A stretch of 64,000 nt of DNA. Source: Pseudorhodobacter sp. E13. Its GTDB lineage: Bacteria > Pseudomonadota > Alphaproteobacteria > Rhodobacterales > Rhodobacteraceae. The stretch's first letter is position 1, and every line of letters starts with the position of its first letter. Of this stretch, positions 1 to 64,000 are shown in pieces. The notes below the pieces were generated by a model. That model worked only from the letters and a program-made list of their open reading frames with translations, was not told the origin of the DNA and searched no databases. The translations under genes and the position numbers were made by a program. The stretch lies in assembly GCF_003991405.1 (NCBI RefSeq), contig NZ_RPEN01000152.1:62001-126000 (forward strand). Reading direction: 5' to 3'.

Positions 1-356
1 GCCACCTCGCCTTTGGCTTCGGCCAAAGGCTTGCCCATTTCGGCAGTCAGAATCGCGCCCAGATCGTCCTGATTGGCCATCATCAGGTTGAACCAGGCCC
101 GCAGGATATTGGCGCGCTCTTTTGCGGTGCGGCTGGCCCAATCTTTCATCGCGGCTTCGGCGGCGGCAATGGCGCGGGCGGTTTCCGCACGGCCAAGGTT
201 GGGCACCGAACAAATCACATCATTGCGCGCCGGGTTTATCACGTCAAAGGTCGCGCCATCATCGGCATCAATCCATTCCCCGGCCACATAGGCTTTCGTG
301 GCCAGCAAAGACTGGTCTTTCAGCATCGCGCGCAGATCGGTTACGGTATCAAGCAT
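1..356 (-). CDS. gabD: NAD(P)-dependent succinate-semialdehyde dehydrogenase, N-terminal part
   Basis: This gene starts at an ATG at 356-354 and runs off the left edge, so about 118 N-terminal residues are visible. They begin MLDTVTDLRAMLKDQSLL and contain the aldehyde-dehydrogenase N-terminal pattern (YVAGEWIDADDG, then INPARNDV, then AEMGKPLAEAKGEV). The MGKPLAEAKGE stretch is typical of succinate-semialdehyde dehydrogenases, which oxidise succinate semialdehyde to succinate in GABA breakdown. A GGGAGG Shine-Dalgarno lies about five bases before the ATG. The catalytic Glu and Cys are outside the window, so the exact substrate cannot be confirmed. It is transcribed away from the alpha/beta hydrolase at 438. 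Confidence 0.8.
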   Translation of the reverse strand, partial: MLDTVTDLRAMLKDQSLLATKAYVAGEWIDADDGATFDVINPARNDVICSVPNLGRAETARAIAAAEAAMKDWASRTAKERANILRAWFNLMMANQDDLGAILTAEMGKPLAEAKGEV

Positions 357-437
357 CAAAGCCTCCCATTCAGGTTTGGAATATGCAAATCATGGGCGGG
401 CAGGGATGTCCAGTTCTCTGACAAGGTTGGAGCTATC

Positions 438-1217
438 ATGGATATGGATTTGGCCTATGCCAATGGGGCCTTTATTGCGGGTGCGGCAGACTACCCGCCG
501 AAATGGCAGGCCGAGGCCGCCGCCTTTCGCGCACAGCTTGGGCCAAGGGCGCAACTGGGGCTGGCTTACGGCCCCGGCGCGCGGCAGGCCTTTGATCTCT
601 TTTTGCCCGAAACCCCGCCGCGCGGCTGCGTCACCTTCATTCATGGCGGCTACTGGATGGCCTTTGATCGCAGCCTCTGGTCGCATTTCGCGGCAGGGGT
701 GCTGGCGCGGGGCTGGGCCTGCGCGATGCCGTCCTACACCTTGGCACCAGAGGCCCGGATCGCCGCGATGACGGCAGAAATGGGGGCGGCATTGGCTGCG
801 ATTGGCGCGCAGGTGCCGGGGCCGCAGGTGGTGACGGGCCATTCCGCTGGCGGCCACCTCAGCGCGCGTATGGGCTGCGCCGATCTGGCGGTGCCGGGGT
901 TGGTGCGGGTGGTGCCCATCTCACCGCTGTCGGATCTGGACCAGATCGCACAAACCAAGATGCAGGAAAAACTCCACCTCGACGCGGCGGAAATCGCAGC
1001 CGAAAGCCCGGCCCGCCTTGCTCTGCGCGCAGGCGTGCAGGCCCATGTCTGGGTCGGCGGGCAGGAACGCCCCAGCTTTCTGTGGCAAGCACGGCTGTTA
1101 TCCGAGGCCTGGTCCTGCGACTGGACGGTCAGCCCCGGCAAACACCATTTCGACGTGATCGACGCCTTGCAAGATGCCAACAGCCCCTTGGTCGACATTT
1201 TAGTCGGGGGCCTCTGA
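438..1217 (+). CDS. alpha/beta hydrolase (arylformamidase-like)
   Basis: A cytoplasmic alpha/beta-hydrolase of 259 residues. The oxyanion-hole motif HGGYW lies around residue 70 and the nucleophile elbow GHSAGGH around residue 135. A Pro-Ile-Ser-Pro-Leu-Ser-Asp stretch and a C-terminal KHHFDVID complete a plausible Ser-Asp-His triad. HGGYW plus GHSAGGHL is the pattern of the kynurenine-formamidase-like branch, which hydrolyses N-formylkynurenine or other small amides and esters. No other tryptophan-degradation genes are nearby, so the substrate is open. The gene stands alone and is followed by the 3' end of the convergent efflux pump gene. The family call is firm and the substrate is inferred. 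Confidence 0.75.
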   Translation: MDMDLAYANGAFIAGAADYPPKWQAEAAAFRAQLGPRAQLGLAYGPGARQAFDLFLPETPPRGCVTFIHGGYWMAFDRSLWSHFAAGVLARGWACAMPSYTLAPEARIAAMTAEMGAALAAIGAQVPGPQVVTGHSAGGHLSARMGCADLAVPGLVRVVPISPLSDLDQIAQTKMQEKLHLDAAEIAAESPARLALRAGVQAHVWVGGQERPSFLWQARLLSEAWSCDWTVSPGKHHFDVIDALQDANSPLVDILVGGL

Positions 1218-1239
1218 TCCCCCGGCTTTCTTTTCGGCA

Positions 1240-1259
1240 AAAATATCCCCGCCGGAGGC
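1240..1259. repeat. dispersed 20-bp intergenic repeat, copy 1
   Basis: These 20 bases are the exact reverse complement of 12733-12752. Each copy sits in a short spacer just after a gene. This copy lies between the convergent ends of the alpha/beta hydrolase and RND permease genes. The function is unknown; position suggests a 3'-end element, but no stable stem was evident. Confidence 0.5.
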
Positions 1260-1274
1260 ATCCGGCCCCAGCCA

Positions 1275-4200
1275 CTATTCCCCCGGCTGGGGCAAGGGCC
1301 GCAACAGCAGCGCGCCCAACCCAAGGCAAGCGGCAACCACCAGCACCGCCCCCGCGATAAACAAGCCAAACGCCGCCGCCATCGCAGGGGCTGCGGCCAA
1401 GGCCGGAACAAGGCCGACCAAGGGGCCAAACAGCGCCCCGGTGGGAATGGCCCAACCCAGCGTCAGCGCGAACCATGCCAGAATCGCCAGCATCCCGCCC
1501 CACAGCAGCGCTCGCGCGCGCGGCGCCGCTTGCGCGCGCAACCCGCGTTTGAACGCGTTGATCTGGCGCGCCAGATCGCCCTGCACGGCCAGCACCGCCG
1601 GCACCAGCACCAACACCAGCAACATGCCAAAGCCCAAACCATAGACCAGCGTGATCACCGTCGGCCGCAAAAACTCCGCCTGAGAGGAGCGTTCATACAG
1701 CAGTGGCGCCAGCCCCAGCACGGTGGTCGCCGTGGTCAGCAAGACCGGGCGCAGACGGTCTGCCACCGCATCAATGATCGCCGGATACAGCCCGCGCTTT
1801 TCGCCATATTGGTCGATGGTGGAAATCAGCACGATGGAATCATTGATGATGATCCCGGTCATCCCGATCATGCCCACGATGGAAAACATCGACAGCGGCA
1901 CGCCCCAGGCATCATGCCCGTAAATCGCCCCGATCAGACCAAAGGGGATCACGGCCATCACCACCACCGGGCGCGTCCAACTGGCAAAAACCCATGCCAG
2001 CACCATGTAAATGCCCAACAGGCAGAAAATCAGCCCCAGCGTCGCATCGCCCAGAAATTCGCGCTGCTGTTCGGCCAGACCGGACTGGCGGGTGGTGACG
2101 CCGAAATCCTCTTGCAGTTTGGGCAGAATATCCTCGGTCAGCGCGCGCTGCACTTCGGCGGCGCGGGCCGGGTCATCCTCGGCGATATCGCCCGAAACCG
2201 TGACGATGCGCAGGCCATTTTCGCGCCGGATGGTGGAAAAGCCAGAGCGCCGCTCCACCGTGACGATATCGGCCAGCGGCACATAAACGCCGGGGGCCGC
2301 ACGCAACAACATGCTGTCAAGGAAATCGGCGGTCAGTTCACTGTCGGGCAGTTCCACCTGCACCGTGGCCGAACGCGGGCCATCGGGGAAGCTCGCCGCT
2401 TCAATCCCGTTCAAACGGTCGCGCAGGCTGCGGCCCAGCGTGTCAATCGCAAAGCCAAGCGCCTGACCCTGCGGGGTCAGCGACAAGATCAACTCATCCT
2501 TGTCATAGGCAAGACTATCTTCCAGCGCCGACACTTCGGGGTAGGGGGCAAGCGCGGTTTTCAACGCCTCTGCCGCCGCTTTCAATGTGGTCGCATCTGC
2601 CCCGGTCAGATCGACGGACAGCGCGTCGCCCCCCGGCCCGAACCGCCCGCCGCGAAAGCTCAACTCCTCCAGCAGCGGATGGCGGCGCACTTCTTCTTCA
2701 AGGTCAGCGATATAGGTGAATGACGAATAGGGCCGATCATCAGGTTCGATCAGTTCAATCGAAATGCCACCCAGCAAATCGGCATCCTTGGTTTCCGCCG
2801 AGGACAGGCCGCGCCCGGTGCCGCCGCCGATTTCGGTCATCACGAACAGTGCCGGGTTTGTGCCGTGTTCGGCGGCATAGCGGGCGCTGACCGCGTCGGT
2901 CGCGCGCTGCATTTCGCGCATCATCGCCAGCGTATCATCCCGCGTGGCCCCCGGCAGCATGGCAAAATTGCCAGAGATGGAGGATTGCTCCGGCGCGTTG
3001 AAAAAGCGGAATTTCAGATCACCGCTGATGAACAGCGCGGCCTGACTGGCCAGCAGCAACACCGCCAGCGCCATGGTGGCAAAGCGGGCGCGAATGACAA
3101 AAGCGGTGAACGGGCGCACCGCCACCCGGATCAGCCATTGCAAGCCCTTGTTGACCTGGCGCGAAGGCCAGTCATACCACGCCTCGGCCCGCGCGGCGCG
3201 CAAGGCATGGGCCATGTGATTGGGCAGGATCAGAAAACACTCAACAAGGCTGGCCAGCAGCACGGCGATCACGGTGAAGGGAATATCGGCAATCAAGGTG
3301 CCAAAGCGCCCGCCGATGGTGACCAAGCCCGCAAAGGCGATGATGGTCGTCAGGGTTGAGGCGACGACAGGCATCGCCATGCGTTGTGCCGCATTCTCGG
3401 ACGCCTCAATCGCGCCTTCGCCCATATGGCGGGCACGGAAATCGGCATGTTCGCCCACCACGATGGCATCATCCACCACGATGCCCAGCGTGATGATCAG
3501 CGCAAACAGCGAGATCATGTTGATCGTCAGCCCCGCGCCATACATGATGCCCACCGCCGCCAGCAGCGATACCGGAATCCCCGCCGCCACCCAAAGCGCG
3601 GTGCGCGCGTTCAGGAACAAGAACAGCAGCGCCACCACAAGGCCAAGCCCCATCAGCGCATTGTCCAGCAGCAGGTTCAGACGCCCGGTGATCTGTTCGG
3701 CCCGCGCGCGCACCAGTTCGATCTGCACATCCGGCGGCAGCAAGGGCAGCATCCGGTCCGCCACCGCTTGCACATCGGCCTGCATGCGGATTGCATCACC
3801 AGTGTCGGACCGGTCCACCCGCACCGTGATCGCCGGGTTCGGCCCGACAAAGGTGGCCCGCCCCCGGTCGGCGGCCTGCCGCGTGACGGTGGCCAGATCG
3901 CCCACGGTCAGCGTGGTGCCATCGGCGGCTTGGCGCAGCACGATCGCGGCAATCTGGGTGGCGCTGCGGGCCTCTTGCCCGGTGCGCACCCGCGCGGCCC
4001 CACCGCCCACATCACCGGCGGGCGCGCTGTCCACCTCGGCGGAAATGGCGGCGGCGATTTCGGACATGGTCACATCATGGCGGATCAGGTTGATCGAGGG
4101 CACCTCGACCAAGATCTGCGGATCGGCAAGGCCGCTGATCGTGGTGCGCGTGATGCCCTGATCGAACAGACGCGCGGTAAACTCATCCGCGAACCGCCCC

Positions 4201-4682
4201 AATTGATCGACCGAGACAGGCCCGGTGATCACCACATCCGTCACCCTGTCGCGCCACGCGCCGCGCCGCACGGCGGGTTCTTCGGCATCTTCGGGCAGGG
4301 TGTTGATACTGTCGACCGCCGATTGCACATCTTCGGCGGCTTGCGTCAGATCGGTGCCGGGTTCAAATTCCAACGTGATACGCGCGCTGCCCTCTGACGC
4401 GCGCGAGGTGGCATCGGTGACGCCATCCACCGTCAGCAGCGCAGGTTCCAGCACTTGCACGATGGCGCGGTCTACATCCTCGGCCCCGGCTCCGGACCAT
4501 TGCACGCTGACCGTGACTTCCGAAATGATGACATCGGGAAAGAATTGCGCGCGAATACGGGTGGCGGCGGCCAAACCCGCCACGATCATCACCGCCAACA
4601 ACAGATTGGCCAGCGTGTTATGCCGGGTGAAGTAAGACAAAAGCCCCTTCGTCCCCGTGCCGATATCGCGCCCCTTTGCCAT
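1275..4682 (-). CDS. efflux RND transporter permease subunit (AcrB/MMPL type)
   Basis: An inner-membrane proton-driven drug/solute pump of 1135 residues. It has an N-terminal membrane segment followed by the large periplasmic porter loop, a central block of membrane helices, a second periplasmic loop and a C-terminal helix block. The helix-4 motif GIVVDDAIVVGE carries the adjacent aspartates of the RND proton relay. FFPDVIISEVTVSVQWSGAG near the N-terminus matches this family. The last about 100 residues contain an extra hydrophobic pair of helices, making it somewhat longer than typical AcrB (about 1050). It is preceded by its adaptor three bases upstream, so both are one operon. No outer-membrane TolC-like gene or TetR repressor is adjacent. 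The substrate is unknown. Confidence 0.9.
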   Translation of the reverse strand: MAKGRDIGTGTKGLLSYFTRHNTLANLLLAVMIVAGLAAATRIRAQFFPDVIISEVTVSVQWSGAGAEDVDRAIVQVLEPALLTVDGVTDATSRASEGSARITLEFEPGTDLTQAAEDVQSAVDSINTLPEDAEEPAVRRGAWRDRVTDVVITGPVSVDQLGRFADEFTARLFDQGITRTTISGLADPQILVEVPSINLIRHDVTMSEIAAAISAEVDSAPAGDVGGGAARVRTGQEARSATQIAAIVLRQAADGTTLTVGDLATVTRQAADRGRATFVGPNPAITVRVDRSDTGDAIRMQADVQAVADRMLPLLPPDVQIELVRARAEQITGRLNLLLDNALMGLGLVVALLFLFLNARTALWVAAGIPVSLLAAVGIMYGAGLTINMISLFALIITLGIVVDDAIVVGEHADFRARHMGEGAIEASENAAQRMAMPVVASTLTTIIAFAGLVTIGGRFGTLIADIPFTVIAVLLASLVECFLILPNHMAHALRAARAEAWYDWPSRQVNKGLQWLIRVAVRPFTAFVIRARFATMALAVLLLASQAALFISGDLKFRFFNAPEQSSISGNFAMLPGATRDDTLAMMREMQRATDAVSARYAAEHGTNPALFVMTEIGGGTGRGLSSAETKDADLLGGISIELIEPDDRPYSSFTYIADLEEEVRRHPLLEELSFRGGRFGPGGDALSVDLTGADATTLKAAAEALKTALAPYPEVSALEDSLAYDKDELILSLTPQGQALGFAIDTLGRSLRDRLNGIEAASFPDGPRSATVQVELPDSELTADFLDSMLLRAAPGVYVPLADIVTVERRSGFSTIRRENGLRIVTVSGDIAEDDPARAAEVQRALTEDILPKLQEDFGVTTRQSGLAEQQREFLGDATLGLIFCLLGIYMVLAWVFASWTRPVVVMAVIPFGLIGAIYGHDAWGVPLSMFSIVGMIGMTGIIINDSIVLISTIDQYGEKRGLYPAIIDAVADRLRPVLLTTATTVLGLAPLLYERSSQAEFLRPTVITLVYGLGFGMLLVLVLVPAVLAVQGDLARQINAFKRGLRAQAAPRARALLWGGMLAILAWFALTLGWAIPTGALFGPLVGLVPALAAAPAMAAAFGLFIAGAVLVVAACLGLGALLLRPLPQPGE

Positions 4683-4685
4683 GGA

Positions 4686-6191
4686 TCAGCCCCCCATCCG
4701 GCTTTCCAGCCGCTCGATCACCCCGGCGGGCACCTGATCTTTGGCAAGCTGGGCCAAAAGGCGGCTCTTGGCTTCGGCGGGCATCCGGTCATTGCCTTCG
4801 ACAAAGGCCACAAGGGCCGCGCGGCGTTCCGGCGTCAGGCTGACCATGTCCGGCTGGCCGGTGCTGGCGGCAACCGGGGATGCAACCGGGGCGGCGGATG
4901 CCGTGTCGGTGGTGGCCGCATCGGCGGCGCGCACGGGCTTGACCTTGATCCCCGCCCCCAGAAGCGGCGAGAGTTCCTGCACCAGTTCCCGCCCGGCAAT
5001 GGCATCGGCAGACAGGATGACCGCATCGCCTTGCCGCCGCAGCAGCGTGACGGGGATCGCCTCCAGCCGGTCATCCGCCGTCAGCGCCAGAACCGTGCCA
5101 TCGGCCCCCAGCGCGGTGGCGGGCAGCGCGACCACATTATCCATCACAGGTTCGGAAATCCGCACGGTGACAAAATCACCGGGCCGGAAACCGGGGGCAG
5201 AGCGGAGCGTGGCATAGATCAGCCGCCCGGTCTGGCCTTCGCCCACGGCGGCGCCCACGCGGGTCAAGGCACCTTGGGCAATGATTTCGGCCCCCGAAAC
5301 CTCTAGGGCGGCAGTCAATTCTGCGGGCAGCAGGCGGCCATTCTGATCAATCAGCCGCAGGAATTGCGCGGTGGAAATGCGAAAGGCCACTTCCAGCGCA
5401 TTCGGGTCGATCAGATCGCCGATGCGTTCATTCGCGCCCAGGATACGGCCCGGCACGGTGGATATCCCGCTCAACACCCCGTCAAATTCGGCAAACAGCT
5501 CGGTCTCGGCCAGCGCGCGCTCTGCCTCGGCCAAGGTGATGGCTTGGCGTGACAGGGCGGTTGCGGCTTGGTCCACCCGCGCTTCGGCTTGGGCCAAAGC
5601 GGTGCGGCGGCCAACCAAAGCCTGCGCCGCACTTGATGCCGCAAGGGCCGCCGTTTCCACCGCAGAGGTAGAGCCGACACCGCGGGCTTCCAAATCCCTT
5701 TGCCGATCAAGCGCTTGCTGGCGCAACTCGGCCTGCATTTCGGCGGCGGCGACATCATCGCGCGATAGGGCCAGCGCGCGGTCTGCATCGCGGGCCTCGC
5801 CTTGCGCGCGGGCCAGATCGGATTGCGCCAGATCGCGGGCGGTGGTGGCATCGGCCGGGTCCAGCCGCAGCAGCAATTGCCCCGCCGTCACCGTGGCCCC
5901 ATCTTCCACCCCTTCGCCCAAGGCAATCACCGTGCCGGCGCGCGGGCTGCGCAATTCCAACGTCCGACGCGACCGGATTTCGCCAAAGGCGGTCAAGGTG
6001 GGGGCCATGCTGACAGCCTCGGCGGTCACGAGATTGACCGAAAACACCCGTTCGCGCGCAGGCTGGCCGGGGCGCCCGCCCGCCAACTTCGCCTCAAAGG
6101 CGGCACGCAGGGTTTGCCCCGCCATGGCCAAAAGCCCCAGCGTGACCGCGACAAGAAGCAAGCCGATCAGTGACCGTCTGAAAAACCGCAT
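4686..6191 (-). CDS. efflux RND transporter periplasmic adaptor (HlyD/AcrA family)
   Basis: A 501-residue membrane-fusion protein that links the inner-membrane RND pump to an outer-membrane channel. Residues 8-30 form a membrane anchor or uncleaved signal. A lipoyl-like half-motif follows (around residues 80-110: SPRAGTVIALGEGVEDGATV). Next is a long Ala/Arg/Gln-rich coiled-coil hairpin (about 115-225) and then beta-barrel and membrane-proximal domains. The C-terminal about 100 residues are unusual: an Ala/Thr-rich linker followed by a charged helical tail (LTPERRAALVAFVEGNDRMP) not seen in short AcrA proteins. It is first gene of the operon with the permease; two direct repeats lie upstream. 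Confidence 0.88.
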   Translation of the reverse strand: MRFFRRSLIGLLLVAVTLGLLAMAGQTLRAAFEAKLAGGRPGQPARERVFSVNLVTAEAVSMAPTLTAFGEIRSRRTLELRSPRAGTVIALGEGVEDGATVTAGQLLLRLDPADATTARDLAQSDLARAQGEARDADRALALSRDDVAAAEMQAELRQQALDRQRDLEARGVGSTSAVETAALAASSAAQALVGRRTALAQAEARVDQAATALSRQAITLAEAERALAETELFAEFDGVLSGISTVPGRILGANERIGDLIDPNALEVAFRISTAQFLRLIDQNGRLLPAELTAALEVSGAEIIAQGALTRVGAAVGEGQTGRLIYATLRSAPGFRPGDFVTVRISEPVMDNVVALPATALGADGTVLALTADDRLEAIPVTLLRRQGDAVILSADAIAGRELVQELSPLLGAGIKVKPVRAADAATTDTASAAPVASPVAASTGQPDMVSLTPERRAALVAFVEGNDRMPAEAKSRLLAQLAKDQVPAGVIERLESRMGG

Positions 6192-6217
6192 TCAATGACC
6201 CTTGATAAGTGACTGCT

Positions 6218-6276
6218 TATGATACGCATACAACCGCCGGACGGATGACAAAACATATTCCAACATATGATACGCA
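6218..6276. promoter_or_regulatory. direct repeats upstream of the efflux operon
   Basis: The 11-mer TATGATACGCA occurs at 6218-6228 and again at 6266-6276, in the 130-bp spacer before the adaptor start at 6191. Two identical sites in a pump promoter suggest a regulator-binding region. No regulator gene is adjacent, and the repeats are not palindromic, so this is a suggestion only. Confidence 0.35.
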
Positions 6277-6324
6277 CAGCGCGCGGCGTTCCGTCGCGAT
6301 TATTTGCAGTTTTTCGCGAATTGG

Positions 6325-6867
6325 CTATTTGCGCCGCTGATGTTCATCCAGCCGGGGCATGATTTCCACGAAATTGCAGGGGCGGTGACGGTAATCCAAC
6401 TGCCAGCGCAGAATCTCGTCCCAGGCATCGCGGCAGGCACCGGGGCTGCCGGGCAGCGCGAACAGATAGGTGCCTTGCGCCACGCCCCCCGTGGCCCGGC
6501 TTTGCACCGCCGAGGTGCCGATCTTTTGCATCGAGATCATGGTGAACACGGTGCCAAACGCCTCAATTTCCTTTTCATACACATCGCGATGCGCCTCGAC
6601 CGTGACATCGCGGCCCGTCAGCCCGGTGCCGCCCGTCGACAAGATCACATCAATATCCGGGTCGGCACACCAATCGCGCAACTGGCTGGCAATCTCGGCC
6701 CGCTCATCGCGGATGATGCTGCGCGCGGCAAGGATATGGCCCGCCTCTGTCAGCCGCGCGACCAGCGTGTCGCCGGATTTGTCATCCGTGCTTTGGCGAG
6801 TATCGGAAACGGTCAGCACCGCGATGCGGACCGGAATGAAAGCTTTGGTTTCATCAATGCGGGACAT
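6325..6867 (-). CDS. moaB: molybdenum cofactor biosynthesis protein MoaB
   Basis: This 180-residue protein begins MSRIDETKAF. It belongs to the MoaB/MogA family that acts on molybdopterin (adenylylation) during molybdenum-cofactor synthesis. Diagnostic features are VRIAVLTVSDTR near the N-terminus, STGGTGLTGRDVT around residue 90, and the phosphate-binding ALPGSPGACRDAWDEIL near the C-terminus. The start at 6867 was chosen because the family similarity begins there; upstream in-frame codons read through the neighbouring gene. It lies five bases after the LysE-type exporter stop and is third in the UDG-LysE-MoaB operon. No other moa/mob genes are in the window. Confidence 0.9.
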   Translation of the reverse strand: MSRIDETKAFIPVRIAVLTVSDTRQSTDDKSGDTLVARLTEAGHILAARSIIRDERAEIASQLRDWCADPDIDVILSTGGTGLTGRDVTVEAHRDVYEKEIEAFGTVFTMISMQKIGTSAVQSRATGGVAQGTYLFALPGSPGACRDAWDEILRWQLDYRHRPCNFVEIMPRLDEHQRRK

Positions 6868-6872
6868 GGGCT

Positions 6873-7502
6873 TCAGGCCTTTTGCAAGAGGGCAAGACGA
6901 AGGGCGAGCGCGGCAAAGACGCCCGCGCTGACAAGGCCAAGCCCGCGCGCGAAACGTGCCGAGGTGGCCAGATGGCGGCCAAGCCCCGAGGCAGACAGGC
7001 CGACAGCGGAATTGACGATCATGCCGCCCAAACCCAACACCGCGCCAAAGATCAGAAATTGCGCCAACACCGCGCCGCGCGCCGGGTCCACGAATTGCGG
7101 GATGAAGGCAAGGGTGAACAGGATGATCTTGGGGTTGCTCAGATTGACCAACGCCCCATCGCGAAAGGCCCGCCACGGCGTCAGCCCCGGTGCCTTGGAC
7201 CGCGCAAGCGTGGTTTGCCGCAAGGATTGCAGCGCCAGCCACAACAGATAGCCAACCCCCAGCCAGCGGATCGCATCAAAAACGCCGGGATGGGCCGCCA
7301 CCACCGCGCCAAGCCCCAAACCCGCCAGCGTCACATGCACCATGCCGCCCGCCGTGATCCCCGCCGCTGCCGCCACAGCCGCCTGAGGCCCCGAGCGCAA
7401 GCCTTGCCCCAGCGAAAACATCATATCCGCGCCGGGCGTCAGGTTCAGCGCCAAGGCCGCAGGCGCAAACGTCAGCAAGATCAGCGGATCGACGGGAAAC
7501 AT
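6873..7502 (-). CDS. LysE family translocator
   Basis: An inner-membrane exporter of 209 residues with about six hydrophobic helices, typical in size for LysE/RhtB proteins that export amino acids or related small molecules. The family-typical segment [20 protein letters not shown] is near residue 20, and [21 protein letters not shown] sits in the middle. Its ATG shares one base with the TGA of the uracil-DNA glycosylase gene (TGATG), which supports the start and translational coupling. The exported compound cannot be told from sequence. Confidence 0.88.
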
Positions 7503-8305
7503 CACGATTGCCGCATCCTCGCCTGCACATCCAGCAAATCTGCCCAAGCCTCGCGCTTGGCGGCGGGGTTGCGCAGCAAATGGCCGGGGTGCGCCATCGG
7601 CATCACGGGGATGCCTTGCGCCGTTTCCCATGTGCCGCGCAGCCGCAGCACGCTGCTTTTGCCAAACAGCGCCATGCAAGAGGTGTTGCCCATCGCGATA
7701 ATCACCCGCGGTTTGACCAAGGCGATGTGACGCTCCAGAAACGGGCGCATCATGGCGATTTCATCCTCGGACGGGTCGCGGTTGCCGGGGGGGCGCCATG
7801 GCATCACATTGGTGATATAGGCGGCTTTCCGGGCGTCCTCGGCGCGGCGGCCATGGCCGATCGCGGCCAGCATCTTGTCCAGCAATTGCCCGGACGTGCC
7901 AACGAAGGGGCGGCCCTCAAGGTCCTCGTCGCGGCCCGGCGCCTCACCGATGATCATCAGGGGGGCAGCGGGGTTGCCATCGGCAAAGACCAGATTGCGC
8001 GCGCCTTTTTTCAACTCGCAATGGTCAAACGCCTCCAAGGCCGCGCGCAGGCTGGCCAGATCGGAGCAGGGGGCAGCGGCGGCCTTGGCCACTTGCACCG
8101 GGTCGGCTTTGGGCAGGTCTTGCACGGCTTCGGGCTTTGGCTTGGCCCCCGGCTTGGGGACCACCGGTTCCTGCTTTTCGGGCAAGGCGTAACGGTCCAC
8201 CGCCGCTTCGACCATCACCTCGGTCACGCCCATTTCAACCTGCCACGCCAGCGCGGCCAGCGCGGCGTTCCAGTCATAATCTGCGATATGCGTGTCGATT
8301 CCCAT
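7502..8305 (-). CDS. uracil-DNA glycosylase, family 4-like, lacking most Fe-S cysteines
   Basis: A base-excision-repair glycosylase of 267 residues that should remove uracil from DNA. The family-4 motifs are present: [17 protein letters not shown] (residues about 120-136), [15 protein letters not shown] (164-178) and HPGHLLRNP (239-247). Classic family-4 enzymes bind a 4Fe-4S cluster with four Cys. Here, by eye, the first is Phe93, the second is Cys96, the third is Trp170 (WRPP instead of CRPP) and the fourth is Met186. Three of four are therefore gone and no cluster is expected. The first about 75 residues are a Pro/Lys/Ala-rich extension. The start at 8305 is preferred over 8341 because the latter adds only a repetitive MPRPMPRPT stretch. 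Confidence 0.82.
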
Positions 8306-8446
8306 AGCGGGCAGAGTAGGGCGCGGCATGGGGCGGGGCAAGGCGGCGTTTGGGCGCTGCGGGCAAGGCCCATGGGTGAACTAAGCGTTGCCCCCTGCGC
8401 GCCTCTTTGCCATAAGCGGGGGAGAGACCAGACCGGGGGGCCAAAG

Positions 8447-9409
8447 ATGAGTTTTCGCGCGCGTCATTTGCTGGGGATACAGCATCTTGCCCCCGATGAG
8501 ATCAAGGCCGTGCTGGATCTGGCCGATAAATATGTCGACCTGAACCGCCGTTCGATCAAGAAATCCGACGCGCTGGCGGGGATGACGCAGATCAACATGT
8601 TCTTTGAAAACTCCACCCGGACACAGGCCAGTTTTGAACTGGCGGGCAAGCGGCTTGGCGCGGATGTGATGAATATGTCGGTGGCGCAATCCTCGGTCAA
8701 AAAGGGCGAGACGCTGATCGACACGGCGCTGACGCTGAACGCGATGCACCCGGATTTGCTGGTGGTGCGGCATGGGGCATCGGGTGCGGTGAACCTGCTG
8801 GCCGAAAAGGTGAATTGCGCGGTGCTGAACGCGGGCGACGGGCGGCACGAACACCCCACGCAGGCGCTGCTGGATGCGCTGACAATACGCCGCGCCAAGG
8901 GCCGCATTCAACGCCTGACGGTGGCGATTTGCGGCGATGTGGCGCATAGCCGCGTGGCGCGGTCCAACCTGATCTTGCTGGGCAAAATGGAAAACCGCGT
9001 GCGGCTGGTGGCCCCGCCCACCCTGATGCCCGCAGGCGTGGCCGAATTTGGCTGCGAACTCTTTGACGACATGCGCAAAGGGCTGGAAGGTGCCGATGTG
9101 GTGATGATGCTGCGCCTGCAAAAAGAGCGGATGGATGGCGGCTTCATCCCGTCAGAGCGGGAATATTACCACCGCTACGGGCTGGACGCCGAAAAGCTGA
9201 GCCATGCCAAGCCCGATGCCATCGTCATGCATCCCGGCCCGATGAACCGCGGGGTCGAGATTGACGGCGAGATTGCCGATGACATCAACCGCTCAGTCAT
9301 TCAGGAGCAGGTGGAAATGGGCGTGGCGGTGCGCATGGCCTGCATGGACCTGCTGGCGCGCAACCTGCGGGCCGAACGCGGGGCAAAGGCCGCCGGAGTG
9401 ATGGTGTGA
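8447..9409 (+). CDS. pyrB: aspartate carbamoyltransferase catalytic subunit
   Basis: A 320-residue enzyme joining carbamoyl phosphate and aspartate to give N-carbamoylaspartate, the second step of pyrimidine synthesis. It carries the carbamoyl-phosphate loop [15 protein letters not shown] (residues about 48-62), the VVRHGASGA region, and [14 protein letters not shown] (about 130-143). [12 protein letters not shown] lies near the C-terminus. The start at 8447 lies just before the conserved N-terminus. The stop TGA overlaps the GTG start of the next small gene. No pyrI-type regulatory subunit is present. A dihydroorotase-like gene follows three small genes later, the order seen in bacteria where ATCase associates with a DHOase homologue. 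Confidence 0.95.
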
Positions 9410-9606
9410 CCGACGCCTTCCGCGATCTGCTGCTGCCGGGGGAGCGGCTTCTCTGGACCGCGCGGCCTGTGCCTTGGGCGGGGTTGACGCCGGGGGGCGT
9501 TGTTCAACTTGTCGTTGGGTTGGGCGCGCCGGAAACCCCGCGCCTGAGCGATTTTGACGCGGCGGTCACGCTGCTAAGGTCCAGATCGGGGGCGGCCCAT
9601 GGCTAA
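9406..9606 (+). CDS. small protein, possible truncated PH-like paralogue
   Basis: A 66-residue reading frame beginning with GTG inside the last codons of pyrB (GTGA overlap) and running into the start of the next gene. Its [19 protein letters not shown] resembles the opening of the following gene (DADEEILWQGAPDGG), a motif common at the start of bacterial PH-like (DUF304-type) membrane proteins. After it the similarity fades. It may be a genuine small coupled gene or a decayed copy of its neighbour. It has no clear membrane helix. Whether it is translated is uncertain. Confidence 0.45.
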
Positions 9607-10231
9607 GGCACCGCCCGACGGATGGGAAGGTATTCTCGACGCGGATGAGGAAATCCTGTGGCAAGGCGCGCCGGATGGCGGGGTGGATTTCAGCGGGTTC
9701 TGGTCGGTGCAAACTCTGTTCGCGCTGTTTTTCACCGGCTTTTCGCTGTTCTGGATCACTATGGCCTATATGATGACTGGCCAGATGACCGATACGGTGG
9801 GCCGCATGGTCAATCTGGTTTTCCCGCTGTTCGGGCTGCCCTTTCTGCTGGTCGGGTTGCATATGCTCTTGGGTCGGTTCTGGAGCGATGCACGTCGGCG
9901 GCGCAACAGCTATTACACGCTGACCAATCGCGCGGCCTATATCGGGGTGCAATCCGGGGCCAAGCGCAGCCTTGATCGCTATGCCATCGGCCCCGACACA
10001 AGGCTGACGCTGGAAGATGGCGATCTGGGCAATATCTGGTTTGCAACCCGGGTCAGCACAATGCCGCTACACGCCCCAAGCATGCACCGTAGCCGCAGCC
10101 GGATCGGCGGGGCCACCCAGACGGTGGACCCTGTCGGCTTTGAACGCCTGTCCAATGCGCGCCAAATCTATGGCATGATGCGCAAGGTTCAAATAGACCG
10201 TGCCAATGCCGAAGGAGACGATGATGTCTGA
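9599..10231 (+). CDS. membrane protein with PH-like domain, in the pyr cluster
   Basis: A 210-residue protein. Residues 1-25 hold an acidic LDADEEILWQGAP motif. Two long hydrophobic helices follow at about 35-60 and 72-92, then a basic stretch (SDARRRRNSYYTLTNRAAYIG). The last is the YxLTNxR element of bacterial PH-like domains. The C-terminus is hydrophilic and ends in GDDDV. No enzymatic motif is visible. It overlaps the preceding small frame by eight bases and the next gene by eight bases, so the three are likely co-translated. The role is unknown; location suggests co-expression with ATCase and the DHOase-like gene. Confidence 0.65.
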   Translation: MAKAPPDGWEGILDADEEILWQGAPDGGVDFSGFWSVQTLFALFFTGFSLFWITMAYMMTGQMTDTVGRMVNLVFPLFGLPFLLVGLHMLLGRFWSDARRRRNSYYTLTNRAAYIGVQSGAKRSLDRYAIGPDTRLTLEDGDLGNIWFATRVSTMPLHAPSMHRSRSRIGGATQTVDPVGFERLSNARQIYGMMRKVQIDRANAEGDDDV

Positions 10232-10685
10232 ACTGCCGCGCGATACCGTGATGGGGGCCGAGGTGAAATCCCCGCTGCGCCCGGATGAGGTGATGCTGGT
10301 CGAATGGGATGCCGACAAAGCCGCCTATTGGCGCAGCCACGGAATCATGGCGGTGCTGGGGGGCTTTGTGGCCGGGGTGGTGTTGCTGGCCATCGGCAAC
10401 TCCTCGCCTTGGGTGGGGCCGGTGGCGGCGGTTGCGGCGATGGGCGCGCGCGGCTGGTATCTGGCCTCCGAGGCGCTGACCGCGCAATGGCGCCTGACCG
10501 ACCAGCGCCTGCAAGGGCCGGGCGGGCGCGAGGTGCCGCTGGCGCAGATCAAACTGGCCCGCGCCTTTCTGGGCGATGTGCAAATCGTCACCCTGTCCGG
10601 TGACAAACACCTGATGAAATACATGGCCGATCAAAGCGCTGTCGTCGCCGCGATCATGGCCGCGAAACAAGGCCGCGCCACATGA
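10224..10685 (+). CDS. small membrane protein with PH-like domain
   Basis: A 153-residue protein starting MSELPRD. The ATG at 10224 is chosen because GGAG at 10214-10217 is six bases upstream; 10221 is also possible. It has the same plan as the preceding gene: LRPDEVMLVEWDADK, then two hydrophobic helices (about 40-80), then WRLTDQRLQGPGG and a short beta-rich tail with LSGDKHLMKYMADQ. The LTDQRL step matches the YTLTNRA element of its neighbour, so the two look like divergent paralogues. The function is unknown. It is followed by a 119-bp spacer before the dihydroorotase-like gene. Confidence 0.62.
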   Translation: MSELPRDTVMGAEVKSPLRPDEVMLVEWDADKAAYWRSHGIMAVLGGFVAGVVLLAIGNSSPWVGPVAAVAAMGARGWYLASEALTAQWRLTDQRLQGPGGREVPLAQIKLARAFLGDVQIVTLSGDKHLMKYMADQSAVVAAIMAAKQGRAT

Positions 10686-10804
10686 CCCGGCGCGCGTTCG
10701 CCCTTCGCCGCCCCTTCGCGCCCGTTTGCCCATTTCATCTTGGCAAAAATACCTCTTTCCTTCGGTCAGACGCCGCGCTGACTTTTCCGCACTGGTAGGC
10801 CCCT

Positions 10805-12091
10805 ATGACGCTTTTTCTTGAAAACGCCCGCATCATCGACCCCGAAGCCGGGACCGAGACAATCGGCAATGTGATCCTTGACGGCGGCCTGATCGCCGCA
10901 ATCGGGGCGGCGACGGCACCGAAAGGCGCGCGGGTGATCGACTGCGGCGGCAAATGCCTTGCGCCGGGGATCGTGGATATCGGCGTCAAAATCGGCGAGC
11001 CGGGAGAGCGGCACCGCGAAAGCTTCCGCTCGGCAGGGCTGGCGGCAGCGGCCGGGGGCGTGACCACGATCATCGCGCGGCCCGATACCAACCCTGCGAT
11101 TGATACGCCCGAAGTGCTGGAATTCGTGACCCGCCGCGCCGCCGAAGCCCCGGTGCGCATCCATCACATTTCTGCGCTGACCAAAGGCCGCGAAGGGCGC
11201 GAGATGGTCGAGATCGGCTTCATGCTGGATGCCGGCGCCGTGGCCTTTTCGGATGTCGATCATGTGGTGACCGATACCAAAGTGTTGGGCCGGGCGCTGA
11301 CCTATGCGCGCAGCCTTGGCGCGCTGGTGATCGGCCATCCGCAAGATCCGGGCCTGTCCAAAGGGGCGGCCGTGACCAGCGGCAAATTCGCCTCGCTTCT
11401 GGGCCTGCCCGGCGTGCATCCGATGGCCGAGCGGATCGGGCTGGACCGCGATCTGGGCATGGTGGAAATGACGGGCGTGCGCTATCACGCCGATCAGATC
11501 ACCTGCGCCCGCGCGCTGCCACCCTTGGAACGCGCCAAGCGCAACGGGCTGGACGTGACGGCAGGCGTGTCCATCCACCATCTGACGCTGAATGATCTGG
11601 ATGTCGGCGATTACCGCAGCTTTTTCAAACTCACGCCCCCGCTGCGTCCGGAAGAGGACCGTCTGGCCGTGGTAGAGGCGGTGGCCAGTGGGTTGATCGA
11701 CATCATCTGTTCGATGCACACGCCGCAGGATGAAGAAAGCAAGCGCCTGCCGTTTGAAGAGGCCGCCTCGGGCGCGGTGGCGCTGGAAACCTTTTTGCCC
11801 GCGGCGATGCGGCTTTACCATGCCGGGGCGATGGACCTGCCCGGCCTGTTCCGCGCCATGGCGCTGAACCCGGCGAAACGGCTTGGCCTGCCACAAGGTC
11901 GGATGGCGGAAGGCGCGCCTGCTGATCTGGTGCTGTTTGACCCGGACGCGCCGTTCATGCTGGACCGCAGCAAATTGCAGTCGAAATCAAAGAACACGCC
12001 CTTTGACGGGCAGCGCATGGAAGGGCGGGTGATCGCCACCTTCGTTGCTGGAAAACAAGTCTTTGCAATGGGAGAGACACAGAATGCCTGA
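10805..12091 (+). CDS. pyrC: dihydroorotase homologue, probably non-catalytic (PyrC'/PyrX type)
   Basis: A 428-residue amidohydrolase-fold protein next to pyrB. The fold is clear: LENARIIDPEAGT at the start, AAAGGVTTIIARPDTNP around 81-97, and ALNPAKRLGLPQGRMAEGAPADLVLFD near the C-terminus. However, the D-x-H-x-H metal site of dihydroorotases reads D58-I-G60-V-K62, with both histidines missing. The ATDHAPH segment carrying the catalytic Asp reads C-S-M304-H-T-P-Q. H178 and H258/H259 remain. An active enzyme therefore seems unlikely. Known inactive DHOase homologues beside pyrB in pseudomonads help assemble ATCase, and the same role is inferred here. A catalytic DHOase should be elsewhere in the genome. 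It overlaps plsY by eight bases. Confidence 0.85.
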   Translation: MTLFLENARIIDPEAGTETIGNVILDGGLIAAIGAATAPKGARVIDCGGKCLAPGIVDIGVKIGEPGERHRESFRSAGLAAAAGGVTTIIARPDTNPAIDTPEVLEFVTRRAAEAPVRIHHISALTKGREGREMVEIGFMLDAGAVAFSDVDHVVTDTKVLGRALTYARSLGALVIGHPQDPGLSKGAAVTSGKFASLLGLPGVHPMAERIGLDRDLGMVEMTGVRYHADQITCARALPPLERAKRNGLDVTAGVSIHHLTLNDLDVGDYRSFFKLTPPLRPEEDRLAVVEAVASGLIDIICSMHTPQDEESKRLPFEEAASGAVALETFLPAAMRLYHAGAMDLPGLFRAMALNPAKRLGLPQGRMAEGAPADLVLFDPDAPFMLDRSKLQSKSKNTPFDGQRMEGRVIATFVAGKQVFAMGETQNA

Positions 12092-12692
12092 TCTTACCTC
12101 TGGCCCCTTGGCCCTGATGGCGGTTGCGGTGCTGGCCTATCTGCTTGGCTCGGTGCCCTTTGGTCTGGTGATTACCCGCGCGCTGGGCTTGGGCGATTTG
12201 CGCAAGATCGGGTCGGGCAATATCGGCGCGACCAATGTGCTGCGGACAGGCAACAAGCCCGCCGCGCTGGCGACTTTGCTGCTGGATGCGGGCAAAGGCG
12301 GAATTGCGGTGCTGATCGCGCGGGCCATGCTGGGCAATGATGCGGCCCAGCTTGCAGGGCTTGCGGCCTTTCTGGGGCATCTGTTTCCGGTCTGGCTGGG
12401 GTTCAAGGGCGGCAAAGGTGTTGCGACCTTTCTGGGCACGCTTCTGGCGCTGGCCTGGCCCGTCGGTCTGGCCGCCTGCGCCAGTTGGCTGGTCGCCGCT
12501 GTGCTGGGGCGGATATCGTCGCTGGCGGCTTTGGTCGCTGCGGCGTCCTCCACGTTGTGGATGCTGGTGTTCGGGCAGGGGCAGATGATGATCCTTGGCA
12601 TCGTTCTGACCTTGCTGGTCTATTGGCGGCATGCCGAGAATATCAAGCGGCTGAAGGCCGGGACCGAACCCAAGATCGGCAAGAAGGGCTGA
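12084..12692 (+). CDS. plsY: glycerol-3-phosphate acyltransferase PlsY
   Basis: An integral membrane enzyme of 202 residues that transfers the acyl group from acyl-phosphate to glycerol-3-phosphate, the first step of phospholipid synthesis. All three PlsY motifs are visible: GSVPFGLVITR with KIGSGNIGATNVLR (about 16-55), FKGGKGVATFLGT (about 109-121), and the C-terminal WRHAENIKRLKAGTEPKIG. About five hydrophobic helices are present. The ATG at 12084 has GGAGAG upstream and lies inside the end of the dihydroorotase-like gene, so translation is probably coupled. Confidence 0.93.
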   Translation: MPDLTSGPLALMAVAVLAYLLGSVPFGLVITRALGLGDLRKIGSGNIGATNVLRTGNKPAALATLLLDAGKGGIAVLIARAMLGNDAAQLAGLAAFLGHLFPVWLGFKGGKGVATFLGTLLALAWPVGLAACASWLVAAVLGRISSLAALVAAASSTLWMLVFGQGQMMILGIVLTLLVYWRHAENIKRLKAGTEPKIGKKG

Positions 12693-12732
12693 GGCCCAGA
12701 GCGGCGGGCTGCGCCTGTGGCTGGGCGGCGGA

Positions 12733-12752
12733 GCCTCCGGCGGGGATATTTT
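12733..12752. repeat. dispersed 20-bp intergenic repeat, copy 2
   Basis: The sequence GCCTCCGGCGGGGATATTTT is identical to the reverse complement of 1240-1259. It follows plsY and precedes the convergent IMPACT-domain gene. As with copy 1, it lies in a spacer after a stop codon. Confidence 0.5.
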
Positions 12753-12776
12753 CGAATAGATGAAAACGCGGCGGGG

Positions 12777-13142
12777 TCAAGGAGCCTTGTCGGGCAGCGC
12801 GTCGAGATAGGCGCGGGTGCAGGTGGTGACATGGCGAAAGCGGTCGCCGCCCAAGTGGGTGCCGCCATACCAGCGGGTGACGACGATCAGGTGGTCGGTC
12901 AGCCCTTCGCGTTCCAGCATGCGCAGGATCGCGGCCCCGGCGCCTGCCTCACCATCGTCGTTTTTCAAGGGCCCATCATCCGAGAGCACGACCGCCCAGG
13001 AGTTATGTGTGGCCTTGGCAAATTTCTTGTTGGTTTTCAGGGTTTTGAGGAAGTCATCGACGCCCGCACGCCCCTGCACCGCGCCGCCCGAGACGGCGTA
13101 GCGCGAGCCCCGGTCGCTGACCACGTTCAATATCTGTCGCAT
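12777..13142 (-). CDS. YigZ/IMPACT-family protein
   Basis: A 121-residue protein matching the IMPACT (UPF0029) N-terminal domain. It has an early FLKTLKTNKKFAKATHNSWAV segment, then DDGPLKNDDGEAGAGAAIL and the family signature VVTRWYGGTHLGGDRFRHV. The last corresponds to VVTRYFGGxxLGxGGLxRxY in YigZ. It is shorter than E. coli YigZ (about 205) because the C-terminal domain is absent. The biochemical role of the family is not established in bacteria. It is a single gene, convergent with plsY. Confidence 0.78.
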   Translation of the reverse strand: MRQILNVVSDRGSRYAVSGGAVQGRAGVDDFLKTLKTNKKFAKATHNSWAVVLSDDGPLKNDDGEAGAGAAILRMLEREGLTDHLIVVTRWYGGTHLGGDRFRHVTTCTRAYLDALPDKAP

Positions 13143-13208
13143 CTGCCCCCGGCCGCCGTTGATGGGCGGAGTATAGCGGTTTCGGCGCGGGGCGACAGGT
13201 GGGATCAG

Positions 13209-13307
13209 AGCGTTTCGCGTTCACCCTGATGTATCGCGTATCATCAAACGCGTTGAAATCTTTGATGTCAGGCAGCGCTTGGTGATCCAGAGTTAACGCG
13301 AAACGCT
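13209..13307. repeat. dispersed palindromic repeat, two 13-bp arms
   Basis: AGCGTTTCGCGTT at 13209-13221 and its exact reverse complement AACGCGAAACGCT at 13295-13307 flank about 73 bases. A third copy of the arm is at 51049-51061, there also preceded by ATCAGG-TTG, as in the left arm here. The right arm contains the TAA stop of the DUF6455-like gene. It looks like a small REP- or MITE-like element; no transposase is nearby. Confidence 0.55.
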
Positions 13308-13571
13308 TTCGTCTGGATCGGGGGCCAATGCCTCCAGGTCTGATTTGATGGCGCAGAAGGGAGGTGGGGCGGTTTTGGCACATTCGGGCTTTGCCAGAAC
13401 ATCCATGCAGCCTTTGGCGCAGCCTGCGCTTTGGCAGCGCGTGACCATGCGGGCCAGTTCCGCCCGGCTGAGCCAGCCTTCAAACACCGCTGCGGGAACA
13501 TCCACACCTGCGCGCCGCGCCATGCCGCGCACAAGGGCCCATGTGATAGGGGCTTCGACATATCCGATCAT
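13293..13571 (-). CDS. small cysteine-rich protein, DUF6455-like
   Basis: A 92-residue protein with five cysteines in the second half (RCQSAGCAKGC, KPEC, PPFC). It follows the pattern of small rhodobacterial DUF6455 proteins, in which clustered Cys and a terminal P-x-F-C precede a short helix. No enzymatic residues or signal peptide are seen. The cysteines may bind a metal, which is inference. Its last codons (about PDESVSR) and stop lie in the right arm of the repeat described at 13209-13307, so the element may have reset the 3' end of the gene. Confidence 0.6.
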   Translation of the reverse strand: MIGYVEAPITWALVRGMARRAGVDVPAAVFEGWLSRAELARMVTRCQSAGCAKGCMDVLAKPECAKTAPPPFCAIKSDLEALAPDPDESVSR

Positions 13572-13663
13572 TGCTTTCCTCCGCCGTGTCTGGACTTGTC
13601 ATCCAACTGTGACCCTTTGCCCCGGCGCGCGCCTTGACGCAGATCAATCGGCGCGGGGGGCGT

Positions 13664-14929
13664 TCAGATCGGGCGCGGGCGCGGCGCGGCGGCGGTTTCG
13701 GCGATTTCGGTGGCCACGGCTTCCAGCGCTGTGCGTTCATGGGGCAGCATATTGGCCTCACACCGCGCGAGCGCCTGTTCCGATTGATGCGTTGCGGCCT
13801 TGCCGAACTGATGCGGGGCGATCCTGACCAATGCGAGCAGCGCTTTTTGCAGCCGGATTTGCACGGAAAACACCGATGCAGCGTCGCGCGCAATGGCGGG
13901 GAACACATCTTCCATCATATCGGCGACAGTGATCGCGGGGACCCAGACATTGGGATAGGTCAGTTCCGGTTCGTGAACTTCGGTCAGGGTGGCCAGCAGG
14001 CGCACGGCGCGGCCAAGGATATCAATCGCGGTGCCGGGATCATTGACCGCAGGCGACAGCGCGCGTTCGGCAATCTCGGTCAGCACGGCAAGGCCGAAGC
14101 GCGGGTCTTGATCGAAGCTGCGGTTGGCCCCGATGGTGAAGGCCGAGGCGAGTTTGCTTTCCTCCTCGGGCCGGGGGCCAAGCGCATAGGCGATCACTGC
14201 GCCGGGATAGACGAAAGAACCGGGCAGGGCCGCGACATAGACATGGCAGCCCATCTCTTTGGCGTGGTCTTGCAACCAGCCCATATCAATATGCCGGACA
14301 TAGCCGATTTCGGATTGCGTGATCGGATGCGCCTCGGCGGGGGCTGTGCCCGACAGGCCATGACCGCCCAGATAGGGCGCTTTGATCCGTTCGGACAAGG
14401 CGCGGGCGGCGGCCTTTTCCACCTTGGTGATGGAATCGCTCATCAATCCGAACACGGTCAGATGGGCGATCCAGCGCAGGATGGCGATGACGACGATGGC
14501 CACCACCACAATCGTCACGATGAAATAGACGAGCCGGTCATTCTGCGTCAGAACCCCGGCTTTCAACGCGATGATCCCGATCAGGCTGTAGATGAAAGAC
14601 CCGAGAAAAGTGGCCAGCACGCGCTGGGTGGTGCGGTCGGTTTTCAGCAAGGCGGTGGCGCGGGGCGTCACGTTTCCGGCGGCCCCGGCCAGCGCCGACA
14701 CCATGATCCCCAGCGAGAAGGTGACGACCGACAGCATTGAACTGGCCAGAATGGTCAGCACCGTTTCCACTGCCCCCGCGCCCAGCTTTTCGCCCAATCC
14801 ATCGGGCAGCAGCGGGCCAATGACAATCGCGGCAAGGTTAGTCAGAAAGGCCAGCGCCGCATAGAGCACTGCGACGACCCACAGCTTTTCGAACGTGTCC
14901 TTCAGAAACAGCCGCCATTTGGGAAGCAT
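13664..14929 (-). CDS. DUF2254 domain-containing membrane protein
   Basis: A 421-residue protein. Four hydrophobic helices fall in the first about 160 residues (around 17-40, 55-85, 108-125 and 132-155), and a long soluble C-terminal part follows. The motif ERALSPAVNDPGTAIDIL (about 296-313) is the hallmark of the DUF2254 family. The family is widespread in bacteria and of unknown function. It is a single gene with about 100 bp to the M48 peptidase gene, which is transcribed in the same direction downstream of nothing else obvious. Confidence 0.85.
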   Translation of the reverse strand: MLPKWRLFLKDTFEKLWVVAVLYAALAFLTNLAAIVIGPLLPDGLGEKLGAGAVETVLTILASSMLSVVTFSLGIMVSALAGAAGNVTPRATALLKTDRTTQRVLATFLGSFIYSLIGIIALKAGVLTQNDRLVYFIVTIVVVAIVVIAILRWIAHLTVFGLMSDSITKVEKAAARALSERIKAPYLGGHGLSGTAPAEAHPITQSEIGYVRHIDMGWLQDHAKEMGCHVYVAALPGSFVYPGAVIAYALGPRPEEESKLASAFTIGANRSFDQDPRFGLAVLTEIAERALSPAVNDPGTAIDILGRAVRLLATLTEVHEPELTYPNVWVPAITVADMMEDVFPAIARDAASVFSVQIRLQKALLALVRIAPHQFGKAATHQSEQALARCEANMLPHERTALEAVATEIAETAAAPRPRPI

Positions 14930-15035
14930 GGTTCACCCCGTCTGTTTTGGTTCCTTGGCCCCATCCGTGCCGCTTGGGGCAGGGTGGCGCATAATCTGCG
15001 GCACCTCAATCAAAAAACCAGTGTTGTGACAGGGC

Positions 15036-15758
15036 TTAGCGTAACCGGGCCACGGCATCGGCCACCGTCTGGCGGCGAGCGGCGTTTGGCGGATGGGTGC
15101 CAAGGAACTGGTTGCCGGGGTCGGGCAGACGGTCAAAGAAGGCGGCCCCGCGCAAGGCATCAAAGCCCGCGCGTTCGGTGATTTCTGCCCCCAGCGCGTC
15201 GGCCTCCAGCTCAAAATCCTTGGAAAAACGTCGCGCGCCGACGGTTGCGCCGATTTGCTGCGCCTGTTCGATCGCCTCTTCGCCGCCGCCCCCCACCGCA
15301 ACCAGAATACCGGCGAGCAGGGCGCCTTCGGTGGCGCTTTGCTGCTGTTGGGGGATATGGCCGCGAATGTGATGGGCTGCTTCATGGCCCATGACAAAGG
15401 CGATTTCGTCGATATTACGGGCATTGGCAATCAGCGCCAGCGTGAAGCCAAGGATCGGGCGGCCAGCGCCATCAACGGTTTGAAAGGCGTTCGGGGGCTG
15501 ATCGGGGCGATCATCAATCACGATGCGGAAATCGCAGGATTGGCCGCGCGTCAACTGGCGGCAATATTGCTCGGCCACAGGTTCCACCGCTTGGACAGCG
15601 CCGACGAAATTGCGCGCGGCTTGGGTCGGGGGCAGGGCATCGGCAGTCTGGGCGGGCTGCAAGGCAGGGCGGGTTTCCCCTGTGGGTTGTTCTGTCGGCA
15701 CCACGCAGCCTGCCAGAAACACAAGCATCACCGCCGCACCGATCCACCGCATCTGCAT
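15036..15758 (-). CDS. M48-family metallopeptidase lipoprotein
   Basis: A secreted zinc peptidase anchored as a lipoprotein. The start at 15758 (MQMRWIG) is preferred because AAGGGG lies six bases upstream. The signal peptide ends in the lipobox LAGC with Cys18. The zinc site is HEAAH (in MGHEAAHHIRGH) and the third ligand lies in FELEADALGAEI, both standard for M48 enzymes such as BepA/LoiP. A glycine-rich GVLVAVGGGGEE-like helix lies between them. The length of about 240 residues is normal for the short lipoprotein M48 type. The likely role is envelope protein quality control, inferred from the family. Confidence 0.88.
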   Translation of the reverse strand: MQMRWIGAAVMLVFLAGCVVPTEQPTGETRPALQPAQTADALPPTQAARNFVGAVQAVEPVAEQYCRQLTRGQSCDFRIVIDDRPDQPPNAFQTVDGAGRPILGFTLALIANARNIDEIAFVMGHEAAHHIRGHIPQQQQSATEGALLAGILVAVGGGGEEAIEQAQQIGATVGARRFSKDFELEADALGAEITERAGFDALRGAAFFDRLPDPGNQFLGTHPPNAARRQTVADAVARLR

Positions 15759-15872
15759 TCTTCGCCCCTTGCTTTCCAAAACGCTGCCTTCCGATGTAGC
15801 AGAGTTATGCGCCCCGAAAACCCCCTTTCACAAAGGCTTGTTCCTTTCACCGCCAGCGCTTAGGCTGTGACC

Positions 15873-16121
15873 ATGTTTACAATTGAGCATGAATTTGACG
15901 CCACCATCATCACCCTGATCGACGAGGGGCGGGCGGAGCTTTCTGACGATGTCACCATTTCTGCCTTTGAGGATTGCGTGACGCTGGAACAGCTTGATCC
16001 GCGCAGTCAGGAACCGGTTCGGATAACCTTGTCGATGGTGCAGTTGAATGACCTGATGGCGGCGCTGGATTTGCCCGAGGGCAGCTACCGGCTGATGCGG
16101 TCTGGCGGCGAAGAGGCTTAG
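15873..16121 (+). CDS. hypothetical acidic protein
   Basis: An 82-residue acidic protein starting MFTIEHEFDATIITLIDEG. It is predicted to be mostly beta-strand followed by a short helix (VQLNDLMAALDLPEG). No signal, Cys cluster or known motif was recognised. An in-frame GTG two codons earlier is an alternative start. Its stop overlaps the 3' end of the convergent DUF167 gene by four bases. Conservation in relatives is expected but was not tested. Confidence 0.6.
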   Translation: MFTIEHEFDATIITLIDEGRAELSDDVTISAFEDCVTLEQLDPRSQEPVRITLSMVQLNDLMAALDLPEGSYRLMRSGGEEA

Positions 16122-16372
16122 TCCAGCCGGAAGGTCTTGTCGCGGCTTGTGGCCCCCCGGATCAGCGTCAGGCGCGATTTGGCGACCCCCAGCGATTTCG
16201 CCAGAAGCTTGATCACCGCCTGCGTGGCCTTGCCGTCTTCGGGCACTGTTGTCACTGAAACACGGATCATCCCGTCCACCACGCTGACCTGATTGCGCGC
16301 GGCTTTTGGTGTGACGCGCACGGCGAATTCCTGCCCCGGTGGGATATCAAGCAAAGGGATTGGGGCTGCCAT
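16118..16372 (-). CDS. DUF167 (YggU-type) family protein
   Basis: An 84-residue protein beginning MAAPIPLLDIPPG. The family pattern is clear: FAVRVTPKAARNQV, then the strand IRVSVTTVPEDGKATQAVIKLLAKSLGV, and the closing LTLIRGATSRDKTFRLD. The last corresponds to the G-x-x-S-R-x-K signature of DUF167. These small alpha/beta proteins have no settled function. The start at 16372 is where family similarity begins. It is convergent with the acidic hypothetical gene. Confidence 0.85.
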   Translation of the reverse strand: MAAPIPLLDIPPGQEFAVRVTPKAARNQVSVVDGMIRVSVTTVPEDGKATQAVIKLLAKSLGVAKSRLTLIRGATSRDKTFRLD

Positions 16373-16478
16373 AGCGGGCCTTTGGGCGAAGCGGTGTATT
16401 TGCTGCCCGTGGTCTAACGTGATTGGACGCGGCTGCGCAATCTTTCTAAACTGGCGCGACGCAAAGACGGAGGGGATG

Positions 16479-16877
16479 ATGCGAGCAGGGTGGATTTTTG
16501 GGCTTTTCTTGGTGCTTGCCGCTTGTGGCACGCCGCAGGAACGCTGCATCGCAAGCGCCACCCGCGATCTGCGCATCCTTGACCGCCTGATCGGTGAGGT
16601 GCAGGGCAATCTGGACCGTGGCTATGCGCTGGAAGAGGTGGTTTTGTCCCGGACCCGCTGGGTTATCTGTGCGCCGGGCCGCCCCGCGACCGCGACAGAA
16701 CCCGCGATTGCCCCGGAAATGTGCCTGCGCGAATATGATTACACCGAAACCCGGCCCAAGGCGATCAACCTTGCCGATGAACGCGAAAAGCTGGCCGAGA
16801 TGAAGGCCAAACGCACATCGGTGGCCCGCAGCACGGAAAAAGCCGTGGCAAGCTGCAAGGCGACCCATCCCGAGTAG
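16479..16877 (+). CDS. putative lipoprotein
   Basis: A 132-residue exported protein. MRAGWIFGLFLVLAACG is a short signal peptide with lipobox LAAC (Cys16). The ATG at 16479 is favoured over 16476 because GGAGG ends five bases before it. The mature part has five further cysteines (including RC-I, VIC, MC-L and SC-K), helices rich in Arg and Glu, and a Lys-rich C-terminal helix. No domain was recognised. The cysteines could form periplasmic disulphides. It is a single gene between DUF167 and the SDR gene. Confidence 0.65.
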   Translation: MRAGWIFGLFLVLAACGTPQERCIASATRDLRILDRLIGEVQGNLDRGYALEEVVLSRTRWVICAPGRPATATEPAIAPEMCLREYDYTETRPKAINLADEREKLAEMKAKRTSVARSTEKAVASCKATHPE

Positions 16878-16900
16878 CGGTGCATGCGAAATAGCGGGGG

Positions 16901-17710
16901 TTAATGCGCGGGCGCGTTCGCTGCATCAATCAGCGCGCGGCCACCATCCAGTGTCACAATCTGCCCTGTCATAAAGGATGACGCGTCCGAGGCCAGATAT
17001 TGCACGGTTTCGGCCAGTTCATCCGCAGCGGCAATGCGGCCAAGCGGTGTCGCGGATGCAATCGCCTCGCGATAATCGGGATTTTCCTTGATCGCGCCAT
17101 GCAGACTATCGCTCATGACGGAACCGAAAGACACCGCATTGACGCGGATACGCTGCGGCGCCAGCGCCACAGCCAGCGAGCGGGTCATCTGTTCCACCGC
17201 TGCGCAGGAAATCGAATAGCCCAGCAATTGCGGCTGCGTGCGCCGCGCCGCGATCGAGGACATGTTGATGATCGACCCGATCACCCCATCGCTGCTGCCT
17301 GCTTTTTCGGCCTGAAGGATCATCCGTTTGGCCGTCATCTGCGACAGGCGCAGGCTGGTCATCAGGTTTTGCTGCCACATCAACTCTACCGCGTCCTCAT
17401 CGGGGTTCAGCGGGTCCGAAGGTTGCATCTTGCGGCTGGCATTGACCAGAATATCCACCCGGTCAAAGGCATCAATCGTGGCCGAAAGCAGATTGGCGAT
17501 GGTCAGCTTTTCACGCAGATCACCGCCGAAAAAGCGCAGCGCGCCTTCGGCCTTCGCCTCTTCGGCACATTCGGCCCCCAGCCGGGTTTCATCCATATCG
17601 GCAAACATCACATTCGCGCCCTTGGCCAGAAAATGCCGCGCAATGGCAAGGCCAATGCCCGCAGCTGAGCCGGTGACGATGGCGGTCTTGCCGGTAAGGG
17701 AAAACGACAT
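16901..17710 (-). CDS. SDR family oxidoreductase lacking the catalytic lysine
   Basis: A 269-residue short-chain dehydrogenase/reductase fold. The nucleotide loop TGSAAGIG is at 13-20, D-M-D at 38-40 favours NAD, and an NAS triplet (90-92) replaces the usual NNAG. The catalytic Ser region is NMSSIAARR (149-157) and Tyr is Y165. The YxxxK motif reads Y165-S-I-S-C169, so the lysine that positions cofactor and lowers the Tyr pKa is Cys. The C-terminus (YLASDASSFMTGQIVTLDGG) is classical. The protein may be inactive, a structural partner, or use an altered mechanism. The substrate is unknown. It lies 42 bp downstream of the methyltransferase gene on the same strand. Confidence 0.85.
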   Translation of the reverse strand: MSFSLTGKTAIVTGSAAGIGLAIARHFLAKGANVMFADMDETRLGAECAEEAKAEGALRFFGGDLREKLTIANLLSATIDAFDRVDILVNASRKMQPSDPLNPDEDAVELMWQQNLMTSLRLSQMTAKRMILQAEKAGSSDGVIGSIINMSSIAARRTQPQLLGYSISCAAVEQMTRSLAVALAPQRIRVNAVSFGSVMSDSLHGAIKENPDYREAIASATPLGRIAAADELAETVQYLASDASSFMTGQIVTLDGGRALIDAANAPAH

Positions 17711-17752
17711 GGGGAACTCTCCTGCGTGGTCTTCGGGTCAAGGGGTCGGGGG

Positions 17753-18751
17753 TTAATGCGGCTGGCGGATGGGTTTTGCGGCGCGGGTCAGGCGGAAACG
17801 GGCGTCGGCGCCAATCTCCTCCACCTCGCGGAACAGGCTGGCCAGCGTGCGATCATAAGGCAGGTGCCGGTTGGCGACCAGCCAAAGCGTGCCATGCGGT
17901 GCCAAAAGCCGCGCCGCCGCGTGCAAAAAGGCCACGCCCAACGCCGGGTCCGGCGTGCGGCTGGTGTGAAACGGCGGGTTGCAGACAATGGCATCCGCCC
18001 CACGATCCAGCTTGAAGCTGGTGGCATCGGCCCAATGGAACTGGGCGCGCGGGTCGGTGATATTCTGGCGCGCACAGTCCAGCGCCGTGGCCTCGGCCTC
18101 GACCAGATGCAGCTCTTTCACGCCGGGGCGCGCAAGAATGGCTTGCGCCAGATAGCCCCAGCCCGCCCCCAGATCGACGATCCGCGCAGGCAATTTCTGC
18201 GGCAAGGCCGCCGCCAGAAGGGCAGAGCCCGCATCCGGCCCATCGGCAGAAAACACGCCGGGCCGGGTTTGAAATCCGCCCTCAACCTGTTGCGGGGCCG
18301 CGGCCCAATCGGCAAAGGATGCCGCATCCGCGCGAAAACTGAACAGCTTGCCATGCGCCTTGGACACTGGCTCTGACACCGGGACCCGCTTGCGCAAATC
18401 GCGCAGCATGCTGTCGATGCCATCGGTCTTTTGTCCGTCGATGATGATCAGGCCTTGCGGGGCGGCGGCCACCGCTTCGGCGATCAGGGCTTGCGCCTCG
18501 GCCTTGGCGCGGGGCACGCAGACCAGCACGGCGGCAAAGCGCTGGTCCTTGGGCCTTTGGGCAAACACCGCATAGCCGCGCGCAACGATGGCATCGTAAT
18601 CGGGGCGGAACCCCTGCACGATGGTCAGCCGCGCCTTGGGCAGCATGGCAAGGCTGTCATCGCCGCGCGGACGCATCACCAGAATATCGCCGTTTTCGGG
18701 CAGGGTCAGCGCCCCATCCCGCAGGGCAAAGGAAAGTCGATCTGAGCGCAT
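17753..18751 (-). CDS. class I SAM-dependent methyltransferase, RsmC/RlmG-like
   Basis: A 332-residue protein beginning MRSDRLSFALRDG. It has two halves: a degenerate N-terminal methyltransferase-like domain and an active C-terminal domain. The latter carries the SAM site IVDLGAGWGYLAQAIL (about 200-215), an acidic LHLVEAEATALDCAR loop, and the N-P-P-F-H catalytic motif that marks N2-guanine RNA methyltransferases such as RsmC. The predicted substrate is a guanine in 16S or 23S rRNA; which one cannot be settled by eye. The start at 18751 is chosen over 18793 because the extra residues are low-complexity. Confidence 0.82.
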   Translation of the reverse strand: MRSDRLSFALRDGALTLPENGDILVMRPRGDDSLAMLPKARLTIVQGFRPDYDAIVARGYAVFAQRPKDQRFAAVLVCVPRAKAEAQALIAEAVAAAPQGLIIIDGQKTDGIDSMLRDLRKRVPVSEPVSKAHGKLFSFRADAASFADWAAAPQQVEGGFQTRPGVFSADGPDAGSALLAAALPQKLPARIVDLGAGWGYLAQAILARPGVKELHLVEAEATALDCARQNITDPRAQFHWADATSFKLDRGADAIVCNPPFHTSRTPDPALGVAFLHAAARLLAPHGTLWLVANRHLPYDRTLASLFREVEEIGADARFRLTRAAKPIRQPH

Positions 18752-18823
18752 GGGCAGCCGAACGTGCGGCCAAGGTCCTTTTGTTGGAGGCATGCCCTGT
18801 CAGGGGCCTTCGGGCATGAAGCC

Positions 18824-19144
18824 CTACTCTTTTTCCATGGTGCATTGCAACGGATGCTGATGGCGGCGCGAAAAATCCATCACCTGCGTGACTTTGGTTT
18901 CCGCCACTTCAAAGGAAAACACACCCACAACCGCCAGCCCTTTTTTATGCACCGTCAGCATGATTTCAAAGGCTTGCGCGTGGTTCAGGCCGAAAAACCG
19001 CTCCAGTATATGTACGACGAATTCCATCGGCGTGTAATCATCGTTCAACAGCATCACCTTATACATCGGTGGCCGTTGCGTGCGGGTTTTGGTTTTTGTC
19101 AGCAGCGAGGCATCGCCGTCGGTTCCATCCGGCTTTTCCGACAT
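18824..19144 (-). CDS. clpS: ATP-dependent Clp protease adaptor ClpS
   Basis: A 106-residue cytoplasmic adaptor that delivers N-degron substrates to ClpAP. The substrate pocket segment [16 protein letters not shown] is present, and the hydrophobic helix and [20 protein letters not shown] loop match ClpS. The C-terminus is NQHPLQC-like ([13 protein letters not shown]). The chosen start (MSEKPDG) gives the usual length; an ATG at 19204 would add 20 residues and cannot be excluded because neither has a strong ribosome site. clpA is not adjacent in this window. Confidence 0.93.
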
Positions 19145-19315
19145 CTGGAAAGGGGTATGGGACAAGGGAAGGCTCCGTCTGACAAAGGGATTCGGGTTTT
19201 GCATGCTTTATGCGTAATATAGCGTTTTTTGCGCGCAGGCAAAGGGGGCGGGGGGATTGCTTGAACTTGGCGCGGCCTTGGGCAATTCTGCCGGCATCAG
19301 GCAAGGGGAATGGGT

Positions 19316-20044
19316 ATGGGCAAACGCGCGGTTTCAACGGTTGGTTTTGATGCCGATGATACGCTGTGGCAAAATGAATCCTTCTTTCGGCTGACGCAGG
19401 ATCATTTCACCGCCCTTCTGGCCGATTATGCCGAGGCTGACCATCTGGCCGAACGCCTGCTGGCCGCCGAGCGGCGCAACCTTGGGCATTACGGCTTTGG
19501 CGTCAAAGGTTTTGTGCTGTCGATGATCGAAACCGCGATCGAGGTGACGACAGGCAAGGTGCCCGCCAGCGTGATTGCCGAGATCATGGCCGCAGGCCGC
19601 GATATGCTGGCCCATCCGATTGAATTGCTGCCCCATGCCCAAGAGGCGGTGGAGGCCGCCGCGCAGGATCATCAGGTCTTGCTGATCACCAAAGGCGATC
19701 TGCTGGATCAGGAACGCAAACTGGCGCAATCGGGTTTGGGTGATCTGTTTCACGGCGTTGAAATCGTGTCGGACAAGACGCCAGAGGCCTATCTGCGGAT
19801 TTTCGCACGCCATGGCAGCCGCGCAGAGGCCGCGTTGATGGTTGGCAACTCGTTGAAATCCGATGTTTTACCCGTGATTGCGGCGGGGGGGCATGGGGTG
19901 CATGTGCCACATGGCCTGACCTGGGCGCTGGAACATGCCGAACCGCCAAGCGCGCATCCGCGTTTTCATGCCTTGCCCGATCTGGGCGCTTTGCAAGCTT
20001 TGTTGGAGGCGTTGCAAAACGGCACTACCCCACAGACCCCATAG
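19316..20044 (+). CDS. HAD family hydrolase
   Basis: A 242-residue haloacid-dehalogenase-type phosphatase. Motif I is FDADDTLW (Asp12 nucleophile, Asp14 acid/base), motif II ends LLITKGD, motif III is the Lys in SDKTPEAY, and motif IV is MVGNSLKSDVLP. A helical cap (about residues 20-100) lies between motifs I and II, as in the DUF/YjjG-like class. AAGGGGA lies seven bases upstream of the chosen ATG; an in-frame ATG two codons earlier is too close to it. The substrate is unknown. It is read divergently from clpS. Confidence 0.83.
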   Translation: MGKRAVSTVGFDADDTLWQNESFFRLTQDHFTALLADYAEADHLAERLLAAERRNLGHYGFGVKGFVLSMIETAIEVTTGKVPASVIAEIMAAGRDMLAHPIELLPHAQEAVEAAAQDHQVLLITKGDLLDQERKLAQSGLGDLFHGVEIVSDKTPEAYLRIFARHGSRAEAALMVGNSLKSDVLPVIAAGGHGVHVPHGLTWALEHAEPPSAHPRFHALPDLGALQALLEALQNGTTPQTP

Positions 20045-20054
20045 CTAGGGGGTA

Positions 20055-20095
20055 GGGGGGATTTGCCCCCCAGATATGGCGGGTTCCTGCCATAT
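20055..20095. terminator. two adjacent hairpins after the HAD gene
   Basis: A GGGGGG-ATTTG-CCCCCC hairpin (20055-20071) is followed immediately by ATATGGC...GCCATAT (20074-20095). No T-run follows either stem, so they may act as a processing or attenuation structure ahead of the carboxypeptidase gene rather than a classical terminator. Confidence 0.35.
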
Positions 20096-20204
20096 GTGAA
20101 GAACAAGCCGAAAGCCTTTGAAAATTTGGGGTTTTCTGGTTTGGAATGCCGTGCTACGTTTTTTGGTAAGCAGACGAAGCCCCACAAAAAAAATCAGGGG
20201 CGTA

Positions 20205-21827
20205 ATGAGGCAGGAACAAGGGACCAGCGACGTGGCATCGCTTCAAGGGCTTTTCGCCCGCATCTTTCTATTGCTCGCATTCGCGACATTGATTGCAACC
20301 GCTTCGGTCCGGGGCGGTTTTGCTGCACCTTATGCGGCCATCGTGATGGATGCGCGCAGTGGCGAAACCCTGTATGAATCCAACGCCGATGCGCGCTTGC
20401 ATCCGGCCTCGCTGACCAAAATGTTGACGCTTTACATCGCCTTCGACGCCATCCGGCGCGGAGAGGTGTCGCTGGATACCATGGTCACCGTTTCCAAGAA
20501 CGCTGCCTCTAAGCCGCCGTCGCGTCTGGGGCTGAAGGCCGGGCAGCGGATTGCCCTGCGCTATCTGATCCGCGCGGCAGCGGTGAAATCGGCCAATGAT
20601 GCGGCTTCGGCCATCGGCGACCATCTGGGCGGTAACGAGGCCCGCTGGGCGGCGCGGATGAACCAGACGGCCAAGGCGATTGGCATGCGCAATTCGACCT
20701 TCAAGAACGCCAATGGCCTGACAGCGCCGGGCCATCTGTCCACTGCCCGCGATATGAACACGCTGGGGCGGCGGCTGTTTTATGATTTCCCGGAATATTA
20801 CAATATCTTCTCGCGGCGCGAAACCGATGCCGGGATGAGCAAGGTGCGCAACACCAATTCCCGCTTTCTGGACGCCTATAAAGGCGCGGATGGCATCAAG
20901 ACCGGCTATACCTCGGCGGCGGGCTTCAACCTGACGGCTTCGGCGGAACGGGGCAACAAGCGCATTATTGCCACCGTGTTCGGGGGCAAATCGACCGCGC
21001 ATCGCAACGCCAAAATGGCCGAGCTGATGGATCTGGGCTTTGGCAGTGCCAAGAACAACGTCGCCGTGCGCAAACCTTCGCCCGCCGATTTGCCGGGGGC
21101 CGATCTGGAAGTGTCGGATGCCGGGACCGATGGCACCCAAGGCAATGGTGATGGCCGCAGCGCGGGCAAGACCATCCGCTTGGTGACCTCGCTGAAAACC
21201 TCGCCCCGGCCAAAGTCGCGCCCTGTCAGCGCGGAAAAGGTAGAGGCGACGGCCGTGGCGGTGCTGGCGATGCAGGATGACATTGCAGGCGCCTTGGCCG
21301 TGGCAACCGGCGCGGTTGACGCCGCCGTGCCGAAAGAAGAGATTGCCGCCGCCGTGCAAGCCGCACGGCCCGCGCCCAAGCCTGCCGCACCCGAACCGGT
21401 GGAAATTGCCGCCGCAGTGCAGCCCGTTGCCGCCCCCGTTGCGGCCCCAGCCCCTGCGCCGGAAACGCTGGAAGTGGCCAGCGTGGCACCGCGCAAGCGC
21501 CCGGCCAAGCTGCTGACCAATACGTCTGACCCGGTCGCGCTGTCCGCCCCGGCAGAGCCGCAAGTGGTGGTGACGCGGGTTGCCACCTCTGGTGGGCGGC
21601 ATTGGGGTGTGAACCTTGGCCGCTTCTCCTCTCGGTCCACGGCAGAGCGGGTGTTGATGAAAACCGCGCTTGCCGAAAGCACCACGCTGCGGGACGGTTT
21701 GCGCAAAGTGGTAGAGCGGAAAGGCGGATATGACGCCAATTTCATGGGGTTAAGCCGCGATCAGGCTGATCTGGCCTGCCGCCGCCTGCAAGCCCGCGCG
21801 GTGCAATGCTTTACCATCGGGCCGTGA
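20205..21827 (+). CDS. D-alanyl-D-alanine carboxypeptidase with SPOR domain
   Basis: A 540-residue periplasmic enzyme of the PBP5/DacA (S11) family that trims the terminal D-Ala of peptidoglycan stem peptides. The active-site motifs are S69-L-T-K72, S129-A-N131 and K232-T-G234. A signal peptide or anchor spans residues about 15-40 (IFLLLAFATLIATASV). A long Ala/Pro-rich linker (about 310-450) leads to a C-terminal SPOR domain (HWGVNLGRFSSRSTAERVL to the end), which binds denuded septal glycan. This places the enzyme at the division site. AGGGG lies upstream of the ATG at 20205, supporting this start over 20118. Confidence 0.9.
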   Translation: MRQEQGTSDVASLQGLFARIFLLLAFATLIATASVRGGFAAPYAAIVMDARSGETLYESNADARLHPASLTKMLTLYIAFDAIRRGEVSLDTMVTVSKNAASKPPSRLGLKAGQRIALRYLIRAAAVKSANDAASAIGDHLGGNEARWAARMNQTAKAIGMRNSTFKNANGLTAPGHLSTARDMNTLGRRLFYDFPEYYNIFSRRETDAGMSKVRNTNSRFLDAYKGADGIKTGYTSAAGFNLTASAERGNKRIIATVFGGKSTAHRNAKMAELMDLGFGSAKNNVAVRKPSPADLPGADLEVSDAGTDGTQGNGDGRSAGKTIRLVTSLKTSPRPKSRPVSAEKVEATAVAVLAMQDDIAGALAVATGAVDAAVPKEEIAAAVQAARPAPKPAAPEPVEIAAAVQPVAAPVAAPAPAPETLEVASVAPRKRPAKLLTNTSDPVALSAPAEPQVVVTRVATSGGRHWGVNLGRFSSRSTAERVLMKTALAESTTLRDGLRKVVERKGGYDANFMGLSRDQADLACRRLQARAVQCFTIGP

Positions 21828-21850
21828 GCGCGGACCCGCCCGCCTAATCC

Positions 21851-22423
21851 CTAAGCCCGCCCCGCCGCAGAGGAAAGCGCCATCGGCTCTACGCCCAGAT
21901 GCCGCAGGGCCGATGCCCATTTCGTGCTGTCCTCGGTGGAAAAGACCAGATCATTGGGCGCATCGGTGGTCAGCCAGTCATTGCGCAGAATCTCGGATTC
22001 AAGCTGCCCCGGCCCCCAGCCCGCATAACCCAGCGCCAGCAGTGCGGCCTTTGGCCCTTCGCCCCGGCCCAAGGCGCGCAGCACATCCTGCGTTGCGGTC
22101 ATGCCAAACAGCCCGCCGATTTCCATCGTGCCGCCGGTGATGCTGTAATCGGGCGAATGCAGCACAAAGCCGCGCCCGCGTTCCACCGGCCCGCCGAAAT
22201 GCACCGAAATTCCGCGCCCTTCGGGCGTATGGGGAATGCCAAGCTGTTCCAGCAGATGCGCAAAGGTCAGGTCGGCCACGGGTTTGTTGATGATCAAGCC
22301 CATCGCGCCATCCTCGGAATGGGCGCAGATCAGGATGACAGAGGATTCAAAACGCGGATCGGCCATGCCGGGCATGGCGATCAGCAGTTTTCCGGTAAGG
22401 TTCATCTCGGTTGGCTGTTCCAT
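21851..22423 (-). CDS. YqgE/AlgH family protein
   Basis: A 190-residue protein of the YqgE/AlgH (UPF0301) family. Its signatures are LTGKLLIAMPGMADPRFESS at the start, GAMGLIINKPV around residue 45, FGGPVERGRGFVLHS around 80, and GYAGWGPGQLESEI near 135. The family function is unsettled; AlgH was linked to alginate regulation in Pseudomonas. An internal ATG at 22405 (MNLTGKLL) could equally be the start. It is divergent from the DsbD-like gene, with a 168-bp spacer. Confidence 0.87.
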   Translation of the reverse strand: MEQPTEMNLTGKLLIAMPGMADPRFESSVILICAHSEDGAMGLIINKPVADLTFAHLLEQLGIPHTPEGRGISVHFGGPVERGRGFVLHSPDYSITGGTMEIGGLFGMTATQDVLRALGRGEGPKAALLALGYAGWGPGQLESEILRNDWLTTDAPNDLVFSTEDSTKWASALRHLGVEPMALSSAAGRA

Positions 22424-22591
22424 AGCTATAACATGGGGCGGGTTTGGGGTTTGCTCAAGCCCTGATCTGCGATTTACGGGGGCGATGCGCCAAAGCTGGC
22501 TTAGGCACCTGACCGGACGGAAACGCTGTGTAACAACACTCTCGCCGCAATGTGATTGTGCAGAGGCCGCCAGAACGCTTATCTGAGGGGC

Positions 22592-23401
22592 ATGAAACAG
22601 ATGAAACCGATCCTTGCCGCCCTTGCCCTGACCAGCAGCCTTGCCGCAGGCGCCCCCGCCACGGCCCAGCCTGATGTGTTTCGCGCCACCCTGCGCGATG
22701 GTTGGCAGATGCAGAACGGCAACCAGATGGTCGCCTTTCACCTGACGCTGGTGGATGGCTGGAAAACCTATTGGCGCGCGCCGGGTGACAGCGGCATCCC
22801 GCCCAGTTTTGATTGGGCCGGGTCCACCAATGTCGCCGCCGTGCGCTTCCACTGGCCGCGCCCCAAGGTGATGACCGTGGGCGGCCTGCAAACCATCGGC
22901 TACAGCCACGAACTGGTGCTGCCCGTTGAGATTATTCCAAAAGACCGCAGCCAGCCCGTTGCCCTGAAAGCGGCGGTTGATCTTGGCGTGTGTTCCGATA
23001 TTTGCGTGCCCGCCAGCTTTCAGGTCACGGCTGATCTGCCGCGCCCCGGTGCCTCGGATGAAACCATCCAGCGCGCATTGCGGCAGCGCCCCTCAACGGG
23101 GAAAGAGGCTGGCGTGACGAAGGCGACCTGCGAAATCACCCCGCAAAAGGATGGCCTGCGGCTGAAAGCCGTGTTGCGCCTGCCTTCCACCGGTGGGGCA
23201 GAGGTGGTGGTGGTGGAACCCGGCATCAATGGCGTCTGGGTGTCTGAGGCGGATGTGTCGCGCAATGGCAAGGATTTGCTGGCCGAGGTGGATCTGGTGG
23301 CACCGGGCGGCGGGGTGTTCGCGCTGCAACGCGATGCGATCACGCTGACGGTTCTGGGCAAACACCGCGCGGTGGAAATTCAGGGCTGTGCATCGCCCTA
23401 A
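22592..23401 (+). CDS. secreted DsbD N-terminal-like (thiol-disulfide interchange) protein
   Basis: A 269-residue exported protein with a signal peptide (MKQMKPILAALALTSSLAAGAPATA). The rest matches the periplasmic DsbD-alpha/ScsB-type domain: GWKTYWRAPGDSGIPPSFDW, then GYSHELVLPVEI, and the redox-type GVCSDICVPASFQV with a Cys-x3-Cys pair. There is no transmembrane electron-transfer domain and no thioredoxin domain, and no such gene is adjacent. GAGGGG five bases before the ATG supports the start. The role in periplasmic disulphide exchange or cytochrome maturation is inferred from the domain alone. Confidence 0.78.
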   Translation: MKQMKPILAALALTSSLAAGAPATAQPDVFRATLRDGWQMQNGNQMVAFHLTLVDGWKTYWRAPGDSGIPPSFDWAGSTNVAAVRFHWPRPKVMTVGGLQTIGYSHELVLPVEIIPKDRSQPVALKAAVDLGVCSDICVPASFQVTADLPRPGASDETIQRALRQRPSTGKEAGVTKATCEITPQKDGLRLKAVLRLPSTGGAEVVVVEPGINGVWVSEADVSRNGKDLLAEVDLVAPGGGVFALQRDAITLTVLGKHRAVEIQGCASP

Positions 23402-23427
23402 GGGCGTTTGGCAACGACTAGCAGCGC

Positions 23428-23760
23428 TTAGCCGTTGGTGTTGTGCATCCGCTCGATATAGGCGCGCATTTCTTCGGCTTCATGGCGGGCATCGCGCAGC
23501 CCTTCCATTGCCGCGCGCAATTCCGCTTCGGTCTGGCTGATCTGGTTGGTCAGCTCTGCCTCGCGCTGTTCCAGATAAAGGATCGCCTGATCGCGCATCT
23601 CCTCGGCCTCGTGCAGCGACCGGGCAAGGTTATCCACCTCATTCACATCGCCCCCCGCTACGCGGGTAAAGCGATGCAGCAGCCAATGGGTGAACCACCC
23701 CAGCATGAAAGCCACGAACAGGATGATGGTGGTGGCGATGATGAATTCTGTGCGGTTCAT
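23428..23760 (-). CDS. single-pass membrane protein with coiled coil
   Basis: A 110-residue protein. MNRTEF is followed by one strongly hydrophobic helix (about 7-27), with an aromatic/His-rich WFTHWLLHRF end. A long charged coiled coil then runs almost to the C-terminus (LARSLHEAEEMRDQAILYLE onward), ending in HNTNG. The start at 23760 is used because the upstream residues do not fit. It lies 52 bp downstream of the OmpA-type gene on the same strand, so it may be in one transcript. The function is unknown; a scaffold or envelope-organising role would fit but is not shown. Confidence 0.65.
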   Translation of the reverse strand: MNRTEFIIATTIILFVAFMLGWFTHWLLHRFTRVAGGDVNEVDNLARSLHEAEEMRDQAILYLEQREAELTNQISQTEAELRAAMEGLRDARHEAEEMRAYIERMHNTNG

Positions 23761-23811
23761 ATTCGGGCTTTTATCTTTTGAAACGGGCGGGAACAAGCAA
23801 ACATTACGGGC

Positions 23812-25803
23812 TTAGGGCTTTGCCCTTGGGCGGCGCCATTTTTCGTCGGTGGGTTCGAACACAAAGGTTTCGTCATCGCCGCCACCTGCTGCCGGGGCTT
23901 CGGTGGCTGCGGCATTTGCGGGCGCTTCGCTGCCCGCCTGCTGTTCGGCCAAAGCCGCCTCTGCCAGATCAACCGGGGACGGGGGGGCCACGGGTTCAGG
24001 CTCGCTCAGCAGTTCAAATTCAATCCGGCGATTGGCTTCGCGGCCTTCTTCGGTGCCGTTATCGGCAATCGGGTTGTCCTCGCCATAGCCTTTGGCGGTG
24101 AAATTGGTGACGGGTGCCTGACGGCCTTGCAAGGCGGTCAGCACCGCTTCGGCACGGGCCTGGCTCAGCGCGCGGTTGCCCCCTTCAGAGCCTTGGCTAT
24201 CGGTGAACCCCGCGATTTCCATTTCCAGCGGCGGGCAATTGGCCAGAACTTCGGCCAGCGAGTCGATGATCTTGGCGGCGGTGGCGTCAATCTCGGCAGA
24301 GCCGGGCGCGAAGGTGATCTTGCTGCGCTTCATCACCGCGTTCAGATCGGCGGCACATTCCTGCGGCGTGGGCAGGGCGGCCAGCGGGTCAAACTTTTCA
24401 TCATAGGTGACATTGATGCGGAAGGTTTTGCCCTGGCCCAGCTTGTCCGACAAAATCTGCGAAATGCGGGCGCGGCCATCGGGTTTGCCCGTCACCCCGG
24501 CCACCTCTACCGTATCCGCACGCACCAAAAGCGTGCCGTGATGCAAAAGCGCCAAGGATTCAAGCCCGGCCAGAACCCGCACGGGCCAGCCATCAGGCAG
24601 GTCTTCGTCCAGACGGGTCGCGATATAAACCCGGTCCGCGCCGAATTGCGATTTGGCAAAGCTGTCCGCCGCCGCGCGCAGCACCTCATCCGACAAACGC
24701 CCGCGCATCTGCACCTTGCCATCCTCGCTGAGGCTGGCGGTGAATTCCGACGGGCCGGACTGGCTGGCCGTGGGTTTCGGCGGCAAGGTGGCTTTCAGCG
24801 AAAAGACGGGCGGCAACTGCGACTGCAATTCGCCCACCACCCGGTCAAAATCGGATTGCGAGGTTTCCATGGAGCCGAGCAAGGTCACATCGGCATCCGA
24901 AAAGGTGATGGTGCCGCCGCCAAGGGTTTCAATCGCCTTGATCCCGGCTTCGGCGGCTTCGGCCCAACGCGGGGTCGGCACACCAAGGCCGATTTCACAC
25001 ACCGTTTTGTTGGCAACCCCTGCCGCAACCCCGGCGGAAAGGATACGGTTGCGCGCCCGTTCGGTATCGGCAGAGCAGGCATCAAACCGCGCGCCGTTTT
25101 CATCCTTAACAAAGCGCAGGGTAAAGGGCGTCAGCACCGGGCGCGGGGCCGAGATATTCATCCGCACATTCAAGCTTTCAGGGGCAAGCCGCGCCAATTC
25201 GCTTTCCAGCTTGCGCTTTTCATCCGTGCTGGAGGAAATCGCAGTAATCTCCACCAGATCCGCCGCGATAGAGATTTTGGACCGGGGCAGCAGGCGCAGC
25301 GCCGCAAGCCCGAATTCCAGTGCTGCGTCCCAACCTTCGGGGGCAGCGTAATCGGCGCTTTCCAGCATGTCCGAGACTGCGCCGGTTGTCAGGCTGGCCA
25401 CGCTTTCGGTCAGCGTGGAGTCCACCTCTTTGCCCGGCACAAGGCCGATCAATGAAATGCCATCATCATTGCGCAGCACCTCAACCGAAAAGCGCGGCGC
25501 CTCGATCGCGCGCATCGCGGTCACTTCCAACTGGTCGCGCACGCGGCTGGATTGCACCACCGTGCCCGCCATATTCACCACGCGAAACCGCGCCGCCTCA
25601 TTCGGGGCGGTGCCGATCAGCCGCACTTGCAGGCCATTCGCCTCGACCGTGGCCCAAGTGATCCCTGCACTGAGCAATTGCGAGGTGACGGCCGCAGCCG
25701 AGCGCTTTTCAATCGCGACGGCAGACCACCACGCGCCAAGCGAAGCCAGAAAGGCCGCGACAAGCACGGCAGCGGCGGTAAGGACTGTTTTTCGAAGGTG
25801 CAT
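23812..25803 (-). CDS. OmpA-family protein with BON-like repeats
   Basis: A 663-residue envelope protein. An N-terminal signal anchor (about 5-30) begins MHLRKTVLTAAAVLVAAFLASL. The middle contains several about 80-residue alpha/beta units such as GLQVRLIGTAPNEAARFRV and ADVTLLGSMETSQSDFDRVV, which resemble BON domains. The C-terminal OmpA domain (about 500-625) has FAPGSAEID, GFTDSQGSEGGN and the peptidoglycan-binding NRALSQARAEAV motif, so it should bind the cell wall. A Pro/Ala-rich tail ends in RRPRAKP. It likely links the inner membrane to peptidoglycan. It may be co-transcribed with the ubiA gene, whose stop is 57 bases upstream. Confidence 0.85.
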   Translation of the reverse strand: MHLRKTVLTAAAVLVAAFLASLGAWWSAVAIEKRSAAAVTSQLLSAGITWATVEANGLQVRLIGTAPNEAARFRVVNMAGTVVQSSRVRDQLEVTAMRAIEAPRFSVEVLRNDDGISLIGLVPGKEVDSTLTESVASLTTGAVSDMLESADYAAPEGWDAALEFGLAALRLLPRSKISIAADLVEITAISSSTDEKRKLESELARLAPESLNVRMNISAPRPVLTPFTLRFVKDENGARFDACSADTERARNRILSAGVAAGVANKTVCEIGLGVPTPRWAEAAEAGIKAIETLGGGTITFSDADVTLLGSMETSQSDFDRVVGELQSQLPPVFSLKATLPPKPTASQSGPSEFTASLSEDGKVQMRGRLSDEVLRAAADSFAKSQFGADRVYIATRLDEDLPDGWPVRVLAGLESLALLHHGTLLVRADTVEVAGVTGKPDGRARISQILSDKLGQGKTFRINVTYDEKFDPLAALPTPQECAADLNAVMKRSKITFAPGSAEIDATAAKIIDSLAEVLANCPPLEMEIAGFTDSQGSEGGNRALSQARAEAVLTALQGRQAPVTNFTAKGYGEDNPIADNGTEEGREANRRIEFELLSEPEPVAPPSPVDLAEAALAEQQAGSEAPANAAATEAPAAGGGDDETFVFEPTDEKWRRPRAKP

Positions 25804-25860
25804 TCGACCACTTTTCGCAACGACTTCCTGTTCCTTATGCCCTTGGGCGCAAAGGATCAA

Positions 25861-26835
25861 TCAGAGCAATGCCGAACCGGCAAGAAACAGCGCAGGAATC
25901 AGCCCCGCATTGCGGTTGGACCGGAACAAGGTCAGGCATTTTTCCGGGTCGGTGGTATCAAGCTGGGTCAATTGCCATGCCATATGCCAGCCAAAGCCCC
26001 AGATGCCGACCAGCGCCAGCAACAGTTTCGGCAGGCTTGGCCCCATCGGCAGCAAGGCCAGCAGCGTTGCCGCTGTCATCAGCAAGACGGTGGCCACCAT
26101 GAACCCGCGCAACCAGAACAGCGAATGTTCATCGCCAAACAGCCGCGCGGTGGATTTTACCCCGATCAGCGCGTCATCTTCCTTGTCCTGATGTGCATAG
26201 ATCGTGTCGTAAAACAGCGTCCAGGCGATGCCCGACAGCCATAGCACCACCGCAGCCGCAGCCAGACTGCCGGAATGCGCCGTCCATGCCACCAACGCGC
26301 CCCAGTTGAAAGCAAGGCCCAGAAACACCTGCGGCCACCATGTAAAGCGTTTGGCAAAGGGGTAAACGACCACCAGCACCAGTGACGCTATCCCCAGACC
26401 GATGGTCGCCGGGTTATAGCTGAACAGAATCACCGCAGCCAGCGCGGCTTGCACGCCCATCCACAGCACCGCCTGCCTGACCGTCACCTGACCCGAGGGA
26501 ATCGGGCGGCTTTTGGTGCGGGCGACAGCGGCATCAAACTCGCGGTCGGTGATGTCATTCCAGGTGCAGCCCGCACCGCGCATCAGGAAGGCCCCAATGG
26601 CGCAGCCCCCGGCGATCCACGCATCCCAAGCCTTATAGCCCAACGGATCCGCCGCCACAGCCAGCGCCAGCCCCCAGAAACAGGGGATCAGCAGCAACCA
26701 AGTGCCAATCGGCCTGTCGGCCCTGCTTAGCCGCAGAAAGGGCCGTGCGGGGGCAGGGGCAAACCGGTCAACCCAATTGCCCGCAGGCGCGTCGGCCACG
26801 CGCGTTGGCTCTGGCATTTGGCCGGATGCGGTCAT
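25861..26835 (-). CDS. ubiA: 4-hydroxybenzoate octaprenyltransferase
   Basis: An integral membrane prenyltransferase of 324 residues that joins 4-hydroxybenzoate to the polyprenyl diphosphate in ubiquinone synthesis. The two Asp-rich motifs for Mg-diphosphate are visible: NDITDREFD (about 93-101) and YDTIYAHQDKEDD (about 209-221). About eight hydrophobic helices and a PIGTWLLLIPCFWG opening are typical of UbiA. An in-frame ATG six codons downstream is an alternative start. The gene is divergent from rsmE with an 11-bp gap between start codons, so the promoters must overlap. Confidence 0.93.
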   Translation of the reverse strand: MTASGQMPEPTRVADAPAGNWVDRFAPAPARPFLRLSRADRPIGTWLLLIPCFWGLALAVAADPLGYKAWDAWIAGGCAIGAFLMRGAGCTWNDITDREFDAAVARTKSRPIPSGQVTVRQAVLWMGVQAALAAVILFSYNPATIGLGIASLVLVVVYPFAKRFTWWPQVFLGLAFNWGALVAWTAHSGSLAAAAVVLWLSGIAWTLFYDTIYAHQDKEDDALIGVKSTARLFGDEHSLFWLRGFMVATVLLMTAATLLALLPMGPSLPKLLLALVGIWGFGWHMAWQLTQLDTTDPEKCLTLFRSNRNAGLIPALFLAGSALL

Positions 26836-26846
26836 AAGTTGCCCTC

Positions 26847-27584
26847 ATGGGAAATGCGAAAATCAGACTCTTTGTAGATCAGCCGCTTGGGGCGGGGCAA
26901 GTCATTGCGCTGAACGAGGCGCAGGCCAATTATTTGTTCAACGTCATGCGGCTGGGCGTGGGGGCCTCGGTGCTGCTGTTTGATGGGCAAAACGGCGAAT
27001 GGCGGGCCGAGGTGGCAGAGGCGGGCAAGCGCAAGGGGCTGCTGGTTTGCGCCGCGCAAACCGCGCCGCTGCGGATGCCGCCCGACCTGTGGCTGCTGTT
27101 CGCGCCGATCAAGAAGGCGCGCACGGATTTCATCGTGGAAAAGGCCACCGAACTGGGCGCGGCGCGGGTGATGCCGGTTCAAACCCGCTTTACCAATGCC
27201 GACCGTATCCGCGTCGACAAGCTGCGCGCCCATGCGATCGAGGCGGCCGAGCAATGCGGCGGCACCTTCGTGCCGCAGGTCGATGATGTGCAACCCTTGG
27301 CGCGGGTGCTGGCCGATTGGCCGGCAGAGCGGCGGATCTTGTGGTGCAACGAACATCTGGCCGGATGCTCTTCCGCCCTTTCAGGCGTCATCGCGGGCGG
27401 CGACCCCGGCTCCTGGGCAGTGCTGATCGGCCCTGAGGGCGGGTTCGCGCAAGAGGAACAGGACCTTCTGGCCGCCATGCCGCAAGTGGTGCAGGCCAGC
27501 CTTGGCCCCCGCATCCTGCGCGCCGATACCGCCGCTGTTGCTGCCCTGACCCTGTGGCAAGCCCATCTGGGGGATTGGGGATGA
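26847..27584 (+). CDS. rsmE: 16S rRNA (uracil(1498)-N(3))-methyltransferase
   Basis: A 245-residue SPOUT methyltransferase that methylates U1498 of 16S rRNA. The N-terminal PUA-like part has NEAQANYLFNVMRLGVG. The knot region has KATELGAARVMPVQTRFTNA, LIGPEGGFAQEE and the C-terminal SLGPRILRADTAAVAAL, all family hallmarks. It is first in a tightly packed set of three: its TGA overlaps the next ATG (ATGA). It is divergent from ubiA. Confidence 0.92.
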   Translation: MGNAKIRLFVDQPLGAGQVIALNEAQANYLFNVMRLGVGASVLLFDGQNGEWRAEVAEAGKRKGLLVCAAQTAPLRMPPDLWLLFAPIKKARTDFIVEKATELGAARVMPVQTRFTNADRIRVDKLRAHAIEAAEQCGGTFVPQVDDVQPLARVLADWPAERRILWCNEHLAGCSSALSGVIAGGDPGSWAVLIGPEGGFAQEEQDLLAAMPQVVQASLGPRILRADTAAVAALTLWQAHLGDWG

Positions 27585-27889
27585 CGCTTGAAGACGGCTA
27601 TCGCAACTGGCTTGCAGAGCAGAGCTATGCTGCAAGCACAATCCGGGATGAGATAAGTCAGTTGCGCAGGCTGGAGAGGTATTTTGGCCCGATTGCGCCG
27701 CTTGGGCAGCACGGTCGGGAGGCGCTGATCGCACAACTGACCTATTCTGTCGAGGATGAACGGCGGGGCCGCTCCAACCCGACGCCGCTGCCGATCATGG
27801 GCAATCTGCGCACCAATCTTGCGACATATAAAAAGACCGTCCGCCTTTATGCGCGGTTCTTGCAAAGTATCGCAAAGGATACCGCATGA
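27581..27889 (+). CDS. small protein resembling a recombinase N-terminal (core-binding) domain
   Basis: A 102-residue basic protein coupled to rsmE by an ATGA overlap. The sequence YRNWLAEQSYAASTIRDEISQL is a pattern seen in the SAM-like N-terminal domain of tyrosine recombinases (short WL helix, then S-x-x-T-I-x-x-x-x-x-x-L). The tail LRTNLATYKKTVRLYARFLQ also fits. No catalytic domain follows. It might be an unrelated helical protein that only resembles it. It could bind DNA or RNA; location next to an rRNA methyltransferase gene gives no proof. Confidence 0.55.
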   Translation: MTLEDGYRNWLAEQSYAASTIRDEISQLRRLERYFGPIAPLGQHGREALIAQLTYSVEDERRGRSNPTPLPIMGNLRTNLATYKKTVRLYARFLQSIAKDTA

Positions 27890-28437
27890 GCTTTATCCGC
27901 CCCGAGGCACGCGCCGCCTTGTGGCGCGGGCGCGAGGTGTTTGCCGCCTTGGGCCTTGGGGCCATCGGGTTGTGGTGCATCGCTTTGGGCGGCTTGGTGC
28001 TGGCCCCTGTGGGGGCCGCCATCGCAGCCTTGGCGGCTGGCTTTGGCCTGCTCGCTTGGCGGCGCTTGCGCTTTGCCCAAACGGGTGACGCGCCGGGTGT
28101 TGTGGAACTGGACGAAGGCCAGATCAGCTATTTCGGGCCCAGCTTCGGCGGTGCCGTGGCCTTGCGCGAATTGGTGGAGTTGCGCCTGCTGACGGTGCAG
28201 GCCCGCCGTGTCTGGCGGTTGCGCCAGCAAGATGGCCAGGTGCTGCTGATCCCGGTCGAGGCTGCGGGGGCAGACCGCCTGTTCGATGCCTTCGCCAGCC
28301 TGCCGGGCATGGACAGCCGCGATCTGGTGGATGCCGTCTCGCCGCCGACGGCTGACGCGGCGCAGGGCAGGGCACTGGTTTCAATCTCTGACAGTCGCGT
28401 GATTTGGCGTCATCCTGCGCGCGCGGTCTTGACTTGA
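27886..28437 (+). CDS. membrane protein coupled to the rsmE operon
   Basis: A 183-residue protein. It starts MSFIRPEARAALWRGREVF, then has two hydrophobic helices (about 19-56). A soluble part follows that is predicted to be beta-rich, with GVVELDEGQISYFGPSFGG and a second half ending in RVIWRHPARAVLT. No motif was recognised. The ATG overlaps the previous TGA. The layout of membrane pair plus small beta domain recalls the PH-like proteins in the pyr cluster, but no clear sequence link was found. Confidence 0.6.
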   Translation: MSFIRPEARAALWRGREVFAALGLGAIGLWCIALGGLVLAPVGAAIAALAAGFGLLAWRRLRFAQTGDAPGVVELDEGQISYFGPSFGGAVALRELVELRLLTVQARRVWRLRQQDGQVLLIPVEAAGADRLFDAFASLPGMDSRDLVDAVSPPTADAAQGRALVSISDSRVIWRHPARAVLT

Positions 28438-28495
28438 TCGCCCAGAGGCGACAGGTCTGACGCCGGACTTTTTGAATCAAGAGCGGAGCGCGCCC

Positions 28496-29842
28496 ATGTC
28501 TATTCCCCAATCCGGCGGCGGTCCGATTGAAAGCTTTGACCAGCTTGCAGCCTATATGGAAAGCGGCTGCAAACCCGCCGCGCAATGGCGCATTGGCACC
28601 GAGCATGAAAAATTCGGCTTTCTGACTGATAGCCACGCGGCTTTGCCCTATGACGGGCCGCGCTCGGTTCGGGCGATGCTGGAAGGGCTGCGCGATGGGT
28701 TTGGCTGGGAACCGGTGGAAGAACAGGGCCATCTGATCGGCTTGCAGCGCAATGGCGCGAATATCAGCCTTGAACCCGGCGGGCAGTTTGAACTTTCGGG
28801 CGCGCCTTTGGCGGCCATTGGTGACGTAGCGGCAGAGCTGGATAACCATCTGGCCGAGGTGGCCCAAGTCGCTGACCCGATGGGCGTGGGGTTTCTGGGT
28901 GTCGGCGCCGCCCCCATCTGGACGCATGAGCAGATGGACCGGATGCCGAAGGGTCGCTATCGGCTGATGACCGATTATATGGGCCATGTTGGCACCCATG
29001 GCACCCAGATGATGTATCGGACCTGCACCGTGCAGGTGAACCTCGATTTCGCCTCCGAGGCGGATATGGTCAAAAAGATGCGGGTGGCCTTGGCGATGCA
29101 GCCGGTGGCAACTGCGCTTTTCGCTTCCTCCCCCTTCTTTGAAGGCAAGCCGAACGGGCATAAAAGCTGGCGCAGCCGTATCTGGCGCGGCCTCGACGGC
29201 AGCCGCACCGGGATGCTGCCCTTCATGTTTGAGGATGGCGCAGGGTTTCAAGCCTATGTCGATTGGGTGCTGGATGTGCCGATGTATTTTGTCTATCGCG
29301 ATGGCAAATATATCAATGCCTTGGGGCAATCCTTCCGCGCTTTCCTGAAGGGTGAACTGCCCGCATTGCCCGGTAAAAAGCCGACGCTTTCGGATTGGGC
29401 CGACCATATGACCACGGTGTTCCCCGAAGCGCGGGTGAAGAAATATATCGAGATGCGCGGGGCCGATATGGGCAGCCGTGATTACACGCTGGCGCTGCCT
29501 GCCTTCTGGGTCGGGCTGATGTATGACAGCACCGCGCTGGATGCCGCTTGGGATCTGGTCAAAGGTTTTGACGTTGATACCCGCGAGGCGCTGCGCGTCG
29601 GGGCCTCTGTCGCGGGTTTGCAGGCCGAAGCGGGGGATGTGAAACTGGCCGATCTGGCCCGCGCCGCTGTGGGCCTGTCCCACGCCGGTCTGGCCGCGCG
29701 GGGCAGGGGGGAGGAAGCCTTTCTTGCCCCGCTGGTCGACAGCCTGAAATCCGGCACCACGCAGGCCGACCGTTACCTGTCGCTGTATCACGGCGACTGG
29801 GGCGGCGATCTGGACCGGATTTATGCGGCGGCCAAGCTGTAA
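28496..29842 (+). CDS. gshA: glutamate-cysteine ligase
   Basis: A 448-residue enzyme making gamma-glutamylcysteine, the first step of glutathione synthesis. It is of the alphaproteobacterial/plant type, with RIGTEHEKFGF (about 31-41), EPGGQFELSGAPL (about 87-99), MMYRTCTVQVNLDF (about 175-188) and FEGKPNGHKSWRSRIW (about 213-228). The ATG at 28496 matches the usual N-terminus; the upstream TTG extension has no support. It is a single gene after a 58-bp spacer. Nothing suggests special regulation. Confidence 0.92.
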   Translation: MSIPQSGGGPIESFDQLAAYMESGCKPAAQWRIGTEHEKFGFLTDSHAALPYDGPRSVRAMLEGLRDGFGWEPVEEQGHLIGLQRNGANISLEPGGQFELSGAPLAAIGDVAAELDNHLAEVAQVADPMGVGFLGVGAAPIWTHEQMDRMPKGRYRLMTDYMGHVGTHGTQMMYRTCTVQVNLDFASEADMVKKMRVALAMQPVATALFASSPFFEGKPNGHKSWRSRIWRGLDGSRTGMLPFMFEDGAGFQAYVDWVLDVPMYFVYRDGKYINALGQSFRAFLKGELPALPGKKPTLSDWADHMTTVFPEARVKKYIEMRGADMGSRDYTLALPAFWVGLMYDSTALDAAWDLVKGFDVDTREALRVGASVAGLQAEAGDVKLADLARAAVGLSHAGLAARGRGEEAFLAPLVDSLKSGTTQADRYLSLYHGDWGGDLDRIYAAAKL

Positions 29843-29866
29843 CCCAGCCTGCAAGGGCCACAGCGG

Positions 29867-31453
29867 TCAAAGCCTGCCGAACGCTTCATCCACTGAAAGC
29901 GGCTTGTAATACAGAGACTGGATCGGCGCGTTGCGTTCGTGTTCGCAGGCCTGCGGGTTTGCGGCCTTGGCCATCAATTGCGGAATATCCGCCGGGGAAA
30001 ATTGACCCTGCACACAGTCGTTCCAGCCTTTGCCCGCGGCGCTGCATTGGGCCTCCATCAGACGGATGTTGCGGATGAAAGGGCAATACAGCACGCGGTC
30101 GGTGCGCGCAGGGTCATCGGTCAGGGATTCGACGGTAAAACCAAGCAGCACCGCCTCCTCTGGGAACTGGAGGCTGCGAAACTGCGCGTTCAGCACATCG
30201 GATAAAAATTGCAGGCTGTGGTTGGAATAGGCCAGCGCGTTCTGTTGAAATGCGGCTGCGTTTTCCAATCCGGTCAGGGTGTTATCCAACCACTGCGCGG
30301 CCATGAAGCCCCAGCTATCGGCATCATAGGGCATGGCGGTAAGCTGTTGTTTCAACCGGCGATGCAGGTCACCTTGGTCGATCAAGGCACGCTCTGCCGG
30401 GGTTTCGGCACTTTGGGCAAGCGCGTTGATATAGGCCCGCAGCACCGCCCCATTCAGCGGGGCCAGATCGGCCTGCGCCCGCAACGCGACCCTTTCGCGG
30501 GCCTGTGCCGCCTTCAGCCGTGGATAGGTTGGAAAGCCCGCCGCGCCGGACAGGGCAAATTCAGCTTCGTCCAGCAGCTTTGCCTCATAGGTGGAAAGTG
30601 CCCAACCGGGGCTTTCTTCGGCAGGGCGCAGCGCCGCGATCACCTCTGCCGGGCTGCCGTTTTGCAGCACGTCGCGCAGATGATAGCTGTCCAGCCAAGG
30701 GTGGTGATTTTCGGCAAGGACCAAGGCGGCGGCTTGTTTGATCCGCCTGTCCCACAGGTCCGATTCATAGATGATGTAGATGGCACAAATCTCTGTGTCA
30801 AACCCCGGTGGGTCGGTCACAAGCGGGGCATAGGTTTCGCAGGTTTCCAGCATTTCGGGAATTGATCCACCCCAATGCGGCACCAAAGCCTCGGCTGCGC
30901 GGCGGATGCTGCCGGGAAAGGGTGCGATTTGCATGATGCGGGCCAGCTCTGCCTTCACATCCGCTTTGCTGCCGGTGGTGCGACCGGTTTTCAAAATCCC
31001 GTCGGAGGCGGCGATCAGGTCGGGTTGCAACACGGCCGCTTTGCGAAACAGCGCCATTGCGGTTTGGTGATCCTGCCGGAACTGATCCATCGCCGCGGGG
31101 TAAATATCATGCGGCATACGTTCGCCCCGCACCGCATTGCCCCGGGTGAAAAGATACCACCCCCGCGCCGTCAACGCATAGGCCGAGGCCGGATCATCGG
31201 CCAGCCAATCGGTGGTGAAACTGTCTATGACCGGGTGCAGATTGGTGAAGGTGGTAAAGAGTATCCGCTGCCGCCACTCGGCGCTATGTGCTGCCACGTC
31301 GATCTGGTGTTGTTCACGCAGGGCCGCATCAACCGTAGCGCGATCCCCGGCATAGGCGGCATCGCGAAACGCCTCTGGCGTCAAGGGTGCGGCAAGCGCT
31401 GCCCCTGCCGACAAAAGGGAGGAAAGGGCCAGAAAAGGGAACAGGTCTTTCAT
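29867..31453 (-). CDS. large secreted protein of unknown function (possibly DUF4034-like)
   Basis: A 528-residue protein with a signal peptide (MKDLFPFLALSSLLSAGAALA, cleaved after Ala). The rest is helical and Ala/Trp/Tyr-rich, with an early SFTTDWLADDPASAYALTAR and a following RGWYLFTRGNAVRG. That recalls the opening of DUF4034 domains (short W-x-x-x-P-x-S-x-x-A helix then A-W-x-x-R-G), but I am not certain. Several TPR-like helix pairs follow. Cys pairs late in the sequence (SAAGKGW flanked by QC and DC) may form disulphides. It is convergent with gshA. The function is unknown. Confidence 0.6.
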   Translation of the reverse strand: MKDLFPFLALSSLLSAGAALAAPLTPEAFRDAAYAGDRATVDAALREQHQIDVAAHSAEWRQRILFTTFTNLHPVIDSFTTDWLADDPASAYALTARGWYLFTRGNAVRGERMPHDIYPAAMDQFRQDHQTAMALFRKAAVLQPDLIAASDGILKTGRTTGSKADVKAELARIMQIAPFPGSIRRAAEALVPHWGGSIPEMLETCETYAPLVTDPPGFDTEICAIYIIYESDLWDRRIKQAAALVLAENHHPWLDSYHLRDVLQNGSPAEVIAALRPAEESPGWALSTYEAKLLDEAEFALSGAAGFPTYPRLKAAQARERVALRAQADLAPLNGAVLRAYINALAQSAETPAERALIDQGDLHRRLKQQLTAMPYDADSWGFMAAQWLDNTLTGLENAAAFQQNALAYSNHSLQFLSDVLNAQFRSLQFPEEAVLLGFTVESLTDDPARTDRVLYCPFIRNIRLMEAQCSAAGKGWNDCVQGQFSPADIPQLMAKAANPQACEHERNAPIQSLYYKPLSVDEAFGRL

Positions 31454-31523
31454 CGACACACCTTGAAACATCTGCCCAAGTCAGACTGCTGCGTCGTGGC
31501 TAAACTATGGCGGTCGCGTGGAT

Positions 31524-31766
31524 TTACAGCACCTTATGCGCCCCATCGCACAAAGGCGCCTTGGCGCTGTGCTTGCAGCCGCAGAAAAACACCTTCTTGC
31601 TGGCCTCGGCGGTGTATTTCACTGGCGCGAACGCTGACCCTTTGTGCGACCCATCGCAAAAGGGTTGCTTGGCGGATTGCCCGCAAGAGCACCAGAAATA
31701 GGATTTGCCCGCCTCTACCTCTAGCGGATAGGGGGCCGTTTGCGCGATTTTCGGGGTGTCGGTCAT
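31524..31766 (-). CDS. dual CDGSH iron-sulfur domain protein
   Basis: An 80-residue protein with two CDGSH motifs that each bind a 2Fe-2S cluster by three Cys and one His. They are CSCGQSAKQPFCDGSH (residues about 26-41) and CGCKHSAKAPLCDGAH (about 62-77). The tandem arrangement is the class 2 (MitoNEET-like, bacterial tandem) type. The start at 31766 (MTDTPK) forms an ATGA overlap with the stop of the preceding peroxidase-like gene. This suggests translational coupling and a shared redox task; the role is otherwise unknown. Confidence 0.87.
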   Translation of the reverse strand: MTDTPKIAQTAPYPLEVEAGKSYFWCSCGQSAKQPFCDGSHKGSAFAPVKYTAEASKKVFFCGCKHSAKAPLCDGAHKVL

Positions 31767-32371
31767 GAATGGGTCCAATCGTCGGGGTTATCGGAATTGT
31801 TAGGCGACAGGCCAAGGATATCCCCTTCGGTGGTGACACCAAGGCCCAGAACCGTGCGGTTTGCATAGCTGAAATAGGCGCAGACCTGATTGATTTCCAG
31901 AATATCGCCATCCGCCCAACCGGTGCCGCGCAAGGCGGCGATATCGGCTTCTGTCAGGCTGGCGGGGGCTTCGGTCAGCTTGCGGGCATAGGCGAGCGCG
32001 ACCTGTTCCTTGGGGGCCAGACCACAGGCCGAAACCTGCTGCGCCTCCATCCCCGCGCGGATTTGGGCCGCCTTTTCATCCTCTTGCAGCAGGCGTTGCA
32101 GGCCCGCAAAATGATGCTCCACGCAATAGCTGCATTGGTTCAGGATCGACACCCAGACCCCCAGCGTTTCCAGAAACCACTTTGGCACCGTGTTGGCACT
32201 GTGATGGATCGTGCCCTTATACATCGCCATATGCGCCTCCATCGTATGGGGGCGGAGAGAGTGCATCTGCATGATATTGTCGACATTATCGCCGGGCCCT
32301 TTGACCCGATCATAAAGCTGACGCAGCTTGCCGGTGGATTGGTCGTAGGGGGTGGTTTCGATCCAGGGCAT
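31763..32371 (-). CDS. peroxidase-related carboxymuconolactone decarboxylase-family protein
   Basis: A 202-residue protein of the AhpD/CMD superfamily. The redox motif C80-S-Y-C83 with His87 (NQCSYCVEHH) is the disulphide pair and proton relay of AhpD-type peroxidases. It begins MPWIETTPYD and contains IHHSANTVPKWFLETLG, as in the uncharacterised peroxidase-related subgroup. A probable activity is hydroperoxide reduction, inferred from the motif. It is upstream of and coupled to the CDGSH gene. Confidence 0.85.
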   Translation of the reverse strand: MPWIETTPYDQSTGKLRQLYDRVKGPGDNVDNIMQMHSLRPHTMEAHMAMYKGTIHHSANTVPKWFLETLGVWVSILNQCSYCVEHHFAGLQRLLQEDEKAAQIRAGMEAQQVSACGLAPKEQVALAYARKLTEAPASLTEADIAALRGTGWADGDILEINQVCAYFSYANRTVLGLGVTTEGDILGLSPNNSDNPDDWTHS

Positions 32372-32426
32372 GTAAGGTGGTCCTTATGTTATTTGTAACC
32401 AGCCTGCATTCCCATTGGTGCACGGG

Positions 32427-33068
32427 TCAAGTCGGAGTGTTGCCAAAAGTGGATGCTAAACTGTCAATAATGAGATTTGATAGATCTAAGCGAGTGGTAG
32501 TTTTTATTGAGCCCGATTTTAGATCTCTGGTTGTCCATCCTACCGAGCCATTTTTGATGCCAAATACCAGCGAGGCATGACTTTTTTCAGCCATGACTCC
32601 CGTATGGGGCCTAGATTCCGTTTCCAGTTTTCCAAGATGGACACGATAACCGTTTAATTCTTGTTTCAGTCTCAAGATCGAACAACGTAGGCAATCTTGC
32701 TCGTGGCAATATCCATCTTTCGGGCTGCGGCATCGAGAGTGGTCACATGTGGCTCGCAATAATTCATATGCGGAAAAAAGCCAGAACTTTGACATTGCGA
32801 TTTGCATGAAGCCTGCACCACCCATCAAAAACTCGTCGTGTTTTTCAAATATTTGAAATTGCTCCTGCTCGGCTAGCCGCAGGACGAGGTCAACATTTGC
32901 ATCTAAGTGAAAATTTGAGTGTTGTTTTGGATCATTTCGTAAATTAGCTAAAATAAGATCAATTTCACACCACTTTCGATAAATATCGGGCAGGGCTTCA
33001 CGCGCTAAAACAGACTGATCTTGAAATGAAAACAATATGGGAAAATCTGAATGTAAGCGCTCAGCCAT
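32427..33068 (-). CDS. hypothetical protein, AT-rich, coupled to rimO
   Basis: A 213-residue protein beginning [15 protein letters not shown]. Its ATG overlaps the TAA of rimO (TAATG), which argues for a real translated gene. Base composition is visibly lower in GC than the flanks and uses codons such as ATA, AAA, TTT and AAT, suggesting recent acquisition. A cluster of five cysteines lies at 108-129 (C108, C113, C121, C126, C129), possibly a metal site. No domain was recognised. A short AT-rich non-coding stretch follows to the peroxidase-related gene. Confidence 0.55.
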   Translation of the reverse strand: MAERLHSDFPILFSFQDQSVLAREALPDIYRKWCEIDLILANLRNDPKQHSNFHLDANVDLVLRLAEQEQFQIFEKHDEFLMGGAGFMQIAMSKFWLFSAYELLRATCDHSRCRSPKDGYCHEQDCLRCSILRLKQELNGYRVHLGKLETESRPHTGVMAEKSHASLVFGIKNGSVGWTTRDLKSGSIKTTTRLDLSNLIIDSLASTFGNTPT

Positions 33069-34450
33069 TAAACCAACCGCCCCCACAAATCATACTCCCC
33101 CGCTTCCTCCACCTCTACCGTCACGATATCGCCGGGGTTAAGCCCTTCAAACCCTTCGTCAATAAACAAATTCCCATCAATCTCGGGCGCGTCGGCCTTG
33201 GTGCGGCAGGTGGCGCCTTCGGTGTCGACCTCATCCACGATCACTTGCAACGTGGTGCCGACCTTGGCGGCCAGTTTCGCCTCGGAAATCGCTTGCGCCT
33301 TTTCCATGAAGCGGTTCCAGCGGTCTTGCTTTACCTCATCGGGCACATGGTCGGGCAGGGCGTTGCTGCGCGCCCCTGCCACGTTTTCGTATTGGAAGCA
33401 GCCGACACGGTCCAGTTGCGCCTCGTCCATCCAATCCAGCAGGGTCTGAAACTCGGCCTCTGTCTCACCGGGATAACCGACGATGAAGGTGGAGCGCAGC
33501 GTGATATCGGGGCAAATGGCACGCCACGCGGCGATTTCGTCCAGCGTCTTGGCGGCGGCGGCAGGGCGGGCCATGCGGCGCAGCACATCGGGGTGGGCGT
33601 GCTGGAACGGAATATCGAGATACGGCAGGATCAGCCCTTCCGCCATCAGCGGGATCAGGTCGCGCACATGCGGGTAGGGATAGACATAATGCAGCCGCAC
33701 CCACAGATCGTTTTGGGCACCAAGCGACCCCAGATCACGCGCCAGATCGGTGATATGGGCGCGGTGGTCTTTTTCAACGGCGTGTTTGATATCGACGCCA
33801 TAAGCCGATGTATCCTGCGAGATGACCAGCAGTTCGCGCACACCCGCTTGCACCAGTTTTTCCGCCTCACGCAACACGGCATGGGCCGGGCGGCTTTGCA
33901 AACGGCCCCGCATATCGGGGATGATGCAGAACTTGCACTTGTGGTTACAGCCCTCGGATATTTTCAGATAGCTGTAATGGCGCGGCGTCAGCGACACGCC
34001 AGAGGCAGGCAGCAGATCTATGAACGGATCGGGTGCGGGCGGCACGGCGACATGCACAGCATCCAGCACCTGTTCGTATTGATGCGGCCCCGTGACGGCA
34101 AGGATATTGGGGTGGTGTTCGCGGATGTAATCCGGCTCTGCTCCCAAGCAGCCTGTCACAATGACCTTGCCGTTTTCCTTCAACGCCTCGCCAATCGCAT
34201 CAAGGCTTTCGGCCTTGGCACTGTCCAGAAAGCCGCAGGTGTTGACGATCACGGCATCCGCCCCCGCATAATCGGGGCTGATCGCATAGCCTTCGGCGCG
34301 CAGCCGGGTCAGGATGCGTTCGCTATCCACCAGCGCCTTGGGGCAACCAAGGCTGACCATGCCGATCATCGGCTGGCCCTCGCGGCGGGGCTCGGAAATG
34401 CGCGCCTTGGGGGCGAGGTCGGGGCGGAGGTTTGGCGGGTTCTGGGTCAT
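33068..34450 (-). CDS. rimO: ribosomal protein S12 methylthiotransferase RimO
   Basis: A 460-residue radical-SAM enzyme that methylthiolates an Asp of ribosomal protein S12. The N-terminal methylthiotransferase domain has [17 protein letters not shown] and [14 protein letters not shown] and VTGCLG, giving the three cysteines of the auxiliary cluster. The radical-SAM motif is [13 protein letters not shown] (Cys-x3-Cys-x2-Cys). A C-terminal TRAM domain ([20 protein letters not shown] onward) is present. The ATG at 34450 begins [14 protein letters not shown]. It precedes the coupled AT-rich gene. Confidence 0.93.
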
Positions 34451-34841
34451 GCGCGGGGTATATCCGGGAATCACAAAGGGGGGAAGAGGTGCCTTCTGCA
34501 CCACGATTTCACGCCAACCGGCTGAAAGAACAACGATTTGGAAAGGGGTTTGCGCTATCACCGCCCGTTGTGCCGGGGCAGCGATCACGATTGCATCGCA
34601 GCGCGGCTTGGGCTGCAAAAAGCGACCCCGGGCCAAGAGAATACTGAGAATTTAACGCGTTTTGGCTTGATCCGCAGCGCCCCCGCAAAGGTTTTCCCAA
34701 GATTTCAACATCTTGTTCACCAAAGCCCGCCACAACCCCGGTCAGGGCATCTGGCCCTTTGGCAAAACCGCGCAGCAATGCTTCGGGGAATGTTAAAGAC
34801 TGTGACGTAGCGTCTTGCCCATGTCTTTGGGGAAACAAAAG
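34451..34841. other. intergenic region between rimO and the H-NOX-like gene
   Basis: About 390 bases with no gene I can support. A minus-strand open frame (34509-34892) crosses it, but its translation is low-complexity and overlaps the H-NOX-like start. The region must hold promoters for the divergent rimO and H-NOX/cyclase genes; AT-richer patches lie near 34640-34660 and 34690-34720. Confidence 0.5.
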
Positions 34842-35429
34842 ATGCATGGGCTGATCAATCGGGCACTTCAAAGCTTTTTGCTGGAAACGCATGGCCCTGT
34901 GAAATGGTCACAGATCAAGCGCGCGGCACGGCTGGGCTTTGAAAGCTTTGAGCCGATGCTGACCTATGACAAGGCGGTGACGGAATCCGTCATTACGGCG
35001 GCCTCAACCGTGCTTGTCCGCCCCCGCGAAAGCATATTGGAAGATCTGGGCACGTTCCTGGTGTCCAACCCCCATTCGGATGCGCTGCGCCGATTGCTGC
35101 GCTTTGGCGGGCTCAGCTTTACCGATTTTCTGCAAAGCCTTGAAGATACACGCGGGCGCGGCCATCTGGCCCTGCCTGATCTGGATATTCCGGTGCTGGA
35201 TTTGTTCGAAATTTCCCCTACACTTTTCACCTTGCAATGTTGTTATCCCATCGAAGGATGCGGCCATGCTATGGTCGGGTTGTTGCGGGCAATGGCAGAT
35301 GACTATGGCGCCTTGGTTCTGTTGGACCATGACGGACAAAGCCTTGATGGGGAAATGATCCTGATACAACTGCTCGAAACGGCCTATGCAGAGGGGCGGC
35401 GCTTTGAATTGACAACGTGGATTGAGTAA
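34842..35429 (+). CDS. H-NOX (HNOB)-like protein, likely without canonical heme ligands
   Basis: A 195-residue protein with the H-NOX opening MHGLINRALQSFLLETHG and overall H-NOX length and helix pattern. In heme-binding H-NOX proteins, a His around 102-105 is the proximal ligand and a Y-x-S-x-R motif binds the propionates. By eye-alignment to classical H-NOX sequences the His falls on Arg104 (in LEDTRGRGHLAL), with the nearest His at 108. The YxSxR place reads C-C-Y-P-I-E-G. So heme binding is doubtful or uses other residues. The gene is followed four bases later by a diguanylate cyclase, the usual H-NOX partner. The ATG at 34842 has a GGGGAA sequence upstream. Confidence 0.75.
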   Translation: MHGLINRALQSFLLETHGPVKWSQIKRAARLGFESFEPMLTYDKAVTESVITAASTVLVRPRESILEDLGTFLVSNPHSDALRRLLRFGGLSFTDFLQSLEDTRGRGHLALPDLDIPVLDLFEISPTLFTLQCCYPIEGCGHAMVGLLRAMADDYGALVLLDHDGQSLDGEMILIQLLETAYAEGRRFELTTWIE

Positions 35430-35432
35430 AGA

Positions 35433-36461
35433 TTGGTGGAACCGGTGAACGAAGCAAGCGTGATATCCAAAGGACTCGTGATCGGGCAGGCGGCGCTGAA
35501 CCGGCTGATGCCGATGCATATCTGGATTTCCGAAACCGGGGCCGTGCTGTCCTTTGGGGCAACGCTGGCCAAGATTTTCGGTGCAACCGCAGTTGAGGGG
35601 CAGGGTTTTTTCGACCTGTTCGAAGTGTTTCGCCCCGGTGGCATCTTTACCGTGGATGATTTGCGCCGCCGTGAGGGCGAGCGGTTGCAGATCAGCCCGA
35701 AACATGCCGCCGACATGCAGGCCCTGCGCGGCATCGCCGTGGCCTTGCCCGCAGGCGGTGTGCTGCTGAACCTGTCTTTCGGGATCGGGGTGATCAAGGC
35801 TGTTTCAACGCATCAACTGACGGATTCGGATTTCGCGGCAACCGATCTTGCGATGGAACTTTTGTATCTGGTTGAAACCAAAACCGCCGTGACCGAGGAA
35901 TTGCGCCAGTTGAACCTGCGTCTGCAAGGCGCGCGCGAAATCGCCGAGCAACAGGCGCTGACCGATACGCTGACAGGGCTGCGCAATCGCCGCGCGCTGG
36001 ATATGACTCTTGCGATGCTGATCGCCGAGAATGAGGCCTTCGGCCTGATGCATATTGATCTGGATTATTTCAAAGCGGTGAATGATAGCTTGGGCCATGC
36101 GGCTGGCGACCATGTGCTGCGCGAGGTTGCTGTCACGCTTTTGGCCGAAACCCGCAAAGGCGATACCGTGGCCCGTGTGGGCGGGGATGAATTTGTGATC
36201 GTGTTTCACGGTCTGACGGACGCAGCGCAGCTTTCCAATATCGCAAAACGTGTCGTCGCACGGCTCAGCGAGCCGAGCATGTTTCAAGGTGAAACCTGCC
36301 AGATTTCGGCCAGCATCGGCATCACCGTCTCAACCGATTACAACCCTCCGCAGGCCGAGCAGATGCTCAGCGATGCGGATGAGGCGCTTTATGCCTCCAA
36401 GAACGCCGGGCGCGGGCAGGCCAAGCTGTTCAAAGGCATGGATACGGAAAAGGCCCGTTAA
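35433..36461 (+). CDS. diguanylate cyclase with N-terminal HNOBA-like domain
   Basis: A 342-residue protein. Residues about 20-125 (PMHIWISETGAVLSFGATLA, EGQGFFDLFEVFRPGG) resemble the HNOB-associated domain of H-NOX signalling partners. A coiled coil spans about 145-175, and then comes a GGDEF domain. The active site is intact (R-V-G250-G-D-E-F254), and R241-K-G-D244 five residues upstream is a full inhibitory I-site. It should make c-di-GMP with product inhibition, controlled by the preceding H-NOX-like protein. The start is uncertain: TTG at 35433 or GTG at 35436 follow the H-NOX-like stop by a few bases. Confidence 0.85.
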   Translation: MVEPVNEASVISKGLVIGQAALNRLMPMHIWISETGAVLSFGATLAKIFGATAVEGQGFFDLFEVFRPGGIFTVDDLRRREGERLQISPKHAADMQALRGIAVALPAGGVLLNLSFGIGVIKAVSTHQLTDSDFAATDLAMELLYLVETKTAVTEELRQLNLRLQGAREIAEQQALTDTLTGLRNRRALDMTLAMLIAENEAFGLMHIDLDYFKAVNDSLGHAAGDHVLREVAVTLLAETRKGDTVARVGGDEFVIVFHGLTDAAQLSNIAKRVVARLSEPSMFQGETCQISASIGITVSTDYNPPQAEQMLSDADEALYASKNAGRGQAKLFKGMDTEKAR

Positions 36462-36784
36462 GCCGCGAATTGCGTTCCGCCCCCCACCGCTTTGGTCGAC
36501 CAAAGCCAGACCAGGCCTGCCGAGGGGCCAAAGTGCTCCGCCCCGATAAATCCCCTTAGAATTTTAGCCAACGGCCCCTGTTTCGCCCTTTTGAGCTCTG
36601 GCGCTAAGGCTTTGCCAATTCTTTCCCGCTACCCTGACAACAGAGGCCAATCCGATCGTCGGATTGTGCCCCGGTCTGGACACAATCCGGCGGTCCGCGG
36701 GGAAAACTAACGAGATTTTACCATAATGTTGATCGATTCCAGTGGCTAAATAGATGAAAGAAACGATGAGGCAGGAGATCGAAG
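36462..36784. other. intergenic region with 9-bp inverted repeat
   Basis: A 323-base gap. It contains the inverted repeat CGGATTGTG (36660-36668) and CACAATCCG (36681-36689) separated by 12 bases, about 95 bases before the receiver-like gene. It could be a dimeric operator or a hairpin. No T-run follows and no ORF of interest was found. Confidence 0.45.
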
Positions 36785-37225
36785 ATGCAGTTTTTTCGTC
36801 AGGAAGATGCCGAAGTCTCAGCCATCGTGGGCTGGGGGGTCCGGGTCATGGTGCTCACCCCGGTTGAAGAGGCGCGATACAGCAAGATTGCAGCGCGGAT
36901 CGCAGGGCTCGGCGGAATTGTGGAATTGGAAAATGACGCGTTCACCGCGCTGGACACGTTGATCGCCGATAGCACGGGCTTTGGCCTGTTTGTGATCGAA
37001 TGTGATGGCTTTGGCGGGCTGGAGGCCGGGCGCAATCTGGTGTCGATGTTGCACAAAGGCGGGGTGTCGATCCCGGTCATTCTGGCGGCCAGCGATTGTG
37101 GCGAACAGATTTTTCCCACAGAAAATGCAGCCCCCGTCGTGTTGCGCGCGCCCGTGTCGGCGGTCTCGCTGCGGGTTGGTTTTGAACATGCGATGCGCGA
37201 CCGGCTGGTGTTTCAAGCCGCCTAA
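36785..37225 (+). CDS. receiver-like protein of unknown function
   Basis: A 146-residue protein with alternating strands and helices like a CheY-type receiver: VRVMVLTPVEEARYSKIAAR, then GLFVIECDGFGGLEAGRNL and IPVILAASDCGEQ. In true receivers the third strand ends in the phosphorylated Asp followed by a five- to seven-residue loop. Here the sequence is ECDGFGG and the match is loose, so phosphorylation is uncertain. The late strand ends with Arg-Ala-Pro instead of the usual Lys-Pro. It stands alone after a long spacer and is followed by a strong terminator. It may be an atypical or pseudo-receiver; low certainty. Confidence 0.5.
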   Translation: MQFFRQEDAEVSAIVGWGVRVMVLTPVEEARYSKIAARIAGLGGIVELENDAFTALDTLIADSTGFGLFVIECDGFGGLEAGRNLVSMLHKGGVSIPVILAASDCGEQIFPTENAAPVVLRAPVSAVSLRVGFEHAMRDRLVFQAA

Positions 37226-37240
37226 GCGCCGCAATAGAAT

Positions 37241-37276
37241 GCAAAAAGGGCGGGCCGCAATGGCCCGCCCTTTTGC
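37241..37276 (+). terminator. rho-independent terminator
   Basis: A GGGCGGGCC stem pairs with GGCCCGCCC around a GCAAT loop (37248-37270). It is flanked by A5 and T4 tracts, so it may work in both directions between the receiver-like gene and the convergent cold-shock gene. Confidence 0.85.
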
Positions 37277-37306
37277 GTTTTCTGCCTGACGGATCAGGCC
37301 GAACCC

Positions 37307-37513
37307 TTATGCCAATGAAAGGTTGGTCGCGGATTCGCGGCCATCACGGCCCGCTTCGATATCGAAGGTCACCGCAGCGCCATCGGCGAGGGTGCGCAGG
37401 CCAGCGCGCTCCAGCGCGGTGATGTGCACGAACACGTCTTTGCTGCTGCCTTCGGGCGCAATAAAGCCATAGCCTTTAGTTTCGTTGAACCATTTCACGG
37501 TGCCTTTGGCCAT
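37307..37513 (-). CDS. cold shock protein (CspA family)
   Basis: A 68-residue single-domain nucleic-acid-binding protein. The RNP motifs [10 protein letters not shown] and [13 protein letters not shown] are intact; RNP-2 is V-F-V-H-I. It starts [14 protein letters not shown]. It is the standard length for a Csp. It ends convergently on the terminator shared with the receiver-like gene. Regulation by temperature cannot be read from the sequence. Confidence 0.92.
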
Positions 37514-37756
37514 CGTGAGATCTCCTGTCTTAGTTCCGCCCACACCATGTGGCGGCCCGGCACGTCAGCTGAGAATCGAGTTGCTGTGGCCGAATGGCGG
37601 TAGACAGTGGTCGATAGAGATAACGTCGCAGGGAAAACCTAGGGGCGATTGCCTCAAAAGGCAAGGGATTCGGGGCCATGGCCGGTTTTGACGCAGAAAA
37701 TGCTGGCCTTCGCCCTGCCGTTTCGTGCCATGATGGGTGCAAAGGAGGACGCCCCG

Positions 37757-38074
37757 ATGCCACAGATCAGCAAGGACTTCACCGGCCAGACAGTGATCAC
37801 CACATTCGAGATGACGCCGGGCACTGCGGCGGATTTGATGGAGGCACTGCAAGCCGCCTATGCCGAGTTCATCCGCCACCAGCCCGGGTTTCTGGGCGCG
37901 GGTCTGCATATGAACGACGCCCAAACCCGGATCGCCAATTATTCCAAATGGAAGCGGCGCGAGGATTTTCAGGCCATGCTGCGCACCCCCGAAATGCGTG
38001 AACGCAACCGCGTGATTTCCGGCCTGTGCAGCCGGTTTGAGCCGGTGATGTATGAGGTGGTCGAGGCATTCTAG
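37757..38074 (+). CDS. antibiotic biosynthesis monooxygenase-domain (ABM) protein
   Basis: A 105-residue protein of the ABM/dimeric alpha-beta-barrel superfamily: MPQISKDFTGQTVITTFEMT followed by a helix, then FIRHQPGFLGAGLHMN and NYSKWKRREDFQAML. These small dimers act on aromatic or quinone substrates or bind heme; no residue singles out a substrate. A perfect AAAGGAGG lies eight bases before the ATG. The stop lies just before the first REP palindrome near the RAYT gene. Confidence 0.75.
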   Translation: MPQISKDFTGQTVITTFEMTPGTAADLMEALQAAYAEFIRHQPGFLGAGLHMNDAQTRIANYSKWKRREDFQAMLRTPEMRERNRVISGLCSRFEPVMYEVVEAF

Positions 38075-38077
38075 GCG

Positions 38078-38100
38078 CGGTGGGCAGATTGCCCACCCTA
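38078..38100 (+). repeat. REP palindrome 1 (upstream of RAYT)
   Basis: The palindrome core GGTGGGCAGATTGCCCACC at about 38079-38097, with flanks CTACGCG, is repeated at 38713-38731 and inverted at 38670-38688. It lies between the ABM gene and the RAYT transposase, as expected for the substrate of such enzymes. Confidence 0.8.
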
Positions 38101-38144
38101 CGCGTGGCAACGCTTTCTTAGCAATTTGTGTTTAATTGTTGGGA

Positions 38145-38669
38145 ATGTCTTGTTATCGCCGCCGTATCCTGCCCGGAGCCACCTATTTCTTCACCGTCAA
38201 TCTGGCGGTGCGGGGGCAAAGCCTGCTGACTGACCAGATTGATCTGTTGCGGCAGGCCTATCGCGATACCATCGCCGAAAACCGGGTGTTTTGCGATGCG
38301 ATGGTGGTGCTGCCCGATCATCTGCACGCGGTGTGGACCTTGCCGCCCGGCGATGCAGGCTATTCGGAGCGTTGGCGCAGGATCAAGGCGCGGTTCAGCC
38401 ATGCCTTGGGGCAAGAACAGGGGCGCTCTGCCAGCAAAGCGGCCAAGCGCGAACGCGGGATCTGGCAGCGCAGATTTTGGGAACATGTGATCCGGGATGA
38501 TGCGGATTACGCGCGGCATGTCACCTATTGCTGGGGCGATCCGGTCCATCATGGGTTGGTATCACAGGCGCAGGATTGGCCGTTCTCTACCTTTCACCGG
38601 GATTTGCGCGCAGGGCGTGTGGATGCCGCATGGCGCCCGACACCTATGCAGGGGCGGTTCGGCGAGTAG
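38145..38669 (+). CDS. REP-associated tyrosine transposase (RAYT, Y1 family)
   Basis: A 174-residue HUH endonuclease of the IS200/IS605-like Y1 family that nicks and joins REP DNA. The HUH motif is H59-L-H61 in VVLPDHLHAVW, near the family-typical residue. The tail DYARHVTYCWGDPVHHGLVS holds the candidate catalytic tyrosines (Y122, Y128) in the Y-x-x-Y-x-x-x-N-P-V-like region, with Asp in place of Asn. The start is the ATG at 38145 (a TTG lies three codons earlier). REP palindromes flank it on both sides, so it is a non-mobile RAYT with its cognate sites. It is convergent with uvrB. Confidence 0.87.
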   Translation: MSCYRRRILPGATYFFTVNLAVRGQSLLTDQIDLLRQAYRDTIAENRVFCDAMVVLPDHLHAVWTLPPGDAGYSERWRRIKARFSHALGQEQGRSASKAAKRERGIWQRRFWEHVIRDDADYARHVTYCWGDPVHHGLVSQAQDWPFSTFHRDLRAGRVDAAWRPTPMQGRFGE

Positions 38670-38735
38670 GGTGGGCAATCTGCCCACCTTTGGCCAACCA
38701 GTCGCGCGCAGCGGTGGGCAGATTGCCCACCCTAC
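38666..38735. repeat. REP palindromes 2 and 3 in inverted (BIME-like) arrangement
   Basis: REP 2 (GGTGGGCAATCTGCCCACC, 38670-38688) is the inverse of REP 1. REP 3 (GGTGGGCAGATTGCCCACC, 38713-38731) repeats REP 1. Together they form a head-to-head pair of about 70 bases between the RAYT and uvrB stops. The uvrB stop codon (TAG at 38734-38732) lies just after the REP 3 palindrome. The pair may also act as a bidirectional transcription end. Confidence 0.8.
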
Positions 38736-40912
38736 CGCCGCCGCCGCGCCTTGCCTCCACGCGTGCCAGCGCGGCCAGCGGTCGAACGACCCGCCATTTT
38801 CTGCGCATCCTCTACCGCGTCCTCGATCACTGATTGCCGCGCCAGCGGATCATCGGCAATCGCCAGTTCCACCGCCTCCAGTCGCTTCACCTCATCGCGC
38901 AGGCGGGCGGCTTCTTCAAACTCCAGATTTTCGGCCGCTTTGCGCATCTGCACCCGCAATCCGTCCAGATGGGCCGCCAGATTGGCCCCGACCATCGGCT
39001 TGTCCACCTTGGCCGTGACCCGCGCCATATCGGTATCGCCTTGCCACAGGCCCGCCAGCACATCTTCCACGTTCTTTTTCACCGTGGTCGGCGTGATGCC
39101 GTGCAGCGTGTTATAGGCGATCTGTTTTTCCCGGCGGCGGTTGGTTTCGCCAATCGCGCGCTCCATGCTGCCCGTCACCCGGTCAGCATACATGATCACC
39201 CGCCCTTCGGCATTGCGCGCTGCCCGCCCGATGGTCTGGATCAGCGAGGTTTCCGAACGCAGGAACCCCTCTTTATCCGCGTCCAGAATGGCCACCAGCC
39301 CACATTCGGGAATGTCTAACCCTTCGCGCAGCAGGTTGATGCCGACCAGCACATCAAACGCCCCCAGCCGCAAATCCCGCAGGATTTCAATGCGTTCGAT
39401 GGTGTCGATGTCCGAGTGCATATAGCGGATGCGGATGCCCTGTTCGTGGAAATACTCGGTCAGATCCTCGGCCATGCGTTTGGTCAGCACGGTGGCAAGC
39501 ACGCGCAACCCGGCCTGCGCCACCCGGCGGATTTCATCCAGCAAGTCGTCGACCTGCATATCAACAGGGCGAATCTCGACCAGCGGGTCAATCAGCCCGG
39601 TGGGGCGGATGACCTGTTCGGTGAACACACCCCCCGCCTGCTCCAATTCCCAAGCCGCGGGCGTGGCCGAAACAAAGATGCTTTGCGGGCGCATCGCGTC
39701 CCATTCTTCAAACTTCAGCGGGCGGTTATCCATGCAAGAGGGCAGCCGGAACCCGTGTTCCGCCAGCGTGAACTTGCGCCGATAGTCGCCCTTATACATG
39801 CCCCCGATCTGCGGCACCGAGACGTGGGATTCATCGGCAAAAACAATCGCATTGTCGGGGATGAATTCGAACAGGGTTGGGGGCGGCTCCCCCGGTGCGC
39901 GGCCTGTCAGATAGCGCGAGTAATTCTCGATCCCGTTGCAAACGCCGGTGGCCTCCAGCATTTCCAAATCGAAACTGGTGCGCTGTTCCAGCCGCTGCGC
40001 TTCCAGCAGCTTGCCCTCGGCGGTCAATTGGTCCAACCGCATCCGCAGCTCTTTCTTGATGCCGATGACGGCTTGGTTCATCGTCGGGCGCGGGGTCACA
40101 TAGTGGCTGTTGGCATAGATGCGGATCTGGTCGAAGCTGTCGGTTTTCGCCCCGGTCAGCGGATCAAATTCGATGATCGCCTCCAACTCCTCGCCGAAAA
40201 ACGAAAACCGCCAGGCGCGGTCTTCAAGGTGGGCAGGCCAAACCTCTAGGCTGTCGCCGCGCACCCGGAAAGAGCCGCGCTGAAACGCCTGATCGTTGCG
40301 CCGGTATTGCTGCGCCACCAGTTCCGAGATCACCTGCCGCTGGTCATAGCTTTCCCCAGTTTTCAGGTCTTGCGTCATCGCCGAATAGGTTTCAACCGAC
40401 CCGATACCATAGATGCAGGAAACTGAGGCCACGATAATCACGTCATCGCGTTCCAACAGCGCCCGGGTGGCAGAGTGGCGCATCCGGTCGATCTGTTCGT
40501 TGATCTGGGATTCCTTCTCGATATAGGTATCGGACCGCGCGACATAGGCTTCCGGCTGGTAGTAATCGTAGTAAGAGACGAAATATTCCACCGCGTTATC
40601 GGGGAAAAACCCTTTGAATTCGCCGTAAAGCTGCGCCGCCAGCGTTTTGTTCGGCGCCAGAATGATGGCCGGGCGCTGGGTTTCCTCGATGATCTTGGCC
40701 ATCGTAAAGGTCTTGCCGGTGCCCGTGGCCCCCAGCAGCACCTGATCCCGTTCCCCCGCCGTGATCCCGCCTGCCAGTTCGGCAATCGCCGTGGGCTGGT
40801 CGCCCGCAGGTTCAAACGGCGTGGACAGTTTGAACCGCCGCCCGCCTTCAAGCTTGGGGCGCGTCAGCACGTCTGGGCGGGTGGCGGGGGCGTTGGTGTT
40901 GTTATGGGGCAT
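38732..40912 (-). CDS. uvrB: excinuclease ABC subunit UvrB
   Basis: A 726-residue DNA-repair helicase subunit that verifies lesions for UvrC. Walker A is GATGTGKT (about 60-67). The lesion-probing hairpin includes [18 protein letters not shown] and later [11 protein letters not shown] mark the helicase motifs, and [15 protein letters not shown] is motif VI. The C-terminal UVR motif that binds UvrC ([19 protein letters not shown]) is present. A low-complexity [13 protein letters not shown] tail ends at the REP region. The start [12 protein letters not shown] is the first ATG; the long 5' spacer holds the promoter. Confidence 0.95.
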
Positions 40913-41258
40913 GCTGATTCCTTCGGACCCCCTAGAGTTGGTCTGTTTTTGTTCTTGTTCAAGGGGGTTGTTAACCCCTTGTTAACGAAGGTTTCTCGAA
41001 AATTAGCAAAAGTGGTTCAATTTTATGGAATATCTGAAATAAGATTGCATCTTTTGGTTGAGTTATCCGAAACCATGTTGCAGAGTGAAGGGGCAAGCAG
41101 CAAAGTCTGCCGGCCGATCGCACCACACACCCCACCCACACTCCCGCGATCGGTCGGCAGCACATCCCCTCAGCAGCGTCGGTTCCTGTGGCAAGGCCCT
41201 TGCAAAACCCCGGTCTTTTCCGCCATATAGCGCCACGTTCATTCCAAGGAGCCTGCCG
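40913..41258. other. intergenic region between uvrB and the NDUFS4-type gene
   Basis: About 346 bases without a gene. Near uvrB it has the inverted repeat CAAGGGG...CCCCTTG (40960-40981) and two GTTAAC-like motifs. The middle is AT-rich (40990-41070). No alphaproteobacterial LexA box with correct spacing (GTTC-N7-GTTC) was found, although GTTC occurs twice close together at 40951-40960. Confidence 0.5.
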
Positions 41259-41570
41259 ATGCGCGCCCGTATTTATCAGCCTGCCCGCAATGCCATGCAA
41301 TCGGGGACGGCCAAGACGAAAAGCTGGGTGTTGGATTTTGTGCCCGCCTCGGCCCGGTCGGTGGACCCGCTGATGGGCTGGACCTCCAGCGATGACATGA
41401 ATTCGCAAGTGCGCCTGCGCTTTGACAGCCGCGAGGCGGCAGAGGCCTATGCCAAGGCCCATGGCATCGACTATGCCGTCTCTGAACCCAAGCCGCGCAA
41501 GGCCAATATCCGCCCCGGTGGCTATGGCGACAATTTCGCCACCAACCGCCGCGGCGTCTGGACGCATTAA
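41259..41570 (+). CDS. NDUFS4-type (complex I accessory/ETC complex I subunit) protein
   Basis: A 103-residue protein homologous to the NDUFS4/18-kDa (AQDQ) accessory subunit of NADH:ubiquinone oxidoreductase found in alphaproteobacteria. The features are [20 protein letters not shown], then [20 protein letters not shown], then [20 protein letters not shown]. The C-terminal [12 protein letters not shown] is conserved in the mitochondrial protein. It probably stabilises complex I. It is a lone gene with its own terminator, not in a nuo operon. A CCAAGGAG sequence lies upstream of the ATG. Confidence 0.9.
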
Positions 41571-41604
41571 GCCCGGAACAGCCGACAAAGCTGTATCAAA
41601 TTTG

Positions 41605-41636
41605 AAACGGGGTCGGGCAACCGGCCCCGTTTTTGC
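41605..41636 (+). terminator. rho-independent terminator
   Basis: The stem ACGGGGTCGG pairs with CCGGCCCCGT around GCAA (one G-T wobble), with a following run of T. It lies about 35 bases after the NDUFS4-type stop. Confidence 0.8.
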
Positions 41637-41791
41637 TGTGCGCGCCGCACCATCGTTCGCCCTGCACCCGCTGCCGGGCGCTTTACACCATATCGCTCGC
41701 CCAAAACCGCCCTGCCAGACAGCATTTTACCGCCAAAGGCTGCGCCACAGCGCGCGGCTTAACGCTCAACTCTACAAACGGATGGGGGAAG

Positions 41792-41868
41792 TGGTGGCGA
41801 GGGGGGGACTCGAACCCCCGACCCCACGATTATGAGTCGTGTGCTCTAACCAGCTGAGCTACCTCGCC
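41792..41868 (-). tRNA. tRNA-Met (anticodon CAT)
   Basis: A 77-base cloverleaf on the minus strand. The acceptor GGCGAGG pairs with CCTCGCC; the D-arm GCTC...GAGC, the anticodon stem CACGA/TCGTG with loop CTCATAA (anticodon CAT at 41834-41832), and the T-loop GGTTCGAGTCC are all present. CCA is encoded at the 3' end. It is not an initiator (the first base pair is G-C). An Ile2 tRNA with a modified C34 shares this anticodon, so isoacceptor identity is likely elongator Met but not proved. Confidence 0.9.
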
Positions 41869-41962
41869 ACTTGAAGCGGGTGGTTAAGGGTGCAGGCGCG
41901 GGGCGTCAAGAGGGAATCGGCGCGAAATCTGCCGCGTCCGGAAATTCTGCCAAGGCCCCGCG

Positions 41963-44020
41963 CTACAGGGTGCTGCCGTAAACCGTTCCGGTAATGGCCA
42001 ATTCGCCATCAACCTCTTTTGCAACAGGATGCGCCACGCGCGGCCGGCCCGAGGCGGTGGCCGTCAGCACAGCCTCGATGAACATCGGCTGGCCCTCCAC
42101 TTCTGCCTCGCGGATATCGCGGGTGGTGGTGATTAGCAGATCATCCGCCCCGGCCAGCTTGGCGCGGGCCGAGGCTTCGGCGATCAAGGCCGCTTCCATC
42201 GCGGCAAGGGCAGCATCGCGGCTGGTAAACCGTTCCAGACCGTAAGCCAGATGCGCGGTGAACTGCCCTTCGCCCGCCGAAGACACCAGCCCGGTCGCGC
42301 GTTGGCTGACTTGGCCCACCACCGCCCCGATGGCATTGGCGACACCGGCATGTTCGGGCAGGATCATCTTTGCCCCCAGCCGCACGCCAACCGCGCCGTA
42401 GTAATAGGGGGCCGAGGCCCCCAGCCCGATCACCGGCACCCCCAGCCGCGCCGAAAGCTCTACCACGCCGCGATGCTGGTTCAACCCGGCACGCAGCAAA
42501 GGGTGGCGGGCCAGCACTGCACCATCTTCTTCGGCAAAGCGGGCATCCTCGCCAAAGGCGGCCTCCAGCAGGCAGGTTGCGGTTTGTTCGGTCAATTGGT
42601 CGATCAGCGCCTGCGCGAGCAGGGCAGGGTCGGTGCCTACGCGTTCGCCCCGGCCATTGCGGCGGCGCCCCAGAAGGCGCAGCGCCTTTTCCGCCGCCGA
42701 TGCGTCCCAATCCGCCAGCCCGCCCAGCACATGGCTGGCATCCGAAGGGGTGACGCCCGACAGCATCACCAGCCCGCGCGCCACCAATCGATCCATCGCG
42801 GCGGCTTCAAGGCGCGAGGTTAGTGCAAGCGCAAGCGGCATCGGGGCGGTGATCCGCGCCAAAAGCCCCGCCTCGCGCGCGGTCAGGCCCGCCGGTTCAA
42901 ACCCCATCGGTATCACGAAACGGCCGTCGAATTCGCCCACCGCTTCCATCGACAAGGCGCGGTCCAGCGCGGCATGCACCATCGGGCCATGGTCCACCGC
43001 CAGCAGCGACACCGGGATCAAGCGGCGCGGCCCAAGGAAAAAGCCGCCCTCCAGCCCTTCGGTCAGCAGATGTGCCTCGCTGTCGCCGCCAAGGCCCGTG
43101 GTGCGCATGGCCACCGCCTCTACCATGGTGCGAAAGCCGCCGACCCGCGCGCCCAGCGGGTCAATTTCAGGCAGGCCGTCTTTCAGCAAGGCGACATCGG
43201 TTGTGGTGCCGCCAATATCAGAGACAAGCGCGTCACTGGCCCCCGTCAACCAGCGCGCCCCCACGATCGAGGCGGCAGGGCCAGAGAGGATCGTTTCAAT
43301 CGGGCGTTCGCGCACCATGGCGGCGGAAATGAGCGCCCCATCGCCGCGCACCACCATCAAGGGCGCGTCGATGCCGCGGGTCTTGATATGCGCCTCGCAG
43401 GCTGTGACCAGCCGGTCGATCATTCCGATCAGGCGCGCGTTCAGCACAGCCGTCAGCGCGCGTTTCGGCCCGTTCAGATTGGCCGAAAGCTCGTGCGAGC
43501 AGGTGACGGGGCGGCCCGTAACCTGCCGGATCAGATCGCGCGCGGCAATTTCATGGGCCGGGTTGCGGGTGGCAAAACGCGCGGCCACGGCAAAGCCCAC
43601 AACCGAATGTGTCCGCACCGCCGCGTCCAGCGCGGCAAGGTCCAAGGGCGCGCTTTCCTGCCCTGCATGGCCATGCCCGCCCGCCAGCCGGATCACCGGA
43701 TCGCCGCCCAACGCCTCGGCCAATCCGCCCCGGTCCAGATCGGCCTCATCAAAACCGATGAACACCAGCGCCACGCGCCCGCCTTGGCCTTCGACCAGCG
43801 CATTGGTGGCCAAGGTGGTGGACAGTGACACCATCGCAATCTCGGCGGCAGATATCTGGGCGGCCTCCATCGCGGCATCGACGGCGCGGCCAATGCCCAA
43901 GGCCAGATCCTTGCGCGTTGTCAGGGATTTGGCCTTGCCCAGCACGATATCGCGGGCGCTGTCCAAAACCACCGCATCCGTATAGGTGCCGCCCGTATCC
44001 ACGCCCAGAAAAATGCTCAT
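41963..44020 (-). CDS. hydantoinase A/oxoprolinase family protein
   Basis: A 685-residue ATPase-fold protein starting MSIFLGVDTGGTYTDAVV. That is the phosphate-1 motif of the HyuA/N-methylhydantoinase/5-oxoprolinase A family, which cleaves cyclic amides with ATP. VSLSTTLATNALVEGQGG and the central SDIGGTTTDVALLKDG (about 265-280) match the family, as does APYYYGAVGVRLGAKM near the C-terminus. The usual partner HyuB is absent on both sides, so the substrate is unclear. It is a lone gene next to the tRNA. Confidence 0.88.
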   Translation of the reverse strand: MSIFLGVDTGGTYTDAVVLDSARDIVLGKAKSLTTRKDLALGIGRAVDAAMEAAQISAAEIAMVSLSTTLATNALVEGQGGRVALVFIGFDEADLDRGGLAEALGGDPVIRLAGGHGHAGQESAPLDLAALDAAVRTHSVVGFAVAARFATRNPAHEIAARDLIRQVTGRPVTCSHELSANLNGPKRALTAVLNARLIGMIDRLVTACEAHIKTRGIDAPLMVVRGDGALISAAMVRERPIETILSGPAASIVGARWLTGASDALVSDIGGTTTDVALLKDGLPEIDPLGARVGGFRTMVEAVAMRTTGLGGDSEAHLLTEGLEGGFFLGPRRLIPVSLLAVDHGPMVHAALDRALSMEAVGEFDGRFVIPMGFEPAGLTAREAGLLARITAPMPLALALTSRLEAAAMDRLVARGLVMLSGVTPSDASHVLGGLADWDASAAEKALRLLGRRRNGRGERVGTDPALLAQALIDQLTEQTATCLLEAAFGEDARFAEEDGAVLARHPLLRAGLNQHRGVVELSARLGVPVIGLGASAPYYYGAVGVRLGAKMILPEHAGVANAIGAVVGQVSQRATGLVSSAGEGQFTAHLAYGLERFTSRDAALAAMEAALIAEASARAKLAGADDLLITTTRDIREAEVEGQPMFIEAVLTATASGRPRVAHPVAKEVDGELAITGTVYGSTL

Positions 44021-44175
44021 GCCCGATATATCCAGCTTGTGATGTTTAGCCGCGCGGCTGCGCGGGTTGGCGATGATCTAGGGCTAAATTGCGCGCCGCG
44101 CACAGCCGGGAACGACCCAATTTTCCCGCCTGCGGCAGATTTGGCGCAGCAGCACAGGGCCACCCGGCGCTGGGG

Positions 44176-45483
44176 TCAGGGCCGCCGCTTGCGCCGATGC
44201 GCCGGGCCGATGCCCAAAGCTGCGCGGTATTTGGCCACCGTGCGGCGCGCAATCGGGGCGCCGGGGGCAGACAGCGCTTCGGCCAGCGCCTGATCGGACA
44301 GGGGGGCTGCGGCATCCTCCTGTTGCAGCAAACGGCCCAGCTTTGCGCGCAAGGCCCCGCCCGCCGCACCGCCTTCGCCCACCGGGGCGGTGAACAGGCG
44401 GCGCAACCAGATCGTGCCGCGCGGCGTATCGGCGCTGACCCCTGCAATCGCCCGGCTGATCGTGCTTTTGTGCAGCCCCAGCGCCGCCCCCACATCTTGC
44501 ATGCTCATCGGCTCCAACGCCTCCAGCCCGCGCGAAATTGTCGCCTCTTGCCGCAGCAGAATTTCCTGCGCAATCCGCAGCAAGGTCTGGTTGCGGCTGG
44601 CCACCATGCGCACAAGGTTGCGCGCCTCGGTCAGTGCCTCTGCCGCGCGGGCGGGGGGCAGGGGGGCACGCCCGGCCAGCGGCTTTTCGTGCAATTGCAC
44701 ATCGGGCAGGGCAGAGCGGTTCAGCGCCACGCGCCAGCCTTGCGGCCCGCGCGTTACCGTCAGATCGGGTTCGCGCACCGGGGCGGCGTTCTGGGTGAAT
44801 TGCGCGCCGGGTTTCGGGTCAAAGCTGCGGATGATGCGGATGCGCCGGGTGATCTCGGCGTCCTCGACCCGGCACATCCGGGCCAGTTCTGCAATCTGCC
44901 CTGCGGCGATCATGTCCAGATGCTCCAGCACGCAGCCCATCGTCGGGTCCAGATGGCCCGCCTCGGCCGCTTGCAGATGCAAACATTCGGCAAGCGACCG
45001 GGCAAACATCCCCGTCGGTTCCATTTGCTGCAACCGCGCCAGCACCGCGCCCGCCTCAGGCACCGAACAGCCGATCTGCGCGGCCAGCATCGGCAACGGT
45101 TGGCCCAACCAGCCCGAAGGTTCCAGCGCGTTCATCAACCCATAGGCAATCTCGCGCGGTCTGCCGGTGGGAAACAGCCGCTCGATCTGCCGCGTCACAT
45201 GCTCGATCAAGCCCAGCGAGGGGGCCTGCAACATCGCGGCGAAATCGGGCTGTTCGGCGCGGCCCATGCCATGAACGGCAAAAGCCGTCTGCCAACGCGG
45301 CAACCATTCGTCCGGTGCCACCGGCGCAGGGGCCAGCGACAGATGCGGGTTTTCGGCTGCCTGTTCCTCCAGATAGCGGGTCAGGCCCGAGGCATCAAAA
45401 CGCAGCACCCGGATCGAGGTGGCAAGCCCGACATTCAGCCGCAGCTTCTGGCTTTGGGTCAGGCGCTGTGCGGGTCGGGACAT
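44176..45483 (-). CDS. rpoN: RNA polymerase sigma-54 factor RpoN-like
   Basis: A 435-residue sigma-54 starting MSRPAQRLTQSQKLRLN. The N-terminal activator-contact region (region I) is followed by the core-binding region. The HTH segment MSMQDVGAALGLHKSTISRAI (about 320-340) matches the -12 element recogniser. The RpoN box is intact as ARRTVAKYR near residue 415. The acidic region II is short, and the usual F-F-S step reads RRLFTAPV. It recognises -24/-12 promoters with an enhancer-binding activator. Several rhodobacteria have more than one RpoN, and which regulon this copy serves cannot be told here. Confidence 0.87.
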   Translation of the reverse strand: MSRPAQRLTQSQKLRLNVGLATSIRVLRFDASGLTRYLEEQAAENPHLSLAPAPVAPDEWLPRWQTAFAVHGMGRAEQPDFAAMLQAPSLGLIEHVTRQIERLFPTGRPREIAYGLMNALEPSGWLGQPLPMLAAQIGCSVPEAGAVLARLQQMEPTGMFARSLAECLHLQAAEAGHLDPTMGCVLEHLDMIAAGQIAELARMCRVEDAEITRRIRIIRSFDPKPGAQFTQNAAPVREPDLTVTRGPQGWRVALNRSALPDVQLHEKPLAGRAPLPPARAAEALTEARNLVRMVASRNQTLLRIAQEILLRQEATISRGLEALEPMSMQDVGAALGLHKSTISRAIAGVSADTPRGTIWLRRLFTAPVGEGGAAGGALRAKLGRLLQQEDAAAPLSDQALAEALSAPGAPIARRTVAKYRAALGIGPAHRRKRRP

Positions 45484-45645
45484 GCGGGGCCTATGCAAGG
45501 GAATGGGGGGCAGGGGGTGAGGCTGGCCCGCAGACTAGGGTCTGCGCCCGGTTCACGCAACTGTGGCGATCGGGCCTCTCGTCATTGCGCGCGCCCCGCG
45601 ATAGGGTTTTGCCACAAGATAAGGGCAAGAAAGGACGCGCCACAG

Positions 45646-47835
45646 ATGCAAGGGGAAAGCTGGCCGCAGGTGCGCGATCTGGTCTTGATCGGCGGAGGGC
45701 ATGCCCATGCGCTTGTGCTGCGCAAATGGGGCATGGCCCCGCAGGCAGGCACCCGCGTCACCGTCATCAACCCCGGCCCGGTCGCCCCTTATACCGGCAT
45801 GTTGCCCGGCCATATCGCAGGCCATTACACACGGCCCGAGATGATGATCGACCTGATCCGTCTGGCCCGTTTTGCCGGTGCGCGCGCCATTCTGGACCGG
45901 GCTGTCGGGATTGACCGCGCCGCACAGCAGGTGGTGCTGCACTCGGGGCGCAGGTTGCGCTATGATGTGGCCTCGGTCGATATCGGCATCGCCTCTAACT
46001 TGCCGGGGCTGCCGGGGTTTGACCAGCACGCGGTCGCGGCCAAACCCTTGGGCGGCTACGCCGAACGCTGGGCCGCGTTTCTGGAAACCGCGCCCGCCGC
46101 CCCGCGTCTGGTCATCATCGGCGCAGGCGTGGGCGGGGCCGAGCTTGCGATGGCCTCTGCTCACCGCTTGGCAGGGTTGGGGCGGCAGGCGCAGATCACC
46201 TTGCTGGAACGCGCGCCATCGGCCTTGCCGCATATCGGGGCCGGTGCGCGCGCGGCCCTTTTGGCGCAGCTTCAGGCCCATGGCGTCACGGTGCTGACCA
46301 ATGCCACCCCGGCTGCGGTCGCGGCAGGCGCGGTCACGCTGGCGGATGGGCGGGTGCTGCCGTCCGATTTCACGCTGTCGGTGGCCGGGGCGCAGCCGCA
46401 GGGCTGGTTGGCCGAAACCGGTCTGGCTTTGCAGGATGGTTTCGTGCAGGTAGGGCCAAGCCTGCAAAGCTCTGACCCGTTGATCTTTGCTGTAGGCGAT
46501 TGCGCGCATATGGGTTTTGCCCCGCGCCCCAAGGCCGGGGTTTTTGCCGTGCGCCAAGCCCCGATCCTGTTTCATAACCTGCGCGCGGCCCTGTCAGGCG
46601 CGCCCCTGCGCCGCTATGCCCCGCAGCGCGATTACCTCAAGCTGATCTCGACCGGGCGCAAAAGCGCTGTGGCCGACAAGCTGGGCCTGCGGCTGGAAGG
46701 CGCGTGGCTCTGGCAGTGGAAAGACCGGATTGACCGTAAGTTCATGGCGAAATTTGCCGATTACCCTGCGATGCGCGGGCGTGGCCTGCCGCCTGATGCA
46801 GCGCAAGGTCTGGCCGAGGCGCTGGGCGACAAGCCTTTGTGCGGGGGCTGCGGGGCCAAGCTGGGGGCAGGGGCCTTGGGGGCGGCGCTGCAAACCCTGC
46901 CCGCGCCCGCCCGCGCCGATGTGTTTTCTGGTCCCGGCGATGATGCCGGGGTGCTGGGCTTTGGCGGCGTGCAGCAAGTGCTGACCACCGACCATCTGCG
47001 CGCCTTTACCCCCGATGCGGCGCTGATGGCGCGGATCACCGCCATTCACGCGCTGGGCGATATCTGGGCCATGGGGGCCAAGCCGCAATCGGCGCTGTCG
47101 CAGATCACCTTGCCCAAGGCCGCGCCTGCGCTGCATGCCGAAATGATGGCCGAAATTCTTGCCGCAGCGGCAGAGGTGTTCACTGAGGCGGGGGCCGATA
47201 TCTTGGGCGGCCATACATCGGTGGGGGCAGAGCTGACCATCGGTTTCAGCCTGACGGGGCTGGCGGATAAGGCGATCACCAAGACCGGGGCGCAACGCGG
47301 CGATGCGATCCTCCTGACCAAGCCTTTGGGCACCGGCACCGTTTTGGCCGCCGAAATGGCCATGGCCCGCTTGCCCGATCAGTTGTTGGGCGAGGCGGTC
47401 GCCGCTTGCTACGCCTCGATGCTGCGGCCTTTGGGTCCGGCCTCGGCCATCCTGTCGCTCCATGCCAGCGCGATGACCGATGTCACCGGCTTTGGTCTTG
47501 CCGGGCATCTGCTGGAAATGCTGGAAGGGGCGGGGCTGTCGGCGCGGCTGGATCTGTCTGCCATCCCGCTGTTGCCGGGGGCCGAGGCTTTGGCTGCGGC
47601 AGGTATCGCCTCGACCATCGCGCCCGCCAACCGCGCCTTGTGTCTGGGCCGGATCAAGGCCCCCAACAGCACCAAGGCGGCCTTGCTCTATGATCCGCAA
47701 ACCGCAGGCGGGCTGTTGGCCACGGTGCCCGCCGATTTGGCCCCGCAATTGATTGCGGCGCTGTCCCACGCCGGGGAAAGCGCCGCTGTGATCGGGTCTG
47801 TCGGGGATGGCCCGGTGATGCTGACCGTGGTTTAA
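45646..47835 (+). CDS. selD: selenide, water dikinase fused to an NADH dehydrogenase-like FAD domain
   Basis: A 729-residue two-domain protein. Residues about 1-385 form a pyridine-nucleotide:disulphide-type flavoprotein: RDLVLIGGGHAHALVLRKWG near the start, LVIIGAGVGGAELAMASA around 155, and FAVGDCAHMGF around 285. Residues about 395-729 are SelD: catalytic Cys and Lys in GGCGAKLGAGALG, then GPGDDAG and TTDHLRAFTPD, and GHTSVGAELTIGFSLTG. SelD makes selenophosphate for selenocysteine or selenouridine. The flavin part may supply redox control. No selA, selB or 2-selenouridine synthase gene is adjacent. The 3' end overlaps the convergent znuA end by four bases. Confidence 0.9.
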   Translation: MQGESWPQVRDLVLIGGGHAHALVLRKWGMAPQAGTRVTVINPGPVAPYTGMLPGHIAGHYTRPEMMIDLIRLARFAGARAILDRAVGIDRAAQQVVLHSGRRLRYDVASVDIGIASNLPGLPGFDQHAVAAKPLGGYAERWAAFLETAPAAPRLVIIGAGVGGAELAMASAHRLAGLGRQAQITLLERAPSALPHIGAGARAALLAQLQAHGVTVLTNATPAAVAAGAVTLADGRVLPSDFTLSVAGAQPQGWLAETGLALQDGFVQVGPSLQSSDPLIFAVGDCAHMGFAPRPKAGVFAVRQAPILFHNLRAALSGAPLRRYAPQRDYLKLISTGRKSAVADKLGLRLEGAWLWQWKDRIDRKFMAKFADYPAMRGRGLPPDAAQGLAEALGDKPLCGGCGAKLGAGALGAALQTLPAPARADVFSGPGDDAGVLGFGGVQQVLTTDHLRAFTPDAALMARITAIHALGDIWAMGAKPQSALSQITLPKAAPALHAEMMAEILAAAAEVFTEAGADILGGHTSVGAELTIGFSLTGLADKAITKTGAQRGDAILLTKPLGTGTVLAAEMAMARLPDQLLGEAVAACYASMLRPLGPASAILSLHASAMTDVTGFGLAGHLLEMLEGAGLSARLDLSAIPLLPGAEALAAAGIASTIAPANRALCLGRIKAPNSTKAALLYDPQTAGGLLATVPADLAPQLIAALSHAGESAAVIGSVGDGPVMLTVV

Positions 47836-48839
47836 CCCTGCGCGAGGCAAGCGGCCAGCGTGGTGGCAAGCCCCTGGATCAGCGCGCCGTAAAGCTCTGG
47901 CCCCGGCTCCAGCGTGGTGCCTTCCGGGTCCAGCATCCCGCCCAGCCGCAGCCCGGTGGCCTCGGCCAGTTGCGCCGCCGAGGCGCTGCCGTGATTGGCC
48001 TCGGGGAACAGGCAAACCGCGCCTTCCGCTTTCAACCGCGCCTCCAGTTCCTTGATATGCGCCGCCCCCGGTGCGGCGGCATCGCCTTCGCGCAGACTGC
48101 CCAGAACCTGCAAGCCGAAATGCCCGACGAAATAGCCATAAGCATCATGGAACACCGCAAAAGGCGTGTCCTTGACCGGGGCGAGGGTGGTGGCGACCTG
48201 CGCTTCAATCAGGTCAATCTCGGCCCGGCCTGCGGCGGCATTGGCGGCGTAAACCGGCGCGTTCTCTGGGTCCAGCGCCGAAAGCTCTGCCGCGATCACC
48301 TCCAGCCAGGTGCGCGCATTGACCGGGTCCAGCCAGGCATGGGGGTCGATGCCGTCCTTGTCATGCGCGTGGTCGTCATGCCCATGGTCGTCATGCCCAT
48401 GGTCGTCATGCGCGTGGTCATCATGGCCATGGTCGTCTTGGGCCGCTTCCTCTTTATGGTCGTCATGCCCATGCGCGCTGTGGTCATGCGCCTCGGTCGC
48501 GTCGCCCCATTTGCGCGTTTCGGTTCCCGCCGCCGCCAACAGCGGGACCGAGCGGGCCTGAGCGCCAAGCCCGTCCAGCCCGCGCGTCAACCAAGGGCTC
48601 AGCTCCGGGCCGACCCAAATCACCAAAGCCGCCTCGGACAGGCTTTGCGCCTGACTGGGGCGCAGTTGGAAATCATGCGGGTCCGCCCCGCGCGGCAGCA
48701 ACACCTCTGGTGCCGCCAGATCGCCCATCACCATGGCCACCAGCGCATGCACCGGCGCGATATCGGTGACAACCTTCGGCACCTCGGCCCAGACGGGTTG
48801 GCTGAAGGCCAGAAACAGTGGCAGGGAAAGGGCACGCAT
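47832..48839 (-). CDS. znuA: zinc ABC transporter substrate-binding protein ZnuA
   Basis: A 335-residue periplasmic zinc receptor with signal peptide MRALSLPLFLAFSQPVWA. Zinc-ligand contexts are ADPHDFQLRPSQ, DPHAWLDP and FHDAYGYF. Between the first two is a long His/Asp loop of HDDHGHDDHAHDDH type (about 115-160), encoded by imperfect 15-bp repeats, which likely senses or collects zinc. The start at 48839 lies 90 bases from zur, and two palindromes between them fit Zur boxes, so it should be repressed by zinc-bound Zur. Confidence 0.92.
   Translation of the reverse strand: MRALSLPLFLAFSQPVWAEVPKVVTDIAPVHALVAMVMGDLAAPEVLLPRGADPHDFQLRPSQAQSLSEAALVIWVGPELSPWLTRGLDGLGAQARSVPLLAAAGTETRKWGDATEAHDHSAHGHDDHKEEAAQDDHGHDDHAHDDHGHDDHGHDDHAHDKDGIDPHAWLDPVNARTWLEVIAAELSALDPENAPVYAANAAAGRAEIDLIEAQVATTLAPVKDTPFAVFHDAYGYFVGHFGLQVLGSLREGDAAAPGAAHIKELEARLKAEGAVCLFPEANHGSASAAQLAEATGLRLGGMLDPEGTTLEPGPELYGALIQGLATTLAACLAQG
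48361..48440. repeat. imperfect 15-bp tandem repeat in znuA
   Basis: The unit TCATGCCCATGGTCG (on the + strand) recurs with small changes about five times. It encodes the H-D-D-H-G/A repeats of the ZnuA histidine loop. Repeat number probably varies among strains. Confidence 0.75.
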
Positions 48840-48881
48840 AAGGGAAACTCCTGTCTTGTCGTGGGGTCGTGGCTGGGTTAT

Positions 48882-48918
48882 GTTATGATATAACGATAAA
48901 TATGTTACGATATAACAT
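48882..48918. promoter_or_regulatory. two Zur-box-like palindromes between znuA and zur
   Basis: GTTATGATATAAC (48882-48894) and ATGTTACGATATAACAT (48902-48918) are both centred on GAT and separated by seven bases. They match the AT-rich GTTAT/ATAAC form of alphaproteobacterial Zur sites and lie in the shared spacer of znuA and zur. Zinc-loaded Zur probably represses both sides here. The second one overlaps an alternative upstream ATG of zur, so the ATG at 48932 is preferred. Confidence 0.75.
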
Positions 48919-48931
48919 GTCAAGGCGGAAA

Positions 48932-49414
48932 ATGACCCCGAAACCAGATGCCTTCCACAGCCACGACCACCGCCATTGCAGCGATCAGGGCCTGCAACGG
49001 GCCGAGGAGATTTTGCAAAGCCGCAAACTGCGGCTGACCCCGGTGCGCAGGCAAGCGCTGCAAATCCTGTTGGCCGAACATCGCGCGTTGGGGGCCTATG
49101 AGGTGCTGGAACGGCTGGCAGCAGCGGGGTTCGGCAACCAACCACCTGTGGCGTATCGCGCGCTGGAATTTCTTGTTGAACAAGGGCTTGCCCATAAGGT
49201 GCGGCGCCTGAACGCCTTTGCCGCCTGCATGCATCCCGAAACCGACCACGCCCCGGTGTTCCTGATTTGCCGGGGCTGCAACGCGTTGGCCGAAACCCCG
49301 GCCGAACAGGTGCGCGCGGCGCTGAATGCCGCCGCCCATGCCGCAGGCTTCACCGTGGAACGCACCAGTATCGAGGCCCTTGGCCTGTGCCCCGCCTGCG
49401 AGGCCGCGGCATGA
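48932..49414 (+). CDS. zur: zinc uptake regulator Zur (Fur family)
   Basis: A 160-residue repressor. The winged HTH includes LQRAEEILQSRKLRLTPVRRQ and YEVLERLAAAGFGNQPPVAY. The C-terminal zinc/dimerisation part has structural-zinc cysteines (ICRGC and LCPAC) and the HAPVFLICRGCN segment. The ATG at 48932 has AAGGCGG just upstream; the in-frame ATG at 48917 lies inside an operator. The N-terminus is His-rich (HSHDHRH). It is first in the zur-znuC-znuB operon and overlaps znuC by ATGA. Confidence 0.92.
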   Translation: MTPKPDAFHSHDHRHCSDQGLQRAEEILQSRKLRLTPVRRQALQILLAEHRALGAYEVLERLAAAGFGNQPPVAYRALEFLVEQGLAHKVRRLNAFAACMHPETDHAPVFLICRGCNALAETPAEQVRAALNAAAHAAGFTVERTSIEALGLCPACEAAA

Positions 49415-50217
49415 GCTTGCTTGCAGCCTCTGGCCTGACCGTGCGTCTGGGCGGTGCCGATATTCTGTCGGCGGTGTCTCTGGCAATTGAACGGGCCGAA
49501 ATTGTCACCATCGTCGGCCCCAACGGGTCGGGCAAATCCACCTTGCTGCGGGCGCTGCTGGGGCTTCAGGCGCTGGCGGCAGGGCAGGTGACGCGGCAGG
49601 CGGGCCTGCGCATCGGCTATGTGCCGCAACGCCTGCATATCGACCGCCCGATGCCGATGACGGCGCGGCGCTTTTTGTCGCTGCCAAAGCGCTGCTCGGA
49701 CGCGCAGGCCGAACAGGTGCTGGCCCGCTGCGGCGTGGCGGGCGTGGGGCCGCGCCAATTGGCCGACCTGTCGGGCGGGCAGTTGCAGCGGGTCTTGCTG
49801 GCGCGCGCCTTGCTCAATGCGCCGGACCTGCTGATCCTTGATGAACCGACGCAAGGGCTTGACCAACCCGGCGAGGCGGCATTTTACCAATTGATCGCCG
49901 ATGTGCGGCAAGAGACGGGCGCGGCGGTGCTGCTGGTCAGTCATGACCTGCACGTGGTCATGGCCGCATCCGACCGGGTGATCTGCCTGAACGGGCATGT
50001 GTGTTGCGAAGGCACGCCGGATGTGGTGCGCGATGCGCCGGAATATCGCGCGCTGTTCGGGTTTGGCACCCAAGGCGCGCTGGCGCTGTATCGGCATGAC
50101 CATGACCATAACCACGGGCCGGGGCTGCGGCATGAACACGGGCCGGGCTGCGGCCATGACCACAGCCACACCCATCAAAGCCCCGCCAAAGCGAAAGAGC
50201 CGCAAGACCATGTTTGA
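49411..50217 (+). CDS. znuC: zinc ABC transporter ATP-binding protein ZnuC
   Basis: A 268-residue ATPase. Walker A is GPNGSGKST (about 36-44), the ABC signature is LSGGQLQR, Walker B is LLILDEPTQGLD, and the H-loop is VSHDLH. The C-terminal about 45 residues are an unusual His-rich tail (HDHDHNH, HEHGPGCGHDHSHTH), probably a zinc buffer. It overlaps zur at the start and znuB by eight bases. Confidence 0.93.
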   Translation: MSLLAASGLTVRLGGADILSAVSLAIERAEIVTIVGPNGSGKSTLLRALLGLQALAAGQVTRQAGLRIGYVPQRLHIDRPMPMTARRFLSLPKRCSDAQAEQVLARCGVAGVGPRQLADLSGGQLQRVLLARALLNAPDLLILDEPTQGLDQPGEAAFYQLIADVRQETGAAVLLVSHDLHVVMAASDRVICLNGHVCCEGTPDVVRDAPEYRALFGFGTQGALALYRHDHDHNHGPGLRHEHGPGCGHDHSHTHQSPAKAKEPQDHV

Positions 50218-51001
50218 CGATTTCCTGATGCGCGCCGCATTGGCAGGTGTTGGCCTTGCCTTGGCAACCGGGCCTTTGGGGGCCTTTGTCGTCTGGCGGC
50301 GCATGGCCTATTTTGGCGATGCCACCAGCCACGCGGCGATTCTGGGCGTGGCGCTGGCGCTGACGCTGTCTTTACCCATCGGCATCGGGACAATGCTGGT
50401 GGCGCTGGCGATGGCGCTGACCGTTTCGACCCTTTCGGCCAAAGGCTGGGCCGTGGATACCACGCTTGGCGTGCTGGCGCACTCTGCGCTGGCTTTTGGC
50501 CTTGTGGCCATCAGCTTTCTGCCCGGTGCGCGGGCCGATCTGTCCAGCCTGCTGTTCGGCGATATTCTGGCGGTGTCGAAAACCGATCTTGGTTTTGTCT
50601 GGGCCGGGGCGGGCGCCATCCTCGCTTTGCTCCTCTGGCGCTGGCAACCCTTGTTGACCGCTACGCTGTCCGAAGACCTCGCCCAAGCGTCGGGCCTGAA
50701 CCCCGACCGTGAGCGGTTGGTGCTGACGATTGCCTTGGCGATTGTCGTCGCGGTGGCGCTGAAAATCGTCGGTGCGCTGCTGATTTCGGCAATGCTCATC
50801 ATCCCCGCCGCCGCCGCGCGCAGCCTGTCGCGCAGCCCCGAGACGATGGCCGTGATCGCGGTGCTGATCGGGGCGGGGGCGGTGCTGGCCGGGCTGCAAC
50901 TGTCGCTGCTGTTTGATACGCCCGCTGGCCCCTCGATCATCGCGATTGCCGCGCTGATTTTCACCTTGTCGGTGGTGATCGCCCCGCTCAAGGCGCGTTG
51001 A
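50210..51001 (+). CDS. znuB: zinc ABC transporter permease ZnuB
   Basis: A 263-residue inner-membrane permease with about eight helices. GDATSHAAILGVALAL is the family cytoplasmic-loop region (the D/H-rich EAA-like segment), and LLISAMLIIPAAAARSLSRSP near residue 205 is typical. The ATG lies eight bases inside the end of znuC. It is the last gene of the operon; the repeat at 51049 follows. Confidence 0.93.
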   Translation: MFDDFLMRAALAGVGLALATGPLGAFVVWRRMAYFGDATSHAAILGVALALTLSLPIGIGTMLVALAMALTVSTLSAKGWAVDTTLGVLAHSALAFGLVAISFLPGARADLSSLLFGDILAVSKTDLGFVWAGAGAILALLLWRWQPLLTATLSEDLAQASGLNPDRERLVLTIALAIVVAVALKIVGALLISAMLIIPAAAARSLSRSPETMAVIAVLIGAGAVLAGLQLSLLFDTPAGPSIIAIAALIFTLSVVIAPLKAR

Positions 51002-51048
51002 TCCACATCCAGGAAAGCTGCGGCGATAGCATTTGACGAATCAGGTTG

Positions 51049-51061
51049 AACGCGAAACGCT
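51049..51061. repeat. dispersed palindromic repeat arm, third copy
   Basis: AACGCGAAACGCT is identical to the right arm at 13295-13307 and inverse to 13209-13221. It is preceded by ATCAGG-TTG as in the left arm of that element. It is a solitary half-site between znuB and the isochorismatase-like gene. Confidence 0.5.
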
Positions 51062-51069
51062 TTAGCCAC

Positions 51070-51693
51070 CTATTCCACGATAACCCCTTGCGCAGTCAGC
51101 TGGTCCCGGCTGCGCAGCACGGGTGCCGCTGCCAATGTGCCCCGCTCCACAATCGTAACGTGATAGCCGCGGTTGCACGCAGCAAGCGCGGTCTTAAAAA
51201 CACAATAGTTGAAATCCAGCCCGACAATCCGCAGCCGCCCCACATCACGCTCCTGCAAAACTACGTCGAGTGTGCCGGTTTCAAACGCATCCTGCACCCG
51301 CTTTGTCAGCACGATATCGGCTGATCCGACAAACGGCGCCGCAAGACCGGTCCCCGGCGTGCCCGCCACGGCCTGCCCTTTCATCGCTAGCCGGGCAATC
51401 ACCTTGGTCGCGGGCTGCGACCATTCCTGACGGATCGCAATAACCGGAAATCCCTGCGCCTTTGCCGCGTCAATTTCGTCCAGAATAGCGGATTTCGCCG
51501 CCATTTTGGATGCCTCGGGATAAGGTCCGCGCTCCCAGAACACCTCTTGCAAATCAATCAGCAAAAGCGCGGTTCCGCTTCGCTCCCCAATCGCGCGCCC
51601 TGTGCTGACCGCCCCAATGCGCAGAATACCCGCCCCAAGCCAAAGGAGGACAAGCAAGCCAAAGGCCAGAAGGGCATAGATCACCCCCGTCAT
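51070..51693 (-). CDS. membrane-anchored isochorismatase-family hydrolase
   Basis: A 207-residue protein. An N-terminal helix (MTGVIYALLAFGLLVLLWLGAG) anchors it. The cysteine-hydrolase core follows: Asp in LLLIDLQEVFW, Lys in VLTKRVQDAFETGTLD, and Cys in GLDFNYCVFKTALAA, giving an Asp-Lys-Cys triad. These enzymes hydrolyse amides (nicotinamide, N-carbamoylsarcosine) or isochorismate. The membrane anchor is uncommon in the family. Its ATG overlaps the MarR stop (ATGA), so MarR probably controls it. Confidence 0.8.
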   Translation of the reverse strand: MTGVIYALLAFGLLVLLWLGAGILRIGAVSTGRAIGERSGTALLLIDLQEVFWERGPYPEASKMAAKSAILDEIDAAKAQGFPVIAIRQEWSQPATKVIARLAMKGQAVAGTPGTGLAAPFVGSADIVLTKRVQDAFETGTLDVVLQERDVGRLRIVGLDFNYCVFKTALAACNRGYHVTIVERGTLAAAPVLRSRDQLTAQGVIVE

Positions 51694-52133
51694 TCTGCGG
51701 CACCCACCTGCTTCAGCCTTGCCGTCACGCGCTCGACAACCTGCAATGCCGTTGCAACCTCATCATCGGCAAACCCGGCCCCGATGCCCCGCAAAATTTC
51801 CATCTCACGCGCGATGGCCGTGTCGATAACGGCGGTCCCCTTGTCTGTCAGTGACAAAAGCGCCGAGCGTTTGTGCCGCGGGTTTGGCCGCTGTTCAGTG
51901 AACCCCGAAGCCAGCGTCTCATTGACCATCAGTTGAACGTATTGTCGCTGGATCTCAAGCTTGGTTGCGATGTCCGGCACCGTCATATCGCCATGCGCCC
52001 GCAACACCTCCAGCACCGCGCGCATACGCACCGTCAGGTCGGTTCCGGCCAATCCATGTTCCACACGCGCTTCCGCTGCCTGCATCAGCGGGCGCGACAT
52101 CCAGATGAGTTTGTATAGCTGATCGGTTTTCAT
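51690..52133 (-). CDS. MarR-family transcriptional regulator
   Basis: A 147-residue winged-helix repressor. The HTH segment is MTVPDIATKLEIQRQYVQLMV and the wing is FTEQRPNPRHKRSALLSLTDKG, both standard. It begins MKTDQLYKLIWMSRPLM. Upstream of its start are two 17-bp palindromes that are probable operators. It is coupled to the isochorismatase-like gene, and the divergent dimethylglycine-dehydrogenase-like gene is the nearest possible target. Confidence 0.85.
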   Translation of the reverse strand: MKTDQLYKLIWMSRPLMQAAEARVEHGLAGTDLTVRMRAVLEVLRAHGDMTVPDIATKLEIQRQYVQLMVNETLASGFTEQRPNPRHKRSALLSLTDKGTAVIDTAIAREMEILRGIGAGFADDEVATALQVVERVTARLKQVGAAE

Positions 52134-52135
52134 AA

Positions 52136-52172
52136 TGACACTATTGATGTCATAATGACAACTATATTGTCA
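52136..52172. promoter_or_regulatory. twin palindromic operators upstream of marR
   Basis: TGACACTATTGATGTCA (52136-52152) and TGACAACTATATTGTCA (52156-52172) are both palindromes of the form TGACA-N7-TGTCA. Their centres are 20 bases apart, two helical turns. They start three bases from the marR ATG, a position that fits autorepression. Confidence 0.7.
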
Positions 52173-52302
52173 ATTAAGATTTCCCCGATATTCGCACATC
52201 CCTTGCAATGTCGTTTTTATCTGCAATCGGTCGGGCCATATTGCCCGTGCCCCGCGCAATCGGGCATGTATGGGCAAAATTCGCATCCGGGGAGTCGCGG
52301 GA

Positions 52303-54801
52303 ATGAAAACGCATGTCAAAGCTTTGGTCGTCGGCGGTGGGGCCGTCGGAAACGGGATCGCCTATCATCTTGCCAAAGCGGGCTGGGACACGATGCTGGT
52401 GGAGCGGGATGAGCTGACCTCCGGTTCCACATGGCATGCAGCGGGCTTGCTGCCCTTGTTCAACATGTCCTACGCCACCACCCATATCCACAAATACTCG
52501 GTCGATTTCTATAAATCGCTGGAGGCGGAAACCGGCCTGAACGCAGGCTTTGCCGTGGTCGGCAACCTGCGCATGGCGCAAACGCAGGACCGGATGGATG
52601 AATACATGCTCTATTCCGCCGTGGCGGAAAGCGCCGATGTCTATCACGAATTCCTGACGCCCGCGCAGATGAAAGAGCGTTGGCCGCTGCTGCGCACCGA
52701 TGATCTGGTCGGCGCGCTGTTTCACCCGCAGGATGGCTACATCAACCCCGCCGATGTGACGCAGGCCATGGCCAAAGGCGCGCGCCAGCACGGTGCCACG
52801 ATTGAGCGCAAAATTCAGGTCGATGGCTATCGCTGGACCGGGTCGGAATGGATCGTCTCTTGCACCAGGATGGTGGACAAGGGCGGCAACCTTGTGCCCT
52901 CGGATGAAACCTATGAAATCCACGCAGAACATGTCGTCACCGCGACCGGCAACCATGCCCAACGCACCGCGCGCCTGCTGGGCGTGAAAATCCCCGCCAT
53001 TCCGGTGGAACACCAGTTCATCGTCACCGAACCCGACCCGATGCTGGTCGAATACCGCAAGAACAACCCCGAACACCCCGTGCTGCGCGATGCCGATGCC
53101 AAATGGTATGTCCGCGAAGAACGCGGCGGCTGGATTCTTGGCCCCTATGAAAAAGGCGCCCCCGCCCGCTTCGAATACGCGGTGCCAGACAGCTTCCGTG
53201 CTGACCTGTTCCCGCTGGATCTGGAACGGATCGAGGCGGAATACATGTCGATGCTGCACCGCCTGCCATCCTCGGAAACCGTGGGGCTGAAGGATGATTT
53301 CAACGGCCCGATCTGCTATACCCCCGATGGCAACCCGCTGGTCGGCCCCGTGCCCGGCCTGCGCAATATGTGGATCGCCGAAGGCTTCTCCTTTGGTATC
53401 ACCGCCGCTGGCGGCACCGGCTATTACCTTGCCCAGATGATGACCCAAGGCGAGGCGGAGATTGACATGGCCTCCCTCGATCCGCGCCGCTACGGGTCAT
53501 GGATGACCACCGAATACGCCGCGCGCAAGAATGAGGAATGTTACGACCACGTCTTTATCCTGCACCACCCCGATGAAGAACGCGAAGCCTGCCGCCCCCT
53601 GCGCACCACCCCGGTTTACGACAAGCAAATCGCCCTTGGCGCGCAGATGGGTCAGGTCAACGGCTGGGAACGCCCGAACTACTACGGCCCGCTGAACGCC
53701 CCCGCCGATTTCGACCATAACTCCCGCAGCTTCCGCCGTGGCGCTTGGTGGCAATATGCCAAGGCCGAGGCCGAGGCCCTGCGCGACACCGCGGGCCTGA
53801 TCGACGCTTCCGCCTTCACCAAACACACCGTCCGGGGGCCGGGGGCCACGGCGTTTCTGGACTGGTTCACCTGCAACAAACTGCCCAGCATCGGCCGCAT
53901 CAACCTGACCTATGCGCTAACGCCCACCGGCACCACGCGCACCGAATACACCATCGTCCGCAACGGCGAGAATGACTATTACCTCGTCTCGGCAGGTGCA
54001 TGGACAGCCTATGACGCTGATTACATGCGCAAATCCGCCGAGGATTTCATCGCAGCCGGTGGCGCGCATGTGGATATCAACGATGTCACCACCCAATGGG
54101 GCGTCTTTGCCCTTGCTGGCCCCAACGCCCGCAAAATCCTGCGTGAAGTGGTCAAGGATGCCGACCCGGACACCGTTCTGTCGAACAAACGCTTCCCATG
54201 GCTCAGCGCGCGCAAGCTGGAACTGGGCATGTGCCCCGTCAACGCCATCCGCGTGGCCTATACCGGGGAACTCGGTTGGGAACTCCACCACCCGATTGAA
54301 ATGAACCGCTACCTGTGGGACCTGCTGCAAGCCGCAGGCGCGAAACATGGGCTTAAGCTGGTCGGCGCCCGCGCGCAAAACTGGCTGCGTCAGGAAAAAT
54401 CCTACCGCGCCTTCGGCACCGAACTGGGCCGCGATGCCACGCCGATGGAGGCGGGGCTGGATCGTTTCATCGACCTGTCCAAGGATTTCCAAGGCAAGCA
54501 AGCGATGATCGACACCGGCATCCGCGCCAAATGCGTGACCGTGCTGATCGACGGCCCAGCGGATGCCGACCCATGGGGCAAAGAGGCGATCTTTGTCGAT
54601 GGCAAAAAGGTTGGCCGCCTCACTTCCGGCGGCTGGTCGGTCGCGTTCAACAAGCAGATCGGCATGGGCTATGTAAAGCCCGAACTTGCCGCCGTTGGCA
54701 CCAAGCTGAAAGTGAAAATGCTGCTGCAAGAATGGGACGCCGTGGTGGTTGAAGACAGCCCGTTCGACCCGAGCAATGAACGGATCAGGGTAAACGGATA
54801 A
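52303..54801 (+). CDS. FAD-dependent dimethylglycine/sarcosine dehydrogenase-like GcvT fusion
   Basis: An 832-residue two-domain protein. Residues 1 to about 400 are a DAO-type flavoprotein with VVGGGAVGNGIAYHLAKAG at 9-27. GSTWHAAGLL includes His45, the position of the covalent 8-alpha-N3-histidyl FAD in dimethylglycine dehydrogenase. Residues about 420-832 are a GcvT/aminomethyltransferase domain that binds tetrahydrofolate. It should oxidatively demethylate dimethylglycine or a related N-methylamine, passing the methyl to folate as formaldehyde equivalents. Which amine is not shown. The ATG at 52303 gives the conserved MKTHVKALV start. Confidence 0.88.
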   Translation: MKTHVKALVVGGGAVGNGIAYHLAKAGWDTMLVERDELTSGSTWHAAGLLPLFNMSYATTHIHKYSVDFYKSLEAETGLNAGFAVVGNLRMAQTQDRMDEYMLYSAVAESADVYHEFLTPAQMKERWPLLRTDDLVGALFHPQDGYINPADVTQAMAKGARQHGATIERKIQVDGYRWTGSEWIVSCTRMVDKGGNLVPSDETYEIHAEHVVTATGNHAQRTARLLGVKIPAIPVEHQFIVTEPDPMLVEYRKNNPEHPVLRDADAKWYVREERGGWILGPYEKGAPARFEYAVPDSFRADLFPLDLERIEAEYMSMLHRLPSSETVGLKDDFNGPICYTPDGNPLVGPVPGLRNMWIAEGFSFGITAAGGTGYYLAQMMTQGEAEIDMASLDPRRYGSWMTTEYAARKNEECYDHVFILHHPDEEREACRPLRTTPVYDKQIALGAQMGQVNGWERPNYYGPLNAPADFDHNSRSFRRGAWWQYAKAEAEALRDTAGLIDASAFTKHTVRGPGATAFLDWFTCNKLPSIGRINLTYALTPTGTTRTEYTIVRNGENDYYLVSAGAWTAYDADYMRKSAEDFIAAGGAHVDINDVTTQWGVFALAGPNARKILREVVKDADPDTVLSNKRFPWLSARKLELGMCPVNAIRVAYTGELGWELHHPIEMNRYLWDLLQAAGAKHGLKLVGARAQNWLRQEKSYRAFGTELGRDATPMEAGLDRFIDLSKDFQGKQAMIDTGIRAKCVTVLIDGPADADPWGKEAIFVDGKKVGRLTSGGWSVAFNKQIGMGYVKPELAAVGTKLKVKMLLQEWDAVVVEDSPFDPSNERIRVNG

Positions 54802-54822
54802 ACCGCGCGCCAAACGACCAAA

Positions 54823-54847
54823 GGCCCCGCACGCAAGTGGCGGGGCC
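54823..54847 (+). terminator. terminator after the dehydrogenase gene
   Basis: GGCCCCGC pairs with GCGGGGCC across about nine bases, followed by ATTTT. It fits a rho-independent terminator. Confidence 0.75.
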
Positions 54848-54907
54848 ATTTTCTGCGCTTTTGAGGCCGCTCTGGACTTTAAGGCGCGCAAGTATAGACA
54901 TTGACCT

Positions 54908-56089
54908 ATGTCGATGATCCATGACCTTGAACTGATCGTGAGAACGGTCCTGCAGACCGACCCCAGTTTCCGGGCCATCGGGCGCGATGAAATGGAACGT
55001 CATATCGTTGATGCCCGGCAGAATGCACTCGCAGACGATAAGGACGCATTCCTGCTTTCTCTGATGCGTCTTCTGGCGCTTCCGGGGAACGGACACACAC
55101 GTCTGATTCCGAACACCGCAATCTTGGTTTTGCCGCTCAGGCTTGTCACCATCGGTTCCACGGTCCGACTGCTTGGCGCCCCCTCCGGTTTTGCCGGGGC
55201 GATCGGCGGCGAGTTGATAGCGATCAACGGTATTCCCATAACCGAGATTGAAGCCAGCGCAGCGAAATTCCTAGCGGGGACAAGGCAACGAAGACGTGTG
55301 ATCGGGCCGATCCTTTTCGTCTGGCCGGGCGCATTGCAGCGTTTGGGCGTCTTTTCCGGCGATACCAACGTCGATTACCGGATACGCGATGCAGCGGGAT
55401 GGATCAGCGAACTGGTTTTGGATACGGCAGACAGGGTTCCCGGATCTGCGCTTTACCCCCGCAACGAGCATGGCAAAGCAGACCCGCTCTGGTCCCCCAA
55501 GGCCTTTCTGGAGATCAATGATCTCGGCCAGCGCGGATTACGGATGGGTCTTCCAAGCTTCTTCGACCCCGGTGAAAAGGCGCTCTCGAACGCGGTTTCC
55601 GAGGCGGCAGACCTTGTAAGATCGCGCCCCGCTACCCCCCTTCTTATTGACCTTCGGGGAAACACGGGCGGCAGTTTTCTTCGGGCCATGCCATTGATCG
55701 ACGCGCTCTCGGACGGTGCAGAGCATCGCCGGGTTGCTTTGCTTGTCGATAAATTCACCTTCTCTGCCGCCATCGTCTTCGCCGCTATCCTCAAGCATCG
55801 TCTGGGTGCGCGGCTCCGCCTTATTGGCGAAGAGATGGGGGACGGTCTGACGTTTTTTGCAGAAGGGGGAACAATCGACTTGTCGTCCAGCGGCGCGGCG
55901 GTCCGATATTCATCCGCCTTTCATGATTGGGCAGGGGGACGCATAGATGAAACCACACCCAGCGAAATCGCGGAAAAGATTGTCCCGGTTGGAACCTTGG
56001 CGCTGGACCATGGTTGGACCGCTGACTTGGACGATGTTGAAATGCACGACCAATTCTGCCGTGAGGTGCTTGACAGCTTGAAGCCCTAG
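54908..56089 (+). CDS. S41-family peptidase-like protein
   Basis: A 393-residue protein beginning MSMIHDLELIVRTVLQTDPSF. The C-terminal half matches S41 (C-terminal processing/tail-specific) peptidases: LLIDLRGNTGGSFLRAMPL, and LLVDKFTFSAAIVFAAILKH with the likely nucleophile Ser. A PDZ-like region (GGELIAINGIPITEIEASA) lies about residue 100. There is no signal peptide, which is unusual for the family. The C-terminal catalytic Lys was not clearly assignable. Codon use is a little richer in A/T than neighbours. The function is unknown; it is an orphan between two catabolic regions. Confidence 0.72.
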   Translation: MSMIHDLELIVRTVLQTDPSFRAIGRDEMERHIVDARQNALADDKDAFLLSLMRLLALPGNGHTRLIPNTAILVLPLRLVTIGSTVRLLGAPSGFAGAIGGELIAINGIPITEIEASAAKFLAGTRQRRRVIGPILFVWPGALQRLGVFSGDTNVDYRIRDAAGWISELVLDTADRVPGSALYPRNEHGKADPLWSPKAFLEINDLGQRGLRMGLPSFFDPGEKALSNAVSEAADLVRSRPATPLLIDLRGNTGGSFLRAMPLIDALSDGAEHRRVALLVDKFTFSAAIVFAAILKHRLGARLRLIGEEMGDGLTFFAEGGTIDLSSSGAAVRYSSAFHDWAGGRIDETTPSEIAEKIVPVGTLALDHGWTADLDDVEMHDQFCREVLDSLKP

Positions 56090-56348
56090 CGGTTTGCCCG
56101 TTCAATCCTGCAAAGCTGCCTTATAAATTTTCCAATCCTCCCGCCGACTTTAGCAAGGTTCTCTCGGATCCCAGCGGGTGCCAATACTCAACATTGGTCG
56201 GCCTTACCCCCACTGATCCCCTGTAGTTCACAGGTTAATTTTTGATGAATAAAAACAGCAAAACACAATAATTTCAATTATATGCAAGACTCTCCGCACG
56301 CGATTCATCTGCGGAACTCCTTGCCCTCCCGCCCCACTTTGGCGGCCC

Positions 56349-57224
56349 TCACGTCGCGTCGGTCAGCAGGGTCCAGAACACCTCCAGCGCCGCGCTGGGC
56401 CGGTGTTGCCCGTCCCGGATTTTGCGCAACTCCCGGCGGTAAACCGGGTGCGAGGGGACGAAAAACTCCACCCCATCGGGCTGGCTTTTCACCGCGTCGA
56501 AGGGCAGAATACTCGCCCCCAGCCCCCGCCGCACGAAGGACAGAATGGCCGAGGTATTGCGGGCCTCCAGCTTGGCTGCGGCCAGCAAATCCGCGATCGT
56601 GGGATGGTCCACCAGATCGCATAGCGGGTTCGCGATCAGCGGCTCCAACCCCATCACCCCCCAGTCAGACGGGCCAGAGCGGGCCAGATGCGCGCGGTGG
56701 ATGGCCCCACCTTCGGCGCAGACGATCCCCAGATCATCGCTGGAAATCAGACTGCCCTCACGCGCCTCGCCGGGACGAGAAGACAGAATCCCGATATCGG
56801 CCTCATCCTGCTGCACCCGGCGCCGCACCATGCTGGACTCGCCGTCGCTGATCTCAATCCGAACGGCGGGCAGGGCGGCGCTGAACTGTTCAATCACACG
56901 CGGCAGCAGCGATACGGTCGCCGAAGGCACCGCCGCAATCCGCACGATGCCCACGGTCGACACAGCATGACGGCGGATCGCCTCGACGCTGCGGTCAAAC
57001 ATATCGGTGGCCCGGCAGCATTCATCCAGCACCAACTGGCCCAAAGGGGTCAGCCGGCTTTTGCGATCGGTTTCGAACAGGGGCGCGCCGATATCGGCCT
57101 CTAGCTGCGCCAGCATCATCGACACAGCCGAAGGCGTGCGGCCCAAAATCCCGGCCCCCGCCGCCAGCGTGCCTTTTTCTGCGACCACGCGAAACACCCG
57201 CAACATTTCCAGCTTCAATGACAT
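56349..57224 (-). CDS. LysR-family transcriptional regulator
   Basis: A 291-residue regulator beginning MSLKLEMLRVFRVVAEKG with the N-terminal HTH LAAGAGILGRTPSAVSMMLAQLE. The effector domain follows (VRIAAVPSATVSLLPRVI onward). It is divergent from the aldehyde dehydrogenase operon, and the spacer holds a palindrome of LysR type, so it very likely controls that operon in response to the pathway substrate. Confidence 0.9.
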   Translation of the reverse strand: MSLKLEMLRVFRVVAEKGTLAAGAGILGRTPSAVSMMLAQLEADIGAPLFETDRKSRLTPLGQLVLDECCRATDMFDRSVEAIRRHAVSTVGIVRIAAVPSATVSLLPRVIEQFSAALPAVRIEISDGESSMVRRRVQQDEADIGILSSRPGEAREGSLISSDDLGIVCAEGGAIHRAHLARSGPSDWGVMGLEPLIANPLCDLVDHPTIADLLAAAKLEARNTSAILSFVRRGLGASILPFDAVKSQPDGVEFFVPSHPVYRRELRKIRDGQHRPSAALEVFWTLLTDAT

Positions 57225-57249
57225 TCAGTTTTTCTGTTGGTTTGTTCAG

Positions 57250-57271
57250 ATATTCAAGAATGACTGAATAT
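57250..57271. promoter_or_regulatory. LysR-type operator between lysR and the ALDH operon
   Basis: ATATTCA (57250-57256) and TGAATAT (57265-57271) form a perfect 7-bp inverted repeat with an eight-base spacer. It includes T-N11-A-type positions expected for LysR binding and sits in the 90-bp divergent promoter region. Confidence 0.65.
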
Positions 57272-57314
57272 CGCCCCCGCGTCTATGCTGCTGTTGAAAT
57301 TCTCGGAGGCAGCT

Positions 57315-58766
57315 ATGACAGAACGCACAGGCATCTATATCGACGGCACATGGTCCAACGGCGCGGGGCAGATTGAAAACCGCAATCCGTCTGACACATC
57401 GGATCTGATCGGTGTCTATGCCCAAGCCGATGCCGCGCAATTGGATGCGGCCATTGCTGCTGCCCGCCGCGCCCAGCCTGGCTGGTGGGCCGCCGGGGTG
57501 CAAAAACGCCATGATGTGCTGATGGCGATTGGCACGGAGATGATGGCGCGGGCCGAGGAAATCGGCCGCATCATCGCCCGCGAAGAAGGCAAACCCGCCG
57601 CCGAGGGCAAGGGCGAGGTCTATCGCGCCGGGCAGTTTTTCACTTATTTCGCGGCGGAAGCCTTGCGCAACCAAGGCGATCTGGCCGAATCCGTCCGCCC
57701 CGGCATTGAAATCGACGTGCGGCGTGAGCCCGTGGGCGTGGTGGCGATTGTCAGCCCGTGGAACTTTCCGATTGCCACGCCTGCGTGGAAAATTGCGCCC
57801 GCGCTGGCCTTTGGCAATGCGGTGGTGTGGAAACCCGCCAACCTGACGCCTGCCAGTGCGGTGGCCCTGACCGAAATCATCGCCAAGCAGGATATTCCGG
57901 CGGGCCTGTTCAACATGGTTCTGGGGTCGGGCCGCGCGGTTGGCCAGCGGCTGGTCGAAAGCCGCGATGTGGATGCGATCAGCTTTACCGGCTCGGTGCC
58001 TGTCGGGCGCGGGATCGCGGCGGCAGCGATTGCGAATATGACCAAAATCCAGATGGAGATGGGATCGAAAAACCCGCTTTTGGTGATGGATGATTGCGAT
58101 CTTGATCTGGCGGTGGCCCATGCGGCTAATTCGGCCTTTGGCGGCACGGGGCAGAAATGCACCGCCGCCAGCCGCTTGATTGTTCATTCTGCTGTGCATG
58201 ACGCCTTTGTCGAAAAGCTGGTCAAGGCCGCGCAGGCCTTCAAGGTCGGGCACGCGCTGGAGGAGGGCACGCAAATCGGCCCGGTGGTCAGCGAAAGCCA
58301 ATTGGCGCAGAACCTTGATTACATCGGCATCGGCCGTGCCGAAGGCGCGGAACTGCTGTGTGGCGGCACGCGCCTTGATCGCGCGACCGACGGCTATTTC
58401 ATGGCCCCCACGGTTTTTGCCAATACCCGCAATGACATGCGGATGAACCGCGAAGAAATGTTCGCCCCGATAACTTGCGTGCAAAAGGTCGACAGCTATG
58501 CCGAAGCCTTGGCCCGCGCCAATGACAGCGAGTTTGGGCTGACCGCAGGCATCATGACGCGCAGCCTGTCGCGCGCCAGCCATTTCCGCGCCAATATGCG
58601 GGCAGGCTGTGTGATGGTGAACCTGCCCACCGCAGGCACCGATTACCATGTGCCCTTTGGCGGGCGCGGGGCGTCAAGCTATGGGCCGCGCGAACAAGGG
58701 CGCTATGCGGCGGAGTTCTATACGGCGGTCAAAACTGCCTATGTTGCCGCAGGGGCCCCCGAATGA
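57315..58766 (+). CDS. aldehyde dehydrogenase family protein
   Basis: A 483-residue NAD(P)-dependent aldehyde dehydrogenase. The catalytic Cys282 is in FGGTGQKCTAASR, Glu248 in EMGSKNP, Asn150 in SPWNFPIATPAW, and Lys173 in VWKPAN, so the active site is complete. The sequence resembles semialdehyde dehydrogenases such as 2,5-dioxovalerate (ketoglutarate semialdehyde) dehydrogenase, but the substrate is not proved. It is first in the operon. Its TGA overlaps the next ATG. Confidence 0.9.
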   Translation: MTERTGIYIDGTWSNGAGQIENRNPSDTSDLIGVYAQADAAQLDAAIAAARRAQPGWWAAGVQKRHDVLMAIGTEMMARAEEIGRIIAREEGKPAAEGKGEVYRAGQFFTYFAAEALRNQGDLAESVRPGIEIDVRREPVGVVAIVSPWNFPIATPAWKIAPALAFGNAVVWKPANLTPASAVALTEIIAKQDIPAGLFNMVLGSGRAVGQRLVESRDVDAISFTGSVPVGRGIAAAAIANMTKIQMEMGSKNPLLVMDDCDLDLAVAHAANSAFGGTGQKCTAASRLIVHSAVHDAFVEKLVKAAQAFKVGHALEEGTQIGPVVSESQLAQNLDYIGIGRAEGAELLCGGTRLDRATDGYFMAPTVFANTRNDMRMNREEMFAPITCVQKVDSYAEALARANDSEFGLTAGIMTRSLSRASHFRANMRAGCVMVNLPTAGTDYHVPFGGRGASSYGPREQGRYAAEFYTAVKTAYVAAGAPE

Positions 58767-59776
58767 CACCGCTGATCGACGGTTTGCAATATGCCAACTG
58801 GTCGGAAAAGATCTTCCGCCAGATGCGCGAAGGGGGGGTGGATGCGGTGCATGTCACCATCACCTACCATGAGACGTTTCGCGAGACGGTTTTGGTGATC
58901 GAACGCTGGAACCGCTGGTTTGAACAGTTCCCCGATCTGATCTTTCAGGGTTTTTCCGCCGCTGATGTGCAACTGGCCCGCGATACGGGGCGGACGGCGA
59001 TTTTCTTCGGCAGCCAGAACCCCAGTTGCATCGAGGATGATATCGGGCTGGTTGAGGTGCTGCACCGCTTGGGCCTGCGCTTCATGCAACTAACCTATAA
59101 CAACCAGTCCTTGCTGGCCTCGGGCTGTTATGAGGCGACAGACAGCGGGCTGACCCGGATGGGCCGCGCCGTGGTGGCCGAGATGAACCGCGTCGGAATG
59201 GTGGTGGATATGAGCCATTCGGGCGAACGATCCACCTTTGACGCGATAGACCATTCCAGCCGCCCGATCACCATCAGCCATGCCAACCCGGCAAGCTGGC
59301 ACCCCGCGTTGCGCAACAAATCCGACGATCTGCTGCGCGCCTTGGGGGCAAGCGGCGGGTTTCTGGGGCTGTCGGTTTACCCGCATCACCTGAAAGGCGG
59401 TAGTGCGTGCAGCCTGCAAAGCTGGTGCGATATGGCGGCGCGGGCGGTGGATCTGGTGGGGCCGGGCCATGTGGGGATTGGCACCGATCTGTGCCAGGAC
59501 CAGCCCGACAGCATCGTTGAATGGATGCGCGTGGGCCGTTGGACCAAGACGATGGATTTTGGCGAAGGCAGCGCCGATGCACCGGGCTTTCCGCCGATGA
59601 ATGACTGGTTTGAGGATAACCGCCATTTCGGCAATATCCGCGCCGGATTGCAGGCCGCAGGGTTGGACCGTGCCACCATCGACGGGTTGATGGGCGCCAA
59701 TTGGCACGCGTTTTTTGACAAGAGTTTCGGGCCTTTGCCCGCAAAGACACAGCTTCGGCAGCGCGCTGCGGAATAG
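58763..59776 (+). CDS. M19 membrane dipeptidase homologue with missing metal ligands
   Basis: A 337-residue protein of the renal-dipeptidase family, seen in GLRFMQLTYNNQSLLASG, VVDMSHSGERSTFDAI and PITISHANPASWHPALRNKSDDLL. The last two supply the second-site histidines. The first metal site of the family (D-G-H-N-D near the N-terminus) reads D6-G-L-Q-Y10, and the bridging Glu in the E-G-G loop appears replaced (FFGSQNP). So it may hold only one metal or act on something other than dipeptides. It is coupled to the aldehyde dehydrogenase and followed by a BCCT transporter, suggesting a catabolic role on an imported compound. Confidence 0.8.
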   Translation: MTPLIDGLQYANWSEKIFRQMREGGVDAVHVTITYHETFRETVLVIERWNRWFEQFPDLIFQGFSAADVQLARDTGRTAIFFGSQNPSCIEDDIGLVEVLHRLGLRFMQLTYNNQSLLASGCYEATDSGLTRMGRAVVAEMNRVGMVVDMSHSGERSTFDAIDHSSRPITISHANPASWHPALRNKSDDLLRALGASGGFLGLSVYPHHLKGGSACSLQSWCDMAARAVDLVGPGHVGIGTDLCQDQPDSIVEWMRVGRWTKTMDFGEGSADAPGFPPMNDWFEDNRHFGNIRAGLQAAGLDRATIDGLMGANWHAFFDKSFGPLPAKTQLRQRAAE

Positions 59777-59814
59777 CGCGCGGCCCTTTTATGACGTTCG
59801 GGGAGGAACGGAAT

Positions 59815-61392
59815 ATGCAACCCAACACCACAGCAAAAACCAACCGATGGCTTGGCCATGTTGATATGCCGCTTCTGGCGATTTCGGGCGGGTTCATCCT
59901 GCTGTTTTGCCTCTATGCGCTGATTGATATCGACGGGCTGTCGGCCATGGTCGATGCAGGCTTTGCCTTTTCGGCCAAGTATTTCGGGCTTTACTGGCAG
60001 GTTCTGCTGCTTGCCACCTTTCTGATCGGCTTGGTGCTGTGCGTGCTGCCGGGGGGCCGCGCGGTGCTGGGCGGCTTGACCAAGCCAGAATTCAAGACCT
60101 TCAACTGGGGGTCGATGATCATGTGCACCTTGCTTGCCGGGGGCGGCGTGTTCTGGGCCGCAGGAGAGCCGATTGCGCATTTCCTGTCCACCCCGCCTAT
60201 CTTTGGCGATCTGGGCGGCGATCCGCAGGCGCGGGCCAATGCGGCGCTGGCGCAAAGCTTTCTGCACTGGGGCTTTTTGGCCTGGGCCATTCTGGGTGCG
60301 CTGACCACGGTGATGATGATGCATTACCACTATGACAAAGGGCTGCCGCTGGCCCCGCGCACTTTGCTTTATCCGGTGTTCGGTGACCGCGCGATCCATG
60401 GCCCGATTGGCCTGATCGCCGATGCGTCCTGCATCATTGCGGTGGTGGCGGGCACGGTGGGGCCGATTGGCTTTCTGGGGCTGCAAATGTCCTATGGGTT
60501 GAACGCGCTTTTGGGCGTGCCGGATAGTTTTGCCACGCAAGCCGTTGTTATCATGGCGCTTGTGGCGCTTTACACCATCTCTGCGATCACTGGGCTGTCC
60601 AAGGGTATTCAACTTTTGTCCACGCTGAACGTGGTGCTGGCGCTGGGCTTGCTGGCGTTTTTGCTGGTGTTCGGGCCAACGGCTGCGATCTTTGCGGGCT
60701 TTTTCGGCGGCATGGGTGTCTATCTGGAAAACTTCTTTCAGATGGCGATGTATCGCGGTGAGGCCGGTGTATTCGGCGAGCCGGGCTGGCTGGGCTGGTG
60801 GACGGTGTTCTTTTGGGGCTGGTTCATGGGCTATGGCCCGCTGATGGCGATTTTCATCGCCCGGATCAGCCGCGGGCGGTCTATCCGGCAAATCGTGATC
60901 ATGCTGTCGATTGCAGCGCCGTTGATCACCAATTTCTGGTTCACCATCATCGGCGGTGCGGGCATTTCCTTTGAGCTTGCCACCCCCGGCATCATCTCGG
61001 GCCCGTTCGAAGGGTTCAACCTGCCCGCAGGCTTGCTGGCGATCACGCAGGCCATGCCAGCCGGGTTGATCCTGTCGGTGCTGTTTCTGGTGCTGACGAT
61101 GCTGTTCGTCGCCACCACCAGCGACTCTATGAGCTATGTCATCGCGGCCTCGATGACCAAGGGCGAACCTGCGACCTTGCTGCGCGCCTTTTGGGGCTTG
61201 TCGATGGGGGTGATGGCGTTGATCCTGATTTCGACGGGATCAGGGGGGATTGGTAAGTTGCAAAGCTTTATCGTGATCACGGCGGTGCCGGTGTCGCTGA
61301 TCTTGCTGCCATCGCTTTGGGATGCGCTGCGGATCACCTTGATGCTGGGGCGGGCGCGCAAGGCGGCCGCCCTGCCAACCGCCGCCGAATAA
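59815..61392 (+). CDS. BCCT family transporter (betaine/carnitine/choline type)
   Basis: A 525-residue inner-membrane symporter with about twelve helices. The Trp-rich signature GWWTVFFWGWFMGYGPLMAI (about 318-337) is the ligand-box region of BCCT transporters, and the following ARISRGRSIRQ loop is family-typical. BCCT proteins take up quaternary ammonium or zwitterionic compounds (glycine betaine, choline, carnitine and similar). GGGAGG sits about eight bases before the ATG at 59815. It presumably imports the substrate of this operon. Confidence 0.9.
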   Translation: MQPNTTAKTNRWLGHVDMPLLAISGGFILLFCLYALIDIDGLSAMVDAGFAFSAKYFGLYWQVLLLATFLIGLVLCVLPGGRAVLGGLTKPEFKTFNWGSMIMCTLLAGGGVFWAAGEPIAHFLSTPPIFGDLGGDPQARANAALAQSFLHWGFLAWAILGALTTVMMMHYHYDKGLPLAPRTLLYPVFGDRAIHGPIGLIADASCIIAVVAGTVGPIGFLGLQMSYGLNALLGVPDSFATQAVVIMALVALYTISAITGLSKGIQLLSTLNVVLALGLLAFLLVFGPTAAIFAGFFGGMGVYLENFFQMAMYRGEAGVFGEPGWLGWWTVFFWGWFMGYGPLMAIFIARISRGRSIRQIVIMLSIAAPLITNFWFTIIGGAGISFELATPGIISGPFEGFNLPAGLLAITQAMPAGLILSVLFLVLTMLFVATTSDSMSYVIAASMTKGEPATLLRAFWGLSMGVMALILISTGSGGIGKLQSFIVITAVPVSLILLPSLWDALRITLMLGRARKAAALPTAAE

Positions 61393-61408
61393 TGCAGGAG
61401 CGTTGACC

Positions 61409-63079
61409 ATGACAAGCCCCGCCCCCGATACCGCGACCGCCCGCTTTCGTCGGCCCGCCGCCGAGGTGATGCGCCTTGCCCGGATGGGGGCGGGGCATCC
61501 GACCCGCCTGTCGTTTCTGCGCGTGCTGTTGCGCCGGATCAAGGCCGAGGGCTGGTTGTGTGACCGCCCCGTCTGGCAGGTGAATGATCAAGGTGTCGGC
61601 CATGCCGTTTACCGTGTGCAGGGGCCGCAGTGCTGTTACAGCCTTGTCGCCTTTGCCCATGATCTGCCCGATGACATGCGGTCAGACCGGGTGATCGCGA
61701 CCGCTTGGGATGCCACCTTCACCCTGTTCGATGGCACCCCGACCGAGGCCGATATCGCCCGGCTTGCCGCCAATGTGCCGCTGCAAGAGGCCGGGCGCAT
61801 CACCGCCCGCGAATTGACACTGGCGCGGGCCAACCGCTCTGTCCGTTTGTTCGCGCATGTGGTGGCAGCTTTGGCCAAAGGCCAGCAACCCGATGTCGAG
61901 GAGATTGACGCGGTGGGCTATCTGATGCGCACCACCGCTGTTTATGGTTCGGGCAAGTTTGGCGCGGCTGACCGGGCCGATATTGCTGCGCGGCCGGAAT
62001 TGAACGGCCCGTTTCAGGTGGAAATGCTGACCGTCTGGCTGATCCGCGCGTTTACGGTGGATATCGTGGAACATATGGCGCGGGTGGCGGGGGGCGCGCG
62101 CGCGGTGCGGCTTGCGCCGGGCATCCGCCGCAGCCTTGGGGTGGGCAATTCCACCGGGCTTGGCATGGCACCTTTTGTGGTGCGTCACCCGATGCTGCTG
62201 AACAACTGGACCCAAGCGCGGGAGGAGGCGCTGGCCCGTGTCCGCGCCCAAGCGCGGGCGGATGCCGTGGCGGTTCAGGGGCTGCAACAGGCGCTGCGGG
62301 CGGCGGTAGAAAATGCGCGGCTTTGGCAGTCAGAGCATCCTGTGCAGCGCGGCAAGCTGGCCGATCTGCGCCGCGATCTGGACCAGCTTTCCGATCTGTT
62401 GCCAAGCTGGGATTGGCAGGTGCCGCACCCGTGGAACGCGCTGTGGCTGTGGGGTGAGGCGCATCTGAGCCTTGAGGGGCAAGAGGCCTTGCTGGCCTTG
62501 ATGCTGGAACCGCATGGCGCGCTGGTCGATGATCTGGCCGCCGCAATGGGCGCGGATGAAGACGCGATGTTCCGCCTGAATGGTGCGATGACCGTGGGCG
62601 CGCTGCGCGATCTGTTGCAGCAGCATTACGGCTGGGCCTTGGCGATGGATTTTGATCGCCCCGAAAACACGGCGCGGTTTTGGTATGTGTCCGAGGAAAA
62701 GCTGGAACCGCGTCTGGGCGACCGCACCCGCGAGGAAGGCGCCGCGCTGGAACAACCCTTGTGCATCGCGCGGCTGGCAAGCGATCTGGCCCGCACGCTC
62801 GCGGCACGGCCCGCAGCGGAACCCGTGGCAAGCCTGTTGCTGGCCCATCCCGAACACCGCCTGATGCTGCGGCGCGCGCAGATGGCGGCAGGCCACCCCT
62901 ATGCCGAAATTCAGGACAACCTGATCGGCGCGCAGATGCTGCCGATAGACATGATGCGCTGCAAACTGGCGTTTTTCGGGGCCGACAGGTTCGACCCCCG
63001 CTCGGACCGCTGGATCAGGATCAGCCTGTTTCAAGGCGCGGATTACCCGGAAGATATCACCGCAAAGGGGGCAGCATGA
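61409..63079 (+). CDS. conserved protein of unknown function in the catabolic operon
   Basis: A 556-residue protein not recognised. It begins MTSPAPDTATARFRRPAAEV and has no signal peptide or membrane helix. Notable stretches are RRSLGVGNSTGLGMAPFVV (about 237-255), LLNNWTQAREEALARVRAQARA, and the C-terminal FRYE-like SRFDPRSDRWIRI region. Charged helices suggest a cytoplasmic enzyme or assembly factor. It is coupled by ATGA to the DUF3726 gene and follows the BCCT transporter by 16 bases, so it probably takes part in the same pathway. Candidate roles are an enzyme subunit or maturation factor. Confidence 0.65.
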   Translation: MTSPAPDTATARFRRPAAEVMRLARMGAGHPTRLSFLRVLLRRIKAEGWLCDRPVWQVNDQGVGHAVYRVQGPQCCYSLVAFAHDLPDDMRSDRVIATAWDATFTLFDGTPTEADIARLAANVPLQEAGRITARELTLARANRSVRLFAHVVAALAKGQQPDVEEIDAVGYLMRTTAVYGSGKFGAADRADIAARPELNGPFQVEMLTVWLIRAFTVDIVEHMARVAGGARAVRLAPGIRRSLGVGNSTGLGMAPFVVRHPMLLNNWTQAREEALARVRAQARADAVAVQGLQQALRAAVENARLWQSEHPVQRGKLADLRRDLDQLSDLLPSWDWQVPHPWNALWLWGEAHLSLEGQEALLALMLEPHGALVDDLAAAMGADEDAMFRLNGAMTVGALRDLLQQHYGWALAMDFDRPENTARFWYVSEEKLEPRLGDRTREEGAALEQPLCIARLASDLARTLAARPAAEPVASLLLAHPEHRLMLRRAQMAAGHPYAEIQDNLIGAQMLPIDMMRCKLAFFGADRFDPRSDRWIRISLFQGADYPEDITAKGAA

Positions 63080-63798
63080 CCGAACTGGCAGGCGATCAGA
63101 CGCGCGGGGATTCGACCGCGTTCTTCAGTGGCGGCCAATCCGCCCGGATGTCGCAAAACGAGGTGGCGGCCCTGTGCCTGAAAGCCGCGCGTGGGGCTGG
63201 CATGACTTGGGGCATGGCCGAAGAAGCAGGCTTTGCCGCAAGCTGGCTGACCGCGCGCGGGCTGGACGGGCCGCGCCTGTTGCTGGCGCATCTGACGGCG
63301 GCCCAAGGCCGGGCCTGGGCCGATCTGTGCCCTGCGGTGGCACCGGGGGCCTGGGCCGCGCCCAAGGGGAAATCCTTGTGCCCGATTGCGCTGGGGGCCA
63401 CGCTGAGCGATCACGCGGCGCTGGCCACAGGGCTTGGCGCGGCACCGATCAAGGTGGGGCCGGTGGACCAACCGCTTTTGGTGCTGCCCTTCCTTGGCAG
63501 CATCGCCGGGGCCAGTGCCGGCACCGTGACCATGGCTTGGGACGGTGGCACGATAGAGGTGGACCCCGCAGGCAGGCTGACGCCCGATGCACTGGCACCG
63601 CTGGACGGGAAAACCGGCGTCACGCTGCATTTATCCCTGCGCCATGGGCAAGGGGCGCGCGCAGGCCAACGTGAGCCCGCGCCCGCGATTGCAGCGCAGA
63701 CCATCGCAGGGCTGAACGCCTTTGCCCTGCGCACGACAGTGCCCGCCTCTGACGCCTCGCGCGCCGGGGCCGGGGCCAGCAGCAGCGACAATGATTGA
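63076..63798 (+). CDS. DUF3726 domain-containing protein
   Basis: A 240-residue protein. The N-terminal SQNEVAALCLKAARGAGMTWGMAEEAG (first half) is the DUF3726 hallmark (S-x-N-E, K-A-A-R-G-A-G, G-x-A-E-E). LPFLGSIAGASAGTVTMAW lies in the middle. The family is unstudied and usually sits in catabolic operons with flavoproteins and RidA. It is coupled to the preceding unknown gene and precedes RidA. A low-complexity Ala/Ser tail ends in SSSDND. Confidence 0.78.
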   Translation: MTELAGDQTRGDSTAFFSGGQSARMSQNEVAALCLKAARGAGMTWGMAEEAGFAASWLTARGLDGPRLLLAHLTAAQGRAWADLCPAVAPGAWAAPKGKSLCPIALGATLSDHAALATGLGAAPIKVGPVDQPLLVLPFLGSIAGASAGTVTMAWDGGTIEVDPAGRLTPDALAPLDGKTGVTLHLSLRHGQGARAGQREPAPAIAAQTIAGLNAFALRTTVPASDASRAGAGASSSDND

Positions 63799-63816
63799 CC
63801 AAAGGAAGAATGACAT

Positions 63817-64000
63817 ATGACAGTTCAGCGCCTCGACCCCGGCCCTCGGATGAGCGAAGCGGTTTGCGCAGGCGGCCTTGCCTTTTTCGCAGGCCAAGTG
63901 CCCGATGATCTGACCGCAGATATCACTGTGCAAACCCGGCAGGTGTTGGACAATGTGGATGCGGTCGCGGCCCGTTTGGGCGGCAGCAAGGCCGATATCG
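63817..64000 (+). CDS. RidA family protein, N-terminal part
   Basis: About 61 residues are visible before the right edge: MTVQRLDPGPRMSEAVCAGG, then FFAGQVPDD and VLDNVDAVAARLGG. This is the RidA/YjgF pattern, whose members hydrolyse reactive imines and enamines formed by amine-oxidising flavoenzymes. It is downstream of DUF3726 by 18 bases with AAAGGAAGA before its ATG. The catalytic Arg lies outside the window. Its presence suggests an amine-oxidising step further along the operon. Confidence 0.85.
   Translation, partial: MTVQRLDPGPRMSEAVCAGGLAFFAGQVPDDLTADITVQTRQVLDNVDAVAARLGGSKADI

Follow-up and report, generated by a model that had tools for sequence, protein, structure and literature searches.

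An H-NOX-like protein lacking the canonical heme-holding residues and its diguanylate cyclase partner in Pseudorhodobacter and other Rhodobacteraceae

The window analyzed here, i.e. the whole stretch of 64,000 nucleotides from Pseudorhodobacter sp. E13, encodes an H-NOX-like protein in which the residues holding the heme of canonical H-NOX proteins are replaced, followed on the same strand by a diguanylate cyclase. Such a loss of heme-holding residues is usual for this family in Rhodobacteraceae and not a local oddity. We propose, with a probability of roughly 70%, that the pair consists of a Group 5-type H-NOX and its own HNOBA-GGDEF cyclase, and that the H-NOX-like protein would be a dedicated regulatory subunit devoid of His-ligated heme, whose input would be something else than the breaking of an Fe-His bond.

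The H-NOX-like protein and its cyclase in the window

The H-NOX-like protein (Table 1) belongs to the HNOB fold family, with a score of 59.6 bits against the Pfam model PF07700 for a cut-off of 25.5; an NCBIfam search with the same protein returned no family at E<=0.01. Its N-terminal M-H-G-L is found in 21 of 23 aligned relatives, and its best solved relative by sequence alignment is Alr2278 from Nostoc (E 1.5e-14). The AlphaFold2 model computed from a 24-row alignment (mean pLDDT 85.0, pTM 0.81) superimposes on chain B of human soluble guanylate cyclase (8hbf; Z 22.6, rmsd 2.0, 177 aligned) as well as on the Nostoc H-NOX (2o09; Z 21.9, rmsd 2.3, 178 aligned), and the top 42 structural matches are all H-NOX or soluble guanylate cyclase entries. 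The predicted structure is that of a conserved H-NOX fold.

Canonical H-NOX proteins bind heme with a proximal His and with a Y-x-S-x-R motif, the Y, S and R of which contact the heme propionates; neither is present in the window protein. In the pairwise alignment with Alr2278, Arg104 sits opposite His105, which we take to be the proximal heme ligand, and C133, Y135 and I137 occupy the columns of Y, S and R. Both losses had been noticed by eye in the initial annotation and are confirmed by these alignments, as are the intact GGDEF motif and the full RxxD site that it reported for the neighboring cyclase. The same annotation also considered that a shifted histidine, His108, could replace the proximal ligand. 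We rejected this candidate, as residue 108 is a His in only 5 of the 236 relatives described below; the eight further Pseudorhodobacter genomes have Q, R or K there.

Table 1. Positions of the H-NOX-like gene, of its cyclase partner and of their main features in the window.
Feature	Position	Strand	Basis or remark
hnox-like gene, HNOB domain, Group 5-type H-NOX	34842..35429	+	195 aa ORF; PF07700
Codon 104, CGC = Arg, proximal heme-histidine position	35151..35153	+	Alignment to Alr2278; column 104 in relatives
Codon 108, CAT = His, proposed shifted ligand	35163..35165	+	His in 5/236 relatives
Codons 133-137, C-C-Y-P-I replacing Y-x-S-x-R	35238..35252	+	Columns defined on the canonical locus L063
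Diguanylate cyclase gene (342 aa), with HNOBA-like domain, helix and GGDEF	35433..36461	+	TTG start or later
HNOBA-like domain of the cyclase	35484..35702	+	22.3 bits, just below the 23.4 cut-off
Long predicted helix, residues 139-177, between N-terminal domain and GGDEF	35847..35963	+	AlphaFold2
RKGD inhibitory-site motif and GGDEF active-site motif	36153..36194	+	Sequence

The cyclase frame can begin three bases past the stop codon of the H-NOX-like gene. Its GGDEF domain scores 145.7 bits, and the RKGD (RxxD) sequence lies five residues ahead of the GGDEF motif. The HNOBA domain is recognized at E<=0.01 in 22 of 24 aligned cyclases, the window's own match falling just under the cut-off (Table 1). 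In the AlphaFold2 model of the cyclase (mean pLDDT 88.5), an N-terminal mixed domain is followed by the long helix and then by the GGDEF domain, the pTM of 0.54 making the placement of the domains uncertain; the model matches 4iob, a GGDEF domain, with a Z of 23.0.

Three GGDEF matches are found in the whole genome, so that the pair would contribute a considerable share of the c-di-GMP supply. The single HNOB match of this genome is the window gene, and no canonical H-NOX was found in it. The genome also contains an NnrS-family gene (183.7 bits), and the NirK model TIGR02376 gave only sub-cut-off matches in it, the best with 71.6 of 296.3 bits. A perfect CtrA site (TTAA-N7-TTAA) occurs in one of 202 upstream regions versus a mean of 0.295 after shuffling, and none lies upstream of the window's pair. 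Elsewhere in the window, we observed by eye a frame resembling a REP-associated tyrosine transposase (38136-38669, + strand), a frame whose later part looks like an FAD-dependent oxidoreductase fused to selenide water dikinase (SelD; 44089-47835, + strand) and a frame with a long His/Asp-rich stretch reminiscent of ZnuA-type zinc-binding proteins (47832-49145, - strand).

Distribution and residue pattern among relatives

The gene is present in nine of nine Pseudorhodobacter genomes. Across 295 Rhodobacteraceae genomes sampled from different genera, a relative of the window protein was detected at E<=0.001 in 216, an HNOB match in 221 and a relative of the N-terminal part of the cyclase in 212; one genome, G109, has an HNOB match and no match to the window protein. 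Loci were called canonical or divergent according to whichever of two profiles scored higher. Divergent H-NOX proteins are thereby found in about 211 of the 295 genera, approximately seven in ten, and canonical ones in 27 genomes (loci L063-L088 and L090), the partial matches of G228 and G038 standing outside this classification. Eighteen HNOB matches came from a class-wide sample of 385 genomes: 5 belong to Rhodobacteraceae and 13 to other families. Twelve of the latter sort as canonical, and the remaining one (L252, 56.7 bits) is unsorted.

The 245 divergent loci come from 210 of the about 211 genera, from 24 named records, which include genera sampled a second time among the 295 genomes, and from the genus Pseudorhodobacter. 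G044 (L279 and L287, on one contig) and G069 (L282 and L286, on two contigs) appear among them twice, their genes being split, and G254 contributes two divergent loci. Nine loci identical in their first 150 residues were removed, which leaves 236 rows for the residue counts. The tree, the count of His changes, the H98 table and the dN/dS values used the first 195 rows or fewer, so that 41 genera, mostly lower-scoring, enter the 236-row counts only. Of 40 canonical H-NOX sequences collected, 38 were aligned, L247 and L248 being left out. The divergent gene is interrupted by an in-frame TAA in L109 (G279) and L305 (G184), and that of G044 (L279) matches in two pieces on one contig; single losses thus occur. 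L109 is counted among the 17 rows with His at position 104.

The 236 relatives carry at this position Pro in 164 cases, followed by His (17), Arg (16), Gln (12), Asn (6), Ala (5), Ser (5), Gly (3), Thr (3), Glu (2), Asp (1) and Lys (1), with one gap, and in the nine Pseudorhodobacter genomes it is Arg eight times and Pro once. A complete Y-x-S-x-R motif is found in none of the 236 Rhodobacteraceae relatives. In the 38 aligned canonical sequences, the same four columns hold H (37), Y (38), S (37) and R (38). The former Y column, 133, is mostly occupied by C, V, I or L, with Cys in 137 of 236 relatives. On a tree built without column 104 (195 divergent rows, 15 of them with His, plus L063), at least 12 changes between His and not-His have to be assumed; His104 rows frequently stand beside P, N, A or T rows, although some are grouped together. 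Judging from these sequences, position 104 looks free of heme constraint. The initial statement that H-NOX/cyclase pairs normally report NO through heme is thus unfit for this lineage, where few relatives keep the His and where its loss had already been printed. What is supported is that NO sensing through a His-ligated heme is not to be taken for granted and that the pair may sense something else.

Other positions are strongly kept. The fold residues G70, P117 and G146 are each present in 234 of 236 relatives, and E67 (230), D68 (229), R83 (233), R84 (234), R87 (235), G90 (231), D153 (232), Y155 (231) and G156 (233) are near-invariant; except for G156, these near-invariant residues differ from the commonest canonical residue. 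Comparing the H-NOX-like gene with seven congeners gave dN/dS ratios of about 0.12-0.18, and the two closest congeners gave about 0.05, some of the dS values being close to saturation. Purifying selection acts on the gene, and these ratios speak against a pseudogene.

The association with the cyclase is constant. Directly behind the divergent H-NOX, a same-strand cyclase similar to that of the window was found in all 242 loci with room for it, three further loci ending at a contig end; its estimated start ranges from 58 bases before to 152 bases after the H-NOX stop. Of these 242 cyclases, 239 have the GGDEF motif, and 234 of the latter also have RxxD; the three frames without GGDEF are short (88, 199 and 270 residues). 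Scores of the cyclase N-terminal domain are low in L098, L105 and L204. Conversely, three sampled genomes show a match to the cyclase N-terminal part and no divergent H-NOX: G302 has a canonical H-NOX, in G119 the cyclase match starts at base 50 of a contig, and G036, a genome 86% complete, has a weak match and no H-NOX match at all. This last case is a counterpoint to the constant pairing.

Origin, proposed mode of action and alternatives

All 195 divergent rows group in a single clade (FastTree support 100). The nearest sequence, placed with a weak support of 33, is L063 from G302, a canonical H-NOX with His and Y-x-S-x-R whose downstream neighbor is an HNOBA-like GGDEF protein. The ancestor may thus plausibly have been an NO-type H-NOX paired with an HNOBA cyclase. 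One could tentatively imagine, at slightly less than even odds, that an NO sensor became, throughout the family, a permanent, heme-independent subunit of a c-di-GMP cyclase; Y-x-S-x-R would have been lost at the base of the family and the ligand position would then have drifted, the His of the NO-responsive Dinoroseobacter shibae protein being a scattered relic or regain and not the rule.

Several neighborhoods were also viewed by eye. The protein behind L063 continues towards an EAL domain, and the L063 pair could be a living image of the ancestral H-NOX/cyclase pair. Among five further canonical Rhodobacteraceae loci, L065, L074 and L082 are followed by a histidine kinase with receiver domains and not by a cyclase, and L068 and L110 gave no clear reading. 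Outside the family, the H-NOX genes L237 and L239 each precede a gene whose product looks like a histidine kinase with an HNOBA-like N-terminus.

By analogy with soluble guanylate cyclase, the H-NOX-like protein would dock on the HNOBA part of its partner and set the cyclase activity, probably as an inhibitor. This sign is suggested by the inhibition of Dgc1 in D. shibae and by the opposite biofilm phenotypes of hnoX and dgcAB mutants in Paracoccus denitrificans, both described below. Regulation would proceed without His-ligated heme, and the input could be another ligand in the old pocket, redox, protein partners or the abundance of the H-NOX-like protein itself. Two residues count as points against this proposal and could matter, namely Cys133 and H98, the latter being His in 131 of 236 relatives and Gln in the window protein.

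H98 is also an argument for the idea that heme is still bound through another residue and that the pair senses NO or another gas. This residue lies in the same predicted helix, and the same-clade D. shibae H-NOX is listed as heme-based (PMC8846402). However, H98 is not found in the window protein, nor in 5 of the 8 other Pseudorhodobacter genomes, no His at all is present in residues 95-112 of 64 of 195 relatives, and Y, S and R are never all kept. The frequency of H98 in the 195 rows is 95/138 with Pro at position 104, 10/15 with His and 18/42 with other residues, from which it follows that H98 is no replacement for the missing His104. We therefore rejected it as a substitute ligand and hold heme binding by another residue to be improbable. 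Two other candidate sites were discarded as well: only column 133 has Cys in more than one third of the relatives (127/195), which does not make a Cys-based zinc site, and the CP heme-regulatory motif occurs in 4 of 195.

Less easily dismissed, albeit still unlikely, is the assumption that some other hydrophobic molecule occupies the emptied pocket and that the pair detects a lipid-like or tetrapyrrole compound. The fold is kept, the residues now found in the former Y column would agree with such a ligand, Bet3-type proteins appear among the structural matches at Z 8.9, and the title of a related entry at Z 8.7 names palmitic acid as bound; a Z near 9 may nevertheless reflect just a common arrangement. 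As for a decaying H-NOX-like gene next to a cyclase that alone matters, one could invoke the 12 residue types seen at position 104, the in-frame TAA of G279 and G184 and the match in two pieces of G044. The dN/dS values of 0.05-0.18 within the genus (dS partly near saturation), the near-invariant new positions and the unbroken linkage to the cyclase make it hardly credible. A dedicated regulatory subunit without His-ligated heme remains the reading that we prefer.

Comparison with known systems

Loss of the proximal His in such H-NOX proteins is already known (PMC8738867, PMC5588039). In a limited literature search, we saw no description of the loss of Y-x-S-x-R, of the constant pairing with a cyclase or of the scattered His, which we consider as new; PMC9756655 makes no mention of HNOB, heme, nitric oxide, H-NOX or HNOBA. 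In the Group 5 cluster, built around the H-NOX of P. denitrificans, less than 10% of the members keep the proximal His and most have Pro, and GGDEF is named among the neighbor families in a figure legend (PMC8738867). Our counts of 17 His and 164 Pro in 236 relatives agree with this description, and the divergent clade fits the published Group 5, as judged from the description of the cluster and not from its sequence list. Two differences can be pointed out: the window protein has Arg where Group 5 mostly has Pro, and Group 5 is described in PMC8738867 as having no conserved Cys, whereas more than half of our relatives have Cys133.

The H-NOX proteins of P. denitrificans and Rhodobacter sphaeroides have been printed as lacking the axial His (PMC5588039). 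According to the same paper, hnoX and the gene of a GGDEF protein overlap in P. denitrificans, the hnoX mutant shows a partial defect in attached growth and the dgcAB mutant makes biofilm in excess, which suggests that HnoX opposes DgcA. HnoX/DgcA thus resembles, by its description, the window pair: an H-NOX without axial His and a GGDEF partner. c-di-GMP was reported as not measurable in P. denitrificans to back the inhibition model (PMC12582929).

In D. shibae, the NO-bound H-NOX is reported to inhibit Dgc1 (PMC7232146 and PMC8846402, citing Bedrunka 2018). This protein is tabulated as a heme NO sensor (PMC8846402), and its gene, the single H-NOX gene of the species, adjoins dgc1 (PMC6473078). 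It corresponds to our locus L093 in G043, a genome that includes a contig of 190,506 bases, the first 6,000 of which are identical to those of the equally long D. shibae plasmid NC_009955.1. L093 is the sole HNOB match of this genome, stands beside a cyclase like the window gene and falls within the divergent clade. It differs from the window protein in keeping His at position 104 (DDLHDR) and the Arg of Y-x-S-x-R, the full motif being absent. The NO-responsive H-NOX of D. shibae is thus a His-retaining member of the clade, a point that we add here. As it documents NO control in such a member, this report is the strongest evidence against our proposal.

The D. shibae and P. denitrificans relatives are discussed in print as NO sensors, and the NO-based models in Rhodobacteraceae would need re-testing if the heme is gone. 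How Group 5 H-NOX proteins sense anything is an open question (PMC8738867), which becomes directly testable with the natural variants carrying His, Pro or Arg beside the same type of cyclase. Heme-free signaling has a precedent in the redox-active H-NOX of Vibrio cholerae (PMC7108781). The group of the Vibrio protein differs from our clade in keeping the His and three zinc-binding Cys, as compared with a single Cys column above one third here.

A further parallel can be drawn with soluble guanylate cyclase, which shares the H-NOX fold and whose HNOBA domain has a putative counterpart in the cyclase of the window pair. The H-NOX domain of its alpha subunit is not known to carry heme, and chain A of 7d9r, presumably this subunit, matches the H-NOX-like model with a Z of 8.9 only. 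Soluble guanylate cyclase has a class III catalytic domain, whereas the window encodes two separate proteins and relies on a GGDEF domain.
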